From Roseateles oligotrophus (GTDB lineage Bacteria > Pseudomonadota > Gammaproteobacteria > Burkholderiales > Burkholderiaceae_C), in contig NZ_JAJIRN010000004.1 of assembly GCF_025717515.1 (NCBI RefSeq), positions 372,001 through 436,000 on the forward strand: a stretch of 64,000 nt of DNA, in the 5' to 3' direction. Both the position numbers and the translations under genes were made by a program. The first letter of the stretch is position 1. Each line of letters opens with the position of its first letter. The notes below the pieces were generated by a model. It had not been told where the DNA came from. It searched no databases and saw nothing but the letters and a program-made list of their open reading frames with translations. Of the stretch, positions 1 to 64,000 are shown in pieces.

Positions 1-1
1 G

Positions 2-550
2 CTGGCCGCCGTTGACCTGGACAGCGAGCGTGGCATTTCCGGGCGCAGCCTGCAAATCAAACAGTCGGTATTGGGGGCTTGCCGAGTGCGCTATTTGCGC
101 TGCCCGATCGACAAGCTGCCCAGCGCAGCCGAGTTGCAACTGCTGGTGCCATTTAGCAATAACAGTTCGCGCGGCCCACAACCGGCCCCCACACCCAGCA
201 AAGCCACCTCCTCGCGCAGTGCCATCAACGGCGCTACGCCGCGCCGCAGTGGCCTAATGACGCCACACAAATCCAGCAACAACGCAGCTGCCGTGAAGGT
301 AGGTCGCCATGGGCTTTGGCAGGATTCCGCCGTCTTCCACGACTCCTTCTTTGCCCCAGATAGTCGATTTGACACCGCAGCCGGCCAGGACCTGCCCCGC
401 ATGGCGCGCAGCAACTCGGCCGGCGCCCACAACGCAGCACCGTTTGGCGAGCCCCTAGGTACAGAGTCCCGTTATCCCGATGAGGCGCCGAACGACATCG
501 TCGGACTGGTGGTTGACTCGCCTCGCTATGGTGGCCGCCTGCCCCGCTAA
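2..550 (+). CDS. C-terminal part of an unrecognised protein (5' end outside window)
   Basis: An open frame enters from the left edge and runs to a TAA at 548-550. The first 55 or so residues have a folded-protein composition and the high third-position GC of the neighbouring genes. The rest is rich in Pro, Ser, Asn and Ala and looks disordered. I recognise no domain. An intrinsic terminator 35 bases after the stop fits a real 3' end on this strand. Minus-strand frames over the same bases read as Arg/Cys-rich and look like shadows. The frame could also be a decayed or chance extension of a shorter gene. Confidence 0.42.
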   Translation: MAAVDLDSERGISGRSLQIKQSVLGACRVRYLRCPIDKLPSAAELQLLVPFSNNSSRGPQPAPTPSKATSSRSAINGATPRRSGLMTPHKSSNNAAAVKVGRHGLWQDSAVFHDSFFAPDSRFDTAAGQDLPRMARSNSAGAHNAAPFGEPLGTESRYPDEAPNDIVGLVVDSPRYGGRLPR

Positions 551-584
551 GCAAGGGTCTTTCTGAGAGTTTTACGCTGATACT

Positions 585-618
585 ACGGCGTCGGGCCATT
601 CGGTTCGACGCCGTTTTC
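585..618 (+). terminator. Rho-independent terminator
   Basis: A 9-bp perfect stem (ACGGCGTCG at 585-593 with CGACGCCGT at 606-614) encloses a 12-base loop and is followed by a T-rich run (TTTTCTTT). It ends transcription of the gene finishing at 550. It lies only 12 bases before the srkA start codon. Confidence 0.8.
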
Positions 619-630
619 TTTCGCCATTCA

Positions 631-1701
631 ATGACCCCAGACCTAGACCGCAGCTTCGGCAACTTGACACCCGAATTCATGCTGGACGCGCTCGACGCAG
701 CCGGCCTTTACGGCGACGGCCGCATGCTGCAGCTGAACTCCTACGAGAACCGGGTGCTGCAATTGCATCTGGAGGACGGCCGCATCGCCGTGGCCAAGTT
801 CTATAGGCCGGGCCGTTGGAGCGATGCACAAATTCTCGAAGAACATGACTTCGCCTTGGAACTGGCCGCAGCGGAAGTGCCGGTGGCCGCGCCTTGGACG
901 CTCGACAACATCAAGGGCCTGTTGCAGCTGACCGGTACGCCGGCGACCCTGGCCCATTTCGGCGACCAACGCTTTGCCGTCACGCCGCGCCAAGGCGGGC
1001 GGGCGCCCGAGCTGGACGACCCGGAGGTGCTGACCTGGATAGGCCGACTGCTCGCCCGCTTGCACCTGGTCGGCCAACAGCGGCCGTTCCAGCACAGGCT
1101 GCGCTGGGTTGGCGCCGAGCCGGGCAGGATCGCTCGCGACTGGCTGCTTGAGCACGAGACGCTGCCAATTGAAATCGCGCCCGCATGGGGGGCCGTGGTC
1201 GAGGCCTGCCTGAGCCGTATTCAAAACGCTTTTGATGCCATTCCAGACTTGCAGCTGCTGCGTCTGCATGGCGACTGTCACCCCGGCAACATCCTCTGGA
1301 CGCCCGACCATGGCCCGCATTTTGTCGATCTCGACGACGCCGTCACCGGCCCGGCGGTGCAGGATCTATGGATGCTCTTGTCGGGCGACGCCATCGCAAC
1401 GCGCCAGCAACTCGCCTGTGTGTTGGAGGGTTATGAATCGGTGGCCAAGTTTGACCGCCGCGAGCTGAAGCTGATCGAGCCACTGCGCACGCTGCGCATG
1501 ATTCACCACAGCGCCTGGCTGGCCAAGCGCTGGGGCGACCCGGCCTTCCCGCTCGCCTTTCCCTGGTTCGGCACGCCGAACTATTGGCACGACCAGGTCG
1601 CCAAGCTGGGAGAGCAACTTGAAGCGATGCGGCCTGCGGACGAAATCGTGCTGGACAACTTCAAAGACGAGGACGTCGGTTTCGACGAGGGCTTCAAATA
1701 G
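631..1701 (+). CDS. srkA: Stress response serine/threonine kinase SrkA (YihE/RdoA family)
   Basis: This 356-residue cytosolic protein has the aminoglycoside-phosphotransferase-like kinase fold of SrkA, a Ser/Thr kinase of the Cpx stress network in enterobacteria. Near the N terminus it has the family block LNSYENRV followed by VAKFYRP, which carries the ATP-binding Lys. The catalytic loop HGDCHPGN lies at residues 213-220 (catalytic Asp215), and the metal-binding VDLDD follows with Asp233. Length is close to the E. coli protein (about 328). The ATG start aligns with the known N terminus, but no clear ribosome-binding site precedes it and a terminator ends 12 bases upstream, so the mRNA leader must be very short or the promoter overlaps the terminator. 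Confidence 0.9.
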   Translation: MTPDLDRSFGNLTPEFMLDALDAAGLYGDGRMLQLNSYENRVLQLHLEDGRIAVAKFYRPGRWSDAQILEEHDFALELAAAEVPVAAPWTLDNIKGLLQLTGTPATLAHFGDQRFAVTPRQGGRAPELDDPEVLTWIGRLLARLHLVGQQRPFQHRLRWVGAEPGRIARDWLLEHETLPIEIAPAWGAVVEACLSRIQNAFDAIPDLQLLRLHGDCHPGNILWTPDHGPHFVDLDDAVTGPAVQDLWMLLSGDAIATRQQLACVLEGYESVAKFDRRELKLIEPLRTLRMIHHSAWLAKRWGDPAFPLAFPWFGTPNYWHDQVAKLGEQLEAMRPADEIVLDNFKDEDVGFDEGFK

Positions 1702-1834
1702 CGGCATGGGGCGCATCACCGGGCCACCTTGGCCTTGCGTCGCCGCCCAAAAGTCGTATTCTTGCGTGTCGGCTTACCACCTCTTGCACCGCCCCGGGGC
1801 TCTGGCCTACAGGGGATGCTCACGGAGTCAGCAC

Positions 1835-2860
1835 ATGCCCCTCGCCATCAGCTTCTGCGATCGGAAAAGCGCCCTCTGCGCAAGCCTGCGGGTTTTGGCA
1901 CTGGGGGCGGCCGCCCTGCTATCGCCCGCAACGATGGCGAACAGCAGCGACGCCTACCCGGAGCGCCCGATCACGCTGATCGTCCCATTCGGTGTAAAAA
2001 GCGACTCGCAAACCTATGCACAGATTCTGGCCAAACACCTCAAAAAGTACTTGAACACCACCGAGTTGGTGATCGAGAACCGAGTCGGGGACTCCGGTGC
2101 CAAGGCTGCATCCGAGGTGAAGTTGATGCGGCCCGACGGCTACACCTTGCTACTGGCCCGGGTGGGCTCGCAAGTCGTTGCACCGGCGCTGAAGCCCAGC
2201 CTGCCCTATCGCCACACCGATTTCACGTTTCTGGGCGTCTTGTTGATCGAACCGCTGGTGTGCGCCGTGCGTGCCGATGCGCCCTTTAAAAGTCACCATG
2301 AATTGACGCAGGCACTGCGCAAGTCTCCCGGCACGCTCAAGTTCGGCCACGCCGGGCCAGGCACGATTCACAATATGAGCGCGCTCTATTTGATGCGTTT
2401 GGCCGGACTCAAACTGGACTCCGCCACGGGGGTGGGTTTCAACGGCGCGATCGAAGTGAAGGAGGCCTTGTTGAACGGCCAGATCGACTTCATGTGCATC
2501 AACGCCGGCAGCTTTATTTCATTGATCAAGGACGGCAAGATACGCGGGCTCCTCACGACCGCCCCGGGTCGCATGCCACAGCTGCCCGAGCTGCAAAATT
2601 CACGCGAAGTAGGCATGCGGGATTTGGGCTCGATTCTGGGATGGACCGCCTTGGTCGGACCGCCAGGCATGCCGCCCAAGCTTGTAGGCAAGTGGAGAGC
2701 CACCCTCCAGGCCTTGGGCAAAGACCCGCAATGGCTGGCAGACCTGGCCGCCATGGGCGCGATATCGGCCCTAGGCACCAGCAAGGATTCAGACAAATTC
2801 ATGCAGGAGCAGTCCGAACTCTACCAGCGCCTGGTGCCCATCATGGGCCTGCAGGAATGA
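1835..2860 (+). CDS. Bug-type (TctC-like) periplasmic solute receptor, first gene of a kinase operon
   Basis: The 341-residue product has an N-terminal signal peptide (about residues 1-36, cut near ATMA/NSS) and the Bug/TctC fold, seen in YPERPITLIVPF, the P-DGYTLLL block and the C-terminal helices. Family members bind carboxylates or amides for tripartite transporters. The glycine-rich loop usually found after VPF (GG..D) is replaced here by GVKSDSQ, so the ligand may differ. ATG 1835 is chosen because GGAG sits 7 bases upstream and the signal peptide starts there; the frame itself is open further upstream. The stop overlaps the start of the hybrid kinase (ATGA), and no TctA/TctB membrane genes are nearby. 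A sensory role like Bordetella BctC with its kinase is inferred. Confidence 0.85.
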   Translation: MPLAISFCDRKSALCASLRVLALGAAALLSPATMANSSDAYPERPITLIVPFGVKSDSQTYAQILAKHLKKYLNTTELVIENRVGDSGAKAASEVKLMRPDGYTLLLARVGSQVVAPALKPSLPYRHTDFTFLGVLLIEPLVCAVRADAPFKSHHELTQALRKSPGTLKFGHAGPGTIHNMSALYLMRLAGLKLDSATGVGFNGAIEVKEALLNGQIDFMCINAGSFISLIKDGKIRGLLTTAPGRMPQLPELQNSREVGMRDLGSILGWTALVGPPGMPPKLVGKWRATLQALGKDPQWLADLAAMGAISALGTSKDSDKFMQEQSELYQRLVPIMGLQE

Positions 2861-5800
2861 GCGCCGCGCGCCCGTCCGAAGCAGCCAGCGCGCCCGCCAA
2901 CCCTGGCCTCGCCCGCGCCGGCGAGAACAGCAAGAACTGGCGCGACAACACCCTGGACACGCTGGTGCTGATCCTTATTCTGGCTCTTGGCGCGAGCGCG
3001 ACCTGGTACGCCACCAAGACGATAGAGGCCGCCCAAACTCGCCAAAAGCAGGATCAGTTGAATGCGATCGGTCAGTCGGTCGTTGACAGCTTCTACCTTG
3101 ATTTGGTGCGTTCGATCGAAGCCATCCGCGCCGTCGGACAATTGGTGGCCAATCACCCGCAACTGAGTCGCAGCGAGTTCTCGGATTTTTCTGAAGCGAT
3201 GATGGCGGCGGCGCCCACGCTGAGTTCATTGCAATGGCAACCCACCGTCTCGGCGCAAGCACTCGCGTCTTTTGAGGCCAAGGCGCAATCGCAGGGTCTG
3301 ATCGGTTTCCGGGTGCTTGAACTGGAAGGCAGTTTGGCGAACGAGCGAACCGTGCCGGTTCAGCCTCGCGCGGAGTACCTACCGGTCTTATTTGCCTTTC
3401 CGGAAGCCTCGGCCATCCTGGGCTTGGACCTGGCCTCCTTGCCGGGGCGCATGGAGTCCAAGCTCTTGGCCCGCAAGACCAAGCAGCCGGTGGCTTCGGC
3501 CACTTTCGAGTTGCTGGGCGACGCGGCACGCTCCGCCAGAAAAGATGGCCTCATCATCTCGACGGCAGTGAGCAACGCGGGGCAGCACCTCGGCTATGCG
3601 GCCGGCATCGTCCGGGTCGAGGATGTATTTCGCGAAGCCGCCTTTCGCGCCGATGCGGTCGAGCTTGACCTGCTGGTGTTTGACCAGGCTAACGAGCCCC
3701 CCAAGCTGATCTATAGCGCGCTGGACGAGCCCGCCAAACCGGCCGACCCAGCAGCACTGGCGAATTCACCCGACGTGCTGCGCCTGACCGTCGATGTGGC
3801 CAGCCGCCCCTGGGAGTTGGTGCTCGTCCCGCGTGGGCAGTTCACCAGCCATCGGGTCGGGCACGCTCGCCAATGGGCGTTATGGGGCGGCAGCGGCGCG
3901 ACCCTTTTACTGCTGGCTGCCGTCGGCATTACCCAGCGCAGCCGCCGCATGACAGCACATATGCAGGCCAGCAGCGCCTTGGCCGAACAAAGGCTAAGCA
4001 ATATCATCGACGGTACGCAGGCGGGCACATGGGAATTGCACTTTCCTAGCGGGCAGCGCTTCATCAATACACGCTGGGCCGACATGCTGGGGTATAGCCC
4101 CGCCGAGCTGGAACCCATGGACCTCAAGCAATGGGCTCGCCTGTGCCACCCGGATGACCTGCTGCGGTCCGACGCATCCTTGGCAAGCCTGCGGCGGGGC
4201 GAGAGCGAGAGCTATGACTGCGAGTTGCGATTGCGGCATAAGCTGGGCCACTGGGTCTGGGTCCTGGCGCGCGGCGGCCTGGTCTCCCATGAGCTCCAAA
4301 AAGCCGATTCGGATTGGGTCGTCGGAACCCATCAGGACGTCAGCGAAAAGAAGCAACAAGACGCGCAATTGCTGGCGGCCAAGGAGGCGGCGGAGTCGGC
4401 CAGTCGCGCCAAGAGTGACTTCCTCGCCACCATGAGCCATGAGATCCGCACGCCGATGAATGGCATCCTGGGCATGCTCAAGTTGCTCGAGCACACCGAA
4501 CTCAGCCCCCGCCAACTCGACTACACCCAAAAAGCGCAATCGGCCACCTTGGCCTTGCTGGGCTTGATCAATGACATTCTGGATTTTTCGAAAATAGAAG
4601 CCGGCAAAATGGCGCTGGATGTCCATCCCTTCGTGCTCGGCGACATGATGCGCGATTTGTCGGTGATTGTGTCGGCAAACCTGGGCGCCAAGGATCTCGA
4701 AGTGCTGTTCGCCATCGACCCGCGCATCCCGCAGCGCTTGATGGGTGACGCCATGCGCCTGCGCCAAGTGCTCCTCAATCTCAGCGGCAACGCCATCAAG
4801 TTCACCCAAGAAGGAGAGGTGCTGATCAGCCTGCGGCTGCTTTCACAAACAGCTACCACGGCCGATTTGGAGTTCTCGGTACGCGACACCGGCATCGGCA
4901 TTGCAAGCGACAAACTCGCCAGCATCTTCGAAAGCTTCAGCCAGGCCGAGACATCGACAACACGCCGCTTTGGCGGCAGCGGGCTTGGCCTGTCCATCTG
5001 CAAACGCATCATTGCGCTGATGGGCGGCGAGTTGCAGGTCGACAGCAGTCTGGGCCAAGGCAGTCGCTTCCACTTCAGCGCGCGGTTCGACATCGAGCCC
5101 ACGCCCGAATCTGCGCCGGCCCTTGACGAGATCCATGAACAGCGTGTGCTGATCGTGGATGACAACGCCCTGGCGCGCGAGGTGCTGCAAGAAATGACCA
5201 AGGCCATGGGTTGGCAAAGTGTCTGCGTCGATAGCGGCGAGGCCGCGCTGAGGCATTTGCAAGAGCCTGCCGCCAGCGCGTACCAGATCATTCTGATGGA
5301 CTGGCGGATGCCGAATCTGGATGGCTGGGAAACCACCAAACAAATTCGCCAACTCAAAGCCGGCGACCAAGCACCGGTGATCATCATGGTTAGCGTGCAT
5401 GGTCGCGAGGTGCTCGCCGAAAAATCCAAGCACGAGACTCGCCTTTTAGACGGCTACCTGGTCAAGCCCGTGACCGCGTCAATGCTGTACGACGCTGTAC
5501 TGATGGCCACGTTTGAGCGCAGCGGGAAATTGCCTCTCAAGCAAGGTGCCGTGAGCACCAGACAGTTGGAGGGTTTGCGTCTGCTGGTGGTGGAGGACAA
5601 CGCCTTGAACCAGCAGGTGGCCAAGGAGTTACTCGGCAACAACGGCGCCGAAGTGGAGATTGCCGGCAATGGCCTGGACGGCGTGGCGCAGGCCTTGGCG
5701 GCAAGACCTCCGTTTGACGCCATCCTGATGGATCTGCAAATGCCCGATATTGACGGTTTTGAAGCGACCAAGCGTATCCGAGCTGCAGCAGGCATAACTG

Positions 5801-6648
5801 CCCCCCCCATCATTGCCATGACCGCCAATGCGATGGACTCCGATCGGGCCGCCTGTCTGGCCGCCGGGATGGTGGATCATTTGGGCAAGCCGGTGGACTG
5901 CGACGATTTGATCCGCGCCGTCTTGCGTCACACCCAGCGCAAGGGGCGAAGTCGGGCGCTCGCATGGTCGGCGTCTTCGCCGCAGCCAAGTGGCGGAGAC
6001 CAAGTTATCGATATTGAGCTGGCCATCCAGCGACTGGGCGGCAACCGAGCCTTTTACGCCAAGGTGCTGGCGTCGTTTCGCGCCGACGCCATGAGCCATT
6101 TGGCGCAATGCAGGCAAGCCCTGGCCGAAGGCCGCCTTGCCGATGCCCAGCTGAATTTGCACACGATGCGGGGCATCGCCGGCACCGCAGGGGCGAGCGC
6201 GTTGCAACAAACGCTGGCCAATGCGGAGGCCATGCTGAGAAGCAATGATGGCGTCGGCTTGGCCAGTGAAGCGGCCGGAGTGGCTCGCTTCATGCTGGAC
6301 ATGGAGACTCAGTTGGCGCACACGCTAGGGCAGATAGACAACGTCCTCGCGTCGGCGGCCGGTCAGCCCCCGGCCACCGCCAAATTCGAAAACCTTGCCG
6401 CCAAAGCGCCAGAAGTTTTGCTGCAGCAATTGCGCGCCCTGCTGATCGGCCAAGACTTCATCCCGTCAGAAGCCATGAGTGAGCTCGAGCAAGCCATGGC
6501 GCCGATGAATTGCCAAGCGCAGTTGCTGCTTTTTCGGCAGCAAGTGGATAACATCCACACCGAAGATGCCTTGACGACCTTGTCAGAACTCGAGCGTATC
6601 TGCGCCGTACACGCCCCGAAAGACGAGGCCAACCATGCAAGAACCTGA
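2857..6648 (+). CDS. Hybrid sensor histidine kinase (CHASE-PAS-HisKA-HATPase-REC-REC-Hpt)
   Basis: This is a 1263-residue membrane phosphorelay kinase. TM1 lies at about 34-52, a periplasmic CHASE-like domain at 70-310 and TM2 near 340-360. A PAS domain follows (about 385-490), then HisKA with [10 protein letters not shown] (His528) and a HATPase with the DTGIGI and GGSGLGL boxes. Two receiver domains carry phosphoacceptors Asp815 and Asp959. A C-terminal Hpt domain has [12 protein letters not shown] (His1102). The start is the ATG in the ATGA overlap with the receptor gene; the open frame extends further upstream inside that gene in another phase. The periplasmic domain could contact the receptor. 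No DNA-binding output domain is encoded in the operon, and the 3' end overlaps the next kinase by 14 bases. Confidence 0.93.
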
Positions 6649-7879
6649 TGCCCGGCTGCTGGTCCTGATCGTCGATGACACGCCGGTCAACGTGAATGCA
6701 TTGGCCGAACTCTTGCGCGCCGACTACCGCATCAAGGTGGCCACCTCGGGCCAAACGGCCATCGCGATTGCCAACAATCCCGAGACCCGCCCCGATCTGA
6801 TTTTGCTCGACGTGATGATGCCGGGAATGGACGGGCATCAGGTCTGCCGGAGGCTGAAGGACGACGCCCAAACCTGCGGCATCCCGATCATCTTCGTCAC
6901 CGGTCAAAACGACCCTTTGGATGAAGTGCTGGGATTGAAGCTCGGTGCGGTGGACTTCATTACCAAGCCGATCAACGCCGCCGTCGTGCAGGCGCGTGTG
7001 CACACTCACCTGCTCTTGCATCAACTCAAGCTCAATCTCGAGGCCAAGGTTCGTGAACGCACGGCGGAGTTCGAGTTGGCGCTGAGCTGCCTGGAGGAGT
7101 CTCGCCGTCAACTGACTCGCAGCGAAGCCAAAGCCACCCTCAGCACCTTGGTCGCCAGCGTCACACACGAACTGCGCAGCCCGCTCGGCAACGCGGTGAT
7201 GACCGCCAGCACCTTGGCCAATCAAGCGCAGAAGCTTGATGTTGAAGCTCAATCGGGCACCCTGAAACGCAACGACTTGAGCGAATTCGTCAATTCAATG
7301 CAGGAGGGCTGTGGCCTGCTGTTGCGCAACCTCGAACGGGCGGAGCAATTGCTGTCTCAGTTCCAACATGTGGCGGCCGACCAGGCCAGCGAACAACGGC
7401 GCGAATTCGATCTGGCGGAGACGGTGCGGGAGGTGCTCGCCACCTTGGCGCCCAGTCTGAGCCGGCACGCGCATCGGGTGCTGGTCGAAATACCGGCCGG
7501 CATTCGAATGGAATCGCAGCCCGGACCGCTGGGGCAAATCGTCATCAACCTGGTCAACAACGCCTACCTGCACGCCTTCGACGGACGCGAGCAGGGACTG
7601 CTGACGATCAGCGGAGAACTCGTCGGCGACAGCGTACGACTGAGCTTTGTCGATAACGGCGTCGGCATTCCAGAAGAGAATTTCGCGCTGCTTTTCAAGC
7701 CATTTTTCAGCACCAAGATCGGCAAAGGCGGCACCGGCTTGGGCATGACCATCGTCTTGAACCTGGTCAAGAAAACTCTCGGCGGCGAGCTGCAAGTGAG
7801 CAGCAAGCTGGGCCAAGGAACTCGCGTCGATATTCGCTTGCCAAGGGTGATGACCGACAGCCAAAACGCTGCGACATAG
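6635..7879 (+). CDS. Soluble response regulator-histidine kinase fusion (REC-HisKA-HATPase)
   Basis: The 414-residue product has no membrane segment. An N-terminal receiver (about 8-125; acidic pair in VDD, phosphoacceptor Asp59 in LLDVMMPGMDG, conserved Lys in FITKP) is joined by a coiled-coil linker (about 130-165) to a HisKA box THELRSPLG (His178). An HATPase follows with N box NLVNNA, DNGVGI and GTGLGM. The gene overlaps the end of the hybrid kinase gene by 14 bases, so translation is probably coupled. The likely input is phosphate from the Hpt domain of the preceding kinase to Asp59, adjusting this kinase; that link is inferred from gene order. Its own target regulator is not encoded nearby. 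Confidence 0.92.
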   Translation: MQEPDARLLVLIVDDTPVNVNALAELLRADYRIKVATSGQTAIAIANNPETRPDLILLDVMMPGMDGHQVCRRLKDDAQTCGIPIIFVTGQNDPLDEVLGLKLGAVDFITKPINAAVVQARVHTHLLLHQLKLNLEAKVRERTAEFELALSCLEESRRQLTRSEAKATLSTLVASVTHELRSPLGNAVMTASTLANQAQKLDVEAQSGTLKRNDLSEFVNSMQEGCGLLLRNLERAEQLLSQFQHVAADQASEQRREFDLAETVREVLATLAPSLSRHAHRVLVEIPAGIRMESQPGPLGQIVINLVNNAYLHAFDGREQGLLTISGELVGDSVRLSFVDNGVGIPEENFALLFKPFFSTKIGKGGTGLGMTIVLNLVKKTLGGELQVSSKLGQGTRVDIRLPRVMTDSQNAAT

Positions 7880-7880
7880 A

Positions 7881-7913
7881 AAAGCCCACTCAGGCCGGAC
7901 CTGAGTGGGCTTT
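7881..7913. terminator. Bidirectional intrinsic terminator between kinase operon and htpG
   Basis: A 13-bp perfect inverted repeat (AAAGCCCACTCAG / CTGAGTGGGCTTT) with a 7-base loop lies between the convergent ends of the kinase operon (stop at 7879) and htpG (stop at 7935). The A/T ends make it usable from both strands. Confidence 0.85.
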
Positions 7914-7934
7914 GCAAGGCGCCTGACTTAGACC

Positions 7935-9818
7935 TTAGCCCAGCAACATCGCGTTGACCCGCCGCACATAGGCAGCCGGATCTTCCAGATGGCCGCCTTC
8001 GGCCAACACGGCCTGATCAAAGATCACGTTAGCGAGGTCGTCGAACTGGGCCTCGCTGTTGCTCAGCTTCTTCACCAGCGCATGCTCGGCGTTGATCTCC
8101 AGCGTCGGCAGGCTGCTCGGTGCGGCCTGGCCGGCTTGCTTGAGCAAGCGCGCCAAGTGGCCGCTCATATCGCCCTCTTCGACGACGATACAGGCGGGAG
8201 AATCGACCAGACGGGTCGACACGCGCACATCCTTGGCGCGGGCCTTGAGCGTCTCCTTCAGGCGGTCCAGCAGCGGCTTGAAGGTCTCGGCAACTTCCTC
8301 TGCTCGGCGCTTCTCGTCCTCGTCCTGCAGCTTGCCCAGATCGATCGAACCCTTGGCGACCGACTGCAGCGCCTTGCCTTCAAACTCATACAGATGCGAG
8401 AGCATCCACTCATCGACGCGGTCCACCAGCAGCAAGACCTCAATGCCCTTCTTGCGGAAGATCTCCAGCTGCGGACTGTTCTTGGCGGCGCTTAAAGAGT
8501 CGGCGGTGATGTAGTAGATCGCTTCCTGATCGTCCTTGGCGCGCTTCAGGTAATCGGCCAGCGACACGCCCTCGTCGGCATGCGTCGAGGCAAAGCGCAA
8601 GAGCTTGGCCAGGCGTTCCTGGTTGGCATGGTCTTCGCCAATGCCTTCCTTCAAGACCGAGCCGAAGTCCTTCCAGAAGTCGGCATACCTTGAGCGCTCG
8701 GCGGCGTCTTCGCTGTCGGCCAGCGTTTCCAGCATCGACAGCACGCGCTTGGTCGAACCCTCGCGGATCGCCTTCACGTCGCGGCTTTCTTGCAGCAACT
8801 CACGCGACACATTCAGCGGCAGGTCGGCCGAGTCGATCACGCCCTTAACAAAGCGCAGATAGACCGGCATCAGCGCCTCGGCATCGTCCATGATGAAGAC
8901 GCGCTTCACATAGAGCTTGACGCCGCCGCGCTTGTCGCGGTTCCACAGATCAAACGGCGCCTTCTTGGGGATGTAGAGCAGCTGGGTGTACTCGCTGCGG
9001 CCTTCTACGCGGTTATGCGTGTGGGCCAGCGGCGCCTCGGTGTCGTAGCTGATCTGCTTGTAGAACTCGTCATACTGCTCTTGCGTGACTTCGCTCTTGG
9101 AGCGCGACCACAGCGCCGAGGCCTTGTTGACCGGCTCCCACTCGTCCTTCAAGACTTGGGTGGACTTCTCAGGATCCCATTCTTCCTTGCGCATCAGGAT
9201 AGGCAGGGAGATGTGGTCCGAGTATTTGCTGATGACGGACTTGAGGCGCCAGGTCTTGAGGAATTCCTCCTCGCCTTCGCGCAGATGCAGGATCACATCG
9301 GTGCCACGGCCGGGCTTGCTGATGGTCTCGACCTCGTAGTCGCCGGTGCCTTCCGACGTCCAGCGCACCGCTGCATCGGCGGCCACGCCGGCACGGCGGG
9401 TCTCGACGGTGATGCGGTCGGCAACGATAAAGCCCGAGTAGAAACCGACGCCGAACTGGCCGATCAGGTTGGCGTCCTTCTTCTGGTCGCCTTCGAGCTT
9501 GGCCATGAACTCGCGCGTACCGCTCTTGGCGATGGTGCCCAGGTGCGAGATCGCCTCTTCCTCGCTCATGCCGATGCCGTTGTCGCTGATCGTGACGGTG
9601 CGGGCGGCCTCGTCAAAGCTGACGCGTACTTCCAGGTTAGGCGTGTCTTCGAACAAGGCGGCGTTGTCCAGCGCTTCGAAGCGCAGCTTGTCACAGGCGT
9701 CCGACGCGTTCGACACCAACTCGCGCAGGAAGATTTCCTTATTCGAGTAGAGCGAATGGGTGACCAGGTGCAGGATCTGCTTGACCTCGGCCTGGAAGGC
9801 ATGGGTTTGCTTTGTCAT
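7935..9818 (-). CDS. htpG: Molecular chaperone HtpG (Hsp90)
   Basis: This is a 627-residue cytosolic Hsp90 homologue, close to the usual 624-635. The N-terminal ATPase domain shows [29 protein letters not shown] and GQFGVGFYS. The middle-domain marker [10 protein letters not shown] and the C-terminal dimerisation region are also present. I take the start at 9818 ([16 protein letters not shown]), where alignment to the family begins; an open extension upstream is not family-like. A sigma-32-type promoter lies about 90 bases upstream. The gene converges on the kinase operon at a shared terminator. Confidence 0.97.
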
Positions 9819-9905
9819 GATTTGCGCTTCTTTCAAATGGCTGAAAACGATGATGAGCGGCCAAGAGCTTGCGGCCACCCACCTGAGCTTGCGCCCGTGC
9901 ACACG

Positions 9906-9933
9906 ATGTGGGGCCGCCTCGCCCAGCTTCAAG
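9906..9933 (-). promoter_or_regulatory. Sigma-32 (RpoH) type heat-shock promoter of htpG
   Basis: Read on the minus strand, CTTGAAG (9933-9927), a 13-base spacer and CCCCACAT (9913-9906) match the RpoH consensus CTTGAAA-N11-16-CCCCATNT closely. The predicted transcript would start near 9899, giving a leader of about 80 bases before htpG. htpG is a classic RpoH target in E. coli. Confidence 0.72.
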
Positions 9934-9976
9934 CCCTTTTTCAGCACTTGCCCACATCGCTGCCAGAATGCCGCCC

Positions 9977-10639
9977 ATGAGCAATTCCCCCAATGAGTCG
10001 CTGACCCCCAAGGCGCGCATCGTTTTGTACTGGATGGACCTGGCCGGTGTGGCCGTTTTTGCCATCAGCGGTGCGCTGGCCGCCATGCAGTCGCGGCTTG
10101 ACCTGTTCGGCGTGCTGGTGCTGGCCGCCATCACCGCAATCGGCGGCGGCACGTTGCGCGATCTGCTTTTGGGCCGCCACCCGATCTTCTGGATGCGCGA
10201 TACCCGCTACATCAAGGTGATCGCCTTGACCGCCATGCTGACCGCGCTGGCCGCCAGCGGCTGGGGTCAGGTCTTGCAGAGCGGCAACGGCGCCCTGGTG
10301 ATCGCCGACACTCTCGGCCTGGCCCTGTTTGCGCTATGCGGCGCCGAGATCGCCGAGGAGGCCGGCAAGCCGCGCCTGGTGGTCGTCTTGCTCGGCACCA
10401 TCACCGCCAGCGGCGGCGGCGTGCTGCGCGATCTGCTGACCGGCCAGGTGCCGCTGCTGCTGCGCCGCGACATCTATGCGAGCGCAGCGATCGGCGGCAT
10501 CGCCGCCTACTTGCTGCTGCGTGCCTTGGGGCTGCCGCGTCAAGTGGCCTTCATCGCCGGCATGCTGATGGTGGTGGCCTTGCGCTTGGCCGCCCTGCAC
10601 TTTGGTTGGCAGTTACCGGCGCCACAGCTGAGCCAATAA
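9977..10639 (+). CDS. Trimeric intracellular cation channel family protein (UPF0126, YadS/YicG type)
   Basis: This 220-residue inner-membrane protein consists of two similar halves, each of about three transmembrane helices. Each half carries the family signature ([11 protein letters not shown] near residue 50 and [11 protein letters not shown] near residue 137). Family members are bacterial TRIC-like channels; the physiological substrate in proteobacteria is unsettled. The start at ATG 9977 gives the short polar N terminus before the first helix; an ATG at 9968 is also possible, and neither has a clear ribosome-binding site. It is divergent from htpG. Confidence 0.85.
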
Positions 10640-10646
10640 CAGCCAA

Positions 10647-10958
10647 TCAGTAAGACAGCGTTCGCTTCGCCACATCCACCCGCAGCAAGGCCTTGCTCAA
10701 GGCGCCGCTGGTGGCGCGGGCGTAATCAAGCGCCCAAGCGGGGTCGGCAAAAGCCTCCGGCCCGGCGACCGAGGCAATGCCGAGGATCTTGTCCGCCAGC
10801 AAAACCTTGCCCGACCCCCGCATCGGCACGCAGTCATGCTTGACGAACTGCTCGTCCAGCCATTGACGGGCGGCCTCGAAACTCAAGACCTCCGCCCCAT
10901 CAACGAGCAGATCGAACTGCTGAATCGGGCTGAATACCACCTTCACTTGACTGCGCAT
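10647..10958 (-). CDS. Small hypothetical protein, 103 residues
   Basis: This is a compact open frame between two convergent or co-linear genes. There is no signal peptide, membrane segment or recognisable motif; the composition is that of a small soluble alpha/beta protein. It lies 44 bases downstream of the aroG stop on the same strand and could be co-transcribed with it. I recognise no family. Confidence 0.6.
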   Translation of the reverse strand: MRSQVKVVFSPIQQFDLLVDGAEVLSFEAARQWLDEQFVKHDCVPMRGSGKVLLADKILGIASVAGPEAFADPAWALDYARATSGALSKALLRVDVAKRTLSY

Positions 10959-11002
10959 CGCTGGCCTTTCTGGCTGCTGATGCGCGGATTCTGACTTAGA
11001 AA

Positions 11003-12130
11003 TCAGCCGCGCGCCGTTTTCACCGCCTCGCTCAAGACCTTCAAGACCTCGAGCGAATCATCCCAGCCCAGGCAGGCGTCGGTGATGCTCTTGCCGTATT
11101 CCAGCTTCTTGGCGTCGTCCTTGCCGGGGGTGAACTTCTGCGCGCCATCGACCAGATGGCTCTCGACCATCACGCCGAAAATGCTTTTGCCACCGGCCTT
11201 GATCTGCTCGGCCACATCGCGAGCCACATCGACCTGACGCAGATGCTGCTTGGAGCTATTGGCATGCGAGCAGTCCACCATCAGCGTCATGTCCAGCTTG
11301 GACGCGGCCAGGTCCTTGCAGGCGGCGGCCACATTCTCCGCGTCGTAATTGGGCGCCTTGCCGCCGCGCAGGATCACATGGCAATCCTTATTGCCCTTGG
11401 TCTCGACGATGGCGACCTGACCGTTTTTGTGCACCGACAAAAAGTGGTGCGGGCGGGCCGCCGCCTGGATCGCATCGGTGGCGATCTTGATATTGCCGTC
11501 GGTGCCATTCTTGAAGCCGATTGGTGCGGACAGGCCCGACGCCAACTCGCGGTGCACCTGGCTTTCGGTCGTGCGCGCGCCGATCGCGCCCCAAGAAATC
11601 AAGTCGCCAATGTATTGCGGCGAGATCACGTCGAGGAACTCGGAGCCGGCGGGCATGCCCAGCCGGTTGATCTCCAGCAGCAACTGGCGGGCGATGCGCA
11701 GGCCTTCGTCGATGCGATAGCTCTCGTCCAGGTAAGGGTCGTTGATCAAGCCCTTCCAGCCGACCGTGGTGCGCGGCTTCTCGAAGTAGACCCGCATCAC
11801 GATCTCCAGCGTGTCGGCGTACTTCTCGCGCTGCACTTGCAGTTTGCGGGCGTACTCGATCGCGGCGGCCGGATCGTGAATCGAGCAGGGGCCGATGATG
11901 ACCAAGAGGCGGTCATCCTTGCGCTGCATGATCTTGCGGATCTTGCCGCGCGTGCCGGCAATCAGCGGCTCCATCGGCGTGCCTCGAATCGGGAAGAAGC
12001 GAATCAGATGTTCGGGCGGCGGCAGCGGCGTAACGTCGACGATGCGCTCATCATCGGTCAGGCTGGTCTTGTCCTGCGGCGAGTACCAGCGTTCGGCGGC
12101 TTGTTCGGCTTTGGCGTTTTTGGCATTCAT
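11003..12130 (-). CDS. aroG: 3-deoxy-7-phosphoheptulonate synthase, class I (AroF/G/H type)
   Basis: This 375-residue enzyme joins phosphoenolpyruvate and erythrose-4-phosphate in the first step of the shikimate pathway. Family blocks are clear: RLLVIIGPCSIHDP, VYFEKPRTTVGWKGLINDP, SEFLDVISPQY, GARTTESQ, GFKNGTDG and VDCSHANSSK. The N terminus is about 20 residues longer than E. coli AroG. The feedback specificity (Phe, Tyr or Trp) cannot be read with certainty, so the symbol is generic. Upstream lie a leader-peptide frame rich in Phe/Tyr/Trp codons and an intrinsic terminator, indicating transcription attenuation by aromatic amino acid supply. Confidence 0.95.
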   Translation of the reverse strand: MNAKNAKAEQAAERWYSPQDKTSLTDDERIVDVTPLPPPEHLIRFFPIRGTPMEPLIAGTRGKIRKIMQRKDDRLLVIIGPCSIHDPAAAIEYARKLQVQREKYADTLEIVMRVYFEKPRTTVGWKGLINDPYLDESYRIDEGLRIARQLLLEINRLGMPAGSEFLDVISPQYIGDLISWGAIGARTTESQVHRELASGLSAPIGFKNGTDGNIKIATDAIQAAARPHHFLSVHKNGQVAIVETKGNKDCHVILRGGKAPNYDAENVAAACKDLAASKLDMTLMVDCSHANSSKQHLRQVDVARDVAEQIKAGGKSIFGVMVESHLVDGAQKFTPGKDDAKKLEYGKSITDACLGWDDSLEVLKVLSEAVKTARG

Positions 12131-12165
12131 GTTTTGGGTCTCTTGCTAGATCTGATTCGAGGAGC

Positions 12166-12199
12166 AAAAAAAAACCGCCGGGGTGAACCCGGCGGTTTT
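12166..12199 (-). terminator. Attenuator terminator in the aroG leader
   Basis: On the minus strand a GC-rich stem (CCGCCGGG with CCCGGCGG, extended by AAAA/TTTT) encloses a short loop and is followed by nine T residues, 35 bases before the aroG start. Its 5' arm can instead pair with CCGGCGG at 12250-12244 inside the upstream leader frame (7 perfect base pairs), giving a plausible antiterminator. Because it lies between the aroG leader and aroG, it is placed to control entry into aroG and not to end another gene. Confidence 0.8.
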
Positions 12200-12224
12200 C
12201 AGAAATTTGATTTGCGTTTTTGGT

Positions 12225-12296
12225 TTACGCGTTCGCCTCTCTGCCGCCGGTGCGGTGTGAGAACCAAAAGAAAGAATAAAACTTTGGTGAAGGCAT
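12225..12296 (-). CDS. Leader peptide of aroG with aromatic codon cluster
   Basis: This 23-residue frame starts at ATG 12296 and ends at TAA 12225. Residues 6-12 read F-Y-S-F-F-W-F: six of seven codons are for Phe, Tyr or Trp. Codons 16-18 (Thr-Gly-Gly) hold the sequence that can pair with the terminator arm. This is the layout of classic pheA/trp-type attenuators: a ribosome stalling on aromatic codons would favour the antiterminator and let aroG be transcribed. No strong ribosome-binding site is visible before the ATG, which is the weakest point. Confidence 0.7.
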   Translation of the reverse strand: MPSPKFYSFFWFSHRTGGREANA

Positions 12297-12355
12297 GGCT
12301 TGAATGTAGCACGCGAATATTGCGTAGCCGCCGTACTGCTGCGGCCGAACAACAA

Positions 12356-13819
12356 TCAGGCCGTGCCGCCGACCGTCAGCCCGTCGATCCGCAGCGTTGG
12401 CTGACCGACGCCGACCGGCACGCTCTGGCCCTCTTTGCCGCAGACGCCGACACCGGTGTCGAGCTGCATATCGTTGCCAATCATGGTCACGCGGGTCAGC
12501 GCCTCGGGGCCGCTGCCGATGATGGTCGCACCCTTGACCGGGTACTGGATCTGGCCGTTCTCGACCCAGAAGGCCTCGCTGGCCGAGAACACGAATTTGC
12601 CCGAGGTGATGTCGACCTGCCCGCCGCCGAAGTTGGTCGCGTAGATGCCGCGCTTGATGCTGGCGATGATTTCCTTCGGCTCCTTGTCGCCTCCGAGCAT
12701 ATAGGTGTTGGTCATGCGCGGCATCGGCACATGGGCATAACTCTCACGCCTGCCGTTACCGGTCGGCGCCACCTTCATCAGGCGCGCATTCATCGCGTCC
12801 TGGATATAGCCCTTCAGGATGCCGTCCTCGATCAAGACATTGCGCTGCGAGGCCCAACCTTCGTCGTCAACGTTCATCGAGCCGCGGCGGTCCGGCAGCG
12901 TGCCGTCGTCCAAAACCGTGACGCCCTTGGCCGCCACGCGCTGGCCGATGCGGCCGGCAAAAGCGCTCGAGCCCTTGCGGTTGAAGTCGCCTTCCAGGCC
13001 ATGGCCGATCGCTTCGTGCAAGAGCACACCGGGCCAGCCGGGGCCGAGCACCACGGTCATCTCGCCGGCCGGGGCCGGGCGCGAGTCCAGATTCGTCAGC
13101 GCGGCATTGACGGCCTGATCGACATAGCTGGCAATCATCTCGTCGGTGAAATAGGCCAGGCCAAAGCGCCCGCCGCCACCGCCCGAGCCGACCTCGCGGC
13201 GGCCATTGCTCTCGGCAATCACCGTCACGCTCAGGCGCACCAGCGGCCGCACATCGGCGGCCAAGGTGCCGTCGGCGCGCGCCACCAGAATCACCTCATG
13301 CTCGGCGGCCAGGCCAGCCATCACCTGCGCCACACGCGGGTCTTTGCCGCGCGCCATGCGTTCGGTGCGCTCCAGCAAGGCGACCTTTTCGGTGCTGTCG
13401 AGGCTGGCGATCGGGTCGGCCGGGCCATAGAGCGAGCGGCTCTTTGACACGGTGGGATTGGCGGGCACCTTGACGCGGCGGCTCTGGCCGGCGGCAGCAA
13501 TCGAGCGCACTGTCAAGGCGGCGTCGATGATGGCGGCCTCGGAGATATCGTCGGAATAGGCAAACGCGGTCTTCTCGCCGGCCACGGCGCGCACGCCCAC
13601 GCCCTGATCGATGCTGAAGCTGCCGCTCTTGACGATGCCCTCTTCCAAGCTCCAGCCCTCGGAGCGGGTGTGCTGGAAATAGAGGTCGGCGTCATCAACG
13701 CGGTGCTCGGTGATCAATCGCAAGGCTTTGGCCAGCAAGGGCTCGCTGAGGCCGTAAGGCTCCAGCAATTGGCTACGGGCTGCTACCAGGCGGGCAAGGG
13801 TGGGTTCGCGCGAAATCAT
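12356..13819 (-). CDS. tldD: Metalloprotease TldD
   Basis: The 487-residue product is a TldD/PmbA family member. TldD with TldE forms a zinc protease that degrades unfolded peptides and matures peptide antibiotics. The zinc motif HEAIGH (His268, Glu269, His273) is followed by GLEGDFNRKGSSAFAGRIG, typical of TldD and not TldE. Length agrees with E. coli TldD (481). The start at 13819 (MISREPTLARLV) is chosen because the upstream extension is not family-like. No tldE/pmbA is in the window. The stop lies 60 bases before the aroG leader ATG, so the aroG promoter probably overlaps the tldD 3' end. Confidence 0.95.
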   Translation of the reverse strand: MISREPTLARLVAARSQLLEPYGLSEPLLAKALRLITEHRVDDADLYFQHTRSEGWSLEEGIVKSGSFSIDQGVGVRAVAGEKTAFAYSDDISEAAIIDAALTVRSIAAAGQSRRVKVPANPTVSKSRSLYGPADPIASLDSTEKVALLERTERMARGKDPRVAQVMAGLAAEHEVILVARADGTLAADVRPLVRLSVTVIAESNGRREVGSGGGGGRFGLAYFTDEMIASYVDQAVNAALTNLDSRPAPAGEMTVVLGPGWPGVLLHEAIGHGLEGDFNRKGSSAFAGRIGQRVAAKGVTVLDDGTLPDRRGSMNVDDEGWASQRNVLIEDGILKGYIQDAMNARLMKVAPTGNGRRESYAHVPMPRMTNTYMLGGDKEPKEIIASIKRGIYATNFGGGQVDITSGKFVFSASEAFWVENGQIQYPVKGATIIGSGPEALTRVTMIGNDMQLDTGVGVCGKEGQSVPVGVGQPTLRIDGLTVGGTA

Positions 13820-13863
13820 GACTTGATTGTAGGAGGGCTGGCGGGAGCCCGCTCGAAGCAAAT

Positions 13864-14736
13864 TCAAGGGTTCGCACCGACCCAATCCGCCAAGGCATCA
13901 AACACCAAACGCAGGCGCGGCGTGTCGCGCAATTCGCGGTGGGCGGTCAGCCACAGTGGCAGCGGCGGGATCGGTATTTCGGGCAGCACCTGCTGCAGAT
14001 TGAGGTCGCGTGCGGCCAGGCTTTGCAGGCCCACAGCGATGCCGCAGCCGGCCCGCATCGCCTCCCACATCGCCACATGGCTGTCACTGCGCAAGCAAAA
14101 AAACTCACGTTCGACGGCGAAGCCCGCAGCCGCGAAGCCGCGCAGCAACTGATCGGCCCGGTCGAAGCCCAACCAGTGATGCTGAGCCAGCGTCGCCACC
14201 GTCGGCACACCATGGCGGGCCAAATAACGTCTGTGCGCGTACATGCCGAGCGGCCAATCGGCCAGCTTGCGCGCTACCAGCATGCCCTGCTCGGGACGTA
14301 CCATGCGCAGCGCGATGTCGGCGCTGCGGTCCAGCAGATTTTCGACCTCGTCGCTGGCGACAATCTCCAGCTGAATTTCTGGATGATCGAGCCGCATCCG
14401 CGCCAGGAACTCGGGCAAAAAGTAACAGCAGACGATCTCGCTGGCGGTCATGCGCACCGTGCCGGCCAGACTTGTTTCACGCGCAGCCAAGGCCAGGCTC
14501 AGCTCTTGCGCACCTTCGCGCATGCGCCTTGCGGCGGGCAGCAAGGCCTGGCCGGCCGCGGTCAAAGTGAGGCCACGCGGGTGGCGCTCAAACAGGCTTT
14601 GACCGAGTGAGGACTCCAAGGCCGTCAACTGCCGGCTCAGCGTCGGTTGGCTCTGGCTCAGCAGCGCAACGGCTCGGCTCAAGGAGCCCGCCTCGGCCAA
14701 GCCAAGAAATATCTGCACCTGCGACCAATCGAGCAC
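13864..14736 (-). CDS. LysR family transcriptional regulator
   Basis: This 290-residue regulator has an N-terminal winged helix-turn-helix (about residues 4-62: SLSRAVALLSQSQPTLSRQL...LGQSLFERHPRGLTLT) and a LysR substrate-binding domain (about 90-285). It is divergent from the dehydrogenase gene at 14848, and a 111-base intergenic region with a short palindrome separates them. By the usual LysR arrangement it probably controls that operon; the inducer is unknown. Confidence 0.93.
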   Translation of the reverse strand: MLDWSQVQIFLGLAEAGSLSRAVALLSQSQPTLSRQLTALESSLGQSLFERHPRGLTLTAAGQALLPAARRMREGAQELSLALAARETSLAGTVRMTASEIVCCYFLPEFLARMRLDHPEIQLEIVASDEVENLLDRSADIALRMVRPEQGMLVARKLADWPLGMYAHRRYLARHGVPTVATLAQHHWLGFDRADQLLRGFAAAGFAVEREFFCLRSDSHVAMWEAMRAGCGIAVGLQSLAARDLNLQQVLPEIPIPPLPLWLTAHRELRDTPRLRLVFDALADWVGANP

Positions 14737-14749
14737 TTTTCGCCCCGCT

Positions 14750-14763
14750 ATTCATTTTTGAAT
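14750..14763. promoter_or_regulatory. Candidate LysR operator palindrome
   Basis: ATTCA-N4-TGAAT lies 13 bases upstream of the LysR start codon and 84 bases before the divergent dehydrogenase gene. The T-N11-A core and AT-rich dyad fit a LysR box. The position suggests autoregulation plus control of the divergent gene. Confidence 0.4.
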
Positions 14764-14847
14764 ATCCAGCGTTCATGATAGTCGCTTCCGAATTGCGGCA
14801 AAAACTTTGACACTTCAGCCCAAGCAATTGCAAGCAAAGGACCACAC

Positions 14848-15822
14848 ATGAAACCCTCCCTCTTGATTCTTGGCGCCGCCGGCCGCCTGGGCCTTTGTTT
14901 GACTCGCGCCTTCGCCGAAGCCGGCTGGCAGGTGATTGCGCAGGCTCGCAAGCCGCTGCCGGCCGATCTGCTCGGCCTGGACCATGTACGGGCGCTGAAC
15001 TGCGACGCCTTGGACCGCGCCGCCCTGATCAAGGGCGCGCAAGGCGTCAGCGTCGTCATCAATGCCCTGAATCCGCCCTATACCGAGTGGCATCGACTGC
15101 TCTTGCCGATGGCCGACGCGGCGCAGGCGACGGCCAAGGCCTTAGGCGCTTTACTGATGCTGCCCGGCAATGTCTATAACTTCGGCAGCGAATTGCCCGC
15201 TGTGCTGACGCCCCACACGCCCGAGCGAGCCAACACGCCCAAGGCCGGCCTGCGTATCGAGATGGAAGCGCGCATGGCGGCCGAGCCGGGGCTGGATTCG
15301 GTGGTGCTGCGGGCGGGCGACTTCTTCGGCGGGCCGGGGCGCGGCACCTGGTTTGATCTGGCCCTGATCTCCAAGCTCAAGAGTGGCCGTTTCATCTACC
15401 CCGGCCCGCTGGATCAGACCCATGCCTGGGCCTATCTGCCCGATCTGGCCGAATGCTTTGTACGCATCGCCGAAAAGCGCGCCGAGTTGAAGGGCCATCA
15501 CCGCCTTCATTTCGCCGGCCATTCGGTGGAGGGTCAGGTCTTGCACCAAGCTTTTGCGCAAGCCTGGGGCCAGCCCTTGAAGGCAGGCGACTTGCCTTGG
15601 TTCTTGATTCGCCTAGGCTCACCCTTTGTTGCCAGTTGGCGTGCCATCGCCGAGATGCGCTATCTGTGGCAGAAGCCGCACCGTTTGGACGACGCCGAAC
15701 TGCGCCGGTTGATCGGCGAGCCGCCTCAGACACCGCTGGTCCCGGCGCTGCGCGCCAGCCTTGAGGCCTTGGCGCTTGTTGCGCCGACTTCTGCTGCTGC
15801 AAGCGCCGAGGTGCTGGCATGA
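14848..15822 (+). CDS. NAD-dependent epimerase/dehydratase-like (atypical short-chain dehydrogenase)
   Basis: The 324-residue soluble protein has a Rossmann-type N terminus with the glycine motif GAAGRLG (residues 9-15) and a Tyr in the NVYNFG stretch near residue 110. It resembles the NmrA/atypical SDR group that acts on sugar nucleotides or other small molecules; the substrate cannot be read. It is the first gene of a two-gene unit with the DUF4188 gene (4-base ATGA overlap) and is divergent from a LysR regulator. Confidence 0.8.
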   Translation: MKPSLLILGAAGRLGLCLTRAFAEAGWQVIAQARKPLPADLLGLDHVRALNCDALDRAALIKGAQGVSVVINALNPPYTEWHRLLLPMADAAQATAKALGALLMLPGNVYNFGSELPAVLTPHTPERANTPKAGLRIEMEARMAAEPGLDSVVLRAGDFFGGPGRGTWFDLALISKLKSGRFIYPGPLDQTHAWAYLPDLAECFVRIAEKRAELKGHHRLHFAGHSVEGQVLHQAFAQAWGQPLKAGDLPWFLIRLGSPFVASWRAIAEMRYLWQKPHRLDDAELRRLIGEPPQTPLVPALRASLEALALVAPTSAAASAEVLA

Positions 15823-16298
15823 GCGGCCCGGTGCTGCGCGAGCGCCTGACGGCCCGCCTGGACGGCGACTATGTGGTCTTCTTGATCGGCATGCGCATCA
15901 ACAAGCCCTGGCTCGTCCACAAATGGTGGCCGGTGGTGAGCGCGATGCCGCGCATGCAACGCGAACTGCAGTCGCAGCCGGACTCAGGCCTGCTGCACGC
16001 CGAGACATGGTTCTCGCGCACTCTTATCCAGGTTCAGTATTGGCGTTCGATGGAGCAACTGATGGCTTATGCCAAAAACCGTGAGGCCCAGCACCTGCCC
16101 GCTTGGGCGGCCTTCAACAAGGCGATCGGCACCGATGGTTCAGTCGGCATCTGGCATGAAACCTACGCCGTCCGGCCGGGCAGCTCGGAGAGCGTCTACG
16201 TCAATATGCCCGCCTTCGGCCTGGGACGCGCTGGCGAACTGGTGCCGGTCAAGGGCCGGCTGGCGTCGGCCGCTCAACGCATGGCGGCAGGAAAGTGA
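15819..16298 (+). CDS. DUF4188 family protein (monooxygenase/dehydratase-like)
   Basis: This 159-residue soluble protein starts in the ATGA overlap with the preceding dehydrogenase gene. The pattern FLIGMRINKPWLVHKWWPV at the N terminus, a central VQYWRSMEQLMAYA and a later IWHETYAV fit DUF4188, which is related to small ferredoxin-like monooxygenase folds. The overlap points to coupled translation and shared function with the dehydrogenase. The reaction is unknown. Confidence 0.7.
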   Translation: MSGPVLRERLTARLDGDYVVFLIGMRINKPWLVHKWWPVVSAMPRMQRELQSQPDSGLLHAETWFSRTLIQVQYWRSMEQLMAYAKNREAQHLPAWAAFNKAIGTDGSVGIWHETYAVRPGSSESVYVNMPAFGLGRAGELVPVKGRLASAAQRMAAGK

Positions 16299-16315
16299 AC
16301 AAGCCCGCGTCGAAA

Positions 16316-17236
16316 TCAGTCGGCGCGGGCATTCTTCAATGCCAAGGCATGGTCGTAGAGGCGGTTGCGCGAGCTACCGCTGATCTCGGCCGCCAGCGCC
16401 ACCGCCTGCTTCAGCGGCAACTCGGCGCTCAGCAGCGCAAGCACCCGCAGCGCCTCGGCCGGCAACTCGCCCTCCGACGCCGCCTCGGGTTTGAGCGCAT
16501 GCAGCACCAACACAAACTCACCGCGCTCGCGCTGCGCATCCGCCGCCATCCAAGCCGGCAACTCGGCCGCCAGCGCGGTGTGGACGGTTTCGAACTGCTT
16601 GGTCAACTCGCGGCTGACGGTCACCTTCTGCGTCGGGCAAACCTCGGCCAGCAGTTCGATCACCGCCTTGATGCGATGCGGCGCTTCAAACAAAACCTGG
16701 CTGCGCGGCCGGCCACAGAGCGTCAGCAAGACCGTGCGGCGCTCGGCCGCCTTGGTCGGCAAAAACCCGGCGAACTCGAAACCCTGCGCCACCGTGTCGC
16801 CGGCCACGCTGAGCGCCGTCACCGTGCTGCTGGCGCCGGGAACGGGGAACACTCGTAGGCCTGCGGCCGCCACGGCCGCCACCAAGACCGCGCCGGGGTC
16901 GGAGATGGCGGGCGTGCCGGCGTCGCTGATATAGGCGATGCGCTCGCCTTGTTGGAGCCTGGCGACCAGCGCTTCGCTGGCCTCATGCTCGTTGTGCTGA
17001 TGCAGCTTGAGCAGCGGCTTGTGCAGGCCCAGATGGCGCAGCAAGCCGGCGCTGACCCGCGTGTCCTCGCAGGCCACCGCATCGACCAGTCCCAAGACAT
17101 GGGCGGCGCGGAAGGTGATGTCGGCCAGATTGCCAATCGGCGTCGCCACCACATAGAGCGTGGACGCGGGATACTGCTGATTACCAGCCGCAGCTGCGGC
17201 GGCCTGTTGCATCAGCAGGGAGGCATCGGCGTTCAT
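16316..17236 (-). CDS. rsmI: 16S rRNA (cytidine(1402)-2'-O)-methyltransferase RsmI
   Basis: This 306-residue protein has a tetrapyrrole-methylase fold. Blocks include LYVVATPIGNLADIT, ACEDTRVSAGLL, RIAYISDAGTPAISDPG and FPVPGASSTVTALSVAG. It 2'-O-methylates C1402 of 16S rRNA with SAM. I place the start at ATG 17236, which gives a 26-residue Ala/Gln-rich tail before the fold; an upstream extension is Arg/Cys-rich and implausible. The start codon overlaps that of divergent yraN within one CATG. In E. coli, rsmI is likewise divergent from lpoA-yraN-diaA-dolP; lpoA is absent here. Confidence 0.95.
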   Translation of the reverse strand: MNADASLLMQQAAAAAAGNQQYPASTLYVVATPIGNLADITFRAAHVLGLVDAVACEDTRVSAGLLRHLGLHKPLLKLHQHNEHEASEALVARLQQGERIAYISDAGTPAISDPGAVLVAAVAAAGLRVFPVPGASSTVTALSVAGDTVAQGFEFAGFLPTKAAERRTVLLTLCGRPRSQVLFEAPHRIKAVIELLAEVCPTQKVTVSRELTKQFETVHTALAAELPAWMAADAQRERGEFVLVLHALKPEAASEGELPAEALRVLALLSAELPLKQAVALAAEISGSSRNRLYDHALALKNARAD

Positions 17237-17624
17237 GTTCAAGTGGGGCTCTCCCAAGACTCTCGGATCGGAGGCGGAAGACCTTGCCTTGCAATACTTG
17301 CAGCGGCAGGGTCTGCGCCTGGTGGAGCGCAATTATCGGGTCGCCGCCGGCCCCCGAGCGCGCGGTGGCGAAGTCGATCTGATTCTGCGCGACGGCGCGG
17401 GCACGCTGGTGTTCGTCGAAGTGCGCGCCCGCGCCGGTCTTTCGCATGGCGGCGCGGCGGCCAGCGTGACGAAAACTAAGCAGCGCCGGCTGATCTATGC
17501 CGCCCAACATTACCTCCTCAACGTCGCCACGCCGCCGCCCTGCCGCTTCGATGTGCTGGCGATTGATGGCGATGTCATCGAATGGATTCAGGCGGCGTTT
17601 GATACCGGGCCTACTGGCTCCTGA
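17235..17624 (+). CDS. yraN: YraN family endonuclease-like protein (UPF0102)
   Basis: The 129-residue protein shows the UPF0102 restriction-nuclease-like core: GSEAEDLALQYLQRQGL, then GGEVDLILRDG and FVEVRAR, with catalytic-type Glu, Asp and Glu. The usual Lys of the FVEVK motif is Arg here. The cellular role is unproven; homologues are linked to DNA processing or recombination. A GGAGG sequence 11 bases upstream lies inside the rsmI coding region. It begins the conserved yraN-diaA-dolP series. Confidence 0.88.
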   Translation: MFKWGSPKTLGSEAEDLALQYLQRQGLRLVERNYRVAAGPRARGGEVDLILRDGAGTLVFVEVRARAGLSHGGAAASVTKTKQRRLIYAAQHYLLNVATPPPCRFDVLAIDGDVIEWIQAAFDTGPTGS

Positions 17625-17626
17625 GT

Positions 17627-17670
17627 GGGTTCGGGGTGGCTTCGGGGTGGCTTCGGGGTGGCTTCGGGGT
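17627..17670 (+). repeat. Four tandem copies of an 11-bp unit (GGCTTCGGGGT)
   Basis: GGGTTCGGGGT is followed by three exact copies of GGCTTCGGGGT directly after the yraN stop codon and before diaA. The 11-bp period is not a multiple of three and the array is outside any gene. It is a minisatellite that could vary in copy number and alter spacing or RNA structure between yraN and diaA. Confidence 0.9.
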
Positions 17671-17702
17671 GGGCAAGCCCCGGTCGCTTATGATCCGGCC
17701 CC

Positions 17703-18278
17703 ATGCTAGAGCAACGCATCCAACAACAATTCTTCGAGAGCGCCGACCTGCTGTACCAGGCCGCCGAGACCCTGTCACGCCCACTGGCGACGGCCGCACA
17801 AATGCTGCTTGACGGCATCACCGGCGGTGGCCGCGTGCTCTGCTGCGGCCTCGGCCTGTCGGCGCTTGACGCCAGCTATATGGCCGCCTTGCTGGTCGGC
17901 CGCTTCGAGCAAGACCGGCCCGGCCTGGCCGCCTGGAGCCTGGACACCCAAGCCCATGGCAGCGACTCCGAGGTGGCGGCGCTAACGCGTCAAGTCCAGG
18001 CCCATGGACATCCAGGCGACCTGCTGCTGCTGTTCGAATCGCGGCAAGCCGGCTTGGGCAATTGGGCCGAGGTACTGGCCGCCGCGCACGAGCAAGACAT
18101 GAGCGTGATCGCCATCACCGGCAGTCAGGGAGACGAGTTGCGCGGCCTGCTGCGCGACACCGATGTGCAGATTCGCGTTCAACACCCGCGCAGCGCCCGC
18201 GTCGCCGAGGCGCAGCGTTTGCTCGCCCATTGCCTATGCGATGCGGTCGATGTGCAGCTGCTGGGTGCGGGCGAATAA
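17703..18278 (+). CDS. diaA: SIS-domain protein, DiaA/GmhA family
   Basis: This 191-residue soluble protein is a single SIS (sugar isomerase) domain with GGGRVLCCGLGLSALDA early and SVIAITGSQGDELRGLL later. E. coli DiaA binds DnaA and promotes timely initiation of replication. The assignment follows from the domain plus the yraN-diaA-dolP order. The catalytic His/Glu residues of true GmhA isomerases are not evident, which favours the DiaA-type role. Confidence 0.82.
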   Translation: MLEQRIQQQFFESADLLYQAAETLSRPLATAAQMLLDGITGGGRVLCCGLGLSALDASYMAALLVGRFEQDRPGLAAWSLDTQAHGSDSEVAALTRQVQAHGHPGDLLLLFESRQAGLGNWAEVLAAAHEQDMSVIAITGSQGDELRGLLRDTDVQIRVQHPRSARVAEAQRLLAHCLCDAVDVQLLGAGE

Positions 18279-18302
18279 GCCTAAAAACAATTCAGGACGG
18301 AT

Positions 18303-18959
18303 ATGAGCACCTTCAACGATTTCCATAAGTTTTCACGCCTCTCGATCTTGCTGCTGAGCCTCGCGGGTGCCCTGGCCAGCACGGCCTGTGTGCCGCTGGC
18401 GGTTGGCGGCGCGATGGTCGGCGGCGGCTTGATGGCAACCGATCGGCGCACCTCCGGCACCCAAGTCGAAGACGAAGGGATCGAGTACAAGGCCGGCGCG
18501 CGCGTGCGCGAACAGCTCGGAGACCGCGTCCATGTCAACATCAATAGCTATAACCGCCTGGTCTTGATCACCGGCGAAACCAGGACCGAGGCCGACCGCC
18601 TCAAGCTCGAGCAAATCGTTGCCGGCGTCGAGAACGTCAGCCATGTGCTGAACGAGACTGCGGTGACCTTCCTGAGCTCCTACACCAGCCGCTCCACCGA
18701 CGTCTTGATCGCCGCCAAGGTCAAGGCCAGCCTGGTCGACGCGCCGGACCTGATCTCGAATGCCTTCTACGTCGTGGTTGAACGCGGCGCCGTCTTCATC
18801 ATGGGCCGGGTCACCGAACGCGAAGCGGCGCGGGCCGTCAATATTGCGCGCGGCGTCAGCGGTGTGAGCAAGGTGGTGCGCGCCGTCGAGATCATCAGTG
18901 AAGAAGAGCTGGCGCGGCTGGTACCACCGCAAAAGCCAGCCACCGACGCCGCCAAGTAG
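18303..18959 (+). CDS. dolP: Dual BON-domain lipoprotein (DolP/YraP)
   Basis: This 218-residue exported protein begins with a hydrophobic signal segment (about 12-28) ending in STAC, a plausible though not ideal lipobox. It is followed by a glycine-rich CVPLAVGGAMVGGGLMATDRRTSGTQVEDEGIE-type region that is characteristic of DolP. Two BON domains lie at about 55-120 and 130-200. DolP is an outer-membrane lipoprotein that supports envelope integrity and binds anionic phospholipids. It is the last gene of the yraN-diaA-dolP series, 24 bases after diaA. Confidence 0.88.
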   Translation: MSTFNDFHKFSRLSILLLSLAGALASTACVPLAVGGAMVGGGLMATDRRTSGTQVEDEGIEYKAGARVREQLGDRVHVNINSYNRLVLITGETRTEADRLKLEQIVAGVENVSHVLNETAVTFLSSYTSRSTDVLIAAKVKASLVDAPDLISNAFYVVVERGAVFIMGRVTEREAARAVNIARGVSGVSKVVRAVEIISEEELARLVPPQKPATDAAK

Positions 18960-18962
18960 GCC

Positions 18963-19856
18963 TCAAGTCAATCGTTTGATCAGGCTGGAGGTGTCCAGCC
19001 TGCCGCCCCCAGCCGCCTGTACATCGGCGTAGAACTGGTCGACCAGGGCCGTCGCAGGTAGCCTTGCACCATTGCGCCGTGCCTCATCCAGCACCAGCCC
19101 CAGGTCCTTGCGCATCCAGTCGACGGCGAAGCCGAAGTCGAACTTGGCGTCGACCATGGTCTTGCCGCGGTTGTCCATCTGCCAGCTCTGCGCCGCGCCT
19201 TTGCCGATGACGTCGAGTACCTGCTTCATGTCCAGGCCGGCCTTGTCGCCAAAGGCGATCGCCTCGGCCAGACCTTGCACTAAGCCGGCAATGCAGATCT
19301 GATTGACCATCTTGGCCAGTTGCCCGGCGCCGGATTCACCGACGCGCGTGACCGCTTTTGCGTAGGCCATCGCGACCGGCTGCATGGTCTCGAACGGTGC
19401 CGGGTCGCCGCCGCACATCACCGTCAGCGCACCATTGACCGCTCCGGCCTGACCGCCCGACACCGGCGCGTCGACAAAATGCAGGCCGCGTTTCAGCGCC
19501 TCGGCATGTAGCTCGCGGGCGACTTCGGCCGAGGCGGTGGTGTGATCGACAAAGATGGCGCCCGGCTTCATGCCGGCAAAAGCGCCCTGCTCCCCCAGCA
19601 CCACCGAACGCAAATCTGAATCATTGCCGACGCAGGCAAACACGATGTCGGCGCCCGCCGCCGCCTCGGCCGGCGTGCTGGCTATTGCGCCACCGTACTC
19701 AGTCACCCAAGCCTGCGCTTTGGCTGCCGTGCGGTTATAGACCGTCACCGCATGGCCGGCACGCTGCAAATGGCCGGCCATCGGGTAACCCATCACGCCG
19801 AGGCCGAGAAAGGCGAGCTTGAGGGGGGAGATCCCGTCGTAGCTTCTTGTATTCAT
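18963..19856 (-). CDS. NAD(P)-dependent beta-hydroxyacid dehydrogenase (3-hydroxyisobutyrate dehydrogenase family)
   Basis: The 297-residue protein has an N-terminal Rossmann motif LAFLGLGVMGYPMAGHL (residues 14-30), the substrate block DAPVSGGQAGAVNGALTVMCGG and the catalytic Lys in GAGQLAKMVNQ. It belongs with 3-hydroxyisobutyrate, tartronate-semialdehyde and glyoxylate reductases. The substrate cannot be told from sequence alone. It begins 6 bases after the pilU stop and may be co-transcribed with the pilus ATPases. Confidence 0.9.
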   Translation of the reverse strand: MNTRSYDGISPLKLAFLGLGVMGYPMAGHLQRAGHAVTVYNRTAAKAQAWVTEYGGAIASTPAEAAAGADIVFACVGNDSDLRSVVLGEQGAFAGMKPGAIFVDHTTASAEVARELHAEALKRGLHFVDAPVSGGQAGAVNGALTVMCGGDPAPFETMQPVAMAYAKAVTRVGESGAGQLAKMVNQICIAGLVQGLAEAIAFGDKAGLDMKQVLDVIGKGAAQSWQMDNRGKTMVDAKFDFGFAVDWMRKDLGLVLDEARRNGARLPATALVDQFYADVQAAGGGRLDTSSLIKRLT

Positions 19857-19862
19857 AACTAT

Positions 19863-20999
19863 TTAAACAATCGTGAAATGCTCGGTACCAGCGGACATAT
19901 CTTCGGAGCGCGCGCGCTCGCTATTGAGCTTGATCTGCAGACGCAGATCGTTGACCGAATCGGCATTGCGCAGCGCGTCTTCATAGGTGACCTTGCCGGC
20001 CTCGTAGAGATCAAACAAGGCCTGGTCAAAGGTCTGCATGCCTTGCTCGCGCGAGCGCTTCATGATTTCCTTGATCTCGCCGATCTCGCCCTTGAAGATC
20101 AGGTCCGAAATCAGCGGCGAATTCAGCATGATCTCGACCGCCGCGACCCGCCCCTTGCCTTCGCGGCGCGGCAGCAGGCGCTGCGACACCAGCGCGCGCA
20201 GGTTCAGCGACAAATCCATCAGCAACTGAGCCCGCCGCTCCTCGGGAAAGAAATTGATGATGCGATCAAGCGCCTGGTTAGCGCTATTTGCATGCAGCGT
20301 GGCCATGCAAAGGTGGCCGGTCTCGGCAAAGGCGACCGCATGCTCCATCGTTTCGCGGTCGCGCACCTCGCCCATCAGGATCACATCGGGCGCCTGGCGC
20401 AGCGTGTTCTTCAGCGCCAGCTCCCAGCTGTCGGTGTCGATGCCGACCTCGCGCTGGGTGATGATGCAGTTCTTGTGCGGGTGAACGAATTCGATCGGGT
20501 CTTCGATCGTGATGATGTGGCCAAAGGTCGTCTGATTGCGCTCATCGACCATCGCCGCCAGCGAGGTTGACTTGCCCGAGCCGGTCGCGCCAACCACGAT
20601 CACCAGTCCACGCTTGGCCTGCACCACCTCGCGCAATATCGGCGGCAGGTCGAGCGAGGCGATGGTCGGCACCTCGGCCGGAATCGTGCGCAGCACCAGC
20701 CCGACCGAGCCCTGCTGAATGAAGGCGTTAGCACGGAAGCGCCCGACGCCCTGCGGCGAGATGGCGAAGTTGCATTCCTTGCTGCGTTCGAACTCGGCCG
20801 CCTGCTTGTCGTTCATGATGGCGCGCGCCAACTGCAAGGTGTGCTGGCCGGTCAGCGGCTGAGGCGAAACCTTGGTGACCTTGCCGTCGACCTTGATGGC
20901 CGGCGGGAACTCGGCGGTCAAGAACAGGTCCGAGCCCTTGCGCGAAATCATCAGGCGCAAGAGGTCATTGATGAATTTCGTGGCTTGATCGCGTTCCAT
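19863..20999 (-). CDS. pilU: Type IV pilus retraction ATPase PilU
   Basis: This 378-residue AAA-type ATPase of the PilT/PilU group has Walker A GATGSGKS, the Asp box ITIEDPIEFVH, Walker B region VILMGEVRD and the His box ATLHANSANQALDRIINFFPEERR. The C-terminal tail lacks the PilT AIRNLIRENK motif and is longer, as in PilU. It works with PilT at the inner-membrane base of the pilus. It lies 74 bases downstream of pilT on the same strand. Confidence 0.95.
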   Translation of the reverse strand: MERDQATKFINDLLRLMISRKGSDLFLTAEFPPAIKVDGKVTKVSPQPLTGQHTLQLARAIMNDKQAAEFERSKECNFAISPQGVGRFRANAFIQQGSVGLVLRTIPAEVPTIASLDLPPILREVVQAKRGLVIVVGATGSGKSTSLAAMVDERNQTTFGHIITIEDPIEFVHPHKNCIITQREVGIDTDSWELALKNTLRQAPDVILMGEVRDRETMEHAVAFAETGHLCMATLHANSANQALDRIINFFPEERRAQLLMDLSLNLRALVSQRLLPRREGKGRVAAVEIMLNSPLISDLIFKGEIGEIKEIMKRSREQGMQTFDQALFDLYEAGKVTYEDALRNADSVNDLRLQIKLNSERARSEDMSAGTEHFTIV

Positions 21000-21073
21000 A
21001 GTTTTTGTTTCCTGAGCGAAGCATCAATAGACCCGCAACACTGTAGCGGCGCCGGCACGCGTCGGTCCTGCGA

Positions 21074-22117
21074 TCAACCCGGGAAATTCTCCGGAAACTT
21101 TGCCTTCGAGCGCGCTTCGGACGGCGCAATGATGTTGCGCCGCACCAGGTCGGTCAGGTTCTGATCGAGGGTCTGCATGCCCAGGCTATTGCCGGTCTGT
21201 ATCGACGAATACATCTGCGCCACCTTGTTCTCGCGGATCAGGTTGCGGATCGCCGAGGTGCCCAGCATGATCTCGTGCGCGGCCACCCGGCCCGAGCCGT
21301 CTTTGAGCTTGCAAAGGCTTTGCGAGATCACCGCCACCAACGACTCCGACACCATCGCCCGCACCATTTCTTTCTCGGCTGCGGGGAACACATCGACGAT
21401 ACGGTCGACCGTCTTGGCCGCCGAACTGGTGTGCAAGGTACCGAACACCAAGTGGCCGGTTTCGGCGGCGGTCAGCGCCAGCCTTATGGTCTCGAGGTCA
21501 CGCATTTCGCCGACCAGCACCGCATCCGGGTCTTCGCGCAGCGCCGACTTCAGCGCGTTGGCAAAACTCATCGTGTGAGGCCCGACCTCGCGCTGATTGA
21601 TCAGACTCTTCTTCGACTCATGCACGAACTCGATCGGGTCCTCGATGGTGAGGATGTGGCCGTACTCGTTTTCGTTCAGATGGTTGACCATGCCGGCCAG
21701 CGTGGTCGACTTGCCCGAACCGGTCGGCCCGGTCACCAGCACCAGGCCGCGCGGACGCAGCGCGAGCTCGGCAAATATCTTCGGCGCATTGAGCTGCTCA
21801 AGCGACAGAATCTTTGACGGAATGGTCCGGAACACCGCACCGGCGCCGCGATTCTGATTGAAAGCATTGACGCGAAAACGCGCCAAGCCCTGAATCTCGA
21901 ACGAGAAGTCAACCTCCAGCGACTCTTCGTAAATCTTGCGCTGCGAGTCGTTCATGATGTCGTAGACCATATCGTGCACATCTTTGTGCTCGAGCGCTTC
22001 GACATTGATGCGGCGCACATCGCCGTTGACCCGGATCATCGGTGGCAAGCCGGCCGAGAGGTGCAGGTCGGAGGCCTTGTTCTTGACCGAGAATGCCAGT
22101 AGTTGAGTAATGTCCAT
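21074..22117 (-). CDS. pilT: Type IV pilus twitching motility ATPase PilT
   Basis: The 347-residue product has the usual PilT length. It carries Walker A GPTGSGKSTT, ILTIEDPIEFVH, VLVGEMRDLETI and FGTLHTSSAAKTVDRIVDVFP. The diagnostic C-terminal stretch AIRNLIRENK followed by QMYSSIQTG is present. ATG 22117 (MDITQLLAFSVKNKASDLHLS) matches the family N terminus; the frame is open further upstream, but that part is antisense to yggS. It powers pilus retraction. Together with divergent yggS (30 bases away) this is a widespread proteobacterial arrangement. Confidence 0.97.
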   Translation of the reverse strand: MDITQLLAFSVKNKASDLHLSAGLPPMIRVNGDVRRINVEALEHKDVHDMVYDIMNDSQRKIYEESLEVDFSFEIQGLARFRVNAFNQNRGAGAVFRTIPSKILSLEQLNAPKIFAELALRPRGLVLVTGPTGSGKSTTLAGMVNHLNENEYGHILTIEDPIEFVHESKKSLINQREVGPHTMSFANALKSALREDPDAVLVGEMRDLETIRLALTAAETGHLVFGTLHTSSAAKTVDRIVDVFPAAEKEMVRAMVSESLVAVISQSLCKLKDGSGRVAAHEIMLGTSAIRNLIRENKVAQMYSSIQTGNSLGMQTLDQNLTDLVRRNIIAPSEARSKAKFPENFPG

Positions 22118-22147
22118 GGGTACGGGGCAAATGAGCTGAGGGCCATT

Positions 22148-22855
22148 ATGGCGACGATCGCAGAGAACATACAAGAACAGCACGAACGGATTGCCGCAGC
22201 CTGCGCCCAGGCCGGTCGCGCCGTGCAAAGCGTCACATTGCTGGTGGTTAGCAAGACTCAGCCCCCCGCCGCGATAGCAGAAGCCTTTGCGGCCGGCGAA
22301 CACCGCTTCGGCGAGAACTATGTGCAGGAAGGTCTGGACAAGATTGCCGCGCTGAGCGCAATCAACACGCCACGCGGCCAACTTGAATGGCATTTGATCG
22401 GGCCCTTGCAAAGCAACAAGACCCGCCCTGTGGCCGAAAACTTCGACTGGGTGCACAGCGTCGACCGCTTGAAGACGGCGCAGCGCCTGGCCGAACAACG
22501 CCCCGCCGAGCTGCCTCCCTTGAACATCTGCCTGCAAGTCAACATCAGCGGCGAGGCCAGCAAAAGCGGCCTACTGCCGGGCGAAGTGGCTGCGCTTGCA
22601 TTGGCCGTTAGCGCCCTGCCAAGATTGTGTTTGCGAGGCTTGATGGCCATCCCCGAGCCGGCCGCTGACTTCGAGTCTCAACGCCGCCCGCACCGCGCCC
22701 TGGCGTCCTTGTTGGCCGAGCTGAACCAGAGCCTGGGCCTGACCATGGACACCTTGTCGATGGGCATGAGCGCCGATCTGGAGGCCGCCATTGCCGAAGG
22801 CGCAACGCTGGTGCGCATCGGTACGGCAATCTTCGGTGCGCGCAACTACACATGA
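22148..22855 (+). CDS. yggS: YggS family pyridoxal-phosphate homeostasis protein
   Basis: This 235-residue protein is a single-domain PLP carrier with the alanine-racemase barrel fold. The cofactor Lys36 lies in LLVVSKTQP; other blocks are RFGENYVQE, WHLIGPLQSNK, VHSVD, CLQVNISGEASKSG, RGLMAIP and LSMGMSADLEAAI with VRIGTAIFG. It keeps vitamin B6 and amino acid pools balanced. In many genomes proC follows; here a cytochrome c gene follows with a 4-base ATGA overlap. Confidence 0.95.
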   Translation: MATIAENIQEQHERIAAACAQAGRAVQSVTLLVVSKTQPPAAIAEAFAAGEHRFGENYVQEGLDKIAALSAINTPRGQLEWHLIGPLQSNKTRPVAENFDWVHSVDRLKTAQRLAEQRPAELPPLNICLQVNISGEASKSGLLPGEVAALALAVSALPRLCLRGLMAIPEPAADFESQRRPHRALASLLAELNQSLGLTMDTLSMGMSADLEAAIAEGATLVRIGTAIFGARNYT

Positions 22856-23544
22856 ATATCGGGCCAGCCATTGCGGTGGCGCTCGGGCTGCTGATGTCGG
22901 CCCCGCATGCCGAGCCGGCCAAGGTCGAGGATTCGATCGCACAGCGCGCGCAAGCCTGCACGCTCTGCCATGGCAAAGAAGGCCGCGCCGCCGCCGACGG
23001 CTATTACCCGCGTCTGGCCGGCAAACCGCAGGGCTATTTGTACAAGCAGTTGCTGAATTTTCGCGACGGGCGGCGCCACTACGGTTTGATGAGCGATTTG
23101 ATCGACCCCTTGAGCGACGCCTATCTGTCCGAGCTTGCCGGCTACTTCGCCGGCCTGAGCCTGCCCTATCCGCCGGCACAAAAAGCCGGCCTGCCGCCCG
23201 CAGCCTTGGCCAAGGGCAAGCAACTGATTTTCAACGGCGATGCAAGCCGCAAATTGCCGGCCTGCGTGCAATGCCATGGCCAGGCTTTGACGGGCGTGCA
23301 GCCCTTTATCCCCGGCCTTCTGGGCCTGCCGCGCGACTATCTGAACGGTCAACTCGGGGCCTGGCGCAGCGGCCAGCGCCGAGCAGTGGCGCCCGACTGC
23401 ATGGCGCATATCGCCAAGACGCTGGACAGCGACGAGATCAACGCGATCTCGCATTGGCTGGCCGGGCAAGACCTGCCCCCGGGCGCAAAGCCGGCGCCGC
23501 ATCTGCCGGCCCCCTTGCCGCTTGACTGCGGGGGGCTGCAATGA
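22852..23544 (+). CDS. Diheme cytochrome c (c4-like)
   Basis: This 230-residue exported protein has a signal peptide (about 1-20, MSAPHAEP) and two heme c sites, CTLCH near residue 36 and CVQCH near residue 138. Each starts a small cytochrome c domain, the arrangement of cytochromes c4. It should act in the periplasm as an electron carrier, probably paired with the triheme protein encoded next. The start overlaps the yggS stop and the stop overlaps the next start (ATGA), so the three genes are likely one transcript. Confidence 0.9.
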   Translation: MNIGPAIAVALGLLMSAPHAEPAKVEDSIAQRAQACTLCHGKEGRAAADGYYPRLAGKPQGYLYKQLLNFRDGRRHYGLMSDLIDPLSDAYLSELAGYFAGLSLPYPPAQKAGLPPAALAKGKQLIFNGDASRKLPACVQCHGQALTGVQPFIPGLLGLPRDYLNGQLGAWRSGQRRAVAPDCMAHIAKTLDSDEINAISHWLAGQDLPPGAKPAPHLPAPLPLDCGGLQ

Positions 23545-24815
23545 AGCGCCGCTTCGCAGTTGCTGCGGCCCTGCTGGCCAGCTTGACTCTGGCGGGCGGC
23601 GCGGTCTACCAACTCAACCATTTGGATGAGTCGATTGAGCCCAAACCGCCGGCGCTGGCGACCCCCGCCTTGCTCGCTCGGGGCGAGTACCTGGCCCGCG
23701 CCGGCAACTGCATGGGCTGCCACACCCGGCGCGGCGGCGTGCCTTATGCGGGAGGGCGGGCGATCCCGACGCCGTTTGGCGATGTTTTTGCGCCGAACCT
23801 GACGCCCGATCTCGCCACCGGGCTTGGCCAATGGAGCGAGGCCGACTTCTGGGCCGCGCTGCACAACGGCCGCAGCAAAGATGGCCGCCTGCTGACGCCG
23901 GCCTTCCCGTACACCAATTACACGCTGGTCACGCGCGACGACGCCGACGCCTTGTTCGCCTATTTGCGCAGTTTGCCCGCCACCGCCCAGGCAAACCCTG
24001 CGCATGAACTGCGCTTCCCCTACAACACCCAGCCCGCCTTGGCGCTTTGGCGCGCGCTCTATTTCCGGCCGGCCGTCTTCCAAGCCGAGCCCAGCCGTGG
24101 CGCCGAATGGAACCGCGGCGCCTACCTCAGCCAGGGCCTGGGCCACTGCAATGCCTGCCATGGCGCGCGCAACAGCCTGGGCGCCACGCAGGGCCCGGAC
24201 GACTTCTCCGGCGGCATGTTGGAGTCCTTGGCTTGGTATGCGCCGTCCTTGCACGACCCGGCCGAAGCCAGCGTGGCCGCCTGGAGCCCATCGGCGCTGC
24301 GGCAATGGCTGAAGACCGGCAGCAGCCCCTCAGCCAGCGCCTTGGGGCCGATGGGCGAAGTGGTGCTGGGCAGCACGCAGCATTTGACCGATGCCGACCT
24401 GAAGGCGATGGCCGTCTATCTGCAAGGCCTGCCCCAGCACAGCGCCTCCGAGCCCGCGCCAAAGCGCCCCGACTTGGCTCTGCGCGAACAAGGCCAAGCC
24501 CTGTATGGCGACCATTGCGCGAGTTGCCATGGCGAGCAGGGCGAGGGGAAAGCGGCCGCCTACCCGGCGCTGGCCGGCAACCGCGCGCTGCTGATGCAAA
24601 ATCCGGCCAACCTCTTGCGCATCATTCAGCGCGGCGGTTTTGCGCCGGCCACCGCGAGCAATCCGCGGCCCTACGGCATGCCGCCGTTTGCCGGCATCTT
24701 GAGCGACAAGGAACAAGCCGCATTGGCCAGCTTTGTGCGCAATGCATGGGGCAACAAGGCCGCCGATGTGCGGCCGCTTGATGTCCTGCAACTCAAGACC
24801 CAAAGAGTTGACTGA
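23541..24815 (+). CDS. Triheme cytochrome c (alcohol/gluconate dehydrogenase cytochrome-subunit type)
   Basis: The 424-residue protein has an N-terminal signal or anchor helix (about 5-26) and three heme c sites: CMGCH, CNACH and CASCH at about residues 57, 204 and 324. The spacing and blocks such as GGRAIPTPFG, NLTPD, WSEADFWAALHNGRSKDG and YPALAGN are typical of the membrane-bound cytochrome subunits that pass electrons from periplasmic dehydrogenases to quinone or an oxidase. No dehydrogenase subunit is nearby, so the partner enzyme is unknown. It is followed by an intrinsic terminator. Confidence 0.9.
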   Translation: MKRRFAVAAALLASLTLAGGAVYQLNHLDESIEPKPPALATPALLARGEYLARAGNCMGCHTRRGGVPYAGGRAIPTPFGDVFAPNLTPDLATGLGQWSEADFWAALHNGRSKDGRLLTPAFPYTNYTLVTRDDADALFAYLRSLPATAQANPAHELRFPYNTQPALALWRALYFRPAVFQAEPSRGAEWNRGAYLSQGLGHCNACHGARNSLGATQGPDDFSGGMLESLAWYAPSLHDPAEASVAAWSPSALRQWLKTGSSPSASALGPMGEVVLGSTQHLTDADLKAMAVYLQGLPQHSASEPAPKRPDLALREQGQALYGDHCASCHGEQGEGKAAAYPALAGNRALLMQNPANLLRIIQRGGFAPATASNPRPYGMPPFAGILSDKEQAALASFVRNAWGNKAADVRPLDVLQLKTQRVD

Positions 24816-24861
24816 AGACCGCTGAGCGCCACCCCGGCAGGTATGCTTTGCTCGCCCTGGC

Positions 24862-24881
24862 AAGCCCCCATTCGGGGGTTT
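24862..24881 (+). terminator. Intrinsic terminator after the cytochrome genes
   Basis: AAGCCCCC and GGGGGTTT form a short GC stem with a 3-4 base loop, 47 bases after the triheme cytochrome stop. The T tract is short (TTT), so efficiency is uncertain. Confidence 0.5.
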
Positions 24882-25194
24882 CCCCGGCCCAAACCAGGCA
24901 CTTTGTCACGGCGCGCCCAAACGCAGCGAGACGAAAGTCGGGCAAAGCCGCCGACACTGCTTCTGCGCTGCGTTGGCGCAAGCGCCGAGCGTCCGGAATT
25001 GACTGTTTGGCACCTTGTGCGACAAATATCACGGCCCTGGCCGAGAGCAATCAATACCCCCCTTAAGTCCTGTCAAAGCCCGGCCGAAACCGCAACAGAC
25101 GCTTTACGGCGCCGGCGTGACCCAACTTACGGCCCAAGCGCCAAGCTCGATGCAAAGCGCACAAAAAAACAAACATAGACGAGAAACAGCCCCA
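24882..25194 (+). other. Non-coding leader region of the chemoreceptor gene
   Basis: I see no convincing gene in these 313 bases. They hold the sigma-28-like promoter at 25063-25089 and a purine-poor leader of about 100 bases before the chemoreceptor ATG. Open frames here have no family-like content. Confidence 0.6.
25063..25089 (+). promoter_or_regulatory. Sigma-28 (FliA) type promoter of the chemoreceptor gene
   Basis: TTAAGTC (25063-25069), a 13-base spacer and GCCGAAA (25083-25089) match the flagellar sigma-28 pattern TAAAGTTT-N11-GCCGATAA, with one base more than the usual spacing. Nearly the same string occurs upstream of the gene at 31567. It lies 105 bases before the chemoreceptor ATG. 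Confidence 0.65.
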
Positions 25195-26754
25195 ATGAAC
25201 CTACTGACAAAACTACGCATCAGCCAGCGCTTGGCCGTCAGCTACGGCCTGCTGATCCTGCTGCTGATTGCCATCGGCAGCTACGGCGCCGCCACGGCCA
25301 GCCGCCTGGCCAAAGACCTGGACCACACAGCCAACACCAGCCTGGTCAAGATCGCCTCGGCCAATGGGCTGGAGAGCCAGGTCAATGTAATCGCGCGGGC
25401 CGCCCGTGACCTGTTGCTGCTCGACGAAGCACGCCAGATCAAGAAGCAAAAAGCCGCCATCGAAGGTGCGCTGCAGGAAAGCGAAAAACAGTTGAGCGCG
25501 CTGGAATCAACGTTGGACGGCGCCAAGGAAAAAGAGCTGATCACGCAAGTGCGCGCCGCCCAGACCAAGTTCATGACGGCAGTGGCCAAGTTTCAAGGCG
25601 TGCAAAAAGACGGCAGCCCGGATGAGGCACGTGAGAGCCTGATCACCGACGTTCGCCCCGCCCAGCAAAGCTATCAAGACGGCCTCAAGGGTCTGGTTGA
25701 CCTGCAGTTCGACACTGCGCGTGATTTGGCCGTTAACGGCGGCGAGTTGGCGCGCAGTTCGGTGCTGCTGACCGCCGTTTTGGTGGTGGTGGCTGCGGTG
25801 ATCGGCGTCGGCGGCGGTTTTGTGATCGCCCGCTCCATCGTGCTGCCGGCGCAGCAAGCGCAAGCCGCCGCCGAGGCCATTGCCGCCGGCGACCTGACCC
25901 AGGTGATCCATGCCGAAGGCCATGACGAATTGGCGCAAATGCTCAAGGCCATGAAGGAAATGCAGCGCGCCTTGTCCGGCGTGGTCAACAGCGTCAGCGA
26001 AGCCGCCGGCGAAGTGGTGCAGAACAGCTCCGACATCGCCGACAGCAATGTCAACTTGTCCGACCGCACCGCCCGCTCCGCCGCCAATCTGCAAAACACC
26101 GCTGCCTCGGTGGAACAAATCGCCGCCAACTTGAACGGCGCCAGCGACCTGACCCGCCGCGCCGCCGGCATCGCCACCAAAGCCCGCCAGTCGGCCCAGG
26201 CCGGTGGCGCCGTCGTCTCCAAGGTCGTCGCGACGATGGAAGACATCAGCGCCAGCTCCAAGAAAATCGGCGACATCATCGGCGTCATCGACGGCATCGC
26301 TTTCCAGACCAATATCCTCGCGCTGAACGCGGCCGTGGAAGCGGCCCGCGCCGGCGAACATGGCCGCGGCTTCGCGGTGGTGGCGTCCGAAGTGCGCGCC
26401 TTGGCTTCGCGCTCGGCCGCTGCGGCCAAGGAAATCAAGGTCTTGATCCAGGAGTCCTCGGTCAAGGTCGAGAACGGCACCGCCCTGGTCAACAACGCCG
26501 GCATCACCATCCGCAGCGTCGTCGACGAGGTCAACAATATGGGCCAGCTGATCGAGGAAATCTCGCACTCAGCCCATGAGCAAGCGGCCGGTGTCGGCGT
26601 GGTCAATAACGCGATGAACGAGCTGGACCGCGCCACCCAACAAAACACCACGCTGGTGGACGACCTGGGTCGCTCGACCGACGCACTGAAGAACAGCTCC
26701 TCGCGCCTGCTGGACGCCGTTGGCTTCTTCCGCGCGGCCGACGCGCTGGCTTGA
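25195..26754 (+). CDS. Methyl-accepting chemotaxis protein
   Basis: The 519-residue inner-membrane receptor has TM1 at about 11-32, a four-helix-bundle periplasmic sensor (about 33-185), TM2 at about 186-208, HAMP (about 210-262) and a signalling domain. The conserved hairpin tip is [33 protein letters not shown]-like (around residues 362-395). No C-terminal NWETF-type pentapeptide is present, so it probably relies on other receptors for methylation docking. Start at ATG 25195 gives the standard [14 protein letters not shown] terminus. Expression is probably tied to flagellar genes through the sigma-28-like promoter. The ligand is unknown. Confidence 0.95.
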
Positions 26755-26828
26755 AGCCTGCGCATTGCCTCTCTTATTTTTCCTTTTTTCCTTTTTCCTT
26801 CCTACTTCTCCCGTCCTAGTAAAACGCC

Positions 26829-27170
26829 ATGATCACGACTTCAAGCTCCACCCTGACACGCGCCGCTGCCCTCTTCTGCACCGGCCTCGCTCTGGCCTTC
26901 AGCGCGCAAGCTGCTGCCCCGAAGATCATGAAAAAGGTACCGCCTGAGTTTCCGGCCGAAGCCGTCAAGGCCTCGGTCTCCAACGGCGTGGTCAAGGCCA
27001 AGATGTCAATCGACGCGGAAGGCGCCGTCACCGGCGTTGACATCCTCGAAGCGCAGCCACGCAAGGTCTTCGACAAAGCGGTCACGCGCGCGCTCATGGA
27101 CTGGCGCTTTGAAGCCAGCGGCGAAAAGCAGTCACACGAAGTCAAGCTGGTCTTCAATAACGAAGACTGA
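26829..27170 (+). CDS. Stand-alone TonB C-terminal-domain periplasmic protein
   Basis: This 113-residue protein has a signal peptide (about 1-29, ending SAQA/AAP) followed directly by a TonB C-terminal domain: PPEFPAEAVKASVSNGVVKAKMSIDAEGAVTGVDILEAQP and a final VTRALMDWRFEASG. It lacks the N-terminal ExbB/ExbD-binding anchor and the proline-rich spacer of a true TonB, so it is unlikely to energise transport alone. It follows the chemoreceptor gene by 74 bases, across a pyrimidine-rich stretch without a terminator hairpin. Function is unknown. Confidence 0.8.
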   Translation: MITTSSSTLTRAAALFCTGLALAFSAQAAAPKIMKKVPPEFPAEAVKASVSNGVVKAKMSIDAEGAVTGVDILEAQPRKVFDKAVTRALMDWRFEASGEKQSHEVKLVFNNED

Positions 27171-27260
27171 GAGGCCGAGCACTTTCGACCCGCCTACCGC
27201 TCATGCCCGGTAGCTTGGAGGAATCTTCAAAGAAGCTAATTCAGGGTCAGCAGGAATTCA

Positions 27261-28226
27261 GGGCCAGGTCTCAAAAATTATCCCCTCTTCATGCCCTAAC
27301 CTTCTGCCGCTGACGCTCTGCCCGCGCAATCAACTGGCTGACTCTGGCGACCGTCAAGCCGATCTCGGCCGCAAGGGCTGTCATCGTCAGACCACTCTCG
27401 CTGTAGGCCCGACGCAGAGCCTCTTCGCGGCTTGAGCATTGCGCTAGCCACCGGGTTAACGTCTGCGGGGAACTGCGCTGGGCCTTCGGAACCAGGCGGC
27501 TGAGCTTGGCCGGCGGGGTGGCCGCATCAAGCATCCGCACGACAAATTCATCATCACCCAGATAGATTTGCCGGTTCAGCGCCACGCCCCACAGATCACA
27601 GCCTCGCCCAGCCGCCACCAGCTCCGCGTATGCCCGCTGTGCTTTGGCGCGATCGTCGGCACCCAATATGTCGAGCCCCAACAAATAGCCCAGCAGCCCG
27701 GCGCTATCCAGCCAATCTGGCGGCGTCGCCTGCCCGATATGAGCTCGGTAGCTTGACCACGCCCAATCACCGGCTGCGTCCACCATGCGGGCCCGCACGG
27801 GATTGAGTTCCACATATCGGCAGACCTCCAGCAAATAGGCATCCCGATCCACCAAGATCGCCTTGAAGCGGCCCTGAAACAAATGACCCACCTTGTTGTG
27901 CCTGCGATTGAAGGCCTGGGTATAGACACCATTGATGTGGCGCATCAGCGCCGACAAATTACCCTGCCGCGTCTGCATCACGAAGTGGTAATGATTGCCC
28001 ATCAAGCAATACGCCAACATCCCCGCGTCGAATCGCGACAAGCCCTGCGCCACAACCGCCAGCAGGCGCGCCCGGTCGGCGTCGTCAACAAAAATATCCT
28101 CCCGTCGGTCGCCTCGCGACGTGACGTGATACAGCGCGCCAGGAAATTCGATGCGAAGTGGGCGAGACATGGCTCAATGTAGCGGGGAATGGGAATGGCT
28201 GGGGTTTATATTTGAGACCTGACCCC
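27261..28226 (-). mobile_element. RAYT/REP-type element with inverted ends
   Basis: The transposase gene is flanked by related sequences in inverted orientation: 27261-27285 (GGGCCAGGTCTCAAA...TCCCC) and 28201-28226 (GGGG...TTTGAGACCTGACCCC). Such short inverted ends around a Y1 tyrosine transposase gene are typical of REP-associated tyrosine transposase units. The exact boundaries are inferred from the repeats. Confidence 0.65.
27289..28170 (-). CDS. REP-associated tyrosine transposase (RAYT, Y1_Tnp family)
   Basis: This 293-residue protein starts MSRPLRIEFPGALYHVTSRG and carries the HUH metal motif HYHF (about residue 60) and the Tyr-containing YVELNPVRA stretch near residue 117. These are the hallmarks of IS200/IS605-like Y1 transposases of the RAYT subgroup. 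The C terminus (about 230-290) includes a helix-turn-helix-like segment LTMTALAAEIGLTVARVSQLI. It may act on the neighbouring inverted repeats. A second copy lacking this C terminus lies just upstream on the same strand. Confidence 0.92.
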   Translation of the reverse strand: MSRPLRIEFPGALYHVTSRGDRREDIFVDDADRARLLAVVAQGLSRFDAGMLAYCLMGNHYHFVMQTRQGNLSALMRHINGVYTQAFNRRHNKVGHLFQGRFKAILVDRDAYLLEVCRYVELNPVRARMVDAAGDWAWSSYRAHIGQATPPDWLDSAGLLGYLLGLDILGADDRAKAQRAYAELVAAGRGCDLWGVALNRQIYLGDDEFVVRMLDAATPPAKLSRLVPKAQRSSPQTLTRWLAQCSSREEALRRAYSESGLTMTALAAEIGLTVARVSQLIARAERQRQKVRA

Positions 28227-28770
28227 GATTTTCATACTGTGCTTTGGCGCGATCATCGGCACCCAATATGTCGAGCCCCAACAAATAGCCCAGCAGTCCG
28301 GCGCTATCCAGCCAATCTGGCGGCGTCGCCTGCCCGATATGAGCTCGGTAGCTTGACCATGCCCAATCACCGGGTGCGTCCACCATGCGGGCCCGCACGG
28401 GATTGAGTTCCACATATCGGCAGACCTCCAGCAAATAGGCATCCCGATCCACCAAGATCGCCTTGAAGCGGCCCTGAAACAAATGACCCACCTTGTTGTG
28501 CCTGCGATTGAAGGCCTGGGTATAGACACCATTGATGTGGCGCATCAGCGCCGACAAATTACCCTGCCGCGTCTGCATCACGAAGTGGTAATGATTGCCC
28601 ATCAAGCAATACGCCAACATCCCCGCGTCGAATCGCGACAAGCCCTGCGCCACAACCGCCAGCAGGCGCGCCCGGTCGGTGTCGTCCACAAAGATGTCCT
28701 CTCGCCGGTCGCCCCGCGAAGTGACGTGATACAGCGCGCCTGGAAATTCGATGCGAAGTGGGCGAGACAT
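28174..28770 (-). pseudogene. Truncated second copy of the RAYT transposase
   Basis: Residues 1-178 match the intact transposase almost exactly, including the HUH and Tyr motifs. The frame then leaves the homology and ends with 20 unrelated residues encoded by the upstream flank of the first copy. The C-terminal 115 residues, with the helix-turn-helix, are missing. It may still be translated as a 198-residue nuclease domain, but I treat it as a truncated copy. Confidence 0.8.
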
Positions 28771-28783
28771 GGCTCAATGTAGC
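28237..28783. repeat. Direct duplication of 27637-28183
   Basis: About 547 bases repeat at an offset of exactly 600, with on the order of 15 substitutions and no indels that I could see. Most differences cluster at the far end (encoding residues near 25-35 of the transposase). The copy is followed at about 28797-28824 by another version of the right-end repeat (TTTGAGACCTGAGCCC) and then by two close repeats of CCCGATTTTGCACG. Confidence 0.85.
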
Positions 28784-28895
28784 TGGAACTCGGAATGGGG
28801 GGGTTATATTTGAGACCTGAGCCCGATTTTGCACGTGACCCCGATTTTGCACGATTTTGCTTGTATGAAATTGAATCGCTCATGAATACTCTCAA

Positions 28896-29528
28896 TTAAC
28901 GTTTAAATAAATACTGAAAAGGAATACTGAAGAAGTTAAAAATGGCTTGACACCACACAAACCATATAGTCGCTGCGCCAGCCGCAGCGCTTGCACCAAC
29001 AATGGCCAGCCCAGGCTTGGTCGAAACCATAAAGCTAACCATCAGCTGCCCACGGCTTCCATGGGCTTTGTTGGTGGGTTGGTCGGGGAAGATGTAAAAA
29101 AATGCCAGTAGCGCTGCAAATACAAAAATCCCAAGGAACCCTTTTAACCACAACACCCACTTACCGCGCGGCTCTCCCAGAACGGCAAACTGCAAATATT
29201 CGAGTTGAGATTCGATCGAGAGAAAGCTAGCCGTACCGCACAGAAATGCGAATGCCAGCATGGCAACGAGGTAAACGAACACAACATTGGGAGAGCTAGC
29301 AATGATCGAAAGTTTGTGCGCGGACGGTATCAAAACACCGAGTTGTTGAAATATAAAGCTTTTGGCAAGCCAATCAGACTCCGGCAACAAAAACGGCAAC
29401 ACAAGACCGAATCCACAAAGCCAAATTATCCCGTTCGTCAATCGCGAGTTGCTTCTGACCACGGACGGATAATTGGTGGCAGGCTCCGCAATTTTTTGGT
29501 CAACATTTTTTTCTATTTTCGATATCAT
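28896..29528 (-). CDS. Hypothetical membrane protein in AT-rich DNA
   Basis: This 210-residue protein has about four hydrophobic segments (roughly residues 32-50, 82-102, 128-147 and 172-200) with short polar loops. I recognise no family. Its base composition and codon use (many A/T-ending codons) differ sharply from every neighbour, and the flanking 29529-29769 stretch is similarly AT-rich with no gene. Lying beside a transposase unit, it was probably acquired by transfer. Confidence 0.65.
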   Translation of the reverse strand: MISKIEKNVDQKIAEPATNYPSVVRSNSRLTNGIIWLCGFGLVLPFLLPESDWLAKSFIFQQLGVLIPSAHKLSIIASSPNVVFVYLVAMLAFAFLCGTASFLSIESQLEYLQFAVLGEPRGKWVLWLKGFLGIFVFAALLAFFYIFPDQPTNKAHGSRGQLMVSFMVSTKPGLAIVGASAAAGAATIWFVWCQAIFNFFSIPFQYLFKR

Positions 29529-29769
29529 AGTATTTCCATCAATAACTTATAGCCATAAAAACATTTGAACCTAATGAAATGAACGCGCGCCACTGATGAT
29601 TTAGTTATTTTCATTCATAGAACCATAATTCCCACTGCCTCTGCATACTCGAAGAGTCCCTCCACTGAATCGGCCACAGGGTCACTAGTGAGGCCTCAAT
29701 ATTTTTTTCTAGCATAGGTGGGTACACCAAAACATATAGCGCCCCTGTAATGAAACTACGAATACGGCA

Positions 29770-31098
29770 CTAATCCTGTGTTGCTTCAGATTGATGAACT
29801 GGCCGCCACGAGTTCGAATCAGATAAATTTCCATTTACATTTAATACCTGATCCAGTCGTTTCCAGGCACTTCGCAACTGCATAAGCACCTCAACACTTC
29901 GCAAACCCTCTACCCGACCAAACTTCGCCTGAATCTCGGCCCTGGCATTGCCCCGAATGGATGCAAAACGCTGGGGCTCAGTGATGGCCTGCACGGTCTT
30001 CTCGGCGATTTCATTGACATCCGTGAAGCCGACCAGTCGGCCGTTTTCTCCGCCCCTGAGAACCTCCCTGACCGGCGCCGTATCCGAGCAAACCACCAAA
30101 CATCCCGAGGCCATCGCCTCCAACATCGACCAGCTCAGCACGAATGGATACGTGAGGTAGACATGCGCACCGGACACTTGCAATAAGCGCTTGTAGTCGG
30201 CGTAGGGCAGCTTGCCGACGAAATGGGTGCGCGCCGGGTCCAACCTTGATCCGACCTCGGCCAGCATTTTTTCTCGCCAAGTTTTGAACTTTCCGCACTT
30301 GGGCCGACTGCCGTAACTGACCTCGTCACCGCCGGCGATCACGGTATGGCGTTGCCTGTGCTCGGCCTGAATGGCCGGCAAGGCCCGCATGAAGGAATGA
30401 AAGCCTCGGTAGGGCTCCAGATTGCGCGCCACATAGGTGACGACCGGATCCCCAGCCTTCAGGATCTGTCCATTCGGCAACTTGCACCGCGCCGTTGAAT
30501 CGGGCCACAAATTCTGGGTATCAATACCCTCATGTGCCACCGTGATCTTGTCCCGGTAGGCGAGCGGGTGCTGCGCTTTCTGCCACTGCGTCGGGTTGAT
30601 CGCCGCGTCGCAGTTCTCCAGGTTCAACAGATGCAAGGCGTTCCAGCTGCGGATGCGCGCCTGATCGTCAAAGGTGACCGGGAACTCAGGATCAAACCCA
30701 ATATCTGCGCCCTGGCTGTTGTAGAACCATTCCGCGAAGTGCACCAGGCGCGCACCGGGAAACACATCCTTCGCATACAGCGTCTCGCCCCAGCCTGGGT
30801 GCGCCAAGATCGCGTCTGGTTTGAAGCCCTGGCGTTTCAGATCCAGCAGCACCCGCGCGACGGCCTGACCGTGCAACACCGCGTCTTCCATTTTGCGAAG
30901 GTAATGATGTTGATTGGCATGAACTGGCCGATGCGGCTTGTAGCGCAGCATTTTGAAAAAGCCGGGGGCCTCGGGCAAACCTGGCGCTGTGTCACGCCCA
31001 ATGGCGATGACCTCATAACCCGGTCGCGTTTTCGCCCACTCGGCGGCCATGTGCCGGAATTGGCCGGGGAAGTTTTGGTGAATGACGGGAATCTTCAT
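29770..31098 (-). CDS. Glycosyltransferase family 4 protein
   Basis: The 442-residue GT-B enzyme starts MKIPVIHQNFPGQFRHMA, a pattern of capsular/exopolysaccharide glycosyltransferases. It has an acceptor-side N-terminal domain and a nucleotide-sugar domain with VTYVARNLEPYRGFHSFMRALP and the SWSMLEAMASGCLVVCSDTAPVREVLRGGENGRLVGF signature (E..A.G.P variant) near residues 325-365. I start at ATG 31098; a TTG at 31110 is the only nearby alternative. No other polysaccharide genes adjoin, so it is an orphan; it sits next to the foreign AT-rich segment. Confidence 0.88.
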   Translation of the reverse strand: MKIPVIHQNFPGQFRHMAAEWAKTRPGYEVIAIGRDTAPGLPEAPGFFKMLRYKPHRPVHANQHHYLRKMEDAVLHGQAVARVLLDLKRQGFKPDAILAHPGWGETLYAKDVFPGARLVHFAEWFYNSQGADIGFDPEFPVTFDDQARIRSWNALHLLNLENCDAAINPTQWQKAQHPLAYRDKITVAHEGIDTQNLWPDSTARCKLPNGQILKAGDPVVTYVARNLEPYRGFHSFMRALPAIQAEHRQRHTVIAGGDEVSYGSRPKCGKFKTWREKMLAEVGSRLDPARTHFVGKLPYADYKRLLQVSGAHVYLTYPFVLSWSMLEAMASGCLVVCSDTAPVREVLRGGENGRLVGFTDVNEIAEKTVQAITEPQRFASIRGNARAEIQAKFGRVEGLRSVEVLMQLRSAWKRLDQVLNVNGNLSDSNSWRPVHQSEATQD

Positions 31099-31508
31099 GG
31101 TGATGATCAACGTTCTTTCAGGCGCTCATTCACATGGCGTTGCACTAGGCCAAGCCCAGTAACCTGGAGTGAACCCCATGAACTCCAAGGCCAGTGGAGG
31201 CGGAAAAATCTGTACTGTGACGTCGCCGGGAAATTGCCTGTCGATGAGTTCTGGAGCTCGCTCCAAGCCGCCAAACTGGTGAACTTTCCCCTCGCTCCTT
31301 GTCCGAAACATCCTCGGTGCCGCTGCTGCTAACTTTTGCTTTCAGCGTAGCATGGCGAAGCCATTGAAATTCCCCGGCATGATCCTGACCACATGGCCCG
31401 CGCGCGCAAAAATCACGCCTTGGCTCTCCAACACCTACAACGGCCACCAGAGAGGTCTACTTTCAACTCGTCGGCCCTGCCCCTGCCCATTGAAAAAGCT
31501 CATACCCC
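31099..31508 (+). other. Region without a supported gene
   Basis: About 410 bases between the glycosyltransferase start and the promoter at 31509. Short frames on both strands have no family-like content. It could hold remnants of a lost gene, but I cannot support one. Confidence 0.5.
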
Positions 31509-31534
31509 TCAAGTCTTGCCCAAGCCGGCCGAAA
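31509..31534 (+). promoter_or_regulatory. Sigma-28 (FliA) type promoter upstream of the orphan gene
   Basis: TCAAGTC (31509-31515), a 12-base spacer and GCCGAAA (31528-31534). Bases before and between the boxes (ATACCCC before, TTGCCCAAGCC between) are also nearly the same as at the chemoreceptor promoter. The gene starts 33 bases downstream. Confidence 0.65.
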
Positions 31535-31566
31535 TAGACCGATCAAGCCGCTAGACCCTATCCGCT

Positions 31567-32076
31567 ATGGACCAAGCCCGCCGACTGACCTTGCCCGAAC
31601 TGGAGGCCGCCCTGGCCACCATGGTGCATGAGCGCTACTTCGAGGCGGAGAGCGATGACGAGGCCGAAATGCAGGCGGTCGAGGCGCGTGATACCGAATA
31701 CCTGCTAACCCGCATCCGCTGCCTGGAACTGAATCTCAAAGCAGCGGAAGAGGAGTTGAGCTGGATAGGCCCGGGCGGGCGCAACACGCCGGCGCAATCG
31801 CTGCGGCGCATCAAGGCACTATGTGCCCGCTTCCCCGATTTGTTCAACGCGATGCAAGCGGTGGCGGTCACGCATCCGGCGGTGTCCCGCGAGATGCTGG
31901 CAATGGCGATCAAACAGTTTCGGCGCGATGCCGATGCACTCAGCCAGGACGATGTGGTGGGGCTGTTGACCAGCGTCGTCAACGGCGCCCATCAAGCCTT
32001 TGACGCGGTGCTGCGTACCCGCAAAGGCGCCGAGCGCAAGGCAACCTCCTTGCCCTGGGGCAAGCATAACGAGTAG
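31567..32076 (+). CDS. Hypothetical protein under a flagellar-type promoter
   Basis: This 169-residue soluble, mostly helical protein has an acidic patch (AESDDEAEMQAVEARD) near residue 27-42 and a coiled-coil-like LLTRIRCLELNLKAAEEEL segment. There is no signal peptide and no membrane helix, and I recognise no domain. The sigma-28-like promoter 33 bases upstream suggests expression with late flagellar and chemotaxis genes, so a motility-linked role is possible. It is convergent with the cold-shock-domain gene. Confidence 0.7.
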   Translation: MDQARRLTLPELEAALATMVHERYFEAESDDEAEMQAVEARDTEYLLTRIRCLELNLKAAEEELSWIGPGGRNTPAQSLRRIKALCARFPDLFNAMQAVAVTHPAVSREMLAMAIKQFRRDADALSQDDVVGLLTSVVNGAHQAFDAVLRTRKGAERKATSLPWGKHNE

Positions 32077-32109
32077 GCAAGTCGGTAGCCGACCACCACC
32101 GCTCAGCGC

Positions 32110-32529
32110 TCAGCGCAGCGTGCTGGTGCTGGACACCAAGCGGGCGATATGCCGCCCATCGGACGGGCTGAACTCCAGCCAACTGAACACCGCAGCGACG
32201 ACCACCAATCCAAGCAACACATAGGCCGAACTCGGGCGCTGAGACTTGTTGGGCACCGCCCGCCGACCCTGTGTGCGCGAAGGGGCCAAGGCAGACGGAA
32301 GTTCCCGAGTCGCCGCGCCGGACTTCAAGCGTTGCACGCGGCTGGCCTGTTTCTGATTGTTTCGTCCTGTCACAATTTCGAAGCTGATGCGCTCACCCGC
32401 GACGGGCTGCGGCCCCTCGGCCGGGAACGCCGAAATATGGATGAACAGTTCTTGGCCACCCTGATCGGGCATGACCGCGCCATAGCCTCGCTCAATATGC
32501 CAGACGGTTAATTTGCCTTCGAAACGCAT
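32110..32529 (-). CDS. Cold-shock-domain protein with a C-terminal membrane helix
   Basis: The 139-residue protein has an N-terminal cold shock domain (about 1-66) with RNA-binding motifs in degenerate form: RGYGAVMP (RNP1 position) and LFIHISAF (RNP2). A basic, Pro/Ser-rich linker (about 68-100) leads to one hydrophobic helix, AYVLLGLVVVAAVFSWLEF (about 103-121). This resembles CSD-DUF1294 proteins, but only one membrane helix remains. It may tether RNA to the inner membrane. Start at ATG 32529 gives the standard CSD N terminus. Confidence 0.78.
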   Translation of the reverse strand: MRFEGKLTVWHIERGYGAVMPDQGGQELFIHISAFPAEGPQPVAGERISFEIVTGRNNQKQASRVQRLKSGAATRELPSALAPSRTQGRRAVPNKSQRPSSAYVLLGLVVVAAVFSWLEFSPSDGRHIARLVSSTSTLR

Positions 32530-32763
32530 GATGGACCTCACTCGATTTGAAAATCCCGGCTCTCTTTGGGCCTTTGGGATCAAGGTCTAGGCCTCTTGAC
32601 CCACCTCTCTTGACTGCTCGACCCGATCTTGCCCCTTGCTCGCGGCAAGCCTGCAACAGTCGGTAAGCAATGTTTCCGGCGCCGACCCGCGACAATCGGG
32701 CATTCAAGCCCCCGAGCCAACAGCTGCGGCGGCGACCTTGGCAATTCAGAAAGACACAAAAAC

Positions 32764-33753
32764 ATGGCCATCCACTGGTTCCCCGGGCATATGAATTCGA
32801 CCCGCAATGCGATCAACGATCGCATGAAGGCCGGCCTCGACGTCGTGATCGAGCTGCTGGACGCGCGCCTGCCCGGCTCCAGCGCCAACCCGCTGCTGGC
32901 CAAGCTGACCGAGGGCAAGCCCACGCTCAAGCTGCTGAACAAGCAAGACCTGGCCGACCCCGAGCGCACCGCCCTATGGCTGGACCATTACAACGCGCTG
33001 CCCGACACCCGCGCGATTGGCCTGGACGCCTCGATCAAAGCGCCGGCGCAAGCCTTGATCAAGGCCTGCCGCGAGTTGGCGCCGCTGCGTGGCGGCATGG
33101 TCAAGCCGGTGCGCGTGCTGATCTGCGGCATTCCCAATGTGGGCAAGTCAACGCTGATCAACACCATCACGACCAAGCGCATCGCCAAGACCGGCGACGA
33201 GCCCGGCATCACCAAGATCGAGCAGAAGATCGTGCTGGAAAACGACTTCTACCTCTTCGACACACCGGGCATGCTGTGGCCGCGCATCACGATCGAAGAA
33301 AGCGGCTACAACCTGGCCGCCAGCGGCGCGATCGGCCGCAATGCGTTTGAGGAAGAAGAGGTCGCGCTGGAGCTGCTGGCGCGGCTGCGCCAGAACTATG
33401 CCGGCCAGGTGGAAGAGCGCTACAAGCTCGGCGATGTGAGCAGCCTGAGCGATGAGGAATTGCTGACCGCGATCGGCCGCAAGCGCGGCGCCATGCTCAG
33501 CGGTGGGCGGGTCAATCTGCAAAAGGCCGCCGAGGTGCTGATCTATGAGTTCCGCCAATGCATACTCGGCCGCATCACGCTGGAGACACCGACCGAGTTC
33601 AAGCAATGGGCCGCAGCGGCCGATGCGGCCGAAGAAACGCGCAAGGACAAAACCAGCAAGCGAAGAAAGAAGGCCGCCGAGGAGCGCGCGCCGATGGCCA
33701 CAAAGCCAAGCACCGAGGCCGCGCCCAGCGAGCCAGACCGCATGGAAGAATGA
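32764..33753 (+). CDS. rbgA: Ribosome biogenesis GTPase RbgA/YlqF
   Basis: This 329-residue circularly permuted GTPase has the order G4-G1-G3: NKQD near residue 59, Walker A GIPNVGKST near residue 123 and DTPG near residue 166. The N terminus MAIHWFPGHM is diagnostic. RbgA acts in late 50S subunit assembly. The C-terminal 45 residues are a Lys/Arg/Ala/Glu-rich tail. ATG 32764 is chosen by this N terminus; the frame is open further upstream. Confidence 0.95.
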   Translation: MAIHWFPGHMNSTRNAINDRMKAGLDVVIELLDARLPGSSANPLLAKLTEGKPTLKLLNKQDLADPERTALWLDHYNALPDTRAIGLDASIKAPAQALIKACRELAPLRGGMVKPVRVLICGIPNVGKSTLINTITTKRIAKTGDEPGITKIEQKIVLENDFYLFDTPGMLWPRITIEESGYNLAASGAIGRNAFEEEEVALELLARLRQNYAGQVEERYKLGDVSSLSDEELLTAIGRKRGAMLSGGRVNLQKAAEVLIYEFRQCILGRITLETPTEFKQWAAAADAAEETRKDKTSKRRKKAAEERAPMATKPSTEAAPSEPDRMEE

Positions 33754-33795
33754 CCGCTGCGCGCTGCGGCGCGGCATGCCCAAAGGAAGACCAGC

Positions 33796-35472
33796 ATGAG
33801 TTTGCCAAGCAAGACCTGGACCGGCGTACCGGCATTGGCGCTCGCCATTGCGACCCTGAGTAGCTGCGGCGGCGGGGGTGATAGCAGCGCCCCGGCCCCG
33901 GCACCCGCGCCAGCGCCAAGCCCCGCCCCTGCACTGCCCGGCAATCGCATCAGCGCCGACAGCCCGGTCGCGGCGGGCTGCACCGGCGGCTCAAGCGGCG
34001 GCTCAAACAGCGGCACCCTGTACGCCAACGCCGAGGTTGAACCCTTTGCCGCCGTTCACCCGGGCAACGCCAATGTGCTGATCAGCGCCTGGCAGCAAGA
34101 CCGCTGGAGCAGCGGCGGCGCACGCGGCTTGGTCACCGCCGTGTCGAGCGACGCCGGCGTCAGCTGGACCCGCCGGCTCCTGCCCTTCTCGCGCTGCGGC
34201 GGCGCGGCAGCGGGGAGCAGCGGCGACTACGAGCGCGCCAGCGACCCCTGGGTCGACATCGGCCCCAGCGGCGTGATGTATTCGATGGCCTTGGGCTTCA
34301 CCGGCACGGCCTTCACGCCGGGCGCCAGCTCAGCCCTACTGGCCAGCCGTTCGCTCGACGGCGGCCAGACCTGGAGCACGCCGGCCACCCTGCTGCGCGA
34401 CGGCGAGACGCTCTTTAACGACAAGAACGCGCTGACCGCCGACCCGACCGATGAGCGCTATGTCTATGCCGTCTGGGATCGCCTGGAGTCGACGAACTTC
34501 GGGCCCACGCTGCTGGCGCGCTCGACCGACAGCGGCGCCAGCTGGGAGCCGGCGACCATCATCTACCGCCCCAGCGTGGCCGCAGGCATCAGCCAGACCA
34601 TTGGTAACCGCATCGTGGTGCTGCAAGACGGCACGCTGGTCAATCTATTCACCCAAATCGACACCGTCGGCAGCAGATCGAGCAGTTGGCTGGGTGTGCT
34701 GCGCTCCAGCGACAAGGGCTTGACTTGGTCGGCGCCGATACGCATCAGCGACATCCAGGCGGTCGGCGCCAAAGACCCGCAGACGGGCAAGGCCATACGC
34801 GACGGCGCGACGCTGGCCTCGATCGCCGTCGGGCCCGCCGGCAGCTTGTGGCTGACCTGGCAGGACGCACGCTTCAGCGGCGGCCTGCGCGATGCGATTC
34901 TTGTGACTCGCTCGGTCGATGGCGGCCGCAACTGGACGGCGCCGGTGGCCATCAACCGAGACCCCGGCGTTGCCGCCTTCACGCCGACGGTGGCGGTCAA
35001 CGCCGAAGGGCAAGTGGCCATCAGCCATTACGACCTGCGCGCCGACACGGCCGATGCCACCACCTTGCTCGCCAGCGCCTGGTTGCTGAGTTCGCGTGAC
35101 GGCCTGACATGGGTCGAGACCAAGATCTGGGGGCCTTTTGACATGGCACAGGCGCCCGACGCACGCGGGCTTTTTCTTGGCGACTACCAGGGTTTGATCG
35201 GCAGCGGAACCGGCTTCTTGCCGGTGCTCGCGCTGTCCAGCCAAGACGGTAACAATCGCAGCGATATTTATGCGCTGCGCGTGACGCCGGTGATGGCTGC
35301 GGCCGCCGCGCCGACTGCCAAGATCATGGCCCGGGCGCCAACCGCCAGCCGGCCCGAGGGACTAGGCGAGCCGGCCTTCCGGCGCGCCAGCCACGAAGCC
35401 ATCGCCGCGCTGATGGAGCGCCGGGTGCCCGGATGGGAGCAGCGCTTCAAGAAGAATGCCGGCCCGCCCTGA
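33796..35472 (+). CDS. Asp-box (BNR) repeat lipoprotein, sialidase-like
   Basis: The 558-residue protein begins with a lipoprotein signal (lipobox LSSC, Cys at 24) and a Pro/Ala-rich linker. A beta-propeller follows that has at least six Asp-boxes of the S.D.G..W type: SSDAGVSW, SLDGGQTW, STDSGASW, SSDKGLTW, SVDGGRNW and SSRDGLTW. The fold is that of sialidases and related exo-glycosidases, but the catalytic Arg triad cannot be identified with confidence, so enzymatic activity is uncertain. It probably faces the periplasm or the cell surface. The MFS transporter gene converges on it. Confidence 0.82.
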   Translation: MSLPSKTWTGVPALALAIATLSSCGGGGDSSAPAPAPAPAPSPAPALPGNRISADSPVAAGCTGGSSGGSNSGTLYANAEVEPFAAVHPGNANVLISAWQQDRWSSGGARGLVTAVSSDAGVSWTRRLLPFSRCGGAAAGSSGDYERASDPWVDIGPSGVMYSMALGFTGTAFTPGASSALLASRSLDGGQTWSTPATLLRDGETLFNDKNALTADPTDERYVYAVWDRLESTNFGPTLLARSTDSGASWEPATIIYRPSVAAGISQTIGNRIVVLQDGTLVNLFTQIDTVGSRSSSWLGVLRSSDKGLTWSAPIRISDIQAVGAKDPQTGKAIRDGATLASIAVGPAGSLWLTWQDARFSGGLRDAILVTRSVDGGRNWTAPVAINRDPGVAAFTPTVAVNAEGQVAISHYDLRADTADATTLLASAWLLSSRDGLTWVETKIWGPFDMAQAPDARGLFLGDYQGLIGSGTGFLPVLALSSQDGNNRSDIYALRVTPVMAAAAAPTAKIMARAPTASRPEGLGEPAFRRASHEAIAALMERRVPGWEQRFKKNAGPP

Positions 35473-35482
35473 ACAAGCAGGC

Positions 35483-36676
35483 TCAAACGCCCGGTTCGCC
35501 TTGCGTCCATAGGCGCAGCAGCAGGCCCATGCCCACCAGCAGGACTGCGGCCGTGATCCACAGCGCGCCCCGGTAGCTGCCGCTGGCCTGCGCCATCGCG
35601 CCCGCCAAAGCCGGCGCGCAAACCTGCGCCAGGCCGTAGCTGAGCGTCAGGCGGGCCATTGCCTTGCCGGGGTTGTCGGGTGCGCGCCGGCCGACCAGGG
35701 CCAGCGTCAGGCTGACGATGCCAATGAAGGTGGCGCCATACAGAAAAGCGCCCGCCAGCGCGGCGGCCAGGCCGTTCGACCAGGCCGGCAACAGCACCGA
35801 GACCGTCTGCAAACCGAAGGCCAAGAGCAAGGCGGGCAGCTCGCCCCAGCGGCGCGCGAGCTGGTCCCACAAGAATACGGCCGGCGTGGCGGACAGGCCG
35901 ACCAAGGCCCAGGCCCAAGGGCCTTGACCGGCCAGCAGCGGCTGGCGCTCGACGATGGCGACGGTGAAGGTGGCGCTGATCACAAAGCCCCAGCCGGCGC
36001 AGAAGTACATCAACATCATCAAGCCCAGCCAGCGCCGGGATGTTGTGCTCGGCTTGGCCTGAGAGCCAAGCGCGGCGGGCGGCACCGGTGGCCGCCAGGC
36101 CCAGGCCGGCATGAGAAACAGCAGACCGATCAGCGCAAAACCCAGCCATTGCTGAGCCCAGCTCAAGAACAGGCCGCTCATCGCAAACGCGCCCAGCGCC
36201 GACACCACGATGCCCAGGCCCAGGCCGGTGAAATGCAGGCCCAGCTCGGGCCGGCGGCCATTGCGCATCAGCCAGTTCAGCACCAGGCCCGAGCCCAACA
36301 ACATGCCGGCCGCGCCGCACAAGCCGCCCAGGTAACGCGATAGCGCCCAGACCCAGAAATTGCCGCTGAGACCCATCAGCGCGGTGACACCCAGGCTCAG
36401 CACGAGGCCGGCGCTGTAGAGGCGCTGGCGCAGCCTTGCGTCATCAACCCAGGCCGCCAGCAAGGCGCCGCTCATATAGCCGAGGTAATTGATCGAGGCC
36501 AGCCAGCCGCCGGCCACATCGCTTAAATCCGCCTGCGCCTGCATCAGCGGCAGCAGCGGCGTGTAGGCAAAGCGCGCCAAACCTATGGTCAAGACCAGGC
36601 CGCAGATGCCGCCCGCAATGACTTGCCAAGCCTGGAGCGGCCGCGCCGTGGTCGGGGATAGGTCGGAACTGTGCAT
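35483..36676 (-). CDS. YbfB/YjiJ family MFS transporter
   Basis: This 397-residue inner-membrane protein has about 12 transmembrane helices. The N-terminal block GLVLTIGLARFAYTPLLPLMQ and DVAGGWLASINYLGYMSGALLA are typical of the YbfB/YjiJ subfamily. The substrate is unknown. I start at ATG 36676, giving a short cytosolic tail before the first helix; the upstream extension is Arg/Cys-rich and overlaps divergent mtfA. Confidence 0.9.
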   Translation of the reverse strand: MHSSDLSPTTARPLQAWQVIAGGICGLVLTIGLARFAYTPLLPLMQAQADLSDVAGGWLASINYLGYMSGALLAAWVDDARLRQRLYSAGLVLSLGVTALMGLSGNFWVWALSRYLGGLCGAAGMLLGSGLVLNWLMRNGRRPELGLHFTGLGLGIVVSALGAFAMSGLFLSWAQQWLGFALIGLLFLMPAWAWRPPVPPAALGSQAKPSTTSRRWLGLMMLMYFCAGWGFVISATFTVAIVERQPLLAGQGPWAWALVGLSATPAVFLWDQLARRWGELPALLLAFGLQTVSVLLPAWSNGLAAALAGAFLYGATFIGIVSLTLALVGRRAPDNPGKAMARLTLSYGLAQVCAPALAGAMAQASGSYRGALWITAAVLLVGMGLLLRLWTQGEPGV

Positions 36677-36740
36677 GGCCGCAAGCCTAAGGCATTCGAC
36701 CGCCCTTGCAATCGACACAAACGCGCCCATGTGGCGAGCT

Positions 36741-37577
36741 ATGGACATCAACGCCCTGCCCCTGCTGCTCACCATCGCCTTTGGCCTGGGCCTGATCGCT
36801 TGGCTGGCCGGTGGCCCCTTGCTGCAGCGCCGACGCCGCCAGAAGCTGCGCGAGCAACCGTTTCCGCAGGCCTGGCGGCGCATTCTGCGGCGCCGTGTGC
36901 CCTTGGTGCAGCGCCTGCCGGCCGACCTGCAGCTGCGGCTGAAGCAGGACATCCAAGTCTTTCTGGCCGAGAAGCCGATTCTGGGTTGCGGCGGCCTGAC
37001 CGTGACGGACGAGATGCGCGTCAGCATCGCAGCGCAGGCCTGCCTGCCGCTCTTGGGCGCCAGGCGCGGTTACTACCCGCAGCTCAAGCAGATCCTGCTC
37101 TACCCCGGCGCCTTTGTGGTGGACCGGCCGGTCAATCAAGCGGGCGGTGTGCAGATGGAGCAGCGCCGTGCGCTGGCCGGCGAGAGCTGGGTGCAGGGTC
37201 AGGTCTTGCTGTCCTGGAGCGATGTGCAGGCCGGCGCGGCCGACCCGGAGGATGGTCATAACGTCGTGATTCATGAATTCGCCCACCAACTCGATCAGGC
37301 CAAAGGCCATGCCAATGGCGCGCCGCAGCTGGCCAGCAAACAGGCCTACCGGCAATGGTCGACGGTGATGCAAAACGAATACGACGCCTTGCGGGCTCGG
37401 CTGGCAATGGGCGAAGCAGGCCTGATTGACGCCTACGGCGCCACCGATCCGGCAGAGTTTTTTGCCGTCAGCAGCGAGCTCTTCTTTGAGCGGCCGCTGG
37501 ATCTGGCCCAGCAGCACCCGGCACTCTACGGCTTGCTGCGCGACTACTACCGCATCAACCCGCTGAACTGGAACTAA
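36741..37577 (+). CDS. mtfA: Zinc-dependent peptidase MtfA (Mlc titration factor family)
   Basis: The 278-residue protein has an N-terminal membrane helix (about 5-26), which E. coli MtfA lacks, followed by the M90 peptidase domain with zinc motif HEFAHQLD (His178, Glu179, His182). DPAEFFAVSSELFFE downstream supplies the third ligand Glu. In E. coli, MtfA binds the repressor Mlc and tunes sugar uptake; the partner here is unknown. The stop overlaps the convergent CBS gene stop by four bases. Confidence 0.92.
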   Translation: MDINALPLLLTIAFGLGLIAWLAGGPLLQRRRRQKLREQPFPQAWRRILRRRVPLVQRLPADLQLRLKQDIQVFLAEKPILGCGGLTVTDEMRVSIAAQACLPLLGARRGYYPQLKQILLYPGAFVVDRPVNQAGGVQMEQRRALAGESWVQGQVLLSWSDVQAGAADPEDGHNVVIHEFAHQLDQAKGHANGAPQLASKQAYRQWSTVMQNEYDALRARLAMGEAGLIDAYGATDPAEFFAVSSELFFERPLDLAQQHPALYGLLRDYYRINPLNWN

Positions 37578-38269
37578 CTCCAGAGATTCAGCGGCGCCTC
37601 GCGGGTCAAGGCGCGCAGGATGTCGGTGCGGGACAAGAAGCCCAGCATGTCGCCCCGGTCATCGACCACCGGCAGACCCGGCAAACGCAGGTCCAGCAAG
37701 GCTTGCGCCACTTCTCGAATCGGCGTATCGGGCCGCGCCGCCGGCACCGGGCTCCACATCACTTCGGCCACCGGGCGCGCCAGCCATGCGGCCCAAGCCT
37801 GCGCATCCTCGAAGTTAGCCGGCCCCGGCAATAGGTCCGCCCGCAGCAGCAGCCCGACCAAACGCCCCCGCTCATTGACCACCGGCGCCTGCCCGACGCG
37901 GGCCTGGCCGAGTATGGCCAAGCCTTGGGCCAGCGTCGAAGCGAGCGGCACCGTGTGCAGGTCCAGGCTCATCAATTGCTCGACCAGGCTCAAGACCTGC
38001 CGCTCGGCACCGGCATTGGTGGTGAGCGCCTGGGCCTGCGCGTAGGCAGCCAAGGCGTCGCGCGGTTGCGGTTCGGCGCCACCCAGCGCGGCCAAGGTAG
38101 TGTCGGGCGCGGGCCCGGCCAGAATCACATCCGGCGAAAACTGTTCGCCCCGCCGCGTGGTGGCCTCGACCGCCCTCACTCGGGCCACGGACTGCACCGC
38201 ACCCAGCTCGCGCAGCCCTTCCAATCGGCCACTGAAAATACGCCCGTTCAGGCCGTAGACAGTAAACAT
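37574..38269 (-). CDS. CBS-domain pair protein
   Basis: This 231-residue soluble protein has an unassigned N-terminal part (about 1-90) followed by two CBS motifs (about 97-150 and 165-225, with LPGLPVVDDRGDMLGFLSRTDIL). Such pairs bind adenine nucleotides or SAM to regulate a partner. The gene starts 5 bases after the stop of the diguanylate cyclase gene, so co-transcription is likely. Confidence 0.85.
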   Translation of the reverse strand: MFTVYGLNGRIFSGRLEGLRELGAVQSVARVRAVEATTRRGEQFSPDVILAGPAPDTTLAALGGAEPQPRDALAAYAQAQALTTNAGAERQVLSLVEQLMSLDLHTVPLASTLAQGLAILGQARVGQAPVVNERGRLVGLLLRADLLPGPANFEDAQAWAAWLARPVAEVMWSPVPAARPDTPIREVAQALLDLRLPGLPVVDDRGDMLGFLSRTDILRALTREAPLNLWS

Positions 38270-38274
38270 AATGC

Positions 38275-39483
38275 TCAGGCCTTGCTGATACGTTCCGTGG
38301 ATGGAGGCAGATCCGGGCCGGCCGAAGCCGCGGCTTGCGCCACTTCAACGCGGTTGCGCCCCCCTTGCTTGGCACGGTAGAGCGCGGCATCGGCGGCTGC
38401 CACCAAGCCATCGGCGGTATCGGCTCCGGTGATGGCGCCACCGCGCACGCCGATGCTGATCGTGATCGCGATGCTGTGCACGCCCCATTGAATCGGCGTT
38501 GCCTCCACCGCCGCACGCAGCGCCTCGGCCAACACCTGCGCGCCCTCCAGGCTGGTATCAGGCAAGATCGCCAAGAACTCTTCACCACCGAATCGCCCGA
38601 TTTGATCCTGCGCCCGCAGTCGACTCTGCAGGGTCTGCGCCACGCTACTCAGCACCACATCACCGGCTTGATGACCGAAGTTGTCATTGACACGCTTGAA
38701 GTGATCAACGTCAAGCATCAGCACGCTCAAGTATTGGCCTTGACGCTGCGCGCGCGCCACGGTCATCAGCAATTGGTCGCCGATGGCGCGGCGATTCGCC
38801 AGCCCGGTCAACATATCCTTCATCGCCAACTCGAAGTTGCGCTGCTCGGCGCGCTCCATCGTCATGTAGACAAAGCCAAGCGTGATGCTCAGTACCGCGC
38901 ACAAGGAAATCAAGAACACCGGCCCCAAGCCGCGGCCGCTGGCCGCAAGCGTCTGGGTATCAAGCAAGCCCAATAACGCCAAAGCGGCCCGCGCCAACAG
39001 CGTCAGCAACAAGGTGCCAAAAGCACCCAACAAAATGTAGCGGCCTCGGCCATGCCGGGGCTGGCTAGGGTCCAGCAGTGCCGCCAGAATCAAGCCGATC
39101 TGCCATGCGTAGATCAAAGACGAACAGACCACCCGAACCGTGCTGTACTGAGCCAACAAGGCGTACAGCAGCGGCACGAGCAGCAAAGGCGCCAGGTACC
39201 AGCGCCCGTTCTGGGCCACCCCTTGAAAGCGCCGCACGGCCTGCAGCATCAGCACCAAGGCGACCGCATAGGCCGTACTGCCGCCAATCAGGAACACCTG
39301 CGGCGGCAAAAAATCTTGCAGGCCGAAAAACACATGGCTCGCCGTATAGGCCAACAAGGCCAATGCCCAAGCCCAAAGAGCATGGCCCAAGGGCTGCCCC
39401 CAAGCCATGAAACAAACCCAAAACGCCATCAACAGGCCAACCACCGTAACCACAAGGTAAAGCGTAGCCTGGTCAAGATTCAT
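38275..39483 (-). CDS. Membrane-bound diguanylate cyclase
   Basis: The 402-residue protein has about six or seven N-terminal transmembrane helices (1-215) and a GGDEF domain (about 230-385). The active-site loop is GGEEF at 299-303. The product-inhibition I-site RxxD is present at 290-293, five residues before it. It should make cyclic di-GMP from two GTP and respond to a membrane signal. It is co-directional with the DUF2520 gene upstream and the CBS gene downstream. Confidence 0.95.
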   Translation of the reverse strand: MNLDQATLYLVVTVVGLLMAFWVCFMAWGQPLGHALWAWALALLAYTASHVFFGLQDFLPPQVFLIGGSTAYAVALVLMLQAVRRFQGVAQNGRWYLAPLLLVPLLYALLAQYSTVRVVCSSLIYAWQIGLILAALLDPSQPRHGRGRYILLGAFGTLLLTLLARAALALLGLLDTQTLAASGRGLGPVFLISLCAVLSITLGFVYMTMERAEQRNFELAMKDMLTGLANRRAIGDQLLMTVARAQRQGQYLSVLMLDVDHFKRVNDNFGHQAGDVVLSSVAQTLQSRLRAQDQIGRFGGEEFLAILPDTSLEGAQVLAEALRAAVEATPIQWGVHSIAITISIGVRGGAITGADTADGLVAAADAALYRAKQGGRNRVEVAQAAASAGPDLPPSTERISKA

Positions 39484-39517
39484 AACGTTGATTCTAAAAG
39501 CCGCATGAACTTGAACG

Positions 39518-40399
39518 CTAGGTATTTAGCAAGCGGGCCAGAGCCAGCAAGGCGCCCTCATCCAAGCGGCCGCTGGCTTGCGCCAGCCTCAATTGCCGAC
39601 GCGCCAGTTCGCGGTAGATGTCGCCATGCTCGCGCCCCAGCCCGTCGAAGGCCTGCAAGTGAGCGGCCACCACACCCCTATCGCCGCGCGAAATGGGGCC
39701 CGACAAGGCGCCAGCGAGCCCACGCGCCGCTGCCGCATCCAAGGTGCCGCGCGCCAAGGGCAACAAGGCCTGCAGCGCCGCCTCGGGCGGCAAGCCTATC
39801 TGCGACCAGACTTGCGCCGCCTCGTCCAACATCGAGAGCAGAAAACTCGCCGCGAAACTGGCGGCGCCGTGATACGCAGCCCTGGTGCCGGGCTGCAACT
39901 GCAGGGGATTCATTTGCAGGAGCCGCGCCAAGTCATGCAAGTCGGCCGACAAGGCCTCAGACTCGGCGCCAACCTCGATCGCCACCGCACTGCCGGCCAG
40001 CAAGGCCAAGGCCCTTGTCGGGTCGGAAAAAATCTGCAAGGGATGAAATCCGCCGACTTGTGCGCCGACCGCCGCCGCCGTATGCAGCGTCGTCAGTTCG
40101 GTGGCGCCGCTGCAATGCACAAGAGCTTGGCCGGCCGACCAAGGCAGCGAAGCGGCCAAGCTGGCGATCGCGTCGTCCGGCACCGACAGAAAAACCAAAT
40201 CCGCCGCCGCCGCCGCCTCGGCCGCACTCAGCGCCCGACAGCCGGGCAATTGCGCGGCCAATTGCTCGGCCGCGACCGGGCTGCGGCTGGCCACCGCCAC
40301 CACCGCCAAGCCTCGGGCAGCGCACGCGCGAGCCAAGGTCTGACCCAGTCGGCCGGCTCCGATGAAGGCCAGCCGGCGCGCCGCAATTGCCCTTGTCAT
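39518..40399 (-). CDS. Rossmann-fold/DUF2520 oxidoreductase-like protein
   Basis: The 293-residue protein has an N-terminal NADP-binding motif LAFIGAGRLGQTLA (residues 9-22) and a C-terminal DUF2520 helical domain (GFHPLQIFSDP, then GTRAAYHGAASFAASFLLSML). It resembles ProC- and ketopantoate-reductase-like enzymes, with no assigned substrate. It lies 10 bases after the methyltransferase gene on the same strand, so a shared transcript is likely. Confidence 0.88.
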   Translation of the reverse strand: MTRAIAARRLAFIGAGRLGQTLARACAARGLAVVAVASRSPVAAEQLAAQLPGCRALSAAEAAAAADLVFLSVPDDAIASLAASLPWSAGQALVHCSGATELTTLHTAAAVGAQVGGFHPLQIFSDPTRALALLAGSAVAIEVGAESEALSADLHDLARLLQMNPLQLQPGTRAAYHGAASFAASFLLSMLDEAAQVWSQIGLPPEAALQALLPLARGTLDAAAARGLAGALSGPISRGDRGVVAAHLQAFDGLGREHGDIYRELARRQLRLAQASGRLDEGALLALARLLNT

Positions 40400-40409
40400 C
40401 CGTGCAAAC

Positions 40410-41246
40410 TCAAGGTTTGACGAACTTCAGCGTCATCCGGTCGCTCTCACCGATGGCCTCGAACTTTGCACGGTCCTTGTCCTTCAACCCATAAGTAGGC
40501 GGCAGCGACCAAACGCCGCCCTCATGGTCGGCCGTGTCCTTGGGATTGGCGTTGACCTCGGAGCTGGCGGCCAGCTTGAAGCCAGCGTTCTCGGCCATGC
40601 GGATCACATAGGCCTGATGCACATAACCGCTCTCGGCCTTTTCATCCTGCTTGACCGAGGCCGGCCGGCGATGCTCGACGACACCAAATGTGCCGCCCGG
40701 CTTGAGTGCCGTGAAGGCGCTCTTGAATACCGCTTGGGTCTTTTCTTCTCCGGCGCCTATCCAGTTGTGGACATTGCGAAAGGTCAGCACCAGATCTGCC
40801 GAGCCGGGTTTTGCGTAGTCCAGCTTGGATCCACCGGCCGAGAACACCGTGACTTGGGCGCGGTCATAAACGGCCGGCAGGGCGGCCAGCTTGTCCTTCA
40901 TCCTGGCCGCACTGCGCTGGAAATAGGCAATCTCGGACGCGGGGTCATCGCCGGCCAGAATCAGCTGACCTTTGTCGCGCAGATAGGGCGCCAGGATCTC
41001 GGTATACCAACCACCGCCGGGTGACAACTCAACCACGGTGTAATTCGGCTTGATGCCAAAGAAGGTCAAGGTCTCGTAAGGGTGGCGCGCGGCGTCGCGA
41101 AGCACATAGGCAGGGGTGCGATGAGGGCTGGCAATTGCCGCCTTCAAGGCATCGTCCGCCTGCACCGGCGCAGCTGCCATCAGGGCGGCACAGGCCGCCG
41201 CGAGGCCCAAGGTCCAATGTTTGCTCATCTTCATCGTCAGCGTCAT
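40410..41246 (-). CDS. Predicted methyltransferase with signal peptide (COG4798-like)
   Basis: This 278-residue protein has an N-terminal signal peptide (about 1-33, hydrophobic LGLAAACAALMAAAP, cut near VQA/DDA). The rest resembles a class I SAM methyltransferase: VVELSPGGGWYTEILAPYL takes the place of the SAM glycine loop and is followed by ADLVLTFRNVHNW. Export of such a fold is odd because SAM is not known in the periplasm. ATG 41246 is chosen because GGAT lies about 8 bases upstream; ATGs at 41234 and 41228 would shorten the signal. The frame is open far upstream, but that part is antisense to yjdM. Confidence 0.82.
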   Translation of the reverse strand: MTLTMKMSKHWTLGLAAACAALMAAAPVQADDALKAAIASPHRTPAYVLRDAARHPYETLTFFGIKPNYTVVELSPGGGWYTEILAPYLRDKGQLILAGDDPASEIAYFQRSAARMKDKLAALPAVYDRAQVTVFSAGGSKLDYAKPGSADLVLTFRNVHNWIGAGEEKTQAVFKSAFTALKPGGTFGVVEHRRPASVKQDEKAESGYVHQAYVIRMAENAGFKLAASSEVNANPKDTADHEGGVWSLPPTYGLKDKDRAKFEAIGESDRMTLKFVKP

Positions 41247-41337
41247 GGTGGTGATCCGGGTTAGGTGAATAAGTTTTGGCCAGCCGAAGTATGGCGCCAG
41301 TGGCGAACCCATGCCAAAGGGCATGGCTCGGCTCGGC

Positions 41338-41365
41338 TTGACCGCCGCCGCCTCGCTTATATTAG
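41338..41365 (+). promoter_or_regulatory. Possible sigma-70 promoter of yjdM
   Basis: TTGACC (41338-41343), a 16-base spacer and TATTAG (41360-41365), 31 bases before the yjdM ATG. The -10 box is a weak match. Confidence 0.3.
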
Positions 41366-41396
41366 ACGCCCCGTACCCTGCCCCGAACCCACCATC

Positions 41397-41738
41397 ATGT
41401 CCAACCCTGCTGCCTGTCCTGTTTGCACTCTTGAGAACACCTATCGGGACGGCGAAATGAATATCTGCCCCGATTGCGGCCATGAATGGGGCGATGCCGT
41501 CGAGGCCAGCCCGGCCGATGAAGGCAGCAAGGTCGTGCGCGATGCCAACGGCCAGGTACTGGTCGACGGCGACTCGGTCATCTTGGTCAAGGATCTGAAG
41601 GTCAAGGGCTCGTCCATCACCCTCAAAAAAGGCGCCAAGGCCAAGGGCATCAGGCTGGTTGATGGCGACCATGACGTAGATTGCAAGATCGACGGTGTCA
41701 GCCTGATGCTGAAGTCGGAGTTTTTGAAGAAAGCCTGA
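41397..41738 (+). CDS. yjdM: YjdM/PhnA family zinc-ribbon protein
   Basis: The 113-residue protein has an N-terminal zinc ribbon (CPVC at 7-10 and CPDC at 24-27) and an SH3-like C-terminal domain with [17 protein letters not shown] and [13 protein letters not shown]. The family was named for phosphonate use but is not part of the C-P lyase, and its role is unclear. The ATG at 41397 gives the known N terminus [10 protein letters not shown]. It is divergent from the methyltransferase gene. Confidence 0.92.
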
Positions 41739-41744
41739 GCCGGA

Positions 41745-41771
41745 CTGAAGCAAGCCTGAGGCTTGATTCAG
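41745..41771 (+). terminator. Hairpin after yjdM, possible terminator
   Basis: CAAGCC-TGA-GGCTTG extended by CTGAA/TTCAG around one mismatch gives a strong hairpin just after the yjdM stop. There is no U tract, so it may be a Rho-assisted end or an mRNA stabiliser. Confidence 0.35.
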
Positions 41772-41832
41772 CCTGCGAAGGGGTGCGGCCCCCGGACATT
41801 TCCCCGGCCTTTCAAACAAGAAAGTTGACTCC

Positions 41833-43074
41833 ATGCAACGCAAGTCCGTCCTGGCCCTGATCACTGTCGCCATGATTGCCACCGCTGGAGCGGCCTGGTG
41901 GACTTGGAAACAAGGCCAACCCCTCGGCAAGCCCGGCAGCGGCCCGGCCAAGGCTGGCGGCCCGCAAAGCGTCAGCGTTTTCACCGCCTTGCTGCAAGAC
42001 GTGCCCCTGATGCTGGAAGCCAGCGGCACGGTGACGGCGCTGAAGCAGGTCGAGCTGCGCGCGCAGACCACCAACACGGTCAAGGAAGTCTTGATCAAAG
42101 ATGGTCAAACGGTGCGCAAGGGCGACTTGCTGTTTCGCTTTGACGAGCGCGCCGACCGCGCCAATTTCGACAAGGCCCGCGCCCAGCTCGCACGCGACCG
42201 GGCCAGCCTGGCCGATCTGCAGCGCCAACATCAGCGCGCGGTGGATCTGCGCGCACAGAACTTCGTCGCGCAAAGCGCGCTGGACACCGCCTTGTCCAAC
42301 CTGGAAGCCCAACGGGCGCTGATCCAGGCCGACGAGGCTGCGCTGCAGTCGGCGCAGGTGGCGCTGACCTACAACGAAATTCACGCGCCAATGAACGGTC
42401 GGGCCGGCACGGTCAATGTGGTGGCCGGCAGCCTGGTGCAGGCCAATTCAAGCGCGCCGCCGCTGGTCAGCATTGCGCAAATTAACCCCGTCGCGGTCGG
42501 CTTTGTGCTGCCCGAGACGCAGTTGGCGGCGCTGCTGCAAGCGACCCGTGGCGCCAAGCCGCAAGGCTTGAACGCGGAGGTCTTGCTGGCAGGCGAGCGG
42601 CGCGCCAAAGCCGAAACCAAGGCCGAAACCAAGGCGCTGGGCCGGGTCACTTTTGTCGACAACCTGGTCGACAGTACGACCGGCACGATCAAGGTCCGCG
42701 CCGAGTTCAATAACGAACAAGAGCTGCTCTGGCCCGGCCAATATGTGCGCCTGCGCCTGCAACTGGGCAGCCTCAAGGAGGCGGTGGTGATACCGCAAGC
42801 GGCCATCATTCAGCGCGGCAACGAGCGCTCGGTCTATGTGATCGATGCCGAGCAATTGGCCCAGCCCAAGCCGGTCCAAATCCGCCACAGCTTCGGCGAG
42901 ATGGTGGTGGTGGACGGCATCAATGCCGGCGCAAAAGTGGTGCTGGACGGCAAACAGAATCTGCGCCCCGGCACGCCAGTGAAGGCGCAGCCCGCGGCGC
43001 TCAATCCGGCCGCGCCAAAACGCCCGGCTTCAGTTGCATCATCGGCATCATCGGCATCGAGAGTTGGCGCATGA
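41833..43074 (+). CDS. RND efflux periplasmic adaptor (HlyD/MFP family)
   Basis: This 413-residue protein has an N-terminal signal or anchor (about 5-22), a lipoyl-like half with VELRAQTTNTVKEVLIKDGQTVRKGDLLF, a coiled-coil hairpin (about 105-165) and beta-barrel/membrane-proximal domains. It bridges the RND pump and an outer-membrane channel. Insertion-like repeats of KAETKAETK occur near residue 255-262. The pump gene follows 43 bases later. The C-terminal Ala/Ser-rich tail is unstructured. Confidence 0.93.
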   Translation: MQRKSVLALITVAMIATAGAAWWTWKQGQPLGKPGSGPAKAGGPQSVSVFTALLQDVPLMLEASGTVTALKQVELRAQTTNTVKEVLIKDGQTVRKGDLLFRFDERADRANFDKARAQLARDRASLADLQRQHQRAVDLRAQNFVAQSALDTALSNLEAQRALIQADEAALQSAQVALTYNEIHAPMNGRAGTVNVVAGSLVQANSSAPPLVSIAQINPVAVGFVLPETQLAALLQATRGAKPQGLNAEVLLAGERRAKAETKAETKALGRVTFVDNLVDSTTGTIKVRAEFNNEQELLWPGQYVRLRLQLGSLKEAVVIPQAAIIQRGNERSVYVIDAEQLAQPKPVQIRHSFGEMVVVDGINAGAKVVLDGKQNLRPGTPVKAQPAALNPAAPKRPASVASSASSASRVGA

Positions 43075-43117
43075 GTCGGGGCAAGCATCCGATGCAATGC
43101 TTGAGTCAGGTGGCGCC

Positions 43118-46100
43118 ATGAGTCTGACCGAGCTCTTCATCCGCCGGCCGGTGATGACCGTGCTGCTCAATCTGGCCTTGGTGATCGCGGGTCTGGCCGC
43201 TTGGAGCAAGATTCCGGTGGCGGCCTTGCCGTCTTACAACACGCCGGTCATCAATGTGCAGGCCGCCTTGCCGGGCGCCTCGCCGGAGACCATGGCCGCC
43301 TCGGTGGCGCTGCCGCTGGAGAAGCAGTTCTCCACCATCGCCGGCCTGGCCAGCATCTCGTCCTCCAGCATCCTGGGCAGCACCTCGCTGACCCTGGAGT
43401 TCGAGTCCTCTCGCAATATCGATGCGGCCGCGGTCGACGTGCAAGCCGCGCTGTTCCGCGCGCTGCGGGCGCTGCCGTCCGAAATGAACAGCCCACCCAG
43501 CTACCGCAAGGTCAACCCGGCGGATGCGCCGGTCTTGCTGGTGGCACTGACCTCGCCGTCCATCAATCTATCGGACTTGAACGACTTTGCCGAGAACCTG
43601 CTGACGCCCAGCCTGTCAACCATAGACGGCGTGGCGCAGGTTTCGATCTATGGTCAAAAACGCTATGCGGTGCGGGTCAAGGTCAGTAACGATTTACTCA
43701 GCCAGCGCAATATCACGCTGGAAGAACTGCAAGCGGCCATCCGCAGCGCCAATGCCAACACGCCGGTCGGCGTCTTGGACGGCCATCGCCAGACGCTGAC
43801 CATCCAGGCCAATAAGCAGCTGCGCAATGCCAAGGAATTTGGCGCCATCGTGGTGGCCAGCCGCAATGGCGCGCCGGTGTTCTTGCGCGACGTGGCCGAA
43901 CTGCAGGACAGTTTTGAGACCGTCAAATCCTTCTCCAGTTTCAATGGCGAGCGCTCCATCGTGCTGGCCGTGCAGCGCCAGCCGGACGCCAACACCGTCA
44001 AGGTGGTCGATGCGGTGAAGGCGATGCTGCCGCGCTTCGCCGCGCAGTTGCCCGCCTCGGTGCAAATGAGCACGCTGAATGACCGCTCGGTGTCGGTGCG
44101 CGAGTCGCTGCACGACGTCTATTTCACCCTGGCGCTGACCGTCGCGCTGGTGGTGCTGGTGATCTTCATCTTCTTGCGGCGAGCGGTGGCGACGCTGATC
44201 CCGACGCTGTCGCTGCCGATCTCGCTGATCGGCGCCGTGACGATCTTGTTCGCGCTGGGTTACAGCTTGAACAATATCTCGCTGCTCGGCATCACGCTGG
44301 CCGTGGGCCTGGTGGTCGACGACGCGATCGTGATGCTGGAGAACATCCACCGCCATATCGAGGACGGTATGGACCCGTTTTCGGCCGCCGTGCGCGGCGC
44401 GCGCGAGATGGCTTTCACCATCGTGTCGATCTCGATCTCGCTGGTCGCGGTGCTGATCCCGATCTTCTTCATGCCGGGCGTGATCGGCCTGCTTTTCCAT
44501 GAGTTCGCGGTGGTGGTGTCGCTGGCCATTCTGGTCTCGGCCGGCGTGTCGCTGAGCCTGGTGCCGATGTTGTGCAGCCGCTTTTTGCGCCCCCACGCGG
44601 CGCATCAGGAAGGCGCCTTGGGGCGGCGCTTTGAGCGCGGCTTCAATGCGCTGCTGGGCGGCTACACGCGCAGCCTCGACCTGGCCCTGCGCCACCGCAA
44701 TTGGGTGTTAGCGCTGGCTTTGTTGACCTTTGTGGCCAGCGCCTGGTTCTATCACGCCATTCCCAAGGGCTTTTTCCCGGAGGAAGACATCGGGCAAATC
44801 CAGGCCAGCACCGAGGCGGCGGAGGACATCTCCTTCAACGCGATGACGGTCTTGCAAGAACGCGCCGCCGCGATCGTCAAAGACCACCCGGCCGTGGCCA
44901 GCGTGGCGGCGGCCGTGGGCGCGGGCGGCGGTGGCGGCGGCAACGCCGGCAACACCGGCCGCATGTTCATCAATTTGAAGCCGCGCGGCGAACGCCCGCC
45001 GATGAAAGAAGTGCTGGAAAGCCTGCGCAAGCAGCTGCGCGTGGTGCCGGGTCTGGCGGTCTATTTGCGGCCGGTGCAAAACCTGCAACTGGGCGGGCGC
45101 CAAAGCAAGAGCCGCTACCAATACACGCTGCAATCGGTGGCCGGCGGGGAGCTTGGTGTCTGGGCGTCCAAGCTGCAAGAAAAGCTGCGCGCCGACCCGC
45201 TGTTTCGCGACGTCACCAGTGACTCGCAACTGAAGGGCCTGCAGGCCAATCTGATCATCGACCGCGAGCGTGCGGCAGCACTTGGCGTGCAGATGCAAGA
45301 CCTGCGCAGCGCTTTGTACAACGCCTTCGGTGACCGGCAGGTGTCCAGCATTTATGCCGAGAGCAACACCTACCAGGTGATCATGGAGGCGCGCGACGAT
45401 GAGCGCCAGAACGAGCAGGCGCTGGCCAAGATCCATCTGCGCGGCAAGGGCGGTGCGCTGGTGCCGCTGAGCGCATTTGCCACCGTCGAACGCGGCCTGG
45501 GGCCCACCTCGATCAATCACCAGGGCCAGTTGCAGGCGGTCACGGTGGCCTTCAACCTGGCGGCCGATGTGCCGCTGGGCGACGCCACCGCCAAGCTGGA
45601 CGCTTATGTGAAGGCGCTACAAATGCCCAGCAGCATCATCACCAGCTATGGCGGCGACGCCGCCGTATTCCAGGACTCGCAAGGGGGTCAGCTCTTGCTG
45701 ATTGGGCTGGCGATCGCGGTGATCTATGTGCTGCTGGGCGTGCTGTACGAGAGTTTCATCCACCCGCTGACGATCTTGGCCGGCCTGCCCTCGGCGGCCG
45801 TCGGCGCCTTGATAACGCTGCAACTGTTCGGCATGGACCTGACGCTGATCGCCACCATCGGCATCCTGATGCTGATCGGCATCGTCAAGAAGAACGCCAT
45901 CATGATGATCGACTTCGCGCTCGACGCGCAGCGCATGGGCGGCATGAAACCAGCTGAGGCGATCCGCGCGGCCTGCATCCTGCGCTTTCGTCCCATCATG
46001 ATGACAACCTTGGCCGCGCTGATGGGGGCGCTGCCGATTGCGCTCGGCCTGGGCGCGGGGGCCGAGTTGCGCCAACCCTTGGGTCTGGCGGTGGCCGGCG

Positions 46101-46225
46101 GTTTGATCCTGTCACAGGCGGTGACGCTCTACATCACGCCGGTGATCTATCTGGCGCTGGACCGCTTCAGTGGCAAAGGGCCGGACCAACGGGTGGTGGT
46201 GGTGGAGGCGCCGCAGGCCGGCTAA
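43118..46225 (+). CDS. RND family efflux pump permease (MdtB/AcrB-like)
   Basis: The 1035-residue inner-membrane transporter has 12 helices in two repeats with large periplasmic loops after TM1 and TM7. TM4 carries the proton-relay pair Asp401-Asp402 in LAVGLVVDDAIVMLENIHRH. The sequence begins MSLTELFIRRPVMTVLLNLAL, typical of the MdtB/C-MexF branch. An AGG-type site precedes ATG 43118; an upstream in-frame ATG exists but lacks homology. No outer-membrane channel gene is adjacent, so the pump must borrow a TolC-like partner. It meets the convergent MocR gene with zero bases between stops. Confidence 0.95.
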   Translation: MSLTELFIRRPVMTVLLNLALVIAGLAAWSKIPVAALPSYNTPVINVQAALPGASPETMAASVALPLEKQFSTIAGLASISSSSILGSTSLTLEFESSRNIDAAAVDVQAALFRALRALPSEMNSPPSYRKVNPADAPVLLVALTSPSINLSDLNDFAENLLTPSLSTIDGVAQVSIYGQKRYAVRVKVSNDLLSQRNITLEELQAAIRSANANTPVGVLDGHRQTLTIQANKQLRNAKEFGAIVVASRNGAPVFLRDVAELQDSFETVKSFSSFNGERSIVLAVQRQPDANTVKVVDAVKAMLPRFAAQLPASVQMSTLNDRSVSVRESLHDVYFTLALTVALVVLVIFIFLRRAVATLIPTLSLPISLIGAVTILFALGYSLNNISLLGITLAVGLVVDDAIVMLENIHRHIEDGMDPFSAAVRGAREMAFTIVSISISLVAVLIPIFFMPGVIGLLFHEFAVVVSLAILVSAGVSLSLVPMLCSRFLRPHAAHQEGALGRRFERGFNALLGGYTRSLDLALRHRNWVLALALLTFVASAWFYHAIPKGFFPEEDIGQIQASTEAAEDISFNAMTVLQERAAAIVKDHPAVASVAAAVGAGGGGGGNAGNTGRMFINLKPRGERPPMKEVLESLRKQLRVVPGLAVYLRPVQNLQLGGRQSKSRYQYTLQSVAGGELGVWASKLQEKLRADPLFRDVTSDSQLKGLQANLIIDRERAAALGVQMQDLRSALYNAFGDRQVSSIYAESNTYQVIMEARDDERQNEQALAKIHLRGKGGALVPLSAFATVERGLGPTSINHQGQLQAVTVAFNLAADVPLGDATAKLDAYVKALQMPSSIITSYGGDAAVFQDSQGGQLLLIGLAIAVIYVLLGVLYESFIHPLTILAGLPSAAVGALITLQLFGMDLTLIATIGILMLIGIVKKNAIMMIDFALDAQRMGGMKPAEAIRAACILRFRPIMMTTLAALMGALPIALGLGAGAELRQPLGLAVAGGLILSQAVTLYITPVIYLALDRFSGKGPDQRVVVVEAPQAG

Positions 46226-47683
46226 TCAGGCCGCTCGCTTGATCAGGGCCGCGTCCAGCAGCTGAGCGGCCAAGGCCCCGATGCGGCGCAGCGCTTGGGG
46301 GTGCTCCGGCCCCCAACGCCCGCCCACACCCAGCCTGATGCAGTGCCGAAAGCGCGGGCTCGCGCTGAACATCGAGCCGGGCGCGACGCAAATATTCTCC
46401 GCCAGGCAGGCCTCGTACAAGGCCACCGCGTCCAAGCCCCCCGGCAGTTCCACCCAAAGGATGAAGCCCCCACCCGGGTCGCTGACGCGCGTGCCTTTGG
46501 GGAAGCTGTCGGCAATCAGGCTGCGTGCTTCGTCGACGCGCCGCGCCAGCGTGGCACGCAACTGGCGCAGCGCAGCCGCCGCGCCGGCCTGATTCAGCAG
46601 GTCCGCCAGGGCCAGCTCCACCACGGCGGTCTGCGCGCCCGATTGCACCGATTGGATCTTGTGCAAGGCCTGCGCCCAGCGGCCACCATCCACCCAACCC
46701 AAACGCAGGCCAGGCGCCATCGTCTTGCTGAACGAGCCGCAAATCATCACATGGCCGCTGCTGTCAAACGAGCGCACGGCACGCCGCTTGTCCTCTTGCT
46801 CGGCCAGGTCGTTGTAGATCACGTCTTCGATCAAGGCCACATCGTGCCGCAGCACCATCTGCGCCAGCCGCTTGCGCTCGGCCACCGCCATGCAAGAGCC
46901 CATGGGGTTGGACAAGGTCGGCACCACCAGCACCGCCTTGACCGGCTGAGTTTCCAGCGCGAGTTGCAAGGCATCGAGCGACATGCCGTGGCGCGGATGG
47001 GTCGGAATCTCCAAGGCGCGCAGGTGCAGGCTTTGCAGAATTTCCAGAAAACCAAAGTAGGTCGGTGACTCCAAAGCCACCACATCACCGGGCTTGGTGA
47101 CCGCCTTCAGGCAGAGCGTGATCGCTTCCATGCAGCTGCTGGTGATCAGCACATCGTCGGGCTGCAACTCGCAACCCAGCCCAAGCGCGTAACGGGCCAC
47201 CGCACGGCGCAGCTCCTCTCGCCCCGGCCCGAGCGGGTAGGTGCAGAGCAGATCGCGGTGACGCTGCACCACCCGGGTGAGCGCCCGGCGCACGCGGTCC
47301 TGGTCAAACAGATCGGGCTCGGGACAAGCCGCCCCAAACGAGATCAGGCCCGGCTCCACCGACTGACGCAGCACCTCCTGCCCGAGCTCGTCCAGCTGCA
47401 CCACCCGCGAGCGCGCGCCCGGGCGGGAAGATTGAGGCTCCGGCAACAAGGCCGGGCGGGCGGCCACGAAGTAGCCCGATCTCGGCCGGGCTTCGATCAG
47501 CCGGGCGTCCTCCAGCCAACGCAGCGCCTGCACCGCGGTCGACGCCGATACCGATTGCTGCGACGCCAACTCGCGCACCGAGGGCAGGCGTTCGCCGCGC
47601 TTCAAGGTACCGGCACGGATCGCCCGCGCCAATCGCTCGGCGATTTGCAGATAGAGCGGTCCGCTGTTAGAAGCCTCATCCAT
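46226..47683 (-). CDS. MocR-type regulator (GntR HTH fused to aminotransferase fold)
   Basis: The 485-residue protein has a GntR winged helix (about 8-72; LPSVRELASQQSVSASTAVQALRWLE) followed by a fold-type I aminotransferase domain. The PLP Lys is Lys320 in SFSKTMAPGLRLGW; the preceding IEDVIYND supplies the cofactor Asp. MocR proteins sense PLP or amino compounds. ATG 47683 gives a normal N terminus. It is divergent from the DUF2917 gene, with repeated CTGTAC/GTACAG sites in the 152 bases between, so it probably controls that gene and itself. Confidence 0.93.
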   Translation of the reverse strand: MDEASNSGPLYLQIAERLARAIRAGTLKRGERLPSVRELASQQSVSASTAVQALRWLEDARLIEARPRSGYFVAARPALLPEPQSSRPGARSRVVQLDELGQEVLRQSVEPGLISFGAACPEPDLFDQDRVRRALTRVVQRHRDLLCTYPLGPGREELRRAVARYALGLGCELQPDDVLITSSCMEAITLCLKAVTKPGDVVALESPTYFGFLEILQSLHLRALEIPTHPRHGMSLDALQLALETQPVKAVLVVPTLSNPMGSCMAVAERKRLAQMVLRHDVALIEDVIYNDLAEQEDKRRAVRSFDSSGHVMICGSFSKTMAPGLRLGWVDGGRWAQALHKIQSVQSGAQTAVVELALADLLNQAGAAAALRQLRATLARRVDEARSLIADSFPKGTRVSDPGGGFILWVELPGGLDAVALYEACLAENICVAPGSMFSASPRFRHCIRLGVGGRWGPEHPQALRRIGALAAQLLDAALIKRAA

Positions 47684-47691
47684 GCGCCATT

Positions 47692-47780
47692 CTGTACCAG
47701 CCTGCGGCTTTTCAGGCAGTACAGATGGCCACCAAGCCGAACCATACAGACCAAGCATTCACCAGACCTGTACGGTACAG
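47692..47780. promoter_or_regulatory. CTGTAC/GTACAG operator array between MocR and DUF2917 genes
   Basis: A perfect palindrome CTGTAC-G-GTACAG lies at 47768-47780. Further half-sites are CTGTAC at 47692-47697, GTACAG at 47719-47724 and ATACAG at 47744-47749; the GTACAGAT-like direct repeats are 25 and 31 bases apart. Regulators of this family often bind combined direct repeats and palindromes. Confidence 0.55.
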
Positions 47781-47835
47781 ATTGGCTTGACCCTGTGGCT
47801 GGCGGCGAGCACGCGCTGGCCGCAAAGTTCGACCC

Positions 47836-48117
47836 ATGGACAGCACAATCACCCGAACCGAAATCACCGCGCTGCCGGGTTCACAGCGCCAGCAACTCGA
47901 GTTGCCGGCCTCCGCCGCCAGCCAATTGCTCAAGCTGCGGCCGGGCCAGCGCTTGCTTGTGCAGGTCAGCCAAGGCTGCCTATGGCTGACTCGGGACGGC
48001 CACCTCGATGACATCTTCTTGCCGCGCGGTGCGCAGTTGCAGTTGCAGCAAGCGGGCAACTACCGCCTGGGCGCCTTCGGCCCGGCCGACGCCGCGGTGA
48101 TCACCTCTGCGTTGTGA
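47836..48117 (+). CDS. DUF2917 family small protein
   Basis: This 93-residue protein shows the DUF2917 pattern: LRPGQRLLVQVSQGCLWLTRDGHLDDIFLPRGAQLQL-like cupin-type strands. It has no signal peptide or membrane helix. The function is unknown. It is divergent from a MocR regulator, and the shared promoter region carries the operator array. Confidence 0.85.
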   Translation: MDSTITRTEITALPGSQRQQLELPASAASQLLKLRPGQRLLVQVSQGCLWLTRDGHLDDIFLPRGAQLQLQQAGNYRLGAFGPADAAVITSAL

Positions 48118-48260
48118 CATCGGCACCGGCATGTGGGCGGGCAATTTGCGGCCGGGCAGCGCCGCCATGCAGCCTGTCGCAAGTGGTTTGACCTGCCCTC
48201 CAGCCGCTTGCAAACTGCATGCTTTGAAGCCCAGAGGCGAGTCCAGCGCCCGACAAGAAG

Positions 48261-50111
48261 ATGCAACGCCATTTCAAACGCCTGATACTGAGCCTTCAGC
48301 TCGCCCTGCTTTGCGCCGGCGCGCTCGCCGCCACAGAGGCCGTACCCACCAAACCCCCGGCAGCCAAGACGCCGGTCGAACTGCAGCAACGACTCGCCAG
48401 TCTGCTGAAGGAAAAGACGCTGCCCGGCGCCAGCTACGCGGTCTTTGACCTGAAGGAAACCCTGCTGACCGGCCAACTCGGCGTCGGCAATCAAAAGACC
48501 CAGGCCAAGGTCAGCGACAAGACCTTGTTCCGCATCGGCTCCATCACCAAGACGGTCACCGCGATCGCGGTGATGCAACTGATCGAGCAAGGCCAGTTCG
48601 ACCTGCAAACGCCGGTCGCTGAATTGCTGCCGACGCTGCCGATCAAGAACCCCTACGACAGCAGCGACCCGGTGCGCGTGATTCATCTGCTGAGCCATTC
48701 CGCGGGCTTCGAGGACGAGCACCCCAAGGGTTTCCACAGCGACACCGAGGTTCGCGGTCAGCACCTGCAAACCTCCCAGCGTCAAAACGAAGCGCTGGTC
48801 GCGCGCTGGCGGCCAGGTCACCATCACAGCTACTCCAATCCGGGCTATGTGGTGCTCGGCGCCATCCTTGAGGCTCATTACAAACAGCCCTGGGACGACA
48901 TCATCACCCGCCAGGTGCTCAAACCACTCGGCATGAACGACAGCCTGGCGCTGACCTCCATGGCCGAAAAGCTCGACCATGCCGACGGCCATAGCGGCGC
49001 CGAGATGAGGTCCACCGGCAACGACTTCGCCCGCACTCAAGCCGATGGGGCACTCTGGTGCAACGCCGCCGATTTGGCCAAGCTCGGCCGCTTCGCGCTG
49101 AGCGACGGCGCCTCCAGCCCTGGCGTTCTGAAGCCCGAAAGCGTGCGCTTGATGAAAACCGCGCAAGCCACCGATGGCGCCAGGGCCGGCCTGACTCATG
49201 GTTATGGCCTGGGCCTCACCCACCTGATCATCGATGGCGTGCGCTGGCAGGGCCACACCGGCGCCGTGCCCGGCCAGAGCGCGGTTCTGATGTTCCACCC
49301 CGAGCAAGGGATGGGCTTTGTGTTGCTGATCAATAGCGACATGCCCAAACGCAAATTGGTCGAGGCCTTGACGGCCTACGTGATCGGGCAGAGCCATTGG
49401 CAGCGGCCCGCCGTCACGACCCAAGCGATCGACGCCGAGTTGGAGGGTTGGTACCGCACGGCGCCGGGTCGCACCGAACTGTTCGGGCTGATCGAAGTGT
49501 TGATGAACGTCGGCCATATCACCGTCAAGGGCGACAGCTTGTTGATGAGCCCGATCTTGCCGGGCCTGGGCCCTAACGCCAGCTTCAAACACCATGGCAA
49601 GGACCTGCTCGCCGAAGCCGATGACGGCGATGTCGTGGCCAGCGTGGTGTTGCGCGACAGCGCCGGCAAGACCACCGGCATACAAATGGACGGGCGCCAC
49701 ATGTTCAAGGTGTCCACCGCCTCTGCGCTGCTGCCGATGGCCAGCGTGCTGCTGTCCCTGGCCTTGCTGTTGAGCGCGCCCTTCGGCCGCCGCAAAGCGC
49801 TGCAAAACCCTTGGCTGCGACGCCTGCCAAGCTTGGCGCTGCTGAGCCTGATCGGCGGCCTAGCCTGTGCGCTGAGCTTGAATTTTGCCATCATGGGCCA
49901 GCTCAATTGGCAAACCATAGGCATACTGCTGGCCACCACGGCCTTCCCGCTGTTCGCAATTGCCGGCATGTTTGTCAGCTTGAGGACCTGGAAGCAGGAG
50001 AGCGCAAGCGTGGCCAAGTGGCGCTGCCTGTTGGCGTCCTTGGCGGCCTTGGTCTTGAGCGCCTGGTTTGCCGCCCATCAATTGTTTGCGCTGGCCCTGT
50101 GGGCCTGGTGA
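48261..50111 (+). CDS. Serine hydrolase of the beta-lactamase/DD-peptidase fold with C-terminal membrane helices
   Basis: The 616-residue protein has a signal peptide (about 1-24) and a class C beta-lactamase-like domain (about 38-365). The catalytic motifs are S94-I-T-K97, the Y191-S-N triad and H332-T-G. A C-terminal beta domain (about 385-480) is followed by about four transmembrane helices (about 490-612). Related esterases/D-aminopeptidases of this shape occur in many proteobacteria; the substrate is unknown. The next gene starts 10 bases downstream. Confidence 0.88.
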   Translation: MQRHFKRLILSLQLALLCAGALAATEAVPTKPPAAKTPVELQQRLASLLKEKTLPGASYAVFDLKETLLTGQLGVGNQKTQAKVSDKTLFRIGSITKTVTAIAVMQLIEQGQFDLQTPVAELLPTLPIKNPYDSSDPVRVIHLLSHSAGFEDEHPKGFHSDTEVRGQHLQTSQRQNEALVARWRPGHHHSYSNPGYVVLGAILEAHYKQPWDDIITRQVLKPLGMNDSLALTSMAEKLDHADGHSGAEMRSTGNDFARTQADGALWCNAADLAKLGRFALSDGASSPGVLKPESVRLMKTAQATDGARAGLTHGYGLGLTHLIIDGVRWQGHTGAVPGQSAVLMFHPEQGMGFVLLINSDMPKRKLVEALTAYVIGQSHWQRPAVTTQAIDAELEGWYRTAPGRTELFGLIEVLMNVGHITVKGDSLLMSPILPGLGPNASFKHHGKDLLAEADDGDVVASVVLRDSAGKTTGIQMDGRHMFKVSTASALLPMASVLLSLALLLSAPFGRRKALQNPWLRRLPSLALLSLIGGLACALSLNFAIMGQLNWQTIGILLATTAFPLFAIAGMFVSLRTWKQESASVAKWRCLLASLAALVLSAWFAAHQLFALALWAW

Positions 50112-50121
50112 GAGTCAACGA

Positions 50122-50652
50122 ATGCAAAACACAGTCCCTAAGCCAAGCGCACGCAGCGGCCATCGCTGGGCCACGATCTCGGCGATTCGAGCCCGCACGA
50201 TGATCATCGCGGTCTGCGCCTTGGGCACCTCGCTCTGGCAGGGCTACACGATCCAAAAGCACAATCGTTTGATGGTGCAGCCGATTCTGGACGAAGAGAT
50301 CAACACCGACCCCGACGGCAGATGGGAGAGCTATGTGCTCAATAGCGGCCTCGGCCCGGCCAAGGTGGTGCGCGTCGACTACCGGGTCGACGGCAAGGCG
50401 CTTAAAGGTCTGGACGAAGCGCTGAAGGCCTTGGGTGAACCGGCGGATTGCTATGGCACCGGCAGCCTGGAGCATTTCTACCGCGTCAACCAGCGCCAGC
50501 AAGTGCTGAGGTCGCTCGACAAGCGCTGCGCCAAAACGTCGGAGCAATTGAAGCTGCTGCTGTCCAGGCTACAGCTCACGCTGCACTATGAGTCACTCTA
50601 TGGCGACAAGGCGACCTTGAACATGTTCGGGCAGGAAGCAAGCGCGCCCTGA
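50122..50652 (+). CDS. Hypothetical single-pass membrane protein
   Basis: The 176-residue product has a basic N terminus, one hydrophobic helix (about 24-42) and a soluble remainder with three Cys. I recognise no family. It begins 10 bases after the serine hydrolase stop, so the two are probably co-transcribed. The low-molecular-weight phosphatase gene converges on it 11 bases away. Confidence 0.7.
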   Translation: MQNTVPKPSARSGHRWATISAIRARTMIIAVCALGTSLWQGYTIQKHNRLMVQPILDEEINTDPDGRWESYVLNSGLGPAKVVRVDYRVDGKALKGLDEALKALGEPADCYGTGSLEHFYRVNQRQQVLRSLDKRCAKTSEQLKLLLSRLQLTLHYESLYGDKATLNMFGQEASAP

Positions 50653-50663
50653 TCCGGGTGCAA

Positions 50664-51158
50664 TCAACGCGAGATCAGCCGCCCGTCACGCCAGGCCTGC
50701 GCCAAGCCCGCCACGCCGCGCTCCAGCAGCGCCAGCACATGGTCAAAGCCCGCCGCCGGGCCGAAATAAGGGTCGGGCACATCCTGCCCCTCCATGCCGG
50801 GCACAAAGTCCAAAACCAATTTCAGGCGCGACTGCAGCTCGGGCGGGCATTGCGCGCGCAAGACCTTCAGGTTGTCGGCCTCCATCGCGAGGATCAGGTC
50901 ATAACGCTCGAACTGTTCGGGCATGACACGCTGGGAGCGCCATTTCTTTTCGACCGCCAGGCTCGCCCGTTGCAGCGCCGCAGCGGCGCGCGCGTCGATG
51001 GGCTCGCCGCGCGGGCCCGCGCGTGCGCCGGCCGATGCCACTTGCTTGAATGCCAGCTCAGCCGCCGGCCCGAAGCCGGCCCGGCGCGCCTTCAACAGCG
51101 CCTCGGCCATCGGCGAGCGGCAGATATTGGCCGTGCAGACGAACAGGACTGCCGGCAC
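50664..51158 (-). CDS. Low-molecular-weight protein-tyrosine phosphatase
   Basis: The 164-residue protein has the signature CTANICRS (CX5R with Cys8 and Arg14) at the N terminus and the general-acid Asp in DVPDPYFG near residue 126. It removes phosphate from tyrosine; such enzymes often control polysaccharide export. I start at a GTG (51158), 4 bases after the rpe stop, because this places the active site at the standard position and implies coupled translation with rpe. No ATG fits better. Confidence 0.88.
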   Translation of the reverse strand: MPAVLFVCTANICRSPMAEALLKARRAGFGPAAELAFKQVASAGARAGPRGEPIDARAAAALQRASLAVEKKWRSQRVMPEQFERYDLILAMEADNLKVLRAQCPPELQSRLKLVLDFVPGMEGQDVPDPYFGPAAGFDHVLALLERGVAGLAQAWRDGRLISR

Positions 51159-51162
51159 GATT

Positions 51163-51855
51163 TCAGCGCGCCAGCTCGGCGCGCATCGCGTCAATGACGG
51201 CCTTGTAGTCGGGCTTGCCGAAGATGGCCGAGCCGGCCACAAAGGTGTCGGCGCCGGCATCGGCGATCTGGCGGATATTGTCGATCTTGACGCCGCCGTC
51301 GATCTCCAGGCGAATGTTGCGGCCGCTTTGCTCAATGATGCGGCGCGCCTTCTCGAGCTTCTTCAAGGCACTCGGCAAAAAGCTCTGGCCACCAAAACCG
51401 GGGTTGACGCTCATGATCAGAATCATGTCGACCTTGTCTATCACCCACTCCAGCACATCCAGCGGCTCGGCCGGGTTGAACACCAGACCGGCCTGCTTGC
51501 CCTCGGCCTTGATCAGCTGCAGCGTGCGGTCCACATGCTTGGACGCGTCGGGGTGGAAGGTGATCATGTCGGCGCCGGCCTTGGCAAAGGCGACGGCCAG
51601 CGCGTCCACCGGCTCGACCATCAGGTGCACATCGATCATCGCGGGCGTGCCGTCGGGCTTGACCGAATGCTTGCGCAAGGCCTCGCAAATCATCGGTCCG
51701 AAGGTCAGATTGGGCACGTAATGGTTGTCCATCACATCGAAGTGAATCCAGTCGGCGCCGGCCGCCAGCACATGGCGAACCTCCTCGCCCAGGCGGGCAA
51801 AGTCGGCGGACAGGAGGCTGGGGGCGATGCAGAAATCTGGGCGGGTATTGCTCAT
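51163..51855 (-). CDS. rpe: Ribulose-phosphate 3-epimerase
   Basis: This 230-residue TIM-barrel enzyme interconverts ribulose-5-phosphate and xylulose-5-phosphate. Motifs are [55 protein letters not shown] and LEIDGGV. The start at ATG 51855 gives the standard N terminus. It lies between tag and the phosphatase gene on one strand, a likely three-gene unit. Confidence 0.97.
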
Positions 51856-51891
51856 GACGGACGGTCCAATAAGTTCGGGCAAGGCGTGATT

Positions 51892-52515
51892 CTAGGAGGC
51901 CGGCGATTTAAAAGCGCGCCGTGCGGCCTCAACCCGGGCTCGGGTCACACAACCCAGGCTGTGGTCATTGAGCAGCCCCATCGATTGAATGAACGCATAC
52001 ATGGTGGTCGGGCCGACGAACTTCCAGCCGCGTTTTTTCAAGTCCTTGGACAGCGCACGCGAGGCCTCGGTCTCGGTCGCGATCACCGGCGCGGCCAAGG
52101 CCTGGGGCTCAAACTGCCAGATGTAGCGCGCCAAACTGCCCTGCTCGGCCACCAACTCAAGGCAACGCTGGGCATTGTTGATGACGGCCTCGATCTTGCC
52201 GCGATGCCGGACGATGCCTGCATCCTGCAGCAAACGCTCAATCTCGGCGGCGCCGAAGCGCGCCATCTGCTCGATCTCGAAGTTTGCAAAGGCGCTCCGA
52301 AAGGCTTCCCGCTTGTTCAAGATCGTGCGCCAGGACAGGCCGGATTGAAAGCCCTCCAGGCATAGCTTCTCGAACAAACGCCTATCGTCGGCGACCGGGA
52401 AGCCCCACTCGGTGTCGTGATAGTGCAAATAGCCGGCGTCACCGGCTGCGGCGGCGCACCACAGGCAACGCGGCTGGCCATCGGGCGGCAAGAACAGGGG
52501 TTGAGTTGAACTCAT
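51892..52515 (-). CDS. tag: DNA-3-methyladenine glycosylase I
   Basis: The 207-residue enzyme excises 3-methyladenine from alkylated DNA. Blocks are RCLWC, YHDTEWGFPVADDRRLFEKLCLEGFQSGLSWRTILNKREAFR, FVGPTTMYAFIQSMGLLNDH and C-terminal C, matching the zinc-binding Tag family. It is divergent from apaG and starts 88 bases away. Confidence 0.96.
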   Translation of the reverse strand: MSSTQPLFLPPDGQPRCLWCAAAAGDAGYLHYHDTEWGFPVADDRRLFEKLCLEGFQSGLSWRTILNKREAFRSAFANFEIEQMARFGAAEIERLLQDAGIVRHRGKIEAVINNAQRCLELVAEQGSLARYIWQFEPQALAAPVIATETEASRALSKDLKKRGWKFVGPTTMYAFIQSMGLLNDHSLGCVTRARVEAARRAFKSPAS

Positions 52516-52603
52516 GGCGGCATCTGGATGAAGACTTGAAAACGAAACAATCGGGAAAGCCCCGCAGCATAGCGGCCCAGGCTGGCGCGCCTAGAATCGC
52601 GCC

Positions 52604-52978
52604 ATGGCTAATCCGCAAATCAAATGCACGGTGCTCGTGCAAGTTCTGCCCGAGCAGACCGACGCACAGCAAGGCGTGCACGCCTTCAGCTACCAGATCA
52701 CTTTGGAGAACACCGGCGACATTGCCGCTCAAGTGATTGCGCGCCACTGGCACATCACCGACGCGCGCGGTTTCGAGCAAACCGTCGATGGCCTGGCCCT
52801 GGTCGGCCATCAGCCGCTGCTGGCGCCCGGTCAGAAGTTCCAGTACAGCAGCTGGGCGCAGATCGCGACGCCGCAAGGCAGCATGCATGGCCGCCTGCTC
52901 TGCGTGACCGAAGAGGCCGAGATCTTCTACACCGAGATCCCCGAATTCATGCTGGCCGACAGCGGCGCGCTGCATTGA
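52604..52978 (+). CDS. apaG: ApaG (CorD) protein
   Basis: This 124-residue protein has the exact usual ApaG length and its fibronectin-like fold: FSYQITLENTGDIAAQVIARHWHITDARG and PGQKFQYSSW. The family is linked to Co/Mg resistance and to ApaH in enterobacteria, though biochemical function is unsettled. The stop overlaps the next start by one base (TGATG). Confidence 0.96.
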   Translation: MANPQIKCTVLVQVLPEQTDAQQGVHAFSYQITLENTGDIAAQVIARHWHITDARGFEQTVDGLALVGHQPLLAPGQKFQYSSWAQIATPQGSMHGRLLCVTEEAEIFYTEIPEFMLADSGALH

Positions 52979-54993
52979 TGTTTGGACTGTTCAAGGCGGC
53001 GCCTAGCTGGGACCTGACCGCATTGCTGAATGCGGCCGAGCCGCGTGCCCCTCTTGCCAAGCGCAATCTCTGGCTGGCCCGACTGCTCGAATGGCTGCGC
53101 CACCCGGCCGAACGGGACGAAGCCAGTGCCGGCACCACGCTGCTGCCGGTACTCAGACTCAAGCACCTGCTCAATGTGCTGGAGCGTAACCCCGAACATG
53201 CGCGGGTCTTCGCTTCGGTATTGAATTCCATCTGGCGCGATGTCGATGCGATCGGCCTGTTTGCCGACGTCGGTTTTGCGCCGCGCGTCGCCTTATGGGG
53301 CGAGTTTTTGCATCGTTTGCGTCAGCACTTGCTGCCACGCACCGCCGACACCACCGACCTCGCCGAGTTGTTCGATCTGCTCTTCCCCGATGAGGCCGAT
53401 GAGCAATGGCTGCTGGCGCTTGACGATGACTTGCTGCAAAGGCTGAGCCGTCTTCTGGTCGGCCAGACGCAGACCAAGGACTGGCAGGCGCCGATGTTCA
53501 GCGGCCTGACGACCTTGGTCAGCGCAATCCGAGCCGAAGGTCTGTCTGCCGCCTTGCGTCGTCGCATGAGTGCCGAACTGCTCGCCAACCAACCGTTCGA
53601 GCAACTGGCCAGCGCCTGCGACGATATGGTCGATGCCTTGCGTGCCGGCGATGGCGTCAAGACCGCGCAAGCGCTGCAATACCTGCGCGCGCTGCTCGAA
53701 GCCTGTCGGCGTGCGGCGGCCAGCATCCCCGAGCATCTGGAGGCCTACGGCGTATCGGTGGAAATCGTCTTCGCGCTGGAGCAGATGCAAGCGCGCATCG
53801 AACGCGTCGAAGGCCTGCTGATCTGCCTGGTGGCCGAACAGCCGCAACGCGAATTGGCGCGCCTGCTGGCCAGCCTGGTGCGTGTCGTGCATGAGCGGCG
53901 CAGCATCACGCAATTGTTCTCCAGCCATTACTCGCTGCTGGCGCGCAAGGTGGCCGAGCGCAGCGCCGAAACCGGCGAGCACTACATCACCCGCGACCGC
54001 GCCGACTACGCCAGCATGCTCAAGCATGCGGCCGGCGGCGGCGCCATAATCGTCGGCACCACTTTTGCCAAATTCAGCGTCATCGCCATCGGCATGAGCG
54101 CTTTCTGGACCGGCTTCTGGGCCGGCGCCAACTATGCGATGAGCTTTTTGATCATCCATCTATTGCACTGGACGGTGGCGACCAAGCAACCGGCGATGAC
54201 GGCGCCGGCAATGGCGCAAAAGCTCGAGCACATCGAGCGCGACGCCGATCTGCAAAGCTTTGTCGACGAGGTGGCCAATCTCCTGCGCTCCCAGTTCGCC
54301 GGCGTGCTCGGCAATTTGGCCGTCGTGGCGCCCATCGTGCTGGGCATCCAACTGCTGGCTTGGGCGCTCTTCGGCGCGCCCCTGGTGGGCGAGAAGTCTG
54401 CCCATTACGTCTTGCACTCGCTGACCCTGCTGGGGCCTTCGGCGCTGTTTGCGGCCTTCACCGGCGTGCTCTTGTTTGCCAGCAGCATCGTCGCGGGCTG
54501 GGCCGAAAACTGGTTCGTCTTGCATCGGCTGGAAAGCGCGATCGCCTGGAACCCGGCCATCATCGGGCGGCTCGGGGCGGCACGTGCGCAGCGCTGGGCC
54601 AAGTGGTGGCGCGACAATATTTCGGGTGTCGCCGCCAATGTCTCGCTGGGCATGATGCTGGGGCTGGTGCCGGTCTTGCTGGACTTCGTCGGCCTGCCGC
54701 TGGACGTGCGCCACGTCACCTTGTCGACCGGTCAGTTGGCCGCGGCCGTCGGTGCCTTGGGGCTGGACATTTTCCGGTTGGCGGATTTTTGGTGGTGTGT
54801 GGCCGGCATCGCGCTGACCGGATTCTTGAATCTGAGCGTCAGTTTCTACCTGGCACTGAAGGTAGCGCTGCGTTCACGCGGCATCCGCTTGGCCGACCGT
54901 GCGCGCGTCAGTTCGGCCATTTGGCGGCGCGTACGCGAGCAACCACGCAGCTTTTTGCTGCCACCCAAGGCCGATGAAACGTGGAGGGGCTAG
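52978..54993 (+). CDS. Site-specific recombinase family membrane protein (Gcr/COG4389-like)
   Basis: The 671-residue protein has a helical N-terminal half (1-345) and about six hydrophobic segments in the C-terminal half (about 350-640). It matches the family named after the gonococcal site-specific recombinase, but the membrane segments make a true recombinase role doubtful. The TGATG overlap with apaG implies translational coupling. The 3' end overlaps the convergent small gene by four bases. Confidence 0.82.
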   Translation: MFGLFKAAPSWDLTALLNAAEPRAPLAKRNLWLARLLEWLRHPAERDEASAGTTLLPVLRLKHLLNVLERNPEHARVFASVLNSIWRDVDAIGLFADVGFAPRVALWGEFLHRLRQHLLPRTADTTDLAELFDLLFPDEADEQWLLALDDDLLQRLSRLLVGQTQTKDWQAPMFSGLTTLVSAIRAEGLSAALRRRMSAELLANQPFEQLASACDDMVDALRAGDGVKTAQALQYLRALLEACRRAAASIPEHLEAYGVSVEIVFALEQMQARIERVEGLLICLVAEQPQRELARLLASLVRVVHERRSITQLFSSHYSLLARKVAERSAETGEHYITRDRADYASMLKHAAGGGAIIVGTTFAKFSVIAIGMSAFWTGFWAGANYAMSFLIIHLLHWTVATKQPAMTAPAMAQKLEHIERDADLQSFVDEVANLLRSQFAGVLGNLAVVAPIVLGIQLLAWALFGAPLVGEKSAHYVLHSLTLLGPSALFAAFTGVLLFASSIVAGWAENWFVLHRLESAIAWNPAIIGRLGAARAQRWAKWWRDNISGVAANVSLGMMLGLVPVLLDFVGLPLDVRHVTLSTGQLAAAVGALGLDIFRLADFWWCVAGIALTGFLNLSVSFYLALKVALRSRGIRLADRARVSSAIWRRVREQPRSFLLPPKADETWRG

Positions 54994-55112
54994 TCTTTTC
55001 CTGAATCGCGATGGTTTCGCTCACCACCCTTGCGGCCGGAAAACATGGTCCACCAGATGATGAACACAAAAATAGCCAAGGCTCCTAGCGCCTCCAACAA
55101 GAGCAAAGTCAT
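54990..55112 (-). CDS. Small single-pass membrane protein, 40 residues
   Basis: ATG 55112 to TAG 54990 encodes a peptide with a hydrophobic segment (LEALGALAIFVFIIWWTMF, about 6-24) and a charged, hydrophilic tail (GRKGGERNHRDSGKD). A GAGG site lies 8 bases before the ATG, ideal spacing. It overlaps the recombinase stop by four bases and is antisense to the first codons of mltA as I have drawn them. The composition is that of a bona fide small inner-membrane protein; the family is unknown to me. Confidence 0.65.
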   Translation of the reverse strand: MTLLLLEALGALAIFVFIIWWTMFSGRKGGERNHRDSGKD

Positions 55113-56292
55113 CAAAAAAACCTCAATTTCAAGCGACGCCAGACCGGGGTGGCGGGCCGCTTCGGTGGCCGCGATTCTAGGTGGCTTGTTGGCAGGCTGC
55201 AGCACGACGCCACAGCCGCAGCCCCTTCCCGAGGCCAAGCCCACAGAGACCCGCCATGACGAGGCGCCGCGCCAACGTGCCGTGCTGCTGCGCGAGCGCG
55301 CCCGCTGGGTCGAAGCCGACTGGAGCGAGCTGCCCGGTTGGGGCGCTGACCGCGCCAGCGAGCTATGGCCGGCGCTGCTGCGCGGCTGTGCCCGCCCGGC
55401 CGAGGCTTGGGCCGAGGTCTGCGCCCAAGCCAAAGCCGGCGCCGCGCCCGCCGATGACGCACAGACTTCGCTCTGGCTGATGCAACATCTGCGCCCCTAT
55501 CGCGTCGAGACGCATCAAGGTGAAGCGCAAGGGCTGATCACCGGCTATTTCGAGCCGATGCTGGACGCCACGCGCCGCCCGCAAGCCAATTTTCAAGTGC
55601 CGGTGCATGCGGCGCCCGCCGACCTGATGCAGCGTCGGCCCTATTTCACCCGTCAGCAGATCGAGTCCGATGTGGCGCTACGAGCGCGCCTGAAGGCACA
55701 TGAGCTGGCTTTTCTGGAAGACCCGCTGGATTTGCTGGTCTTGCAGATTCAGGGTTCGGGCCGCCTGCGCGTCAGCGACGCGAGCGGGCGCACGCAATGG
55801 GTGCGCATGGCCTTTGCGGGCCATAACGACCATCCCTATCAGTCCATCGGCAAGGCCTTGATCGAGCGCGGCGAGCTGCGTCCCGGCGAGGCCTCCTGGC
55901 CCGGCATCCGCGACTGGCTGCGCCGCAATCCGGCGTTAGCGAAAGAATTGCTGTGGAGCAATCCGCGCTATGTGTTCTTCCGCGAAGAACCGCTGCCCGA
56001 CCCGGCCATCGGGCCGCGCGGCGCCCAAGGTGTGGCCTTGACGCCGGGCCGCTCGATCGCGGTCGATCGTGCCAGCATCCCCTATGGCACGCCGGTCTGG
56101 CTGGACGCGACCGAGCCGCTGTCCAACCAGCCCTTGCGCAAATTGGCGATGGCGCAGGACACCGGCAGCGCCATTGTGGGTGCGGTGCGGGCCGATTATT
56201 TCTGGGGTTGGGGCGGTGAGGCCGAGGCGCAGGCCGGGCGTATGAAGCAACCGCTCAGGTTATGGGCGCTGTGGCCGGTGGGGGCGATGTAG
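55060..56292 (+). CDS. mltA: Membrane-bound lytic murein transglycosylase A
   Basis: This lipoprotein (lipobox LAGC about residue 47 from this start) has the MltA domain (LITGYFEPMLDATRRPQANFQVPVH, later QIQGSGRL and AFAGHNDHPYQSIG) and a 3D domain with the catalytic-type Asp367 in AQDTGSAIVGAVRADYFWG. It cleaves peptidoglycan glycan strands. The start is uncertain: ATG 55060 gives an unusually long n-region, ATGs at 55030-55057 make it longer, and no ATG, GTG or TTG lies in the right place downstream. A rarer ATC start at 55111 would give a normal signal. Confidence 0.88.
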   Translation: MNTKIAKAPSASNKSKVIKKTSISSDARPGWRAASVAAILGGLLAGCSTTPQPQPLPEAKPTETRHDEAPRQRAVLLRERARWVEADWSELPGWGADRASELWPALLRGCARPAEAWAEVCAQAKAGAAPADDAQTSLWLMQHLRPYRVETHQGEAQGLITGYFEPMLDATRRPQANFQVPVHAAPADLMQRRPYFTRQQIESDVALRARLKAHELAFLEDPLDLLVLQIQGSGRLRVSDASGRTQWVRMAFAGHNDHPYQSIGKALIERGELRPGEASWPGIRDWLRRNPALAKELLWSNPRYVFFREEPLPDPAIGPRGAQGVALTPGRSIAVDRASIPYGTPVWLDATEPLSNQPLRKLAMAQDTGSAIVGAVRADYFWGWGGEAEAQAGRMKQPLRLWALWPVGAM

Positions 56293-56459
56293 AACCGCGT
56301 CTACCGACGCAATGCCAATGTGTGGCGGACGCCGGTTTGTCTCTTTGAAGCCCGCCGAATTCGCAGGTCAGCTCCGGGCACGAAGCCGCCATCACAGCTG
56401 ACCCGTCAAAAATGACAGCAGCCGGCTAAGCGCAATCACCCACTCCTCACTGCCAACCC

Positions 56460-56942
56460 TCAATTCCCCACGATAGCCAGCAGTTCAACCTCAAACACCA
56501 GCGGCGTGTTCGGCGGAATTTCGCCGCCGCCGGCACCACGCTCACCATAAGCGATCGCGGAGGGGCAATACAGGCGCGCCTTGCCGCCGACCTGCATCAG
56601 CTGCACGCCCTCGGTCCAGCATTTGATGACGCGGTTGAGTGGGAACTCGGCCGGCTCGCCGCGTTTGATCGAGCTGTCAAACTCACGCCCGTCCAGGAAG
56701 CGGCCGACGTAATGCACGCGCACCTTGTCGGCGGCCGTTGGATGCGGGCCCTTGCCCACGGTGAGCGGCTCGTAGCGCAGGCCGGAGGCGGTCGTCACCG
56801 ACTGAGCGGCACTGGCGGCAGCAGCAGGCGCGGATGCTGCCGCTGCGGGAGCCGAGGCCGGCTTGGCCGGCTTCTTGGCGGTAGCGGCCGCAGCGCCGAA
56901 TGAAACGAGCAGGGCCAGCACGGCCAGTATTGACTTGGACAT
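56460..56942 (-). CDS. FKBP-type peptidyl-prolyl isomerase, exported
   Basis: The 160-residue protein has a signal peptide (about 1-20), an Ala/Pro/Lys-rich linker (about 21-55) and a single FKBP domain (about 60-160): VRVHYVGRFLDGREFDSS, FPLNRVIKCWTEGVQLMQVGGKARLYCPSAIAYG and IPPNTPLVFEVELL. It assists folding of periplasmic proteins. The last gene before the convergent mltA end. Confidence 0.93.
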   Translation of the reverse strand: MSKSILAVLALLVSFGAAAATAKKPAKPASAPAAAASAPAAAASAAQSVTTASGLRYEPLTVGKGPHPTAADKVRVHYVGRFLDGREFDSSIKRGEPAEFPLNRVIKCWTEGVQLMQVGGKARLYCPSAIAYGERGAGGGEIPPNTPLVFEVELLAIVGN

Positions 56943-56987
56943 AGATTGGGTTTCCGGCAAAGTGAACATCATCGCAGGCAATGTGAT

Positions 56988-58208
56988 TCAAGCCACCGGC
57001 AGCCCGTCGGCCTTGAACATCGCCTTGATGCCACGCACCGCCTGGCGAATGCGCGCTTCGTTCTCGATCAAGGCAAAGCGCACATGGCCGTCGCCCTGGT
57101 CGCCAAAACCGATACCCGGCGAGACGCAGACCTTGGCACGCTCCAAAAGCTGACGCGCAAACTCCAGTGATCCCAATGACTCGTAATGCGATGGGATCTT
57201 GGCCCAGATATACATGCTGGCCTTAGGACATTCCACCGCCCAACCGGCCTCGGTCAGGCCCTTGTAAAGCACATCGCGGCGGCGCTGATAGGTAGCGGTG
57301 ATTTCACCGACACAGCTTTGATCGCCCTCCAGCGCGGCGATTGCGGCCACCTGCAAGGGCGTGAAGGTGCCGTAGTCGTGATAGCTCTTGATGCGCGCCA
57401 GCGCCGCCACCAACTCCGGGTTGCCGACCATGAAACCGATCCGCCAGCCGGCCATGTTGTAGCTCTTGGACAGCGTAAAGAACTCGACCGCCACATCCTT
57501 GGCGCCGGGCACCTGCATGATGGACGGCGCCTTGTAGCCATCGAACACAATGTCGGCATAGGCGAGGTCATGCACGATCAGGATGTCGTGCTTTTTGGCC
57601 AGCGCCACGACGCGCTCGAAGAAGGCCAACTCCACGCATTGCGCGGTCGGGTTCGACGGGAAGCCGAACACCATCATCTTGGGCTTGGGGTAGCTGCCAC
57701 GTATGGTTTTCTCCAACTCGGCAAAGAAGTCCACGTCCGAGGCCACCGGGATCGCGCGGATATCGGCGCCCGCAATCACCGCGCCGTAGATGTGAATCGG
57801 GTAGCTTGGGTCGGGCACCAGGACCGTGTCGCCCCGGTCCAGCGTGGCCAGCATCAGATGCGCCAGCCCCTCCTTGGAGCCGATGGTGACGATGGCCTCG
57901 CTGTCGGGGTTGATGTCGACGCCGTAGCGGTTTTGGTACCAATGCGAGATCGCGCGGCGCAGGCGCGGGATGCCTTTGCTGGCGGAGTAGCCATGGGTGT
58001 CGGGCCGCTGCGCGACCTCGGTCAACTTGGCGACGATATGAGCCGGCGTCGCCCCATCGGGGTTGCCCATGCTCATGTCGATGATGTCTTCGCCGCGCCG
58101 GCGTGCCGCCAACTTGAGCTCGGCAGTGATATTGAAGACGTAGGGAGGGAGGCGATCGATGCGCGCAAAGCGGCGCTTGCCCGACGAGGAAGCGGAGGAA
58201 GAAGACAT
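56988..58208 (-). CDS. alaC: Alanine/glutamate-pyruvate aminotransferase, AlaC type
   Basis: The 406-residue fold-type I PLP enzyme has the cofactor Lys248 in [14 protein letters not shown], the Asn/Asp contacts in GFPSNPTAQ and [12 protein letters not shown], and an N-terminal [17 protein letters not shown] block typical of AlaC/YfdZ. It makes alanine from pyruvate and glutamate. I start at ATG 58208; a GTG 15 bases upstream is less likely. The FKBP gene follows 45 bases downstream on the same strand. Confidence 0.92.
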
Positions 58209-58316
58209 AGCTGTAGATTTCACACGTTAGCGCCCGGAACCGTCCGAGCGACGTGGCCTGCCCCGAGGGGCGGCCGGGGGCAATGCTAGCGCAATTTTCT
58301 TGACTGCACGCCTTGT

Positions 58317-60536
58317 TCAGCCCTTAGCGCTGCCCAAGGCGCCGGAGGCCACGCGCAGACGCATGGCCAGATGCAGTGCCATATTGCGATAGAGCTGGCT
58401 GCACAAAACCGGCTCGGTGGCGGCCAATTTATTCAGCGCATCCTTGCTGAGAAAAAAAACTTCTGCATCCTGATCTGCCTCGGCGTTAGCACTTCGACCT
58501 TGGCCATCCAACATCGCCAACTCACCCAACATAGTGCCGGCAGAAAAGCTCATAAATCGCTGGCCGCCGCCGTTCACGATGCTGATGGAGCCACGAGTTA
58601 GCACATAGACACCATTGCCTGGGTCGCCTTCTTTGAACAGTCGTTCACCGGCTTTCAGCTCAAGCTGTTGCAGGTGCGGAATCAGGCTCGCCTGTTGCGC
58701 CATGGACAAATCGCTCAGCAGACTGCACTGCGCCAGCGGCACGGCGCCGCCCAATTGCTGGCGAGGGTTCGAATCTGCTTGCAGGATTTGGAGCTCGGCG
58801 GACTCGAGCGCATGATCCATATCCAGATACCAATGAGCCATGCTTGCTGCGAACGGAGCCCCCGCCCAAGCCGCCAAGATTTGGGCGCGTTGCACACTCA
58901 CGGGCCCCACACCCGCCAGCAGCAGACGGCAGTCCTGCCGCGCCAAGGTGGCGCCGAGTTGCTGCAAGGCCATTGCGCCTGACTCATCAATGGACACCAC
59001 CCGCTGCACATCAAGGATCAAATAGCGCAGGCCTGGCGGCAAACGCTTGGCTTCGTCATGGACGCGATCGGCATTGCCAAAAAAGAGCGCACCTTCCAAT
59101 TCCAAGGCGTGGATATGCGCCCGCAGCGGGCGCAAGAACTGCTCCACTTGTGGCGGGTAGACCCGCCGCGACGGTCGCTGCTGAGCGGTGTAGCGGGCGC
59201 GCAAGAGCGTGCGATTCAAACCCCGCAAAAACAGCAAGACCGACAGCAGCAGGCCCAGCAATACCCCCGCACCCGGCCCTTGCAACAAGGTCAGCAAACA
59301 CACCAAGCCCATGACCAGCAAGCTCTCTAGACTCACCGGGCCGCCCCGCAACTGCGTGCGGATTTGCCTGACCGAGCGGCGATCGACCAAATTGACGGCC
59401 ACGGTGAGCATCACCCCGGCCAAGACCGCGCGCGGCAAATAGGCCAGCCAGTCCCCGACCATGCCGACCATCAAGGCAGAGCAAAGCACGGCGCCCAGCG
59501 CACCGACGCGCCCGCCGCCTCCGCCCAACTGAATGGCGGTGGCTCGGCTTCTGGACCGCGTGATCGGCAAGGCGCAGACCATGCCGCCGCCAATGTTCGC
59601 CAGGCCCAAGGCCCACAGTTCGCGGCTTTCGTCACTATGCTCGCCGTTGCACTGATCGGCAGCGCGCAGATTGAGCAAGGATTCCAGACTCCCCACCAAG
59701 GCGAGCAGAACAGCCGTTAGGCCTATGGGCCGGGCATATTTGACCAAGAGGGAAATCGTTGTGGACGGCTCGACCCACAGGGCCAGCAGGCCCGGCAAAA
59801 AATGACTCGCATCGAGTGCCCCTAGCGTGGGCCCAAGGTCCGACACGGGCGATATCGCATCAACGAGATGAAAGCCCAGCAGCCCCGACACCATACCCAG
59901 CAAAGCCGCCGGCAGGCGCGGCGCCTGCCAGGCCAGCAGCCAAACCAAGCCGGCCGTGGCCAAGCCCAGCAACAAAGCGCCTCCATGCGCTTGCTGCAAG
60001 GCCTGCCAGCCATGCTTGGGCCAAAGCTCGGGCGCCACGTCCAGCAGAGCCGGCACTTGGGCCAGCACCACCAACAGCGCCACCCCATTCATGAAGCCGG
60101 CCAACACCGGCTGCGGAACGAAGCGGGCCAAACGCCCAAGGTGCAAGGCCGCCATCAGCATCTGCAGCAAGCCCATCACAAGCACCGCAGCACTCAAGGC
60201 CACCAGCACGAGCGCCAGGGCCGCAATGCTGCTGCCGGGCTGCTCTTGGTGCAGCACCTGGCCGAGCAGCAAGGAGACGATCAAGGCCGTCGGCGAACTC
60301 GGGCCACCCGCTGCATCGCTGCCGCGGCTCACAAACGCATAGAGACCTGCGCTGACAATCACACAAGCAAACGCCGCCGGAACGCCTATTTGCACCGCCC
60401 GGCTGCCCAAGGGCGCCAGCGCCAGCACACCCAGGGTCAACACAATGGCCAGGCAGACGATGGCCCCCACCGCGCCGCCCAAAAGTGAGCGCCAGCCAGC
60501 AAAAGTAAGCTCAAACTGGCGACGCGCTACGAACAT
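58317..60536 (-). CDS. SulP anion transporter with STAS and cyclic-nucleotide-binding domains
   Basis: This 739-residue protein has a SulP/SLC26 membrane domain (about 12-430, 10 or more helices). A STAS domain follows (about 465-570; LEGALFFGNADRV, LILDVQRVVSIDESGAMAL), then a C-terminal cNMP-binding domain (about 610-735; GERLFKEGDPGNGVYVLTRG, GTMLGELAMLDGQGRSA). The fusion suggests that anion uptake (sulfate or bicarbonate) is gated by cAMP or a similar ligand. ATG 60536 is chosen because the preceding extension is not hydrophobic. Confidence 0.9.
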   Translation of the reverse strand: MFVARRQFELTFAGWRSLLGGAVGAIVCLAIVLTLGVLALAPLGSRAVQIGVPAAFACVIVSAGLYAFVSRGSDAAGGPSSPTALIVSLLLGQVLHQEQPGSSIAALALVLVALSAAVLVMGLLQMLMAALHLGRLARFVPQPVLAGFMNGVALLVVLAQVPALLDVAPELWPKHGWQALQQAHGGALLLGLATAGLVWLLAWQAPRLPAALLGMVSGLLGFHLVDAISPVSDLGPTLGALDASHFLPGLLALWVEPSTTISLLVKYARPIGLTAVLLALVGSLESLLNLRAADQCNGEHSDESRELWALGLANIGGGMVCALPITRSRSRATAIQLGGGGGRVGALGAVLCSALMVGMVGDWLAYLPRAVLAGVMLTVAVNLVDRRSVRQIRTQLRGGPVSLESLLVMGLVCLLTLLQGPGAGVLLGLLLSVLLFLRGLNRTLLRARYTAQQRPSRRVYPPQVEQFLRPLRAHIHALELEGALFFGNADRVHDEAKRLPPGLRYLILDVQRVVSIDESGAMALQQLGATLARQDCRLLLAGVGPVSVQRAQILAAWAGAPFAASMAHWYLDMDHALESAELQILQADSNPRQQLGGAVPLAQCSLLSDLSMAQQASLIPHLQQLELKAGERLFKEGDPGNGVYVLTRGSISIVNGGGQRFMSFSAGTMLGELAMLDGQGRSANAEADQDAEVFFLSKDALNKLAATEPVLCSQLYRNMALHLAMRLRVASGALGSAKG

Positions 60537-60660
60537 TGCACAAGACCTCTTCCCTACGCTCCACGACCAGACACCCAAAATGGGGTTTGGCCGCAACTGA
60601 AGGCAAGACTTGACCCTGTTTCACTCCTCGCGTCAAGCCAGGGCCCGCACCCCGGCCAGT

Positions 60661-62364
60661 TCAGCTTGCGTCGGGTTTGTGCTCCAACATCGCCGCCAGC
60701 GAATGCGCCATGCCGGTGATGCCTTCGTTGCTGAGGCCGGCATCCTTCATCACCGCGTCGACGATGGGCTTGGCGATCTGGTATTGCAGCGCCGAGTTCA
60801 TCACCTGCTCGGGGAAAGTCGCGCCGCCTGATCCAGCGGTGTTGTTGCCGCTCTCGGCGCCGCCGTTGCTTGAACCATTCGTTCCACCCGGCATGCCTCC
60901 CACCTGGAAGATGCGGATCGAATCGATCTTCTCCATCGGCCGCACCGCCTGCTCGATGATTTGCGGCAGTTGCTGCAGCAGCAGGGTGCGCACCTGCAGA
61001 TCGACCTGCGCGGCAGACAAGGTGTTGAGCGCCTCGTTGATCGCGCGCCGCCCCTCGGCATCGGCGATCGCGGCCGCCTGCTTGGCCTTGGCTTCGATGG
61101 TGATGGCCTCGGCGCGGTCCATCGCCGCCTCCTTCTCAGCCGATGCCGAGACCTTGACGGCAATAGCGCTTTGTTCGGCTTCCTTGGATGCCTCGATCAG
61201 CTGGATGCTCTTCTGGCGCTCGGCAATCGCCACCTCGCGCGCGGTGTTGACCGCCTCTTCCGCTTTCACCGCCTCGGCCAGCGCCTGGTTGGCGGTGGCG
61301 TCGGCGACCGATTGCTCCTTGGACTTGTTGGCGATCGCGATCTGCATGTCTTGACGCGCAATCTCGACCTGCTTGCGCTGTTCGGCGCGCAGCATCTCGG
61401 TCTTGCGCTCCAACTCGATCTCGCGCGTCTGCACCGCCAGATTCTTCTCGATCTCGGCCGACTTGATGTCGCGCTCGGCCTCGATTTTCTTCTGCCCGAC
61501 CTGACGCTCGGAGCCGATCTTGGCGGCCTCGGCTTCGAGATTTCGCTCGGCCTGCTGGGTCGCGATCTGCGCCGCCTGCTCGGCCCGCGCGGTCTCGATC
61601 TGGCGCTGCTGGGCCAAGGTGGCGAACTCCTGATCCTGCTCAATCGTCAGCTTTTGGCGCTGCGCATCGAGGTTCTTGGCGCGCACCTGCATCTCGGTTT
61701 CTTGCTCGACGTCGTTGCGCTGCTTGCGGCGCGCCTCGGTCTGCTCGGTCAGCCGGGTCAGGCCCTCGGCGTCGAAGGCATTATTGGGGTTGAAGAACTG
61801 CTTGTCGGTCTGGTCCAGGCTGGTCAGCGAGACCGACTCCAGCTCCAGGCCGTTCTTCTCCAGATCCTCGGCGACGGCATTCTGCACCGCCTGGACGAAG
61901 TCGCGGCGCTTGTCCTGCAGCTCCTGGATGGTCATGGTGGCGGCGGTGGCGCGCAGCGAGTCAACGAACTTATCCTCCACCAAGGCCTTCAAGGCATCCG
62001 GGTGAAGCGTGCGCGTACCCAGCGTCTGAGCCGCCGTGCTGACCGATTCGGCGGTCTGCTTGACGCGCACGAAGAAGGCCGCCGTCACGTCCACCCGCAT
62101 ACGGTCCTTGGTGATCAGACTCTCGCGCTCACGCCTCATGACTTCGAGTTTGAGCGTATTCATATTCACCAGCACGCGCTCATGGAAGACCGGCAGCACG
62201 ATGGCGCCGCCGTCCATGATGACCTTCTGCCCGCCCAGGCCGGTGCGCACAAACGAGGTCTCTTTGGTGGAGCGTTTGTAGAGCCGGGCAAAAATTAGGC
62301 CTATGGCCGCCAAGCTCAAGAGCGCGATGCCGGCAATGCTGGCCAATTCGATCAGGTTTTCCAT
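60661..62364 (-). CDS. yqiK: Flotillin family protein YqiK
   Basis: The 567-residue protein has an N-terminal membrane helix (about 8-26), an SPFH/flotillin domain (about 30-225) and a long Glu/Ala/Lys/Gln-rich coiled coil (about 215-455) that mediates oligomerisation. It ends in a Gly/Ser/Asn-rich C-terminal region. Flotillins organise membrane microdomains. It is the last gene of a four-gene series behind a PspA-like protein and YqiJ, 36 bases after the yqiJ stop. Confidence 0.94.
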   Translation of the reverse strand: MENLIELASIAGIALLSLAAIGLIFARLYKRSTKETSFVRTGLGGQKVIMDGGAIVLPVFHERVLVNMNTLKLEVMRRERESLITKDRMRVDVTAAFFVRVKQTAESVSTAAQTLGTRTLHPDALKALVEDKFVDSLRATAATMTIQELQDKRRDFVQAVQNAVAEDLEKNGLELESVSLTSLDQTDKQFFNPNNAFDAEGLTRLTEQTEARRKQRNDVEQETEMQVRAKNLDAQRQKLTIEQDQEFATLAQQRQIETARAEQAAQIATQQAERNLEAEAAKIGSERQVGQKKIEAERDIKSAEIEKNLAVQTREIELERKTEMLRAEQRKQVEIARQDMQIAIANKSKEQSVADATANQALAEAVKAEEAVNTAREVAIAERQKSIQLIEASKEAEQSAIAVKVSASAEKEAAMDRAEAITIEAKAKQAAAIADAEGRRAINEALNTLSAAQVDLQVRTLLLQQLPQIIEQAVRPMEKIDSIRIFQVGGMPGGTNGSSNGGAESGNNTAGSGGATFPEQVMNSALQYQIAKPIVDAVMKDAGLSNEGITGMAHSLAAMLEHKPDAS

Positions 62365-62400
62365 GATGTTCGTTCCTCCACTGTTTGATTTATTTCTTAC

Positions 62401-63033
62401 TCATTCGCCAAGCAAGCCGGGATGGGGATTGCGAATGCCCCGGTAGATCGCCGCCACCTTGCGTACCAGCAAGACCTGGCTGCCCTCTTCCAGCACCTCA
62501 TCCTGCAGATCGGGCTCGACCAGCAGATGATGCGTGCGGCCATGCTCGTCGCGCACCCGCGCCTGAGCGGCCAAGCCTGCGCGAGCATGGCCAGCATAAA
62601 TGACCGCCGTGCGACCTAATAGCGAAAGCTCACTGACCGCCGAGCTTTCATCGTGCGGGATGATGTGGGCCACCAGGGCGCCGCAAGCGCGCATCGTCGC
62701 CAAGCCCGCCGGCACCGCCACCAGGCCGGCGAGCCAGGCCGGCAGGTAATGCCCGCTCAACCCATGGCTGGCCAGTTGCAGGCTGAAGCCGAACATCGCG
62801 TAGCCGGTCAGGAACAGCAGGACCAGCACCAAGGAGGGCACCCGGCCGAGGTGCAACCAGCCCAGCACCTTGTCCAGCCCCGAGTCGCTGTGCAGTTCGG
62901 GCAGCAGATTGTCCAGCCAGTTGCTGGGGCTCAGCGCCAGCATCATGCCCACACCCTCCAGCACGGCAATGCCGACGATCAAGGCGAAGGCAATGCCGAA
63001 GGGCAGATTTTCGGGCGTGCTGAACAGGCTCAT
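62401..63033 (-). CDS. yqiJ: YqiJ/OB-fold NfeD-like membrane protein
   Basis: The 210-residue protein has about three hydrophobic segments (roughly 12-35, 68-88 and 98-118) and a C-terminal beta-rich OB-like domain (about 130-200; LSLLGRTAVIYAGHARAGLAAQARVRDEHGRTHHLLVEPD). It is the usual partner of YqiK in prokaryotic flotillin operons. The start overlaps the PspA-like stop (ATGA), so translation is probably coupled. Confidence 0.88.
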   Translation of the reverse strand: MSLFSTPENLPFGIAFALIVGIAVLEGVGMMLALSPSNWLDNLLPELHSDSGLDKVLGWLHLGRVPSLVLVLLFLTGYAMFGFSLQLASHGLSGHYLPAWLAGLVAVPAGLATMRACGALVAHIIPHDESSAVSELSLLGRTAVIYAGHARAGLAAQARVRDEHGRTHHLLVEPDLQDEVLEEGSQVLLVRKVAAIYRGIRNPHPGLLGE

Positions 63034-63743
63034 GCGCCGCCCGTTCCGCTGACCGCCTGCTTGAGCTGAGCCAGCCGGGCATCGATCTGCGTCTGCCGCA
63101 GCAGATCTTCCAGCGATTGCAATTGCGTCGCCTGCGTCAGATCGGCCGAGCTAGCCACACCGCTCGCGCGGCCCAAGCCGGTGTGTCGCTCATAAACGCG
63201 GTCGAAGGCGCCGGTGACGTCGGCCACTCTGGCTTCGACATTGGCCAAGCCGCCCAAGCTCGCTGCGCTGCCTGATTTGCCGGCGGCCAGCCCTGCGGCA
63301 GCGCGGCTTTGCCGAAACTGGCTCAAGGTCGCCTCCATCTCACGGCGCTTGGCCAGCAAGGCATCGACCACGCCCCGGTGCTGCGCCTCCTGCTGTGCCA
63401 ACTCGGCCAAGCTGGACTCCAACAAGGGCAGTTGCAACTCGATGTCCATCTGCCGGCCGACCGCCGCGCGCGCCAGGTCATCGCGCTGTTGAGTCATCGC
63501 CAGCGCCAGTTGCTCATGCAGGGTCAGGTGTTGCCGGTTCAGTTCGGCATGGCGTTGCTGGGCCAGATGGCGGTTGGCGCTGACCAAGCCCAGCTCGAGG
63601 CGCACATCGTTCACCACGCCGTCGAGCTCGCGCAGGCCCTGCTCCATCAGGGCGTCGGGGGCCCGGTCCTCTATCCTATCCAGCAGGGCGTGGACGCCGC
63701 CGGCCATCACGCGCGCAACGCGCATCTTCAGGGATTCAGCCAT
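63030..63743 (-). CDS. PspA/IM30-like coiled-coil protein
   Basis: The 237-residue protein is almost entirely helical coiled coil, starting MAESLKMRVARVMAGGVHALLDRIEDRAPDAL, typical of PspA/IM30 relatives that bind and protect the inner membrane. A complete AAAGGAG ribosome-binding site lies 7-8 bases before ATG 63743, inside the end of the preceding gene (8-base overlap). It is the second of four overlapping or closely spaced genes with yqiJ and yqiK, suggesting a membrane-stress unit. Confidence 0.88.
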   Translation of the reverse strand: MAESLKMRVARVMAGGVHALLDRIEDRAPDALMEQGLRELDGVVNDVRLELGLVSANRHLAQQRHAELNRQHLTLHEQLALAMTQQRDDLARAAVGRQMDIELQLPLLESSLAELAQQEAQHRGVVDALLAKRREMEATLSQFRQSRAAAGLAAGKSGSAASLGGLANVEARVADVTGAFDRVYERHTGLGRASGVASSADLTQATQLQSLEDLLRQTQIDARLAQLKQAVSGTGGA

Positions 63744-64000
63744 GGAGAGCTCCTTTCAAGACAAGAATGGCCTGAGCCAGGTTCAAGGTGGTGGGCATAT
63801 GCTTGTTCACCACCTGGGGATCGAAGGCATTGGCCTCGGCCGTCGTGGCCTGGCGCAGCAGCGCCTCGGTCAAAGCAAAGCTGCGTCGCAGCAAGGCGTT
63901 TTCCAGCTGGGCGGCGGCGGCGGCATCGGCCGGCTGAGCGCTGATCAGCAAGGCCATCGAATGGCAGCTGTGCTCCAGCACCTGTTGCAAGACCTCGGAA
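63736..64000 (-). CDS. Unrecognised protein, C-terminal part (5' end outside window)
   Basis: An open frame enters from the right edge and ends at a TGA overlapping the PspA-like start by 8 bases. About 87 residues are visible (ending ILVLKGALHG), Ala/Leu/Gln-rich and helical with no membrane segment. I recognise no family. The overlap makes it the upstream member of the PspA-YqiJ-YqiK operon. Confidence 0.7.
   Translation of the reverse strand, partial: SEVLQQVLEHSCHSMALLISAQPADAAAAAQLENALLRRSFALTEALLRQATTAEANAFDPQVVNKHMPTTLNLAQAILVLKGALHG

Follow-up and report, generated by a model that had tools for sequence, protein, structure and literature searches.

A candidate aromatic-codon attenuator upstream of a DAHP synthase gene in Roseateles, with counterparts across Burkholderiales and in a second gammaproteobacterial order

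Some transcription attenuators, such as those of ilvGMEDA and thrABC, are multivalent, in that a single leader combines codons for two or more amino acids made by the same branched pathway. In the Phe_leader family of Rfam (RF01859, the E. coli pheL-pheA type) and in the trp attenuator, control codons are followed by segments 1 to 4 and a terminator, the order that we also find at the locus described here. As for attenuation of DAHP synthase, the sections of two reports that deal with Corynebacterium glutamicum aroR-aroF describe a leader peptide, AroR, with a Phe-Tyr-Phe motif before the DAHP synthase gene, where Phe limitation raises read-through and the supply of Tyr has no effect (PMC11802643, PMC4046766). 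In Acholeplasma, the uORFC-13-1 motif is predicted to place a Phe-reading upstream frame and a terminator in front of aroF; as described in the part of the source devoted to it, the motif differs from our leader in being confined to Acholeplasma and environmental sequences, with 24 representatives and at least one Phe codon (PMC8632094). Attenuation has been predicted before DAHP synthase in Gammaproteobacteria too, in other operons and lineages that we liken to ours by description: putative attenuators are tabulated for Vibrio operons of the aroF-tyrA type (Table 7, PMC1173090), and aroF/aroH leaders are predicted for Shewanella (PMC2659441). The DAHP synthase genes of E. coli are themselves placed under TyrR and TrpR in the passages that treat them (PMC11802643, PMC5343134). 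When the DNA analysed here was first read from its letters, an attenuated DAHP synthase was thought noteworthy against this E. coli background; the contrast with the E. coli repressors stands, while C. glutamicum AroR and the Acholeplasma prediction are precedents that reduce its novelty.

The locus lies in a 64-kb stretch of Roseateles oligotrophus DNA, called the window throughout, where a leader and a terminator sit on the minus strand between tldD, which ends at 12356, and a DAHP synthase gene (12130-11003). The elements are as follows.

12303..12311, minus strand: extended -10 promoter element TGCTACATT, identified by comparison of leaders; it ends 6 nt before the leader ATG.
12225..12296, minus strand: leader reading frame, 23 codons and a stop, MPSPKFYSFFWFSHRTGGREANA; ATG at 12296, TAA ending at 12225.
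12261..12281, minus strand: control codons 6-12, F Y S F F W F, read from the sequence.
12252..12263, minus strand: segment 1, UUCUC (12263-12259) and CCGC (12255-12252), pairing with segment 2 in the fold, with weak covariation.
12237..12250, minus strand: segment 2, CCGGCGGCAGAGAG, within codons 16-20, forming the 5' side of the antiterminator; from fold and covariation.
12189..12205, minus strand: segment 3, UUUCUGAAAACCGCCGG, which supplies the 3' strand of the antiterminator or the 5' strand of the terminator; from fold and covariation.
12170..12200, minus strand: intrinsic terminator stem-loop (segments 3:4), then the rest of a nine-T run; from terminator scan, fold and covariation.
11003..12130, minus strand: class I DAHP synthase gene (aroG-like, 375 aa), the putative controlled gene; from profile matches.

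Like C. glutamicum AroR, the leader places aromatic codons before a DAHP synthase gene, although AroR belongs to an actinobacterium, has a short F-Y-F motif without Trp, and is likened here by description (PMC11802643, PMC4046766) rather than by sequence. From Phe_leader and the trp attenuator it differs in the gene, in reading several aromatic amino acids and in having no Shine-Dalgarno sequence; with ilvGMEDA and thrABC it shares multivalence, with different amino acids and genes. The gene product scored above the cut-offs of TIGR00034 aroFGH (527.9 bits, cut-off 173.2) and PF00793 (316.9 bits, cut-off 25.5). Because it fell below the cut-off of the AroG equivalog model of NCBIfam (NF006723, 538.9 bits, cut-off 568), we use the name aroG at the level of the family only. 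Its nearest named relatives come from a Roseateles MAG (94% identity) and from Pelomonas (85%).

The sequence-only reading had proposed a 23-codon frame upstream of aroG in which six of codons 6-12 encode Phe, Tyr or Trp, followed by a GC-rich terminator with nine Ts. Both proposals were borne out: aromatic residues fill six of these seven codons of the frame at 12296-12225, and the terminator at 12200-12170 has 13 pairs, a loop of 5 and nine consecutive Ts. The leader peptide has no Pfam or NCBIfam match. When both strands of the 64-kb window are searched for at least six aromatic residues in eight codons shortly before a stop, this is the one place that qualifies, and 20 first-order Markov windows generated as a chance control have none; with the threshold lowered to five of eight, the window has 5 such places and the simulated windows a mean of 0.15.

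We then screened the regions upstream of DAHP synthase genes at 131 loci, comprising the two genes of the window's genome, 17 genomes of the same genus, other members of the family and order, and 80 named loci. A loose screen, which asked for at least four aromatic codons in eight within 400 nt upstream of the gene, found aromatic leaders of the same layout at 104/131 loci, at least three of which (L101, L108 and L109) look spurious. A stricter screen that included the terminator was passed by 98, representing 94 distinct leaders once identical stretches were counted a single time (named and unnamed loci overlap, as in L005 and L052). Six loci were dropped before these counts for having no T run by the rule or only four aromatic codons; two of them, L037 and L095, resemble real leaders, and the others are L063 and the spurious-looking L101, L108 and L109. 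The conservation of the frame across Burkholderiales that an attenuator would call for is thus found at 104 loci by the loose screen and 98 by the strict one, with 94 distinct sequences. Examples are MQTRAAIFFGFYFWFSVPGGREARV in Hydrogenophaga (Comamonadaceae), MSAKFYFYFFWYLRPLADREG in Burkholderia and its relatives, and MHSFIFFTGYFYFSDSNPKAVE in Massilia and Rugamonas. Three DAHP synthase genes 67-70% identical to that of the window (L097, L099 and L101) lie on contigs binned as Planctomycetota, Verrucomicrobiia and Gemmataceae; these contigs are probably betaproteobacterial and wrongly binned.

At 27/131 loci the loose screen found no candidate in the 400 nt preceding the DAHP synthase gene; these include 3/17 of the same genus, 3/3 from Polynucleobacter, 2/3 from Cupriavidus and most loci about 60% related or less. 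In two of the 27, L076 has too little upstream sequence and L048 was anchored on the second of tandem genes. The genome of the latter (G056) has two tandem DAHP synthase genes, with a leader-like frame, MLRTAPYFFWFWYPTLLAAGRK, preceding the first. Within the genus, L018 has an intact terminator before the DAHP synthase gene and no leader frame. In L019 and L020, which also have no leader, the terminator arms GCCGCCGGA and ATCCGGCGGC, some 60-230 nt ahead of the DAHP synthase gene, are split by an insert of roughly 150 bp that has inverted ends, AGGGATGCTCT and AGAGCATCCCT, and resembles a small mobile element.

Across the 94 distinct leaders, both synonymous codons are used for Phe (TTT 271, TTC 156) and for Tyr (TAC 93, TAT 71), so the aromatic block appears to be kept as amino acids and not as bases. 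The peptide that follows the block varies and even shifts frame (TGGREANA, PRRLRGDD, TAPAAGEG and KADERQLR are examples), while a GGCGG segment stays constant, which is what one would expect of a part that acts as RNA. Moreover, the last aromatic codon begins 11-17 nt before GGCGG in 79/92 leaders.

The nine-codon core contains Phe in all 94 leaders, Tyr in 90 of them and Trp in 76; 72 leaders have all three. These figures bear on which amino acid is sensed, a question that codons alone cannot settle, so that the 'all-aromatic sensor' of the earlier reading is a suggestion made by the codons. It is no more than that since the C. glutamicum leader contains a Tyr codon and yet the supply of Tyr had no effect. 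A leader that answers a single aromatic amino acid, most likely Phe, with Tyr and Trp codons neutral or secondary, is therefore a serious alternative, if rather less likely than not: Phe is the commonest residue and is found in every leader, Trp is the one most often missing, the Phe-Tyr-Phe leader of AroR responds to Phe and not to Tyr in the sections describing it (PMC11802643), and Rfam Phe_leader is the best sub-threshold match to our leader. Against this, Tyr is kept in 90/94 leaders and all three amino acids in 72/94, and Trp, costly and rare, is retained beside segment 1, at the position of most influence. The Phe_leader match spans the whole model at 31.2 bits, below the gathering score of 55.

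The leader RNA can form alternative structures. CCGGCGG (12250-12244) is exactly complementary to CCGCCGG (12195-12189), the perfect 7-bp pairing with the 5' arm of the terminator that had been predicted from the letters; the prediction was right about the pairing and too short in its extent, since UUUCUG (12205-12200) also pairs with CAGAGA (12243-12238), giving an antiterminator of 13 bp with a 4-nt bulge. For 12250-12184 this antiterminator is the most stable fold (-23.8 kcal/mol, z -3.58, 1/200 shuffles as good). The full element, 12284-12170, folds instead as a 1:2 hairpin (UUCUC/GAGAG and CCGC/GCGG) plus terminator (-41.2 kcal/mol, z -4.16, 0/200 shuffles as good), and for the longer stretch 12310-12150 2/200 shuffles fold as well. 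Removal of segment 1 leaves an RNA that folds into the 13-bp antiterminator. Folding thus gave both of the states that a switch would need, 1:2 plus terminator and antiterminator.

The position of the control codons fits such a switch. If a ribosome is taken to shield 12 nt, counted from the first base of the codon in its A site, all of segment 2 is accessible as long as the A site lies at codon 12 or before, and it is covered once the A site has reached codon 14; codon 12, the last aromatic one, is thus also the last stall position that frees segment 2. In the computed ensembles, when segments 1-3 are present and no ribosome is, the 2:3 antiterminator beats 1:2, and the 1:2 hairpin would be transient at best. 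With segment 4 included, the equilibrium favours the terminator whatever the position of the ribosome, so the switch must be kinetic.

The antiterminator pairing was examined for covariation in an alignment of 93 sequences (L027, with a long assigned frame, was left out). There, 74.7% of cells in the antiterminator are paired, as compared to 72.6% in shuffles (0/500 as high) and 27.7-45.5% in slid controls; the lower helix, CAGAGA with UUUCUG, has 52.7% of its cells paired. At antiterminator pair 50/146 we count CG in 51 sequences, UA in 16, AU in 2, UG in 6 and 18 unpaired (n=93), with both sides changed in 18/93, and at terminator pair 146/162 GC in 62, AU in 22, UA in 2 and 7 unpaired, with both sides changed in 24/93. 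Compensatory changes shared by these two pairs indicate that segment 3 changes jointly with both of its partners. Counts of pairs changed on both sides as high as those observed were reached by shuffles in 73/500 cases for the antiterminator and 136/500 for the terminator, which, with the sparser pairing of the lower helix, makes this side of the case weaker. In a swap test on 64 distinct segment pairs, omitting L038 and L055 as having no exact GGCGG, the helix extends 1.64 bp past the GGCGG core, as compared to 1.20 bp with partners shuffled (0/10000 as high), in shuffles that, like those of the alignment, leave relatedness in place. The covariation of the antiterminator that the earlier reading looked for in relatives is therefore present, in the form of compensatory changes that include the 18/93 at pair 50/146. 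The 1:2 hairpin is weakly supported by covariation: its outer helix has 86.5% of cells paired and its inner helix 57.2%, and slid controls at +2 and +3 equal its covariation score.

Taken together, the frame, the terminator, the alternative pairings, their joint change and the fixed position before DAHP synthase genes support a reading of the aroG leader as a classic ribosome-mediated transcription attenuator, to which we give a probability of about 0.88. Like a trp-type attenuator, it has a leader frame rich in codons for the end products, a terminator between frame and gene, and an antiterminator that uses the 5' arm of the terminator. In the proposed mechanism, the extended -10 promoter would start transcription at the leader ATG or close to it, and a ribosome would trail RNA polymerase through the 23-codon leader. 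Were charged tRNA for Phe, Tyr or Trp short, the ribosome would be expected to stall at codons 6-12, with its leading edge covering segment 1 and segment 2 left free to pair with the emerging segment 3 in the 13-bp antiterminator, so that the terminator would not form and transcription would read through into aroG. With aromatic tRNAs charged, the ribosome would move into codons 14-24 and cover segment 2, upon which segments 3 and 4 would pair and transcription would presumably end at the T run.

To follow the distribution of the element, a covariance model (R1) was built of leader plus terminator. In the window's genome it scores the aroG site at 106.7 bits, the next match, at 28.1 bits, being a terminator that has no such leader. 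R1 matches 194/200 genomes of the window's family and, at E<=0.001, 95/300 of the order; 82 rows in the order span the whole model (78 of them at E<=2.5e-5), and those that do not are mostly bare terminators. In 274 genomes drawn from the class there are 5 matches at E<=1e-5, three of them in the window's family and two sharing another family. The order to which one of these two belongs is the second gammaproteobacterial order, where R1 matches 69/200 genomes at E<=0.001, with 44 whole-model rows at E<=2.3e-5; leaders there read like MNAARASFYFWYYFPKPLAEEGLRSP, and several keep the pairing of GCUGGCGG with CCGCCAGC. A DAHP synthase gene adjoins 42/42 of the best-scoring matches fetched from other genomes (29 from the window's order and 13 from the second).

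Further matches in the window's genome (L133, L135, L136 and L138, at 28.1, 26.3, 24.0 and 21.0 bits) were inspected as possible additional copies. The first three are terminators behind unrelated sequence, with no leader of the aroG kind. Among the six non-aroG loci fetched from this genome, none has a DAHP synthase gene except L134, a reverse-strand echo of the aroG terminator. L138 (contig C53, about 1500-1600; 21.0 bits, E 0.27) has an FYFLFLLF-like stretch at the end of an open reading frame before a terminator, and this could be chance. The genome's other DAHP synthase gene (L002, G000 C12:31925-32980, 59% identical) lacks a leader of this kind in the 400-500 nt before it; nearby short frames that contain three aromatic residues do not share the layout. 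In genomes with two DAHP synthase copies, the leader was seen here only with the window's type. By the loose rule, the trpE-like locus L169 likewise has no aromatic leader upstream.

This distribution bears on whether the terminator simply ends the tldD transcript, with the aroG promoter located after it and the aromatic frame a coincidence. The tldD gene does lie on the same strand, ending only 60 nt before the leader frame, and three of the 17 same-genus loci (L018-L020) keep the terminator or its halves where the leader frame is absent. This explanation is nonetheless very improbable, because it accounts for neither the aromatic frame nor the 2:3 pairing, both of which persist across many families and in two orders, and because the extended -10 box precedes the leader and is not found downstream of the terminator. 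Even less credible is a regulatory protein or small ligand that binds the leader RNA, with translation of the frame incidental: nothing speaks for it beyond the fact that sequence can hide binding sites, the aromatic block is conserved as amino acids, which an untranslated RNA would not need, and in the 64-kb window no Rfam family, riboswitch or other, scores as high as its gathering threshold.

Having favoured ribosome-mediated attenuation, we turn to where the leader transcript begins. The pattern TGnTAnAnT ends 6-9 nt before the leader start codon in 63/93 distinct leaders, as compared to 1/456 upstream slices of 25 nt; in 45 of the 63 it reads TGCTACATT, and in 36 it ends exactly 7 nt before the start codon. 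This pattern was chosen after viewing the sequences, and among 27 leaders unused for its definition it recurs in 9, including 7/7 of the window's family. No -35 signal was found at the 93 leaders (mean best match 2.17, as compared to 2.23 shuffled), and a sigma-70 consensus scan of the locus returned no promoter, the extended -10 box having come from the comparison of leaders. A Shine-Dalgarno-like 4-mer at -18 to -5 occurs in 0/93 leaders, as compared to 53/80 DAHP synthase starts of the same loci, and in 1/29 further leaders examined. Since the extended -10 box ends so close to the start codon, and the leaders show no Shine-Dalgarno-like 4-mer, the leader mRNA at the window's locus is probably leaderless. 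In relatives of Burkholderia and Massilia, boxes resembling TATAAA or TATAGT lie further upstream of the leader, so leaderless starting, if real, would be lineage-specific. In the second order, most of the leader start codons inspected have a TATCAAT- or TATCACT-like box at a comparable distance upstream. The aroR-aroF transcript of C. glutamicum was reportedly found to be leaderless by Neshat and colleagues in 2014. We propose, tentatively and at slightly less than even odds, that in the window's family a leaderless, Shine-Dalgarno-free leader is read from its first base and integrates the supply of Phe, Tyr and Trp into one switch, and that, as the design recurs in the second order, the sensor may depend on leaderless translation.

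In the open-access papers searched we found no report of an aroG leader in Burkholderiales or Pseudomonadales-like genomes, though older comparative surveys could contain one. None of the terms looked for appears in the main text of a study of Burkholderia cenocepacia transcription starts (PMC4603805), and aroG does not appear in PMC2965389. This kind of attenuation is already known; the element is widely distributed in these lineages, and its probable leaderless start is the less usual feature.

DAHP synthase governs the entry of carbon into the synthesis of all aromatic amino acids; the textbook example of its regulation is E. coli, with its repressors. If the attenuator reading is true, much of Burkholderiales and another gammaproteobacterial order control this enzyme by ribosome stalling, which would be relevant to the engineering of aromatic production in these bacteria. 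The set of leaders is suited to asking how codon position sets the weight of each of several amino acids in a single attenuator, and whether a leaderless transcript can support attenuation. Finally, if the sensor depends on leaderless translation as such, it would also respond to conditions that change leaderless translation.
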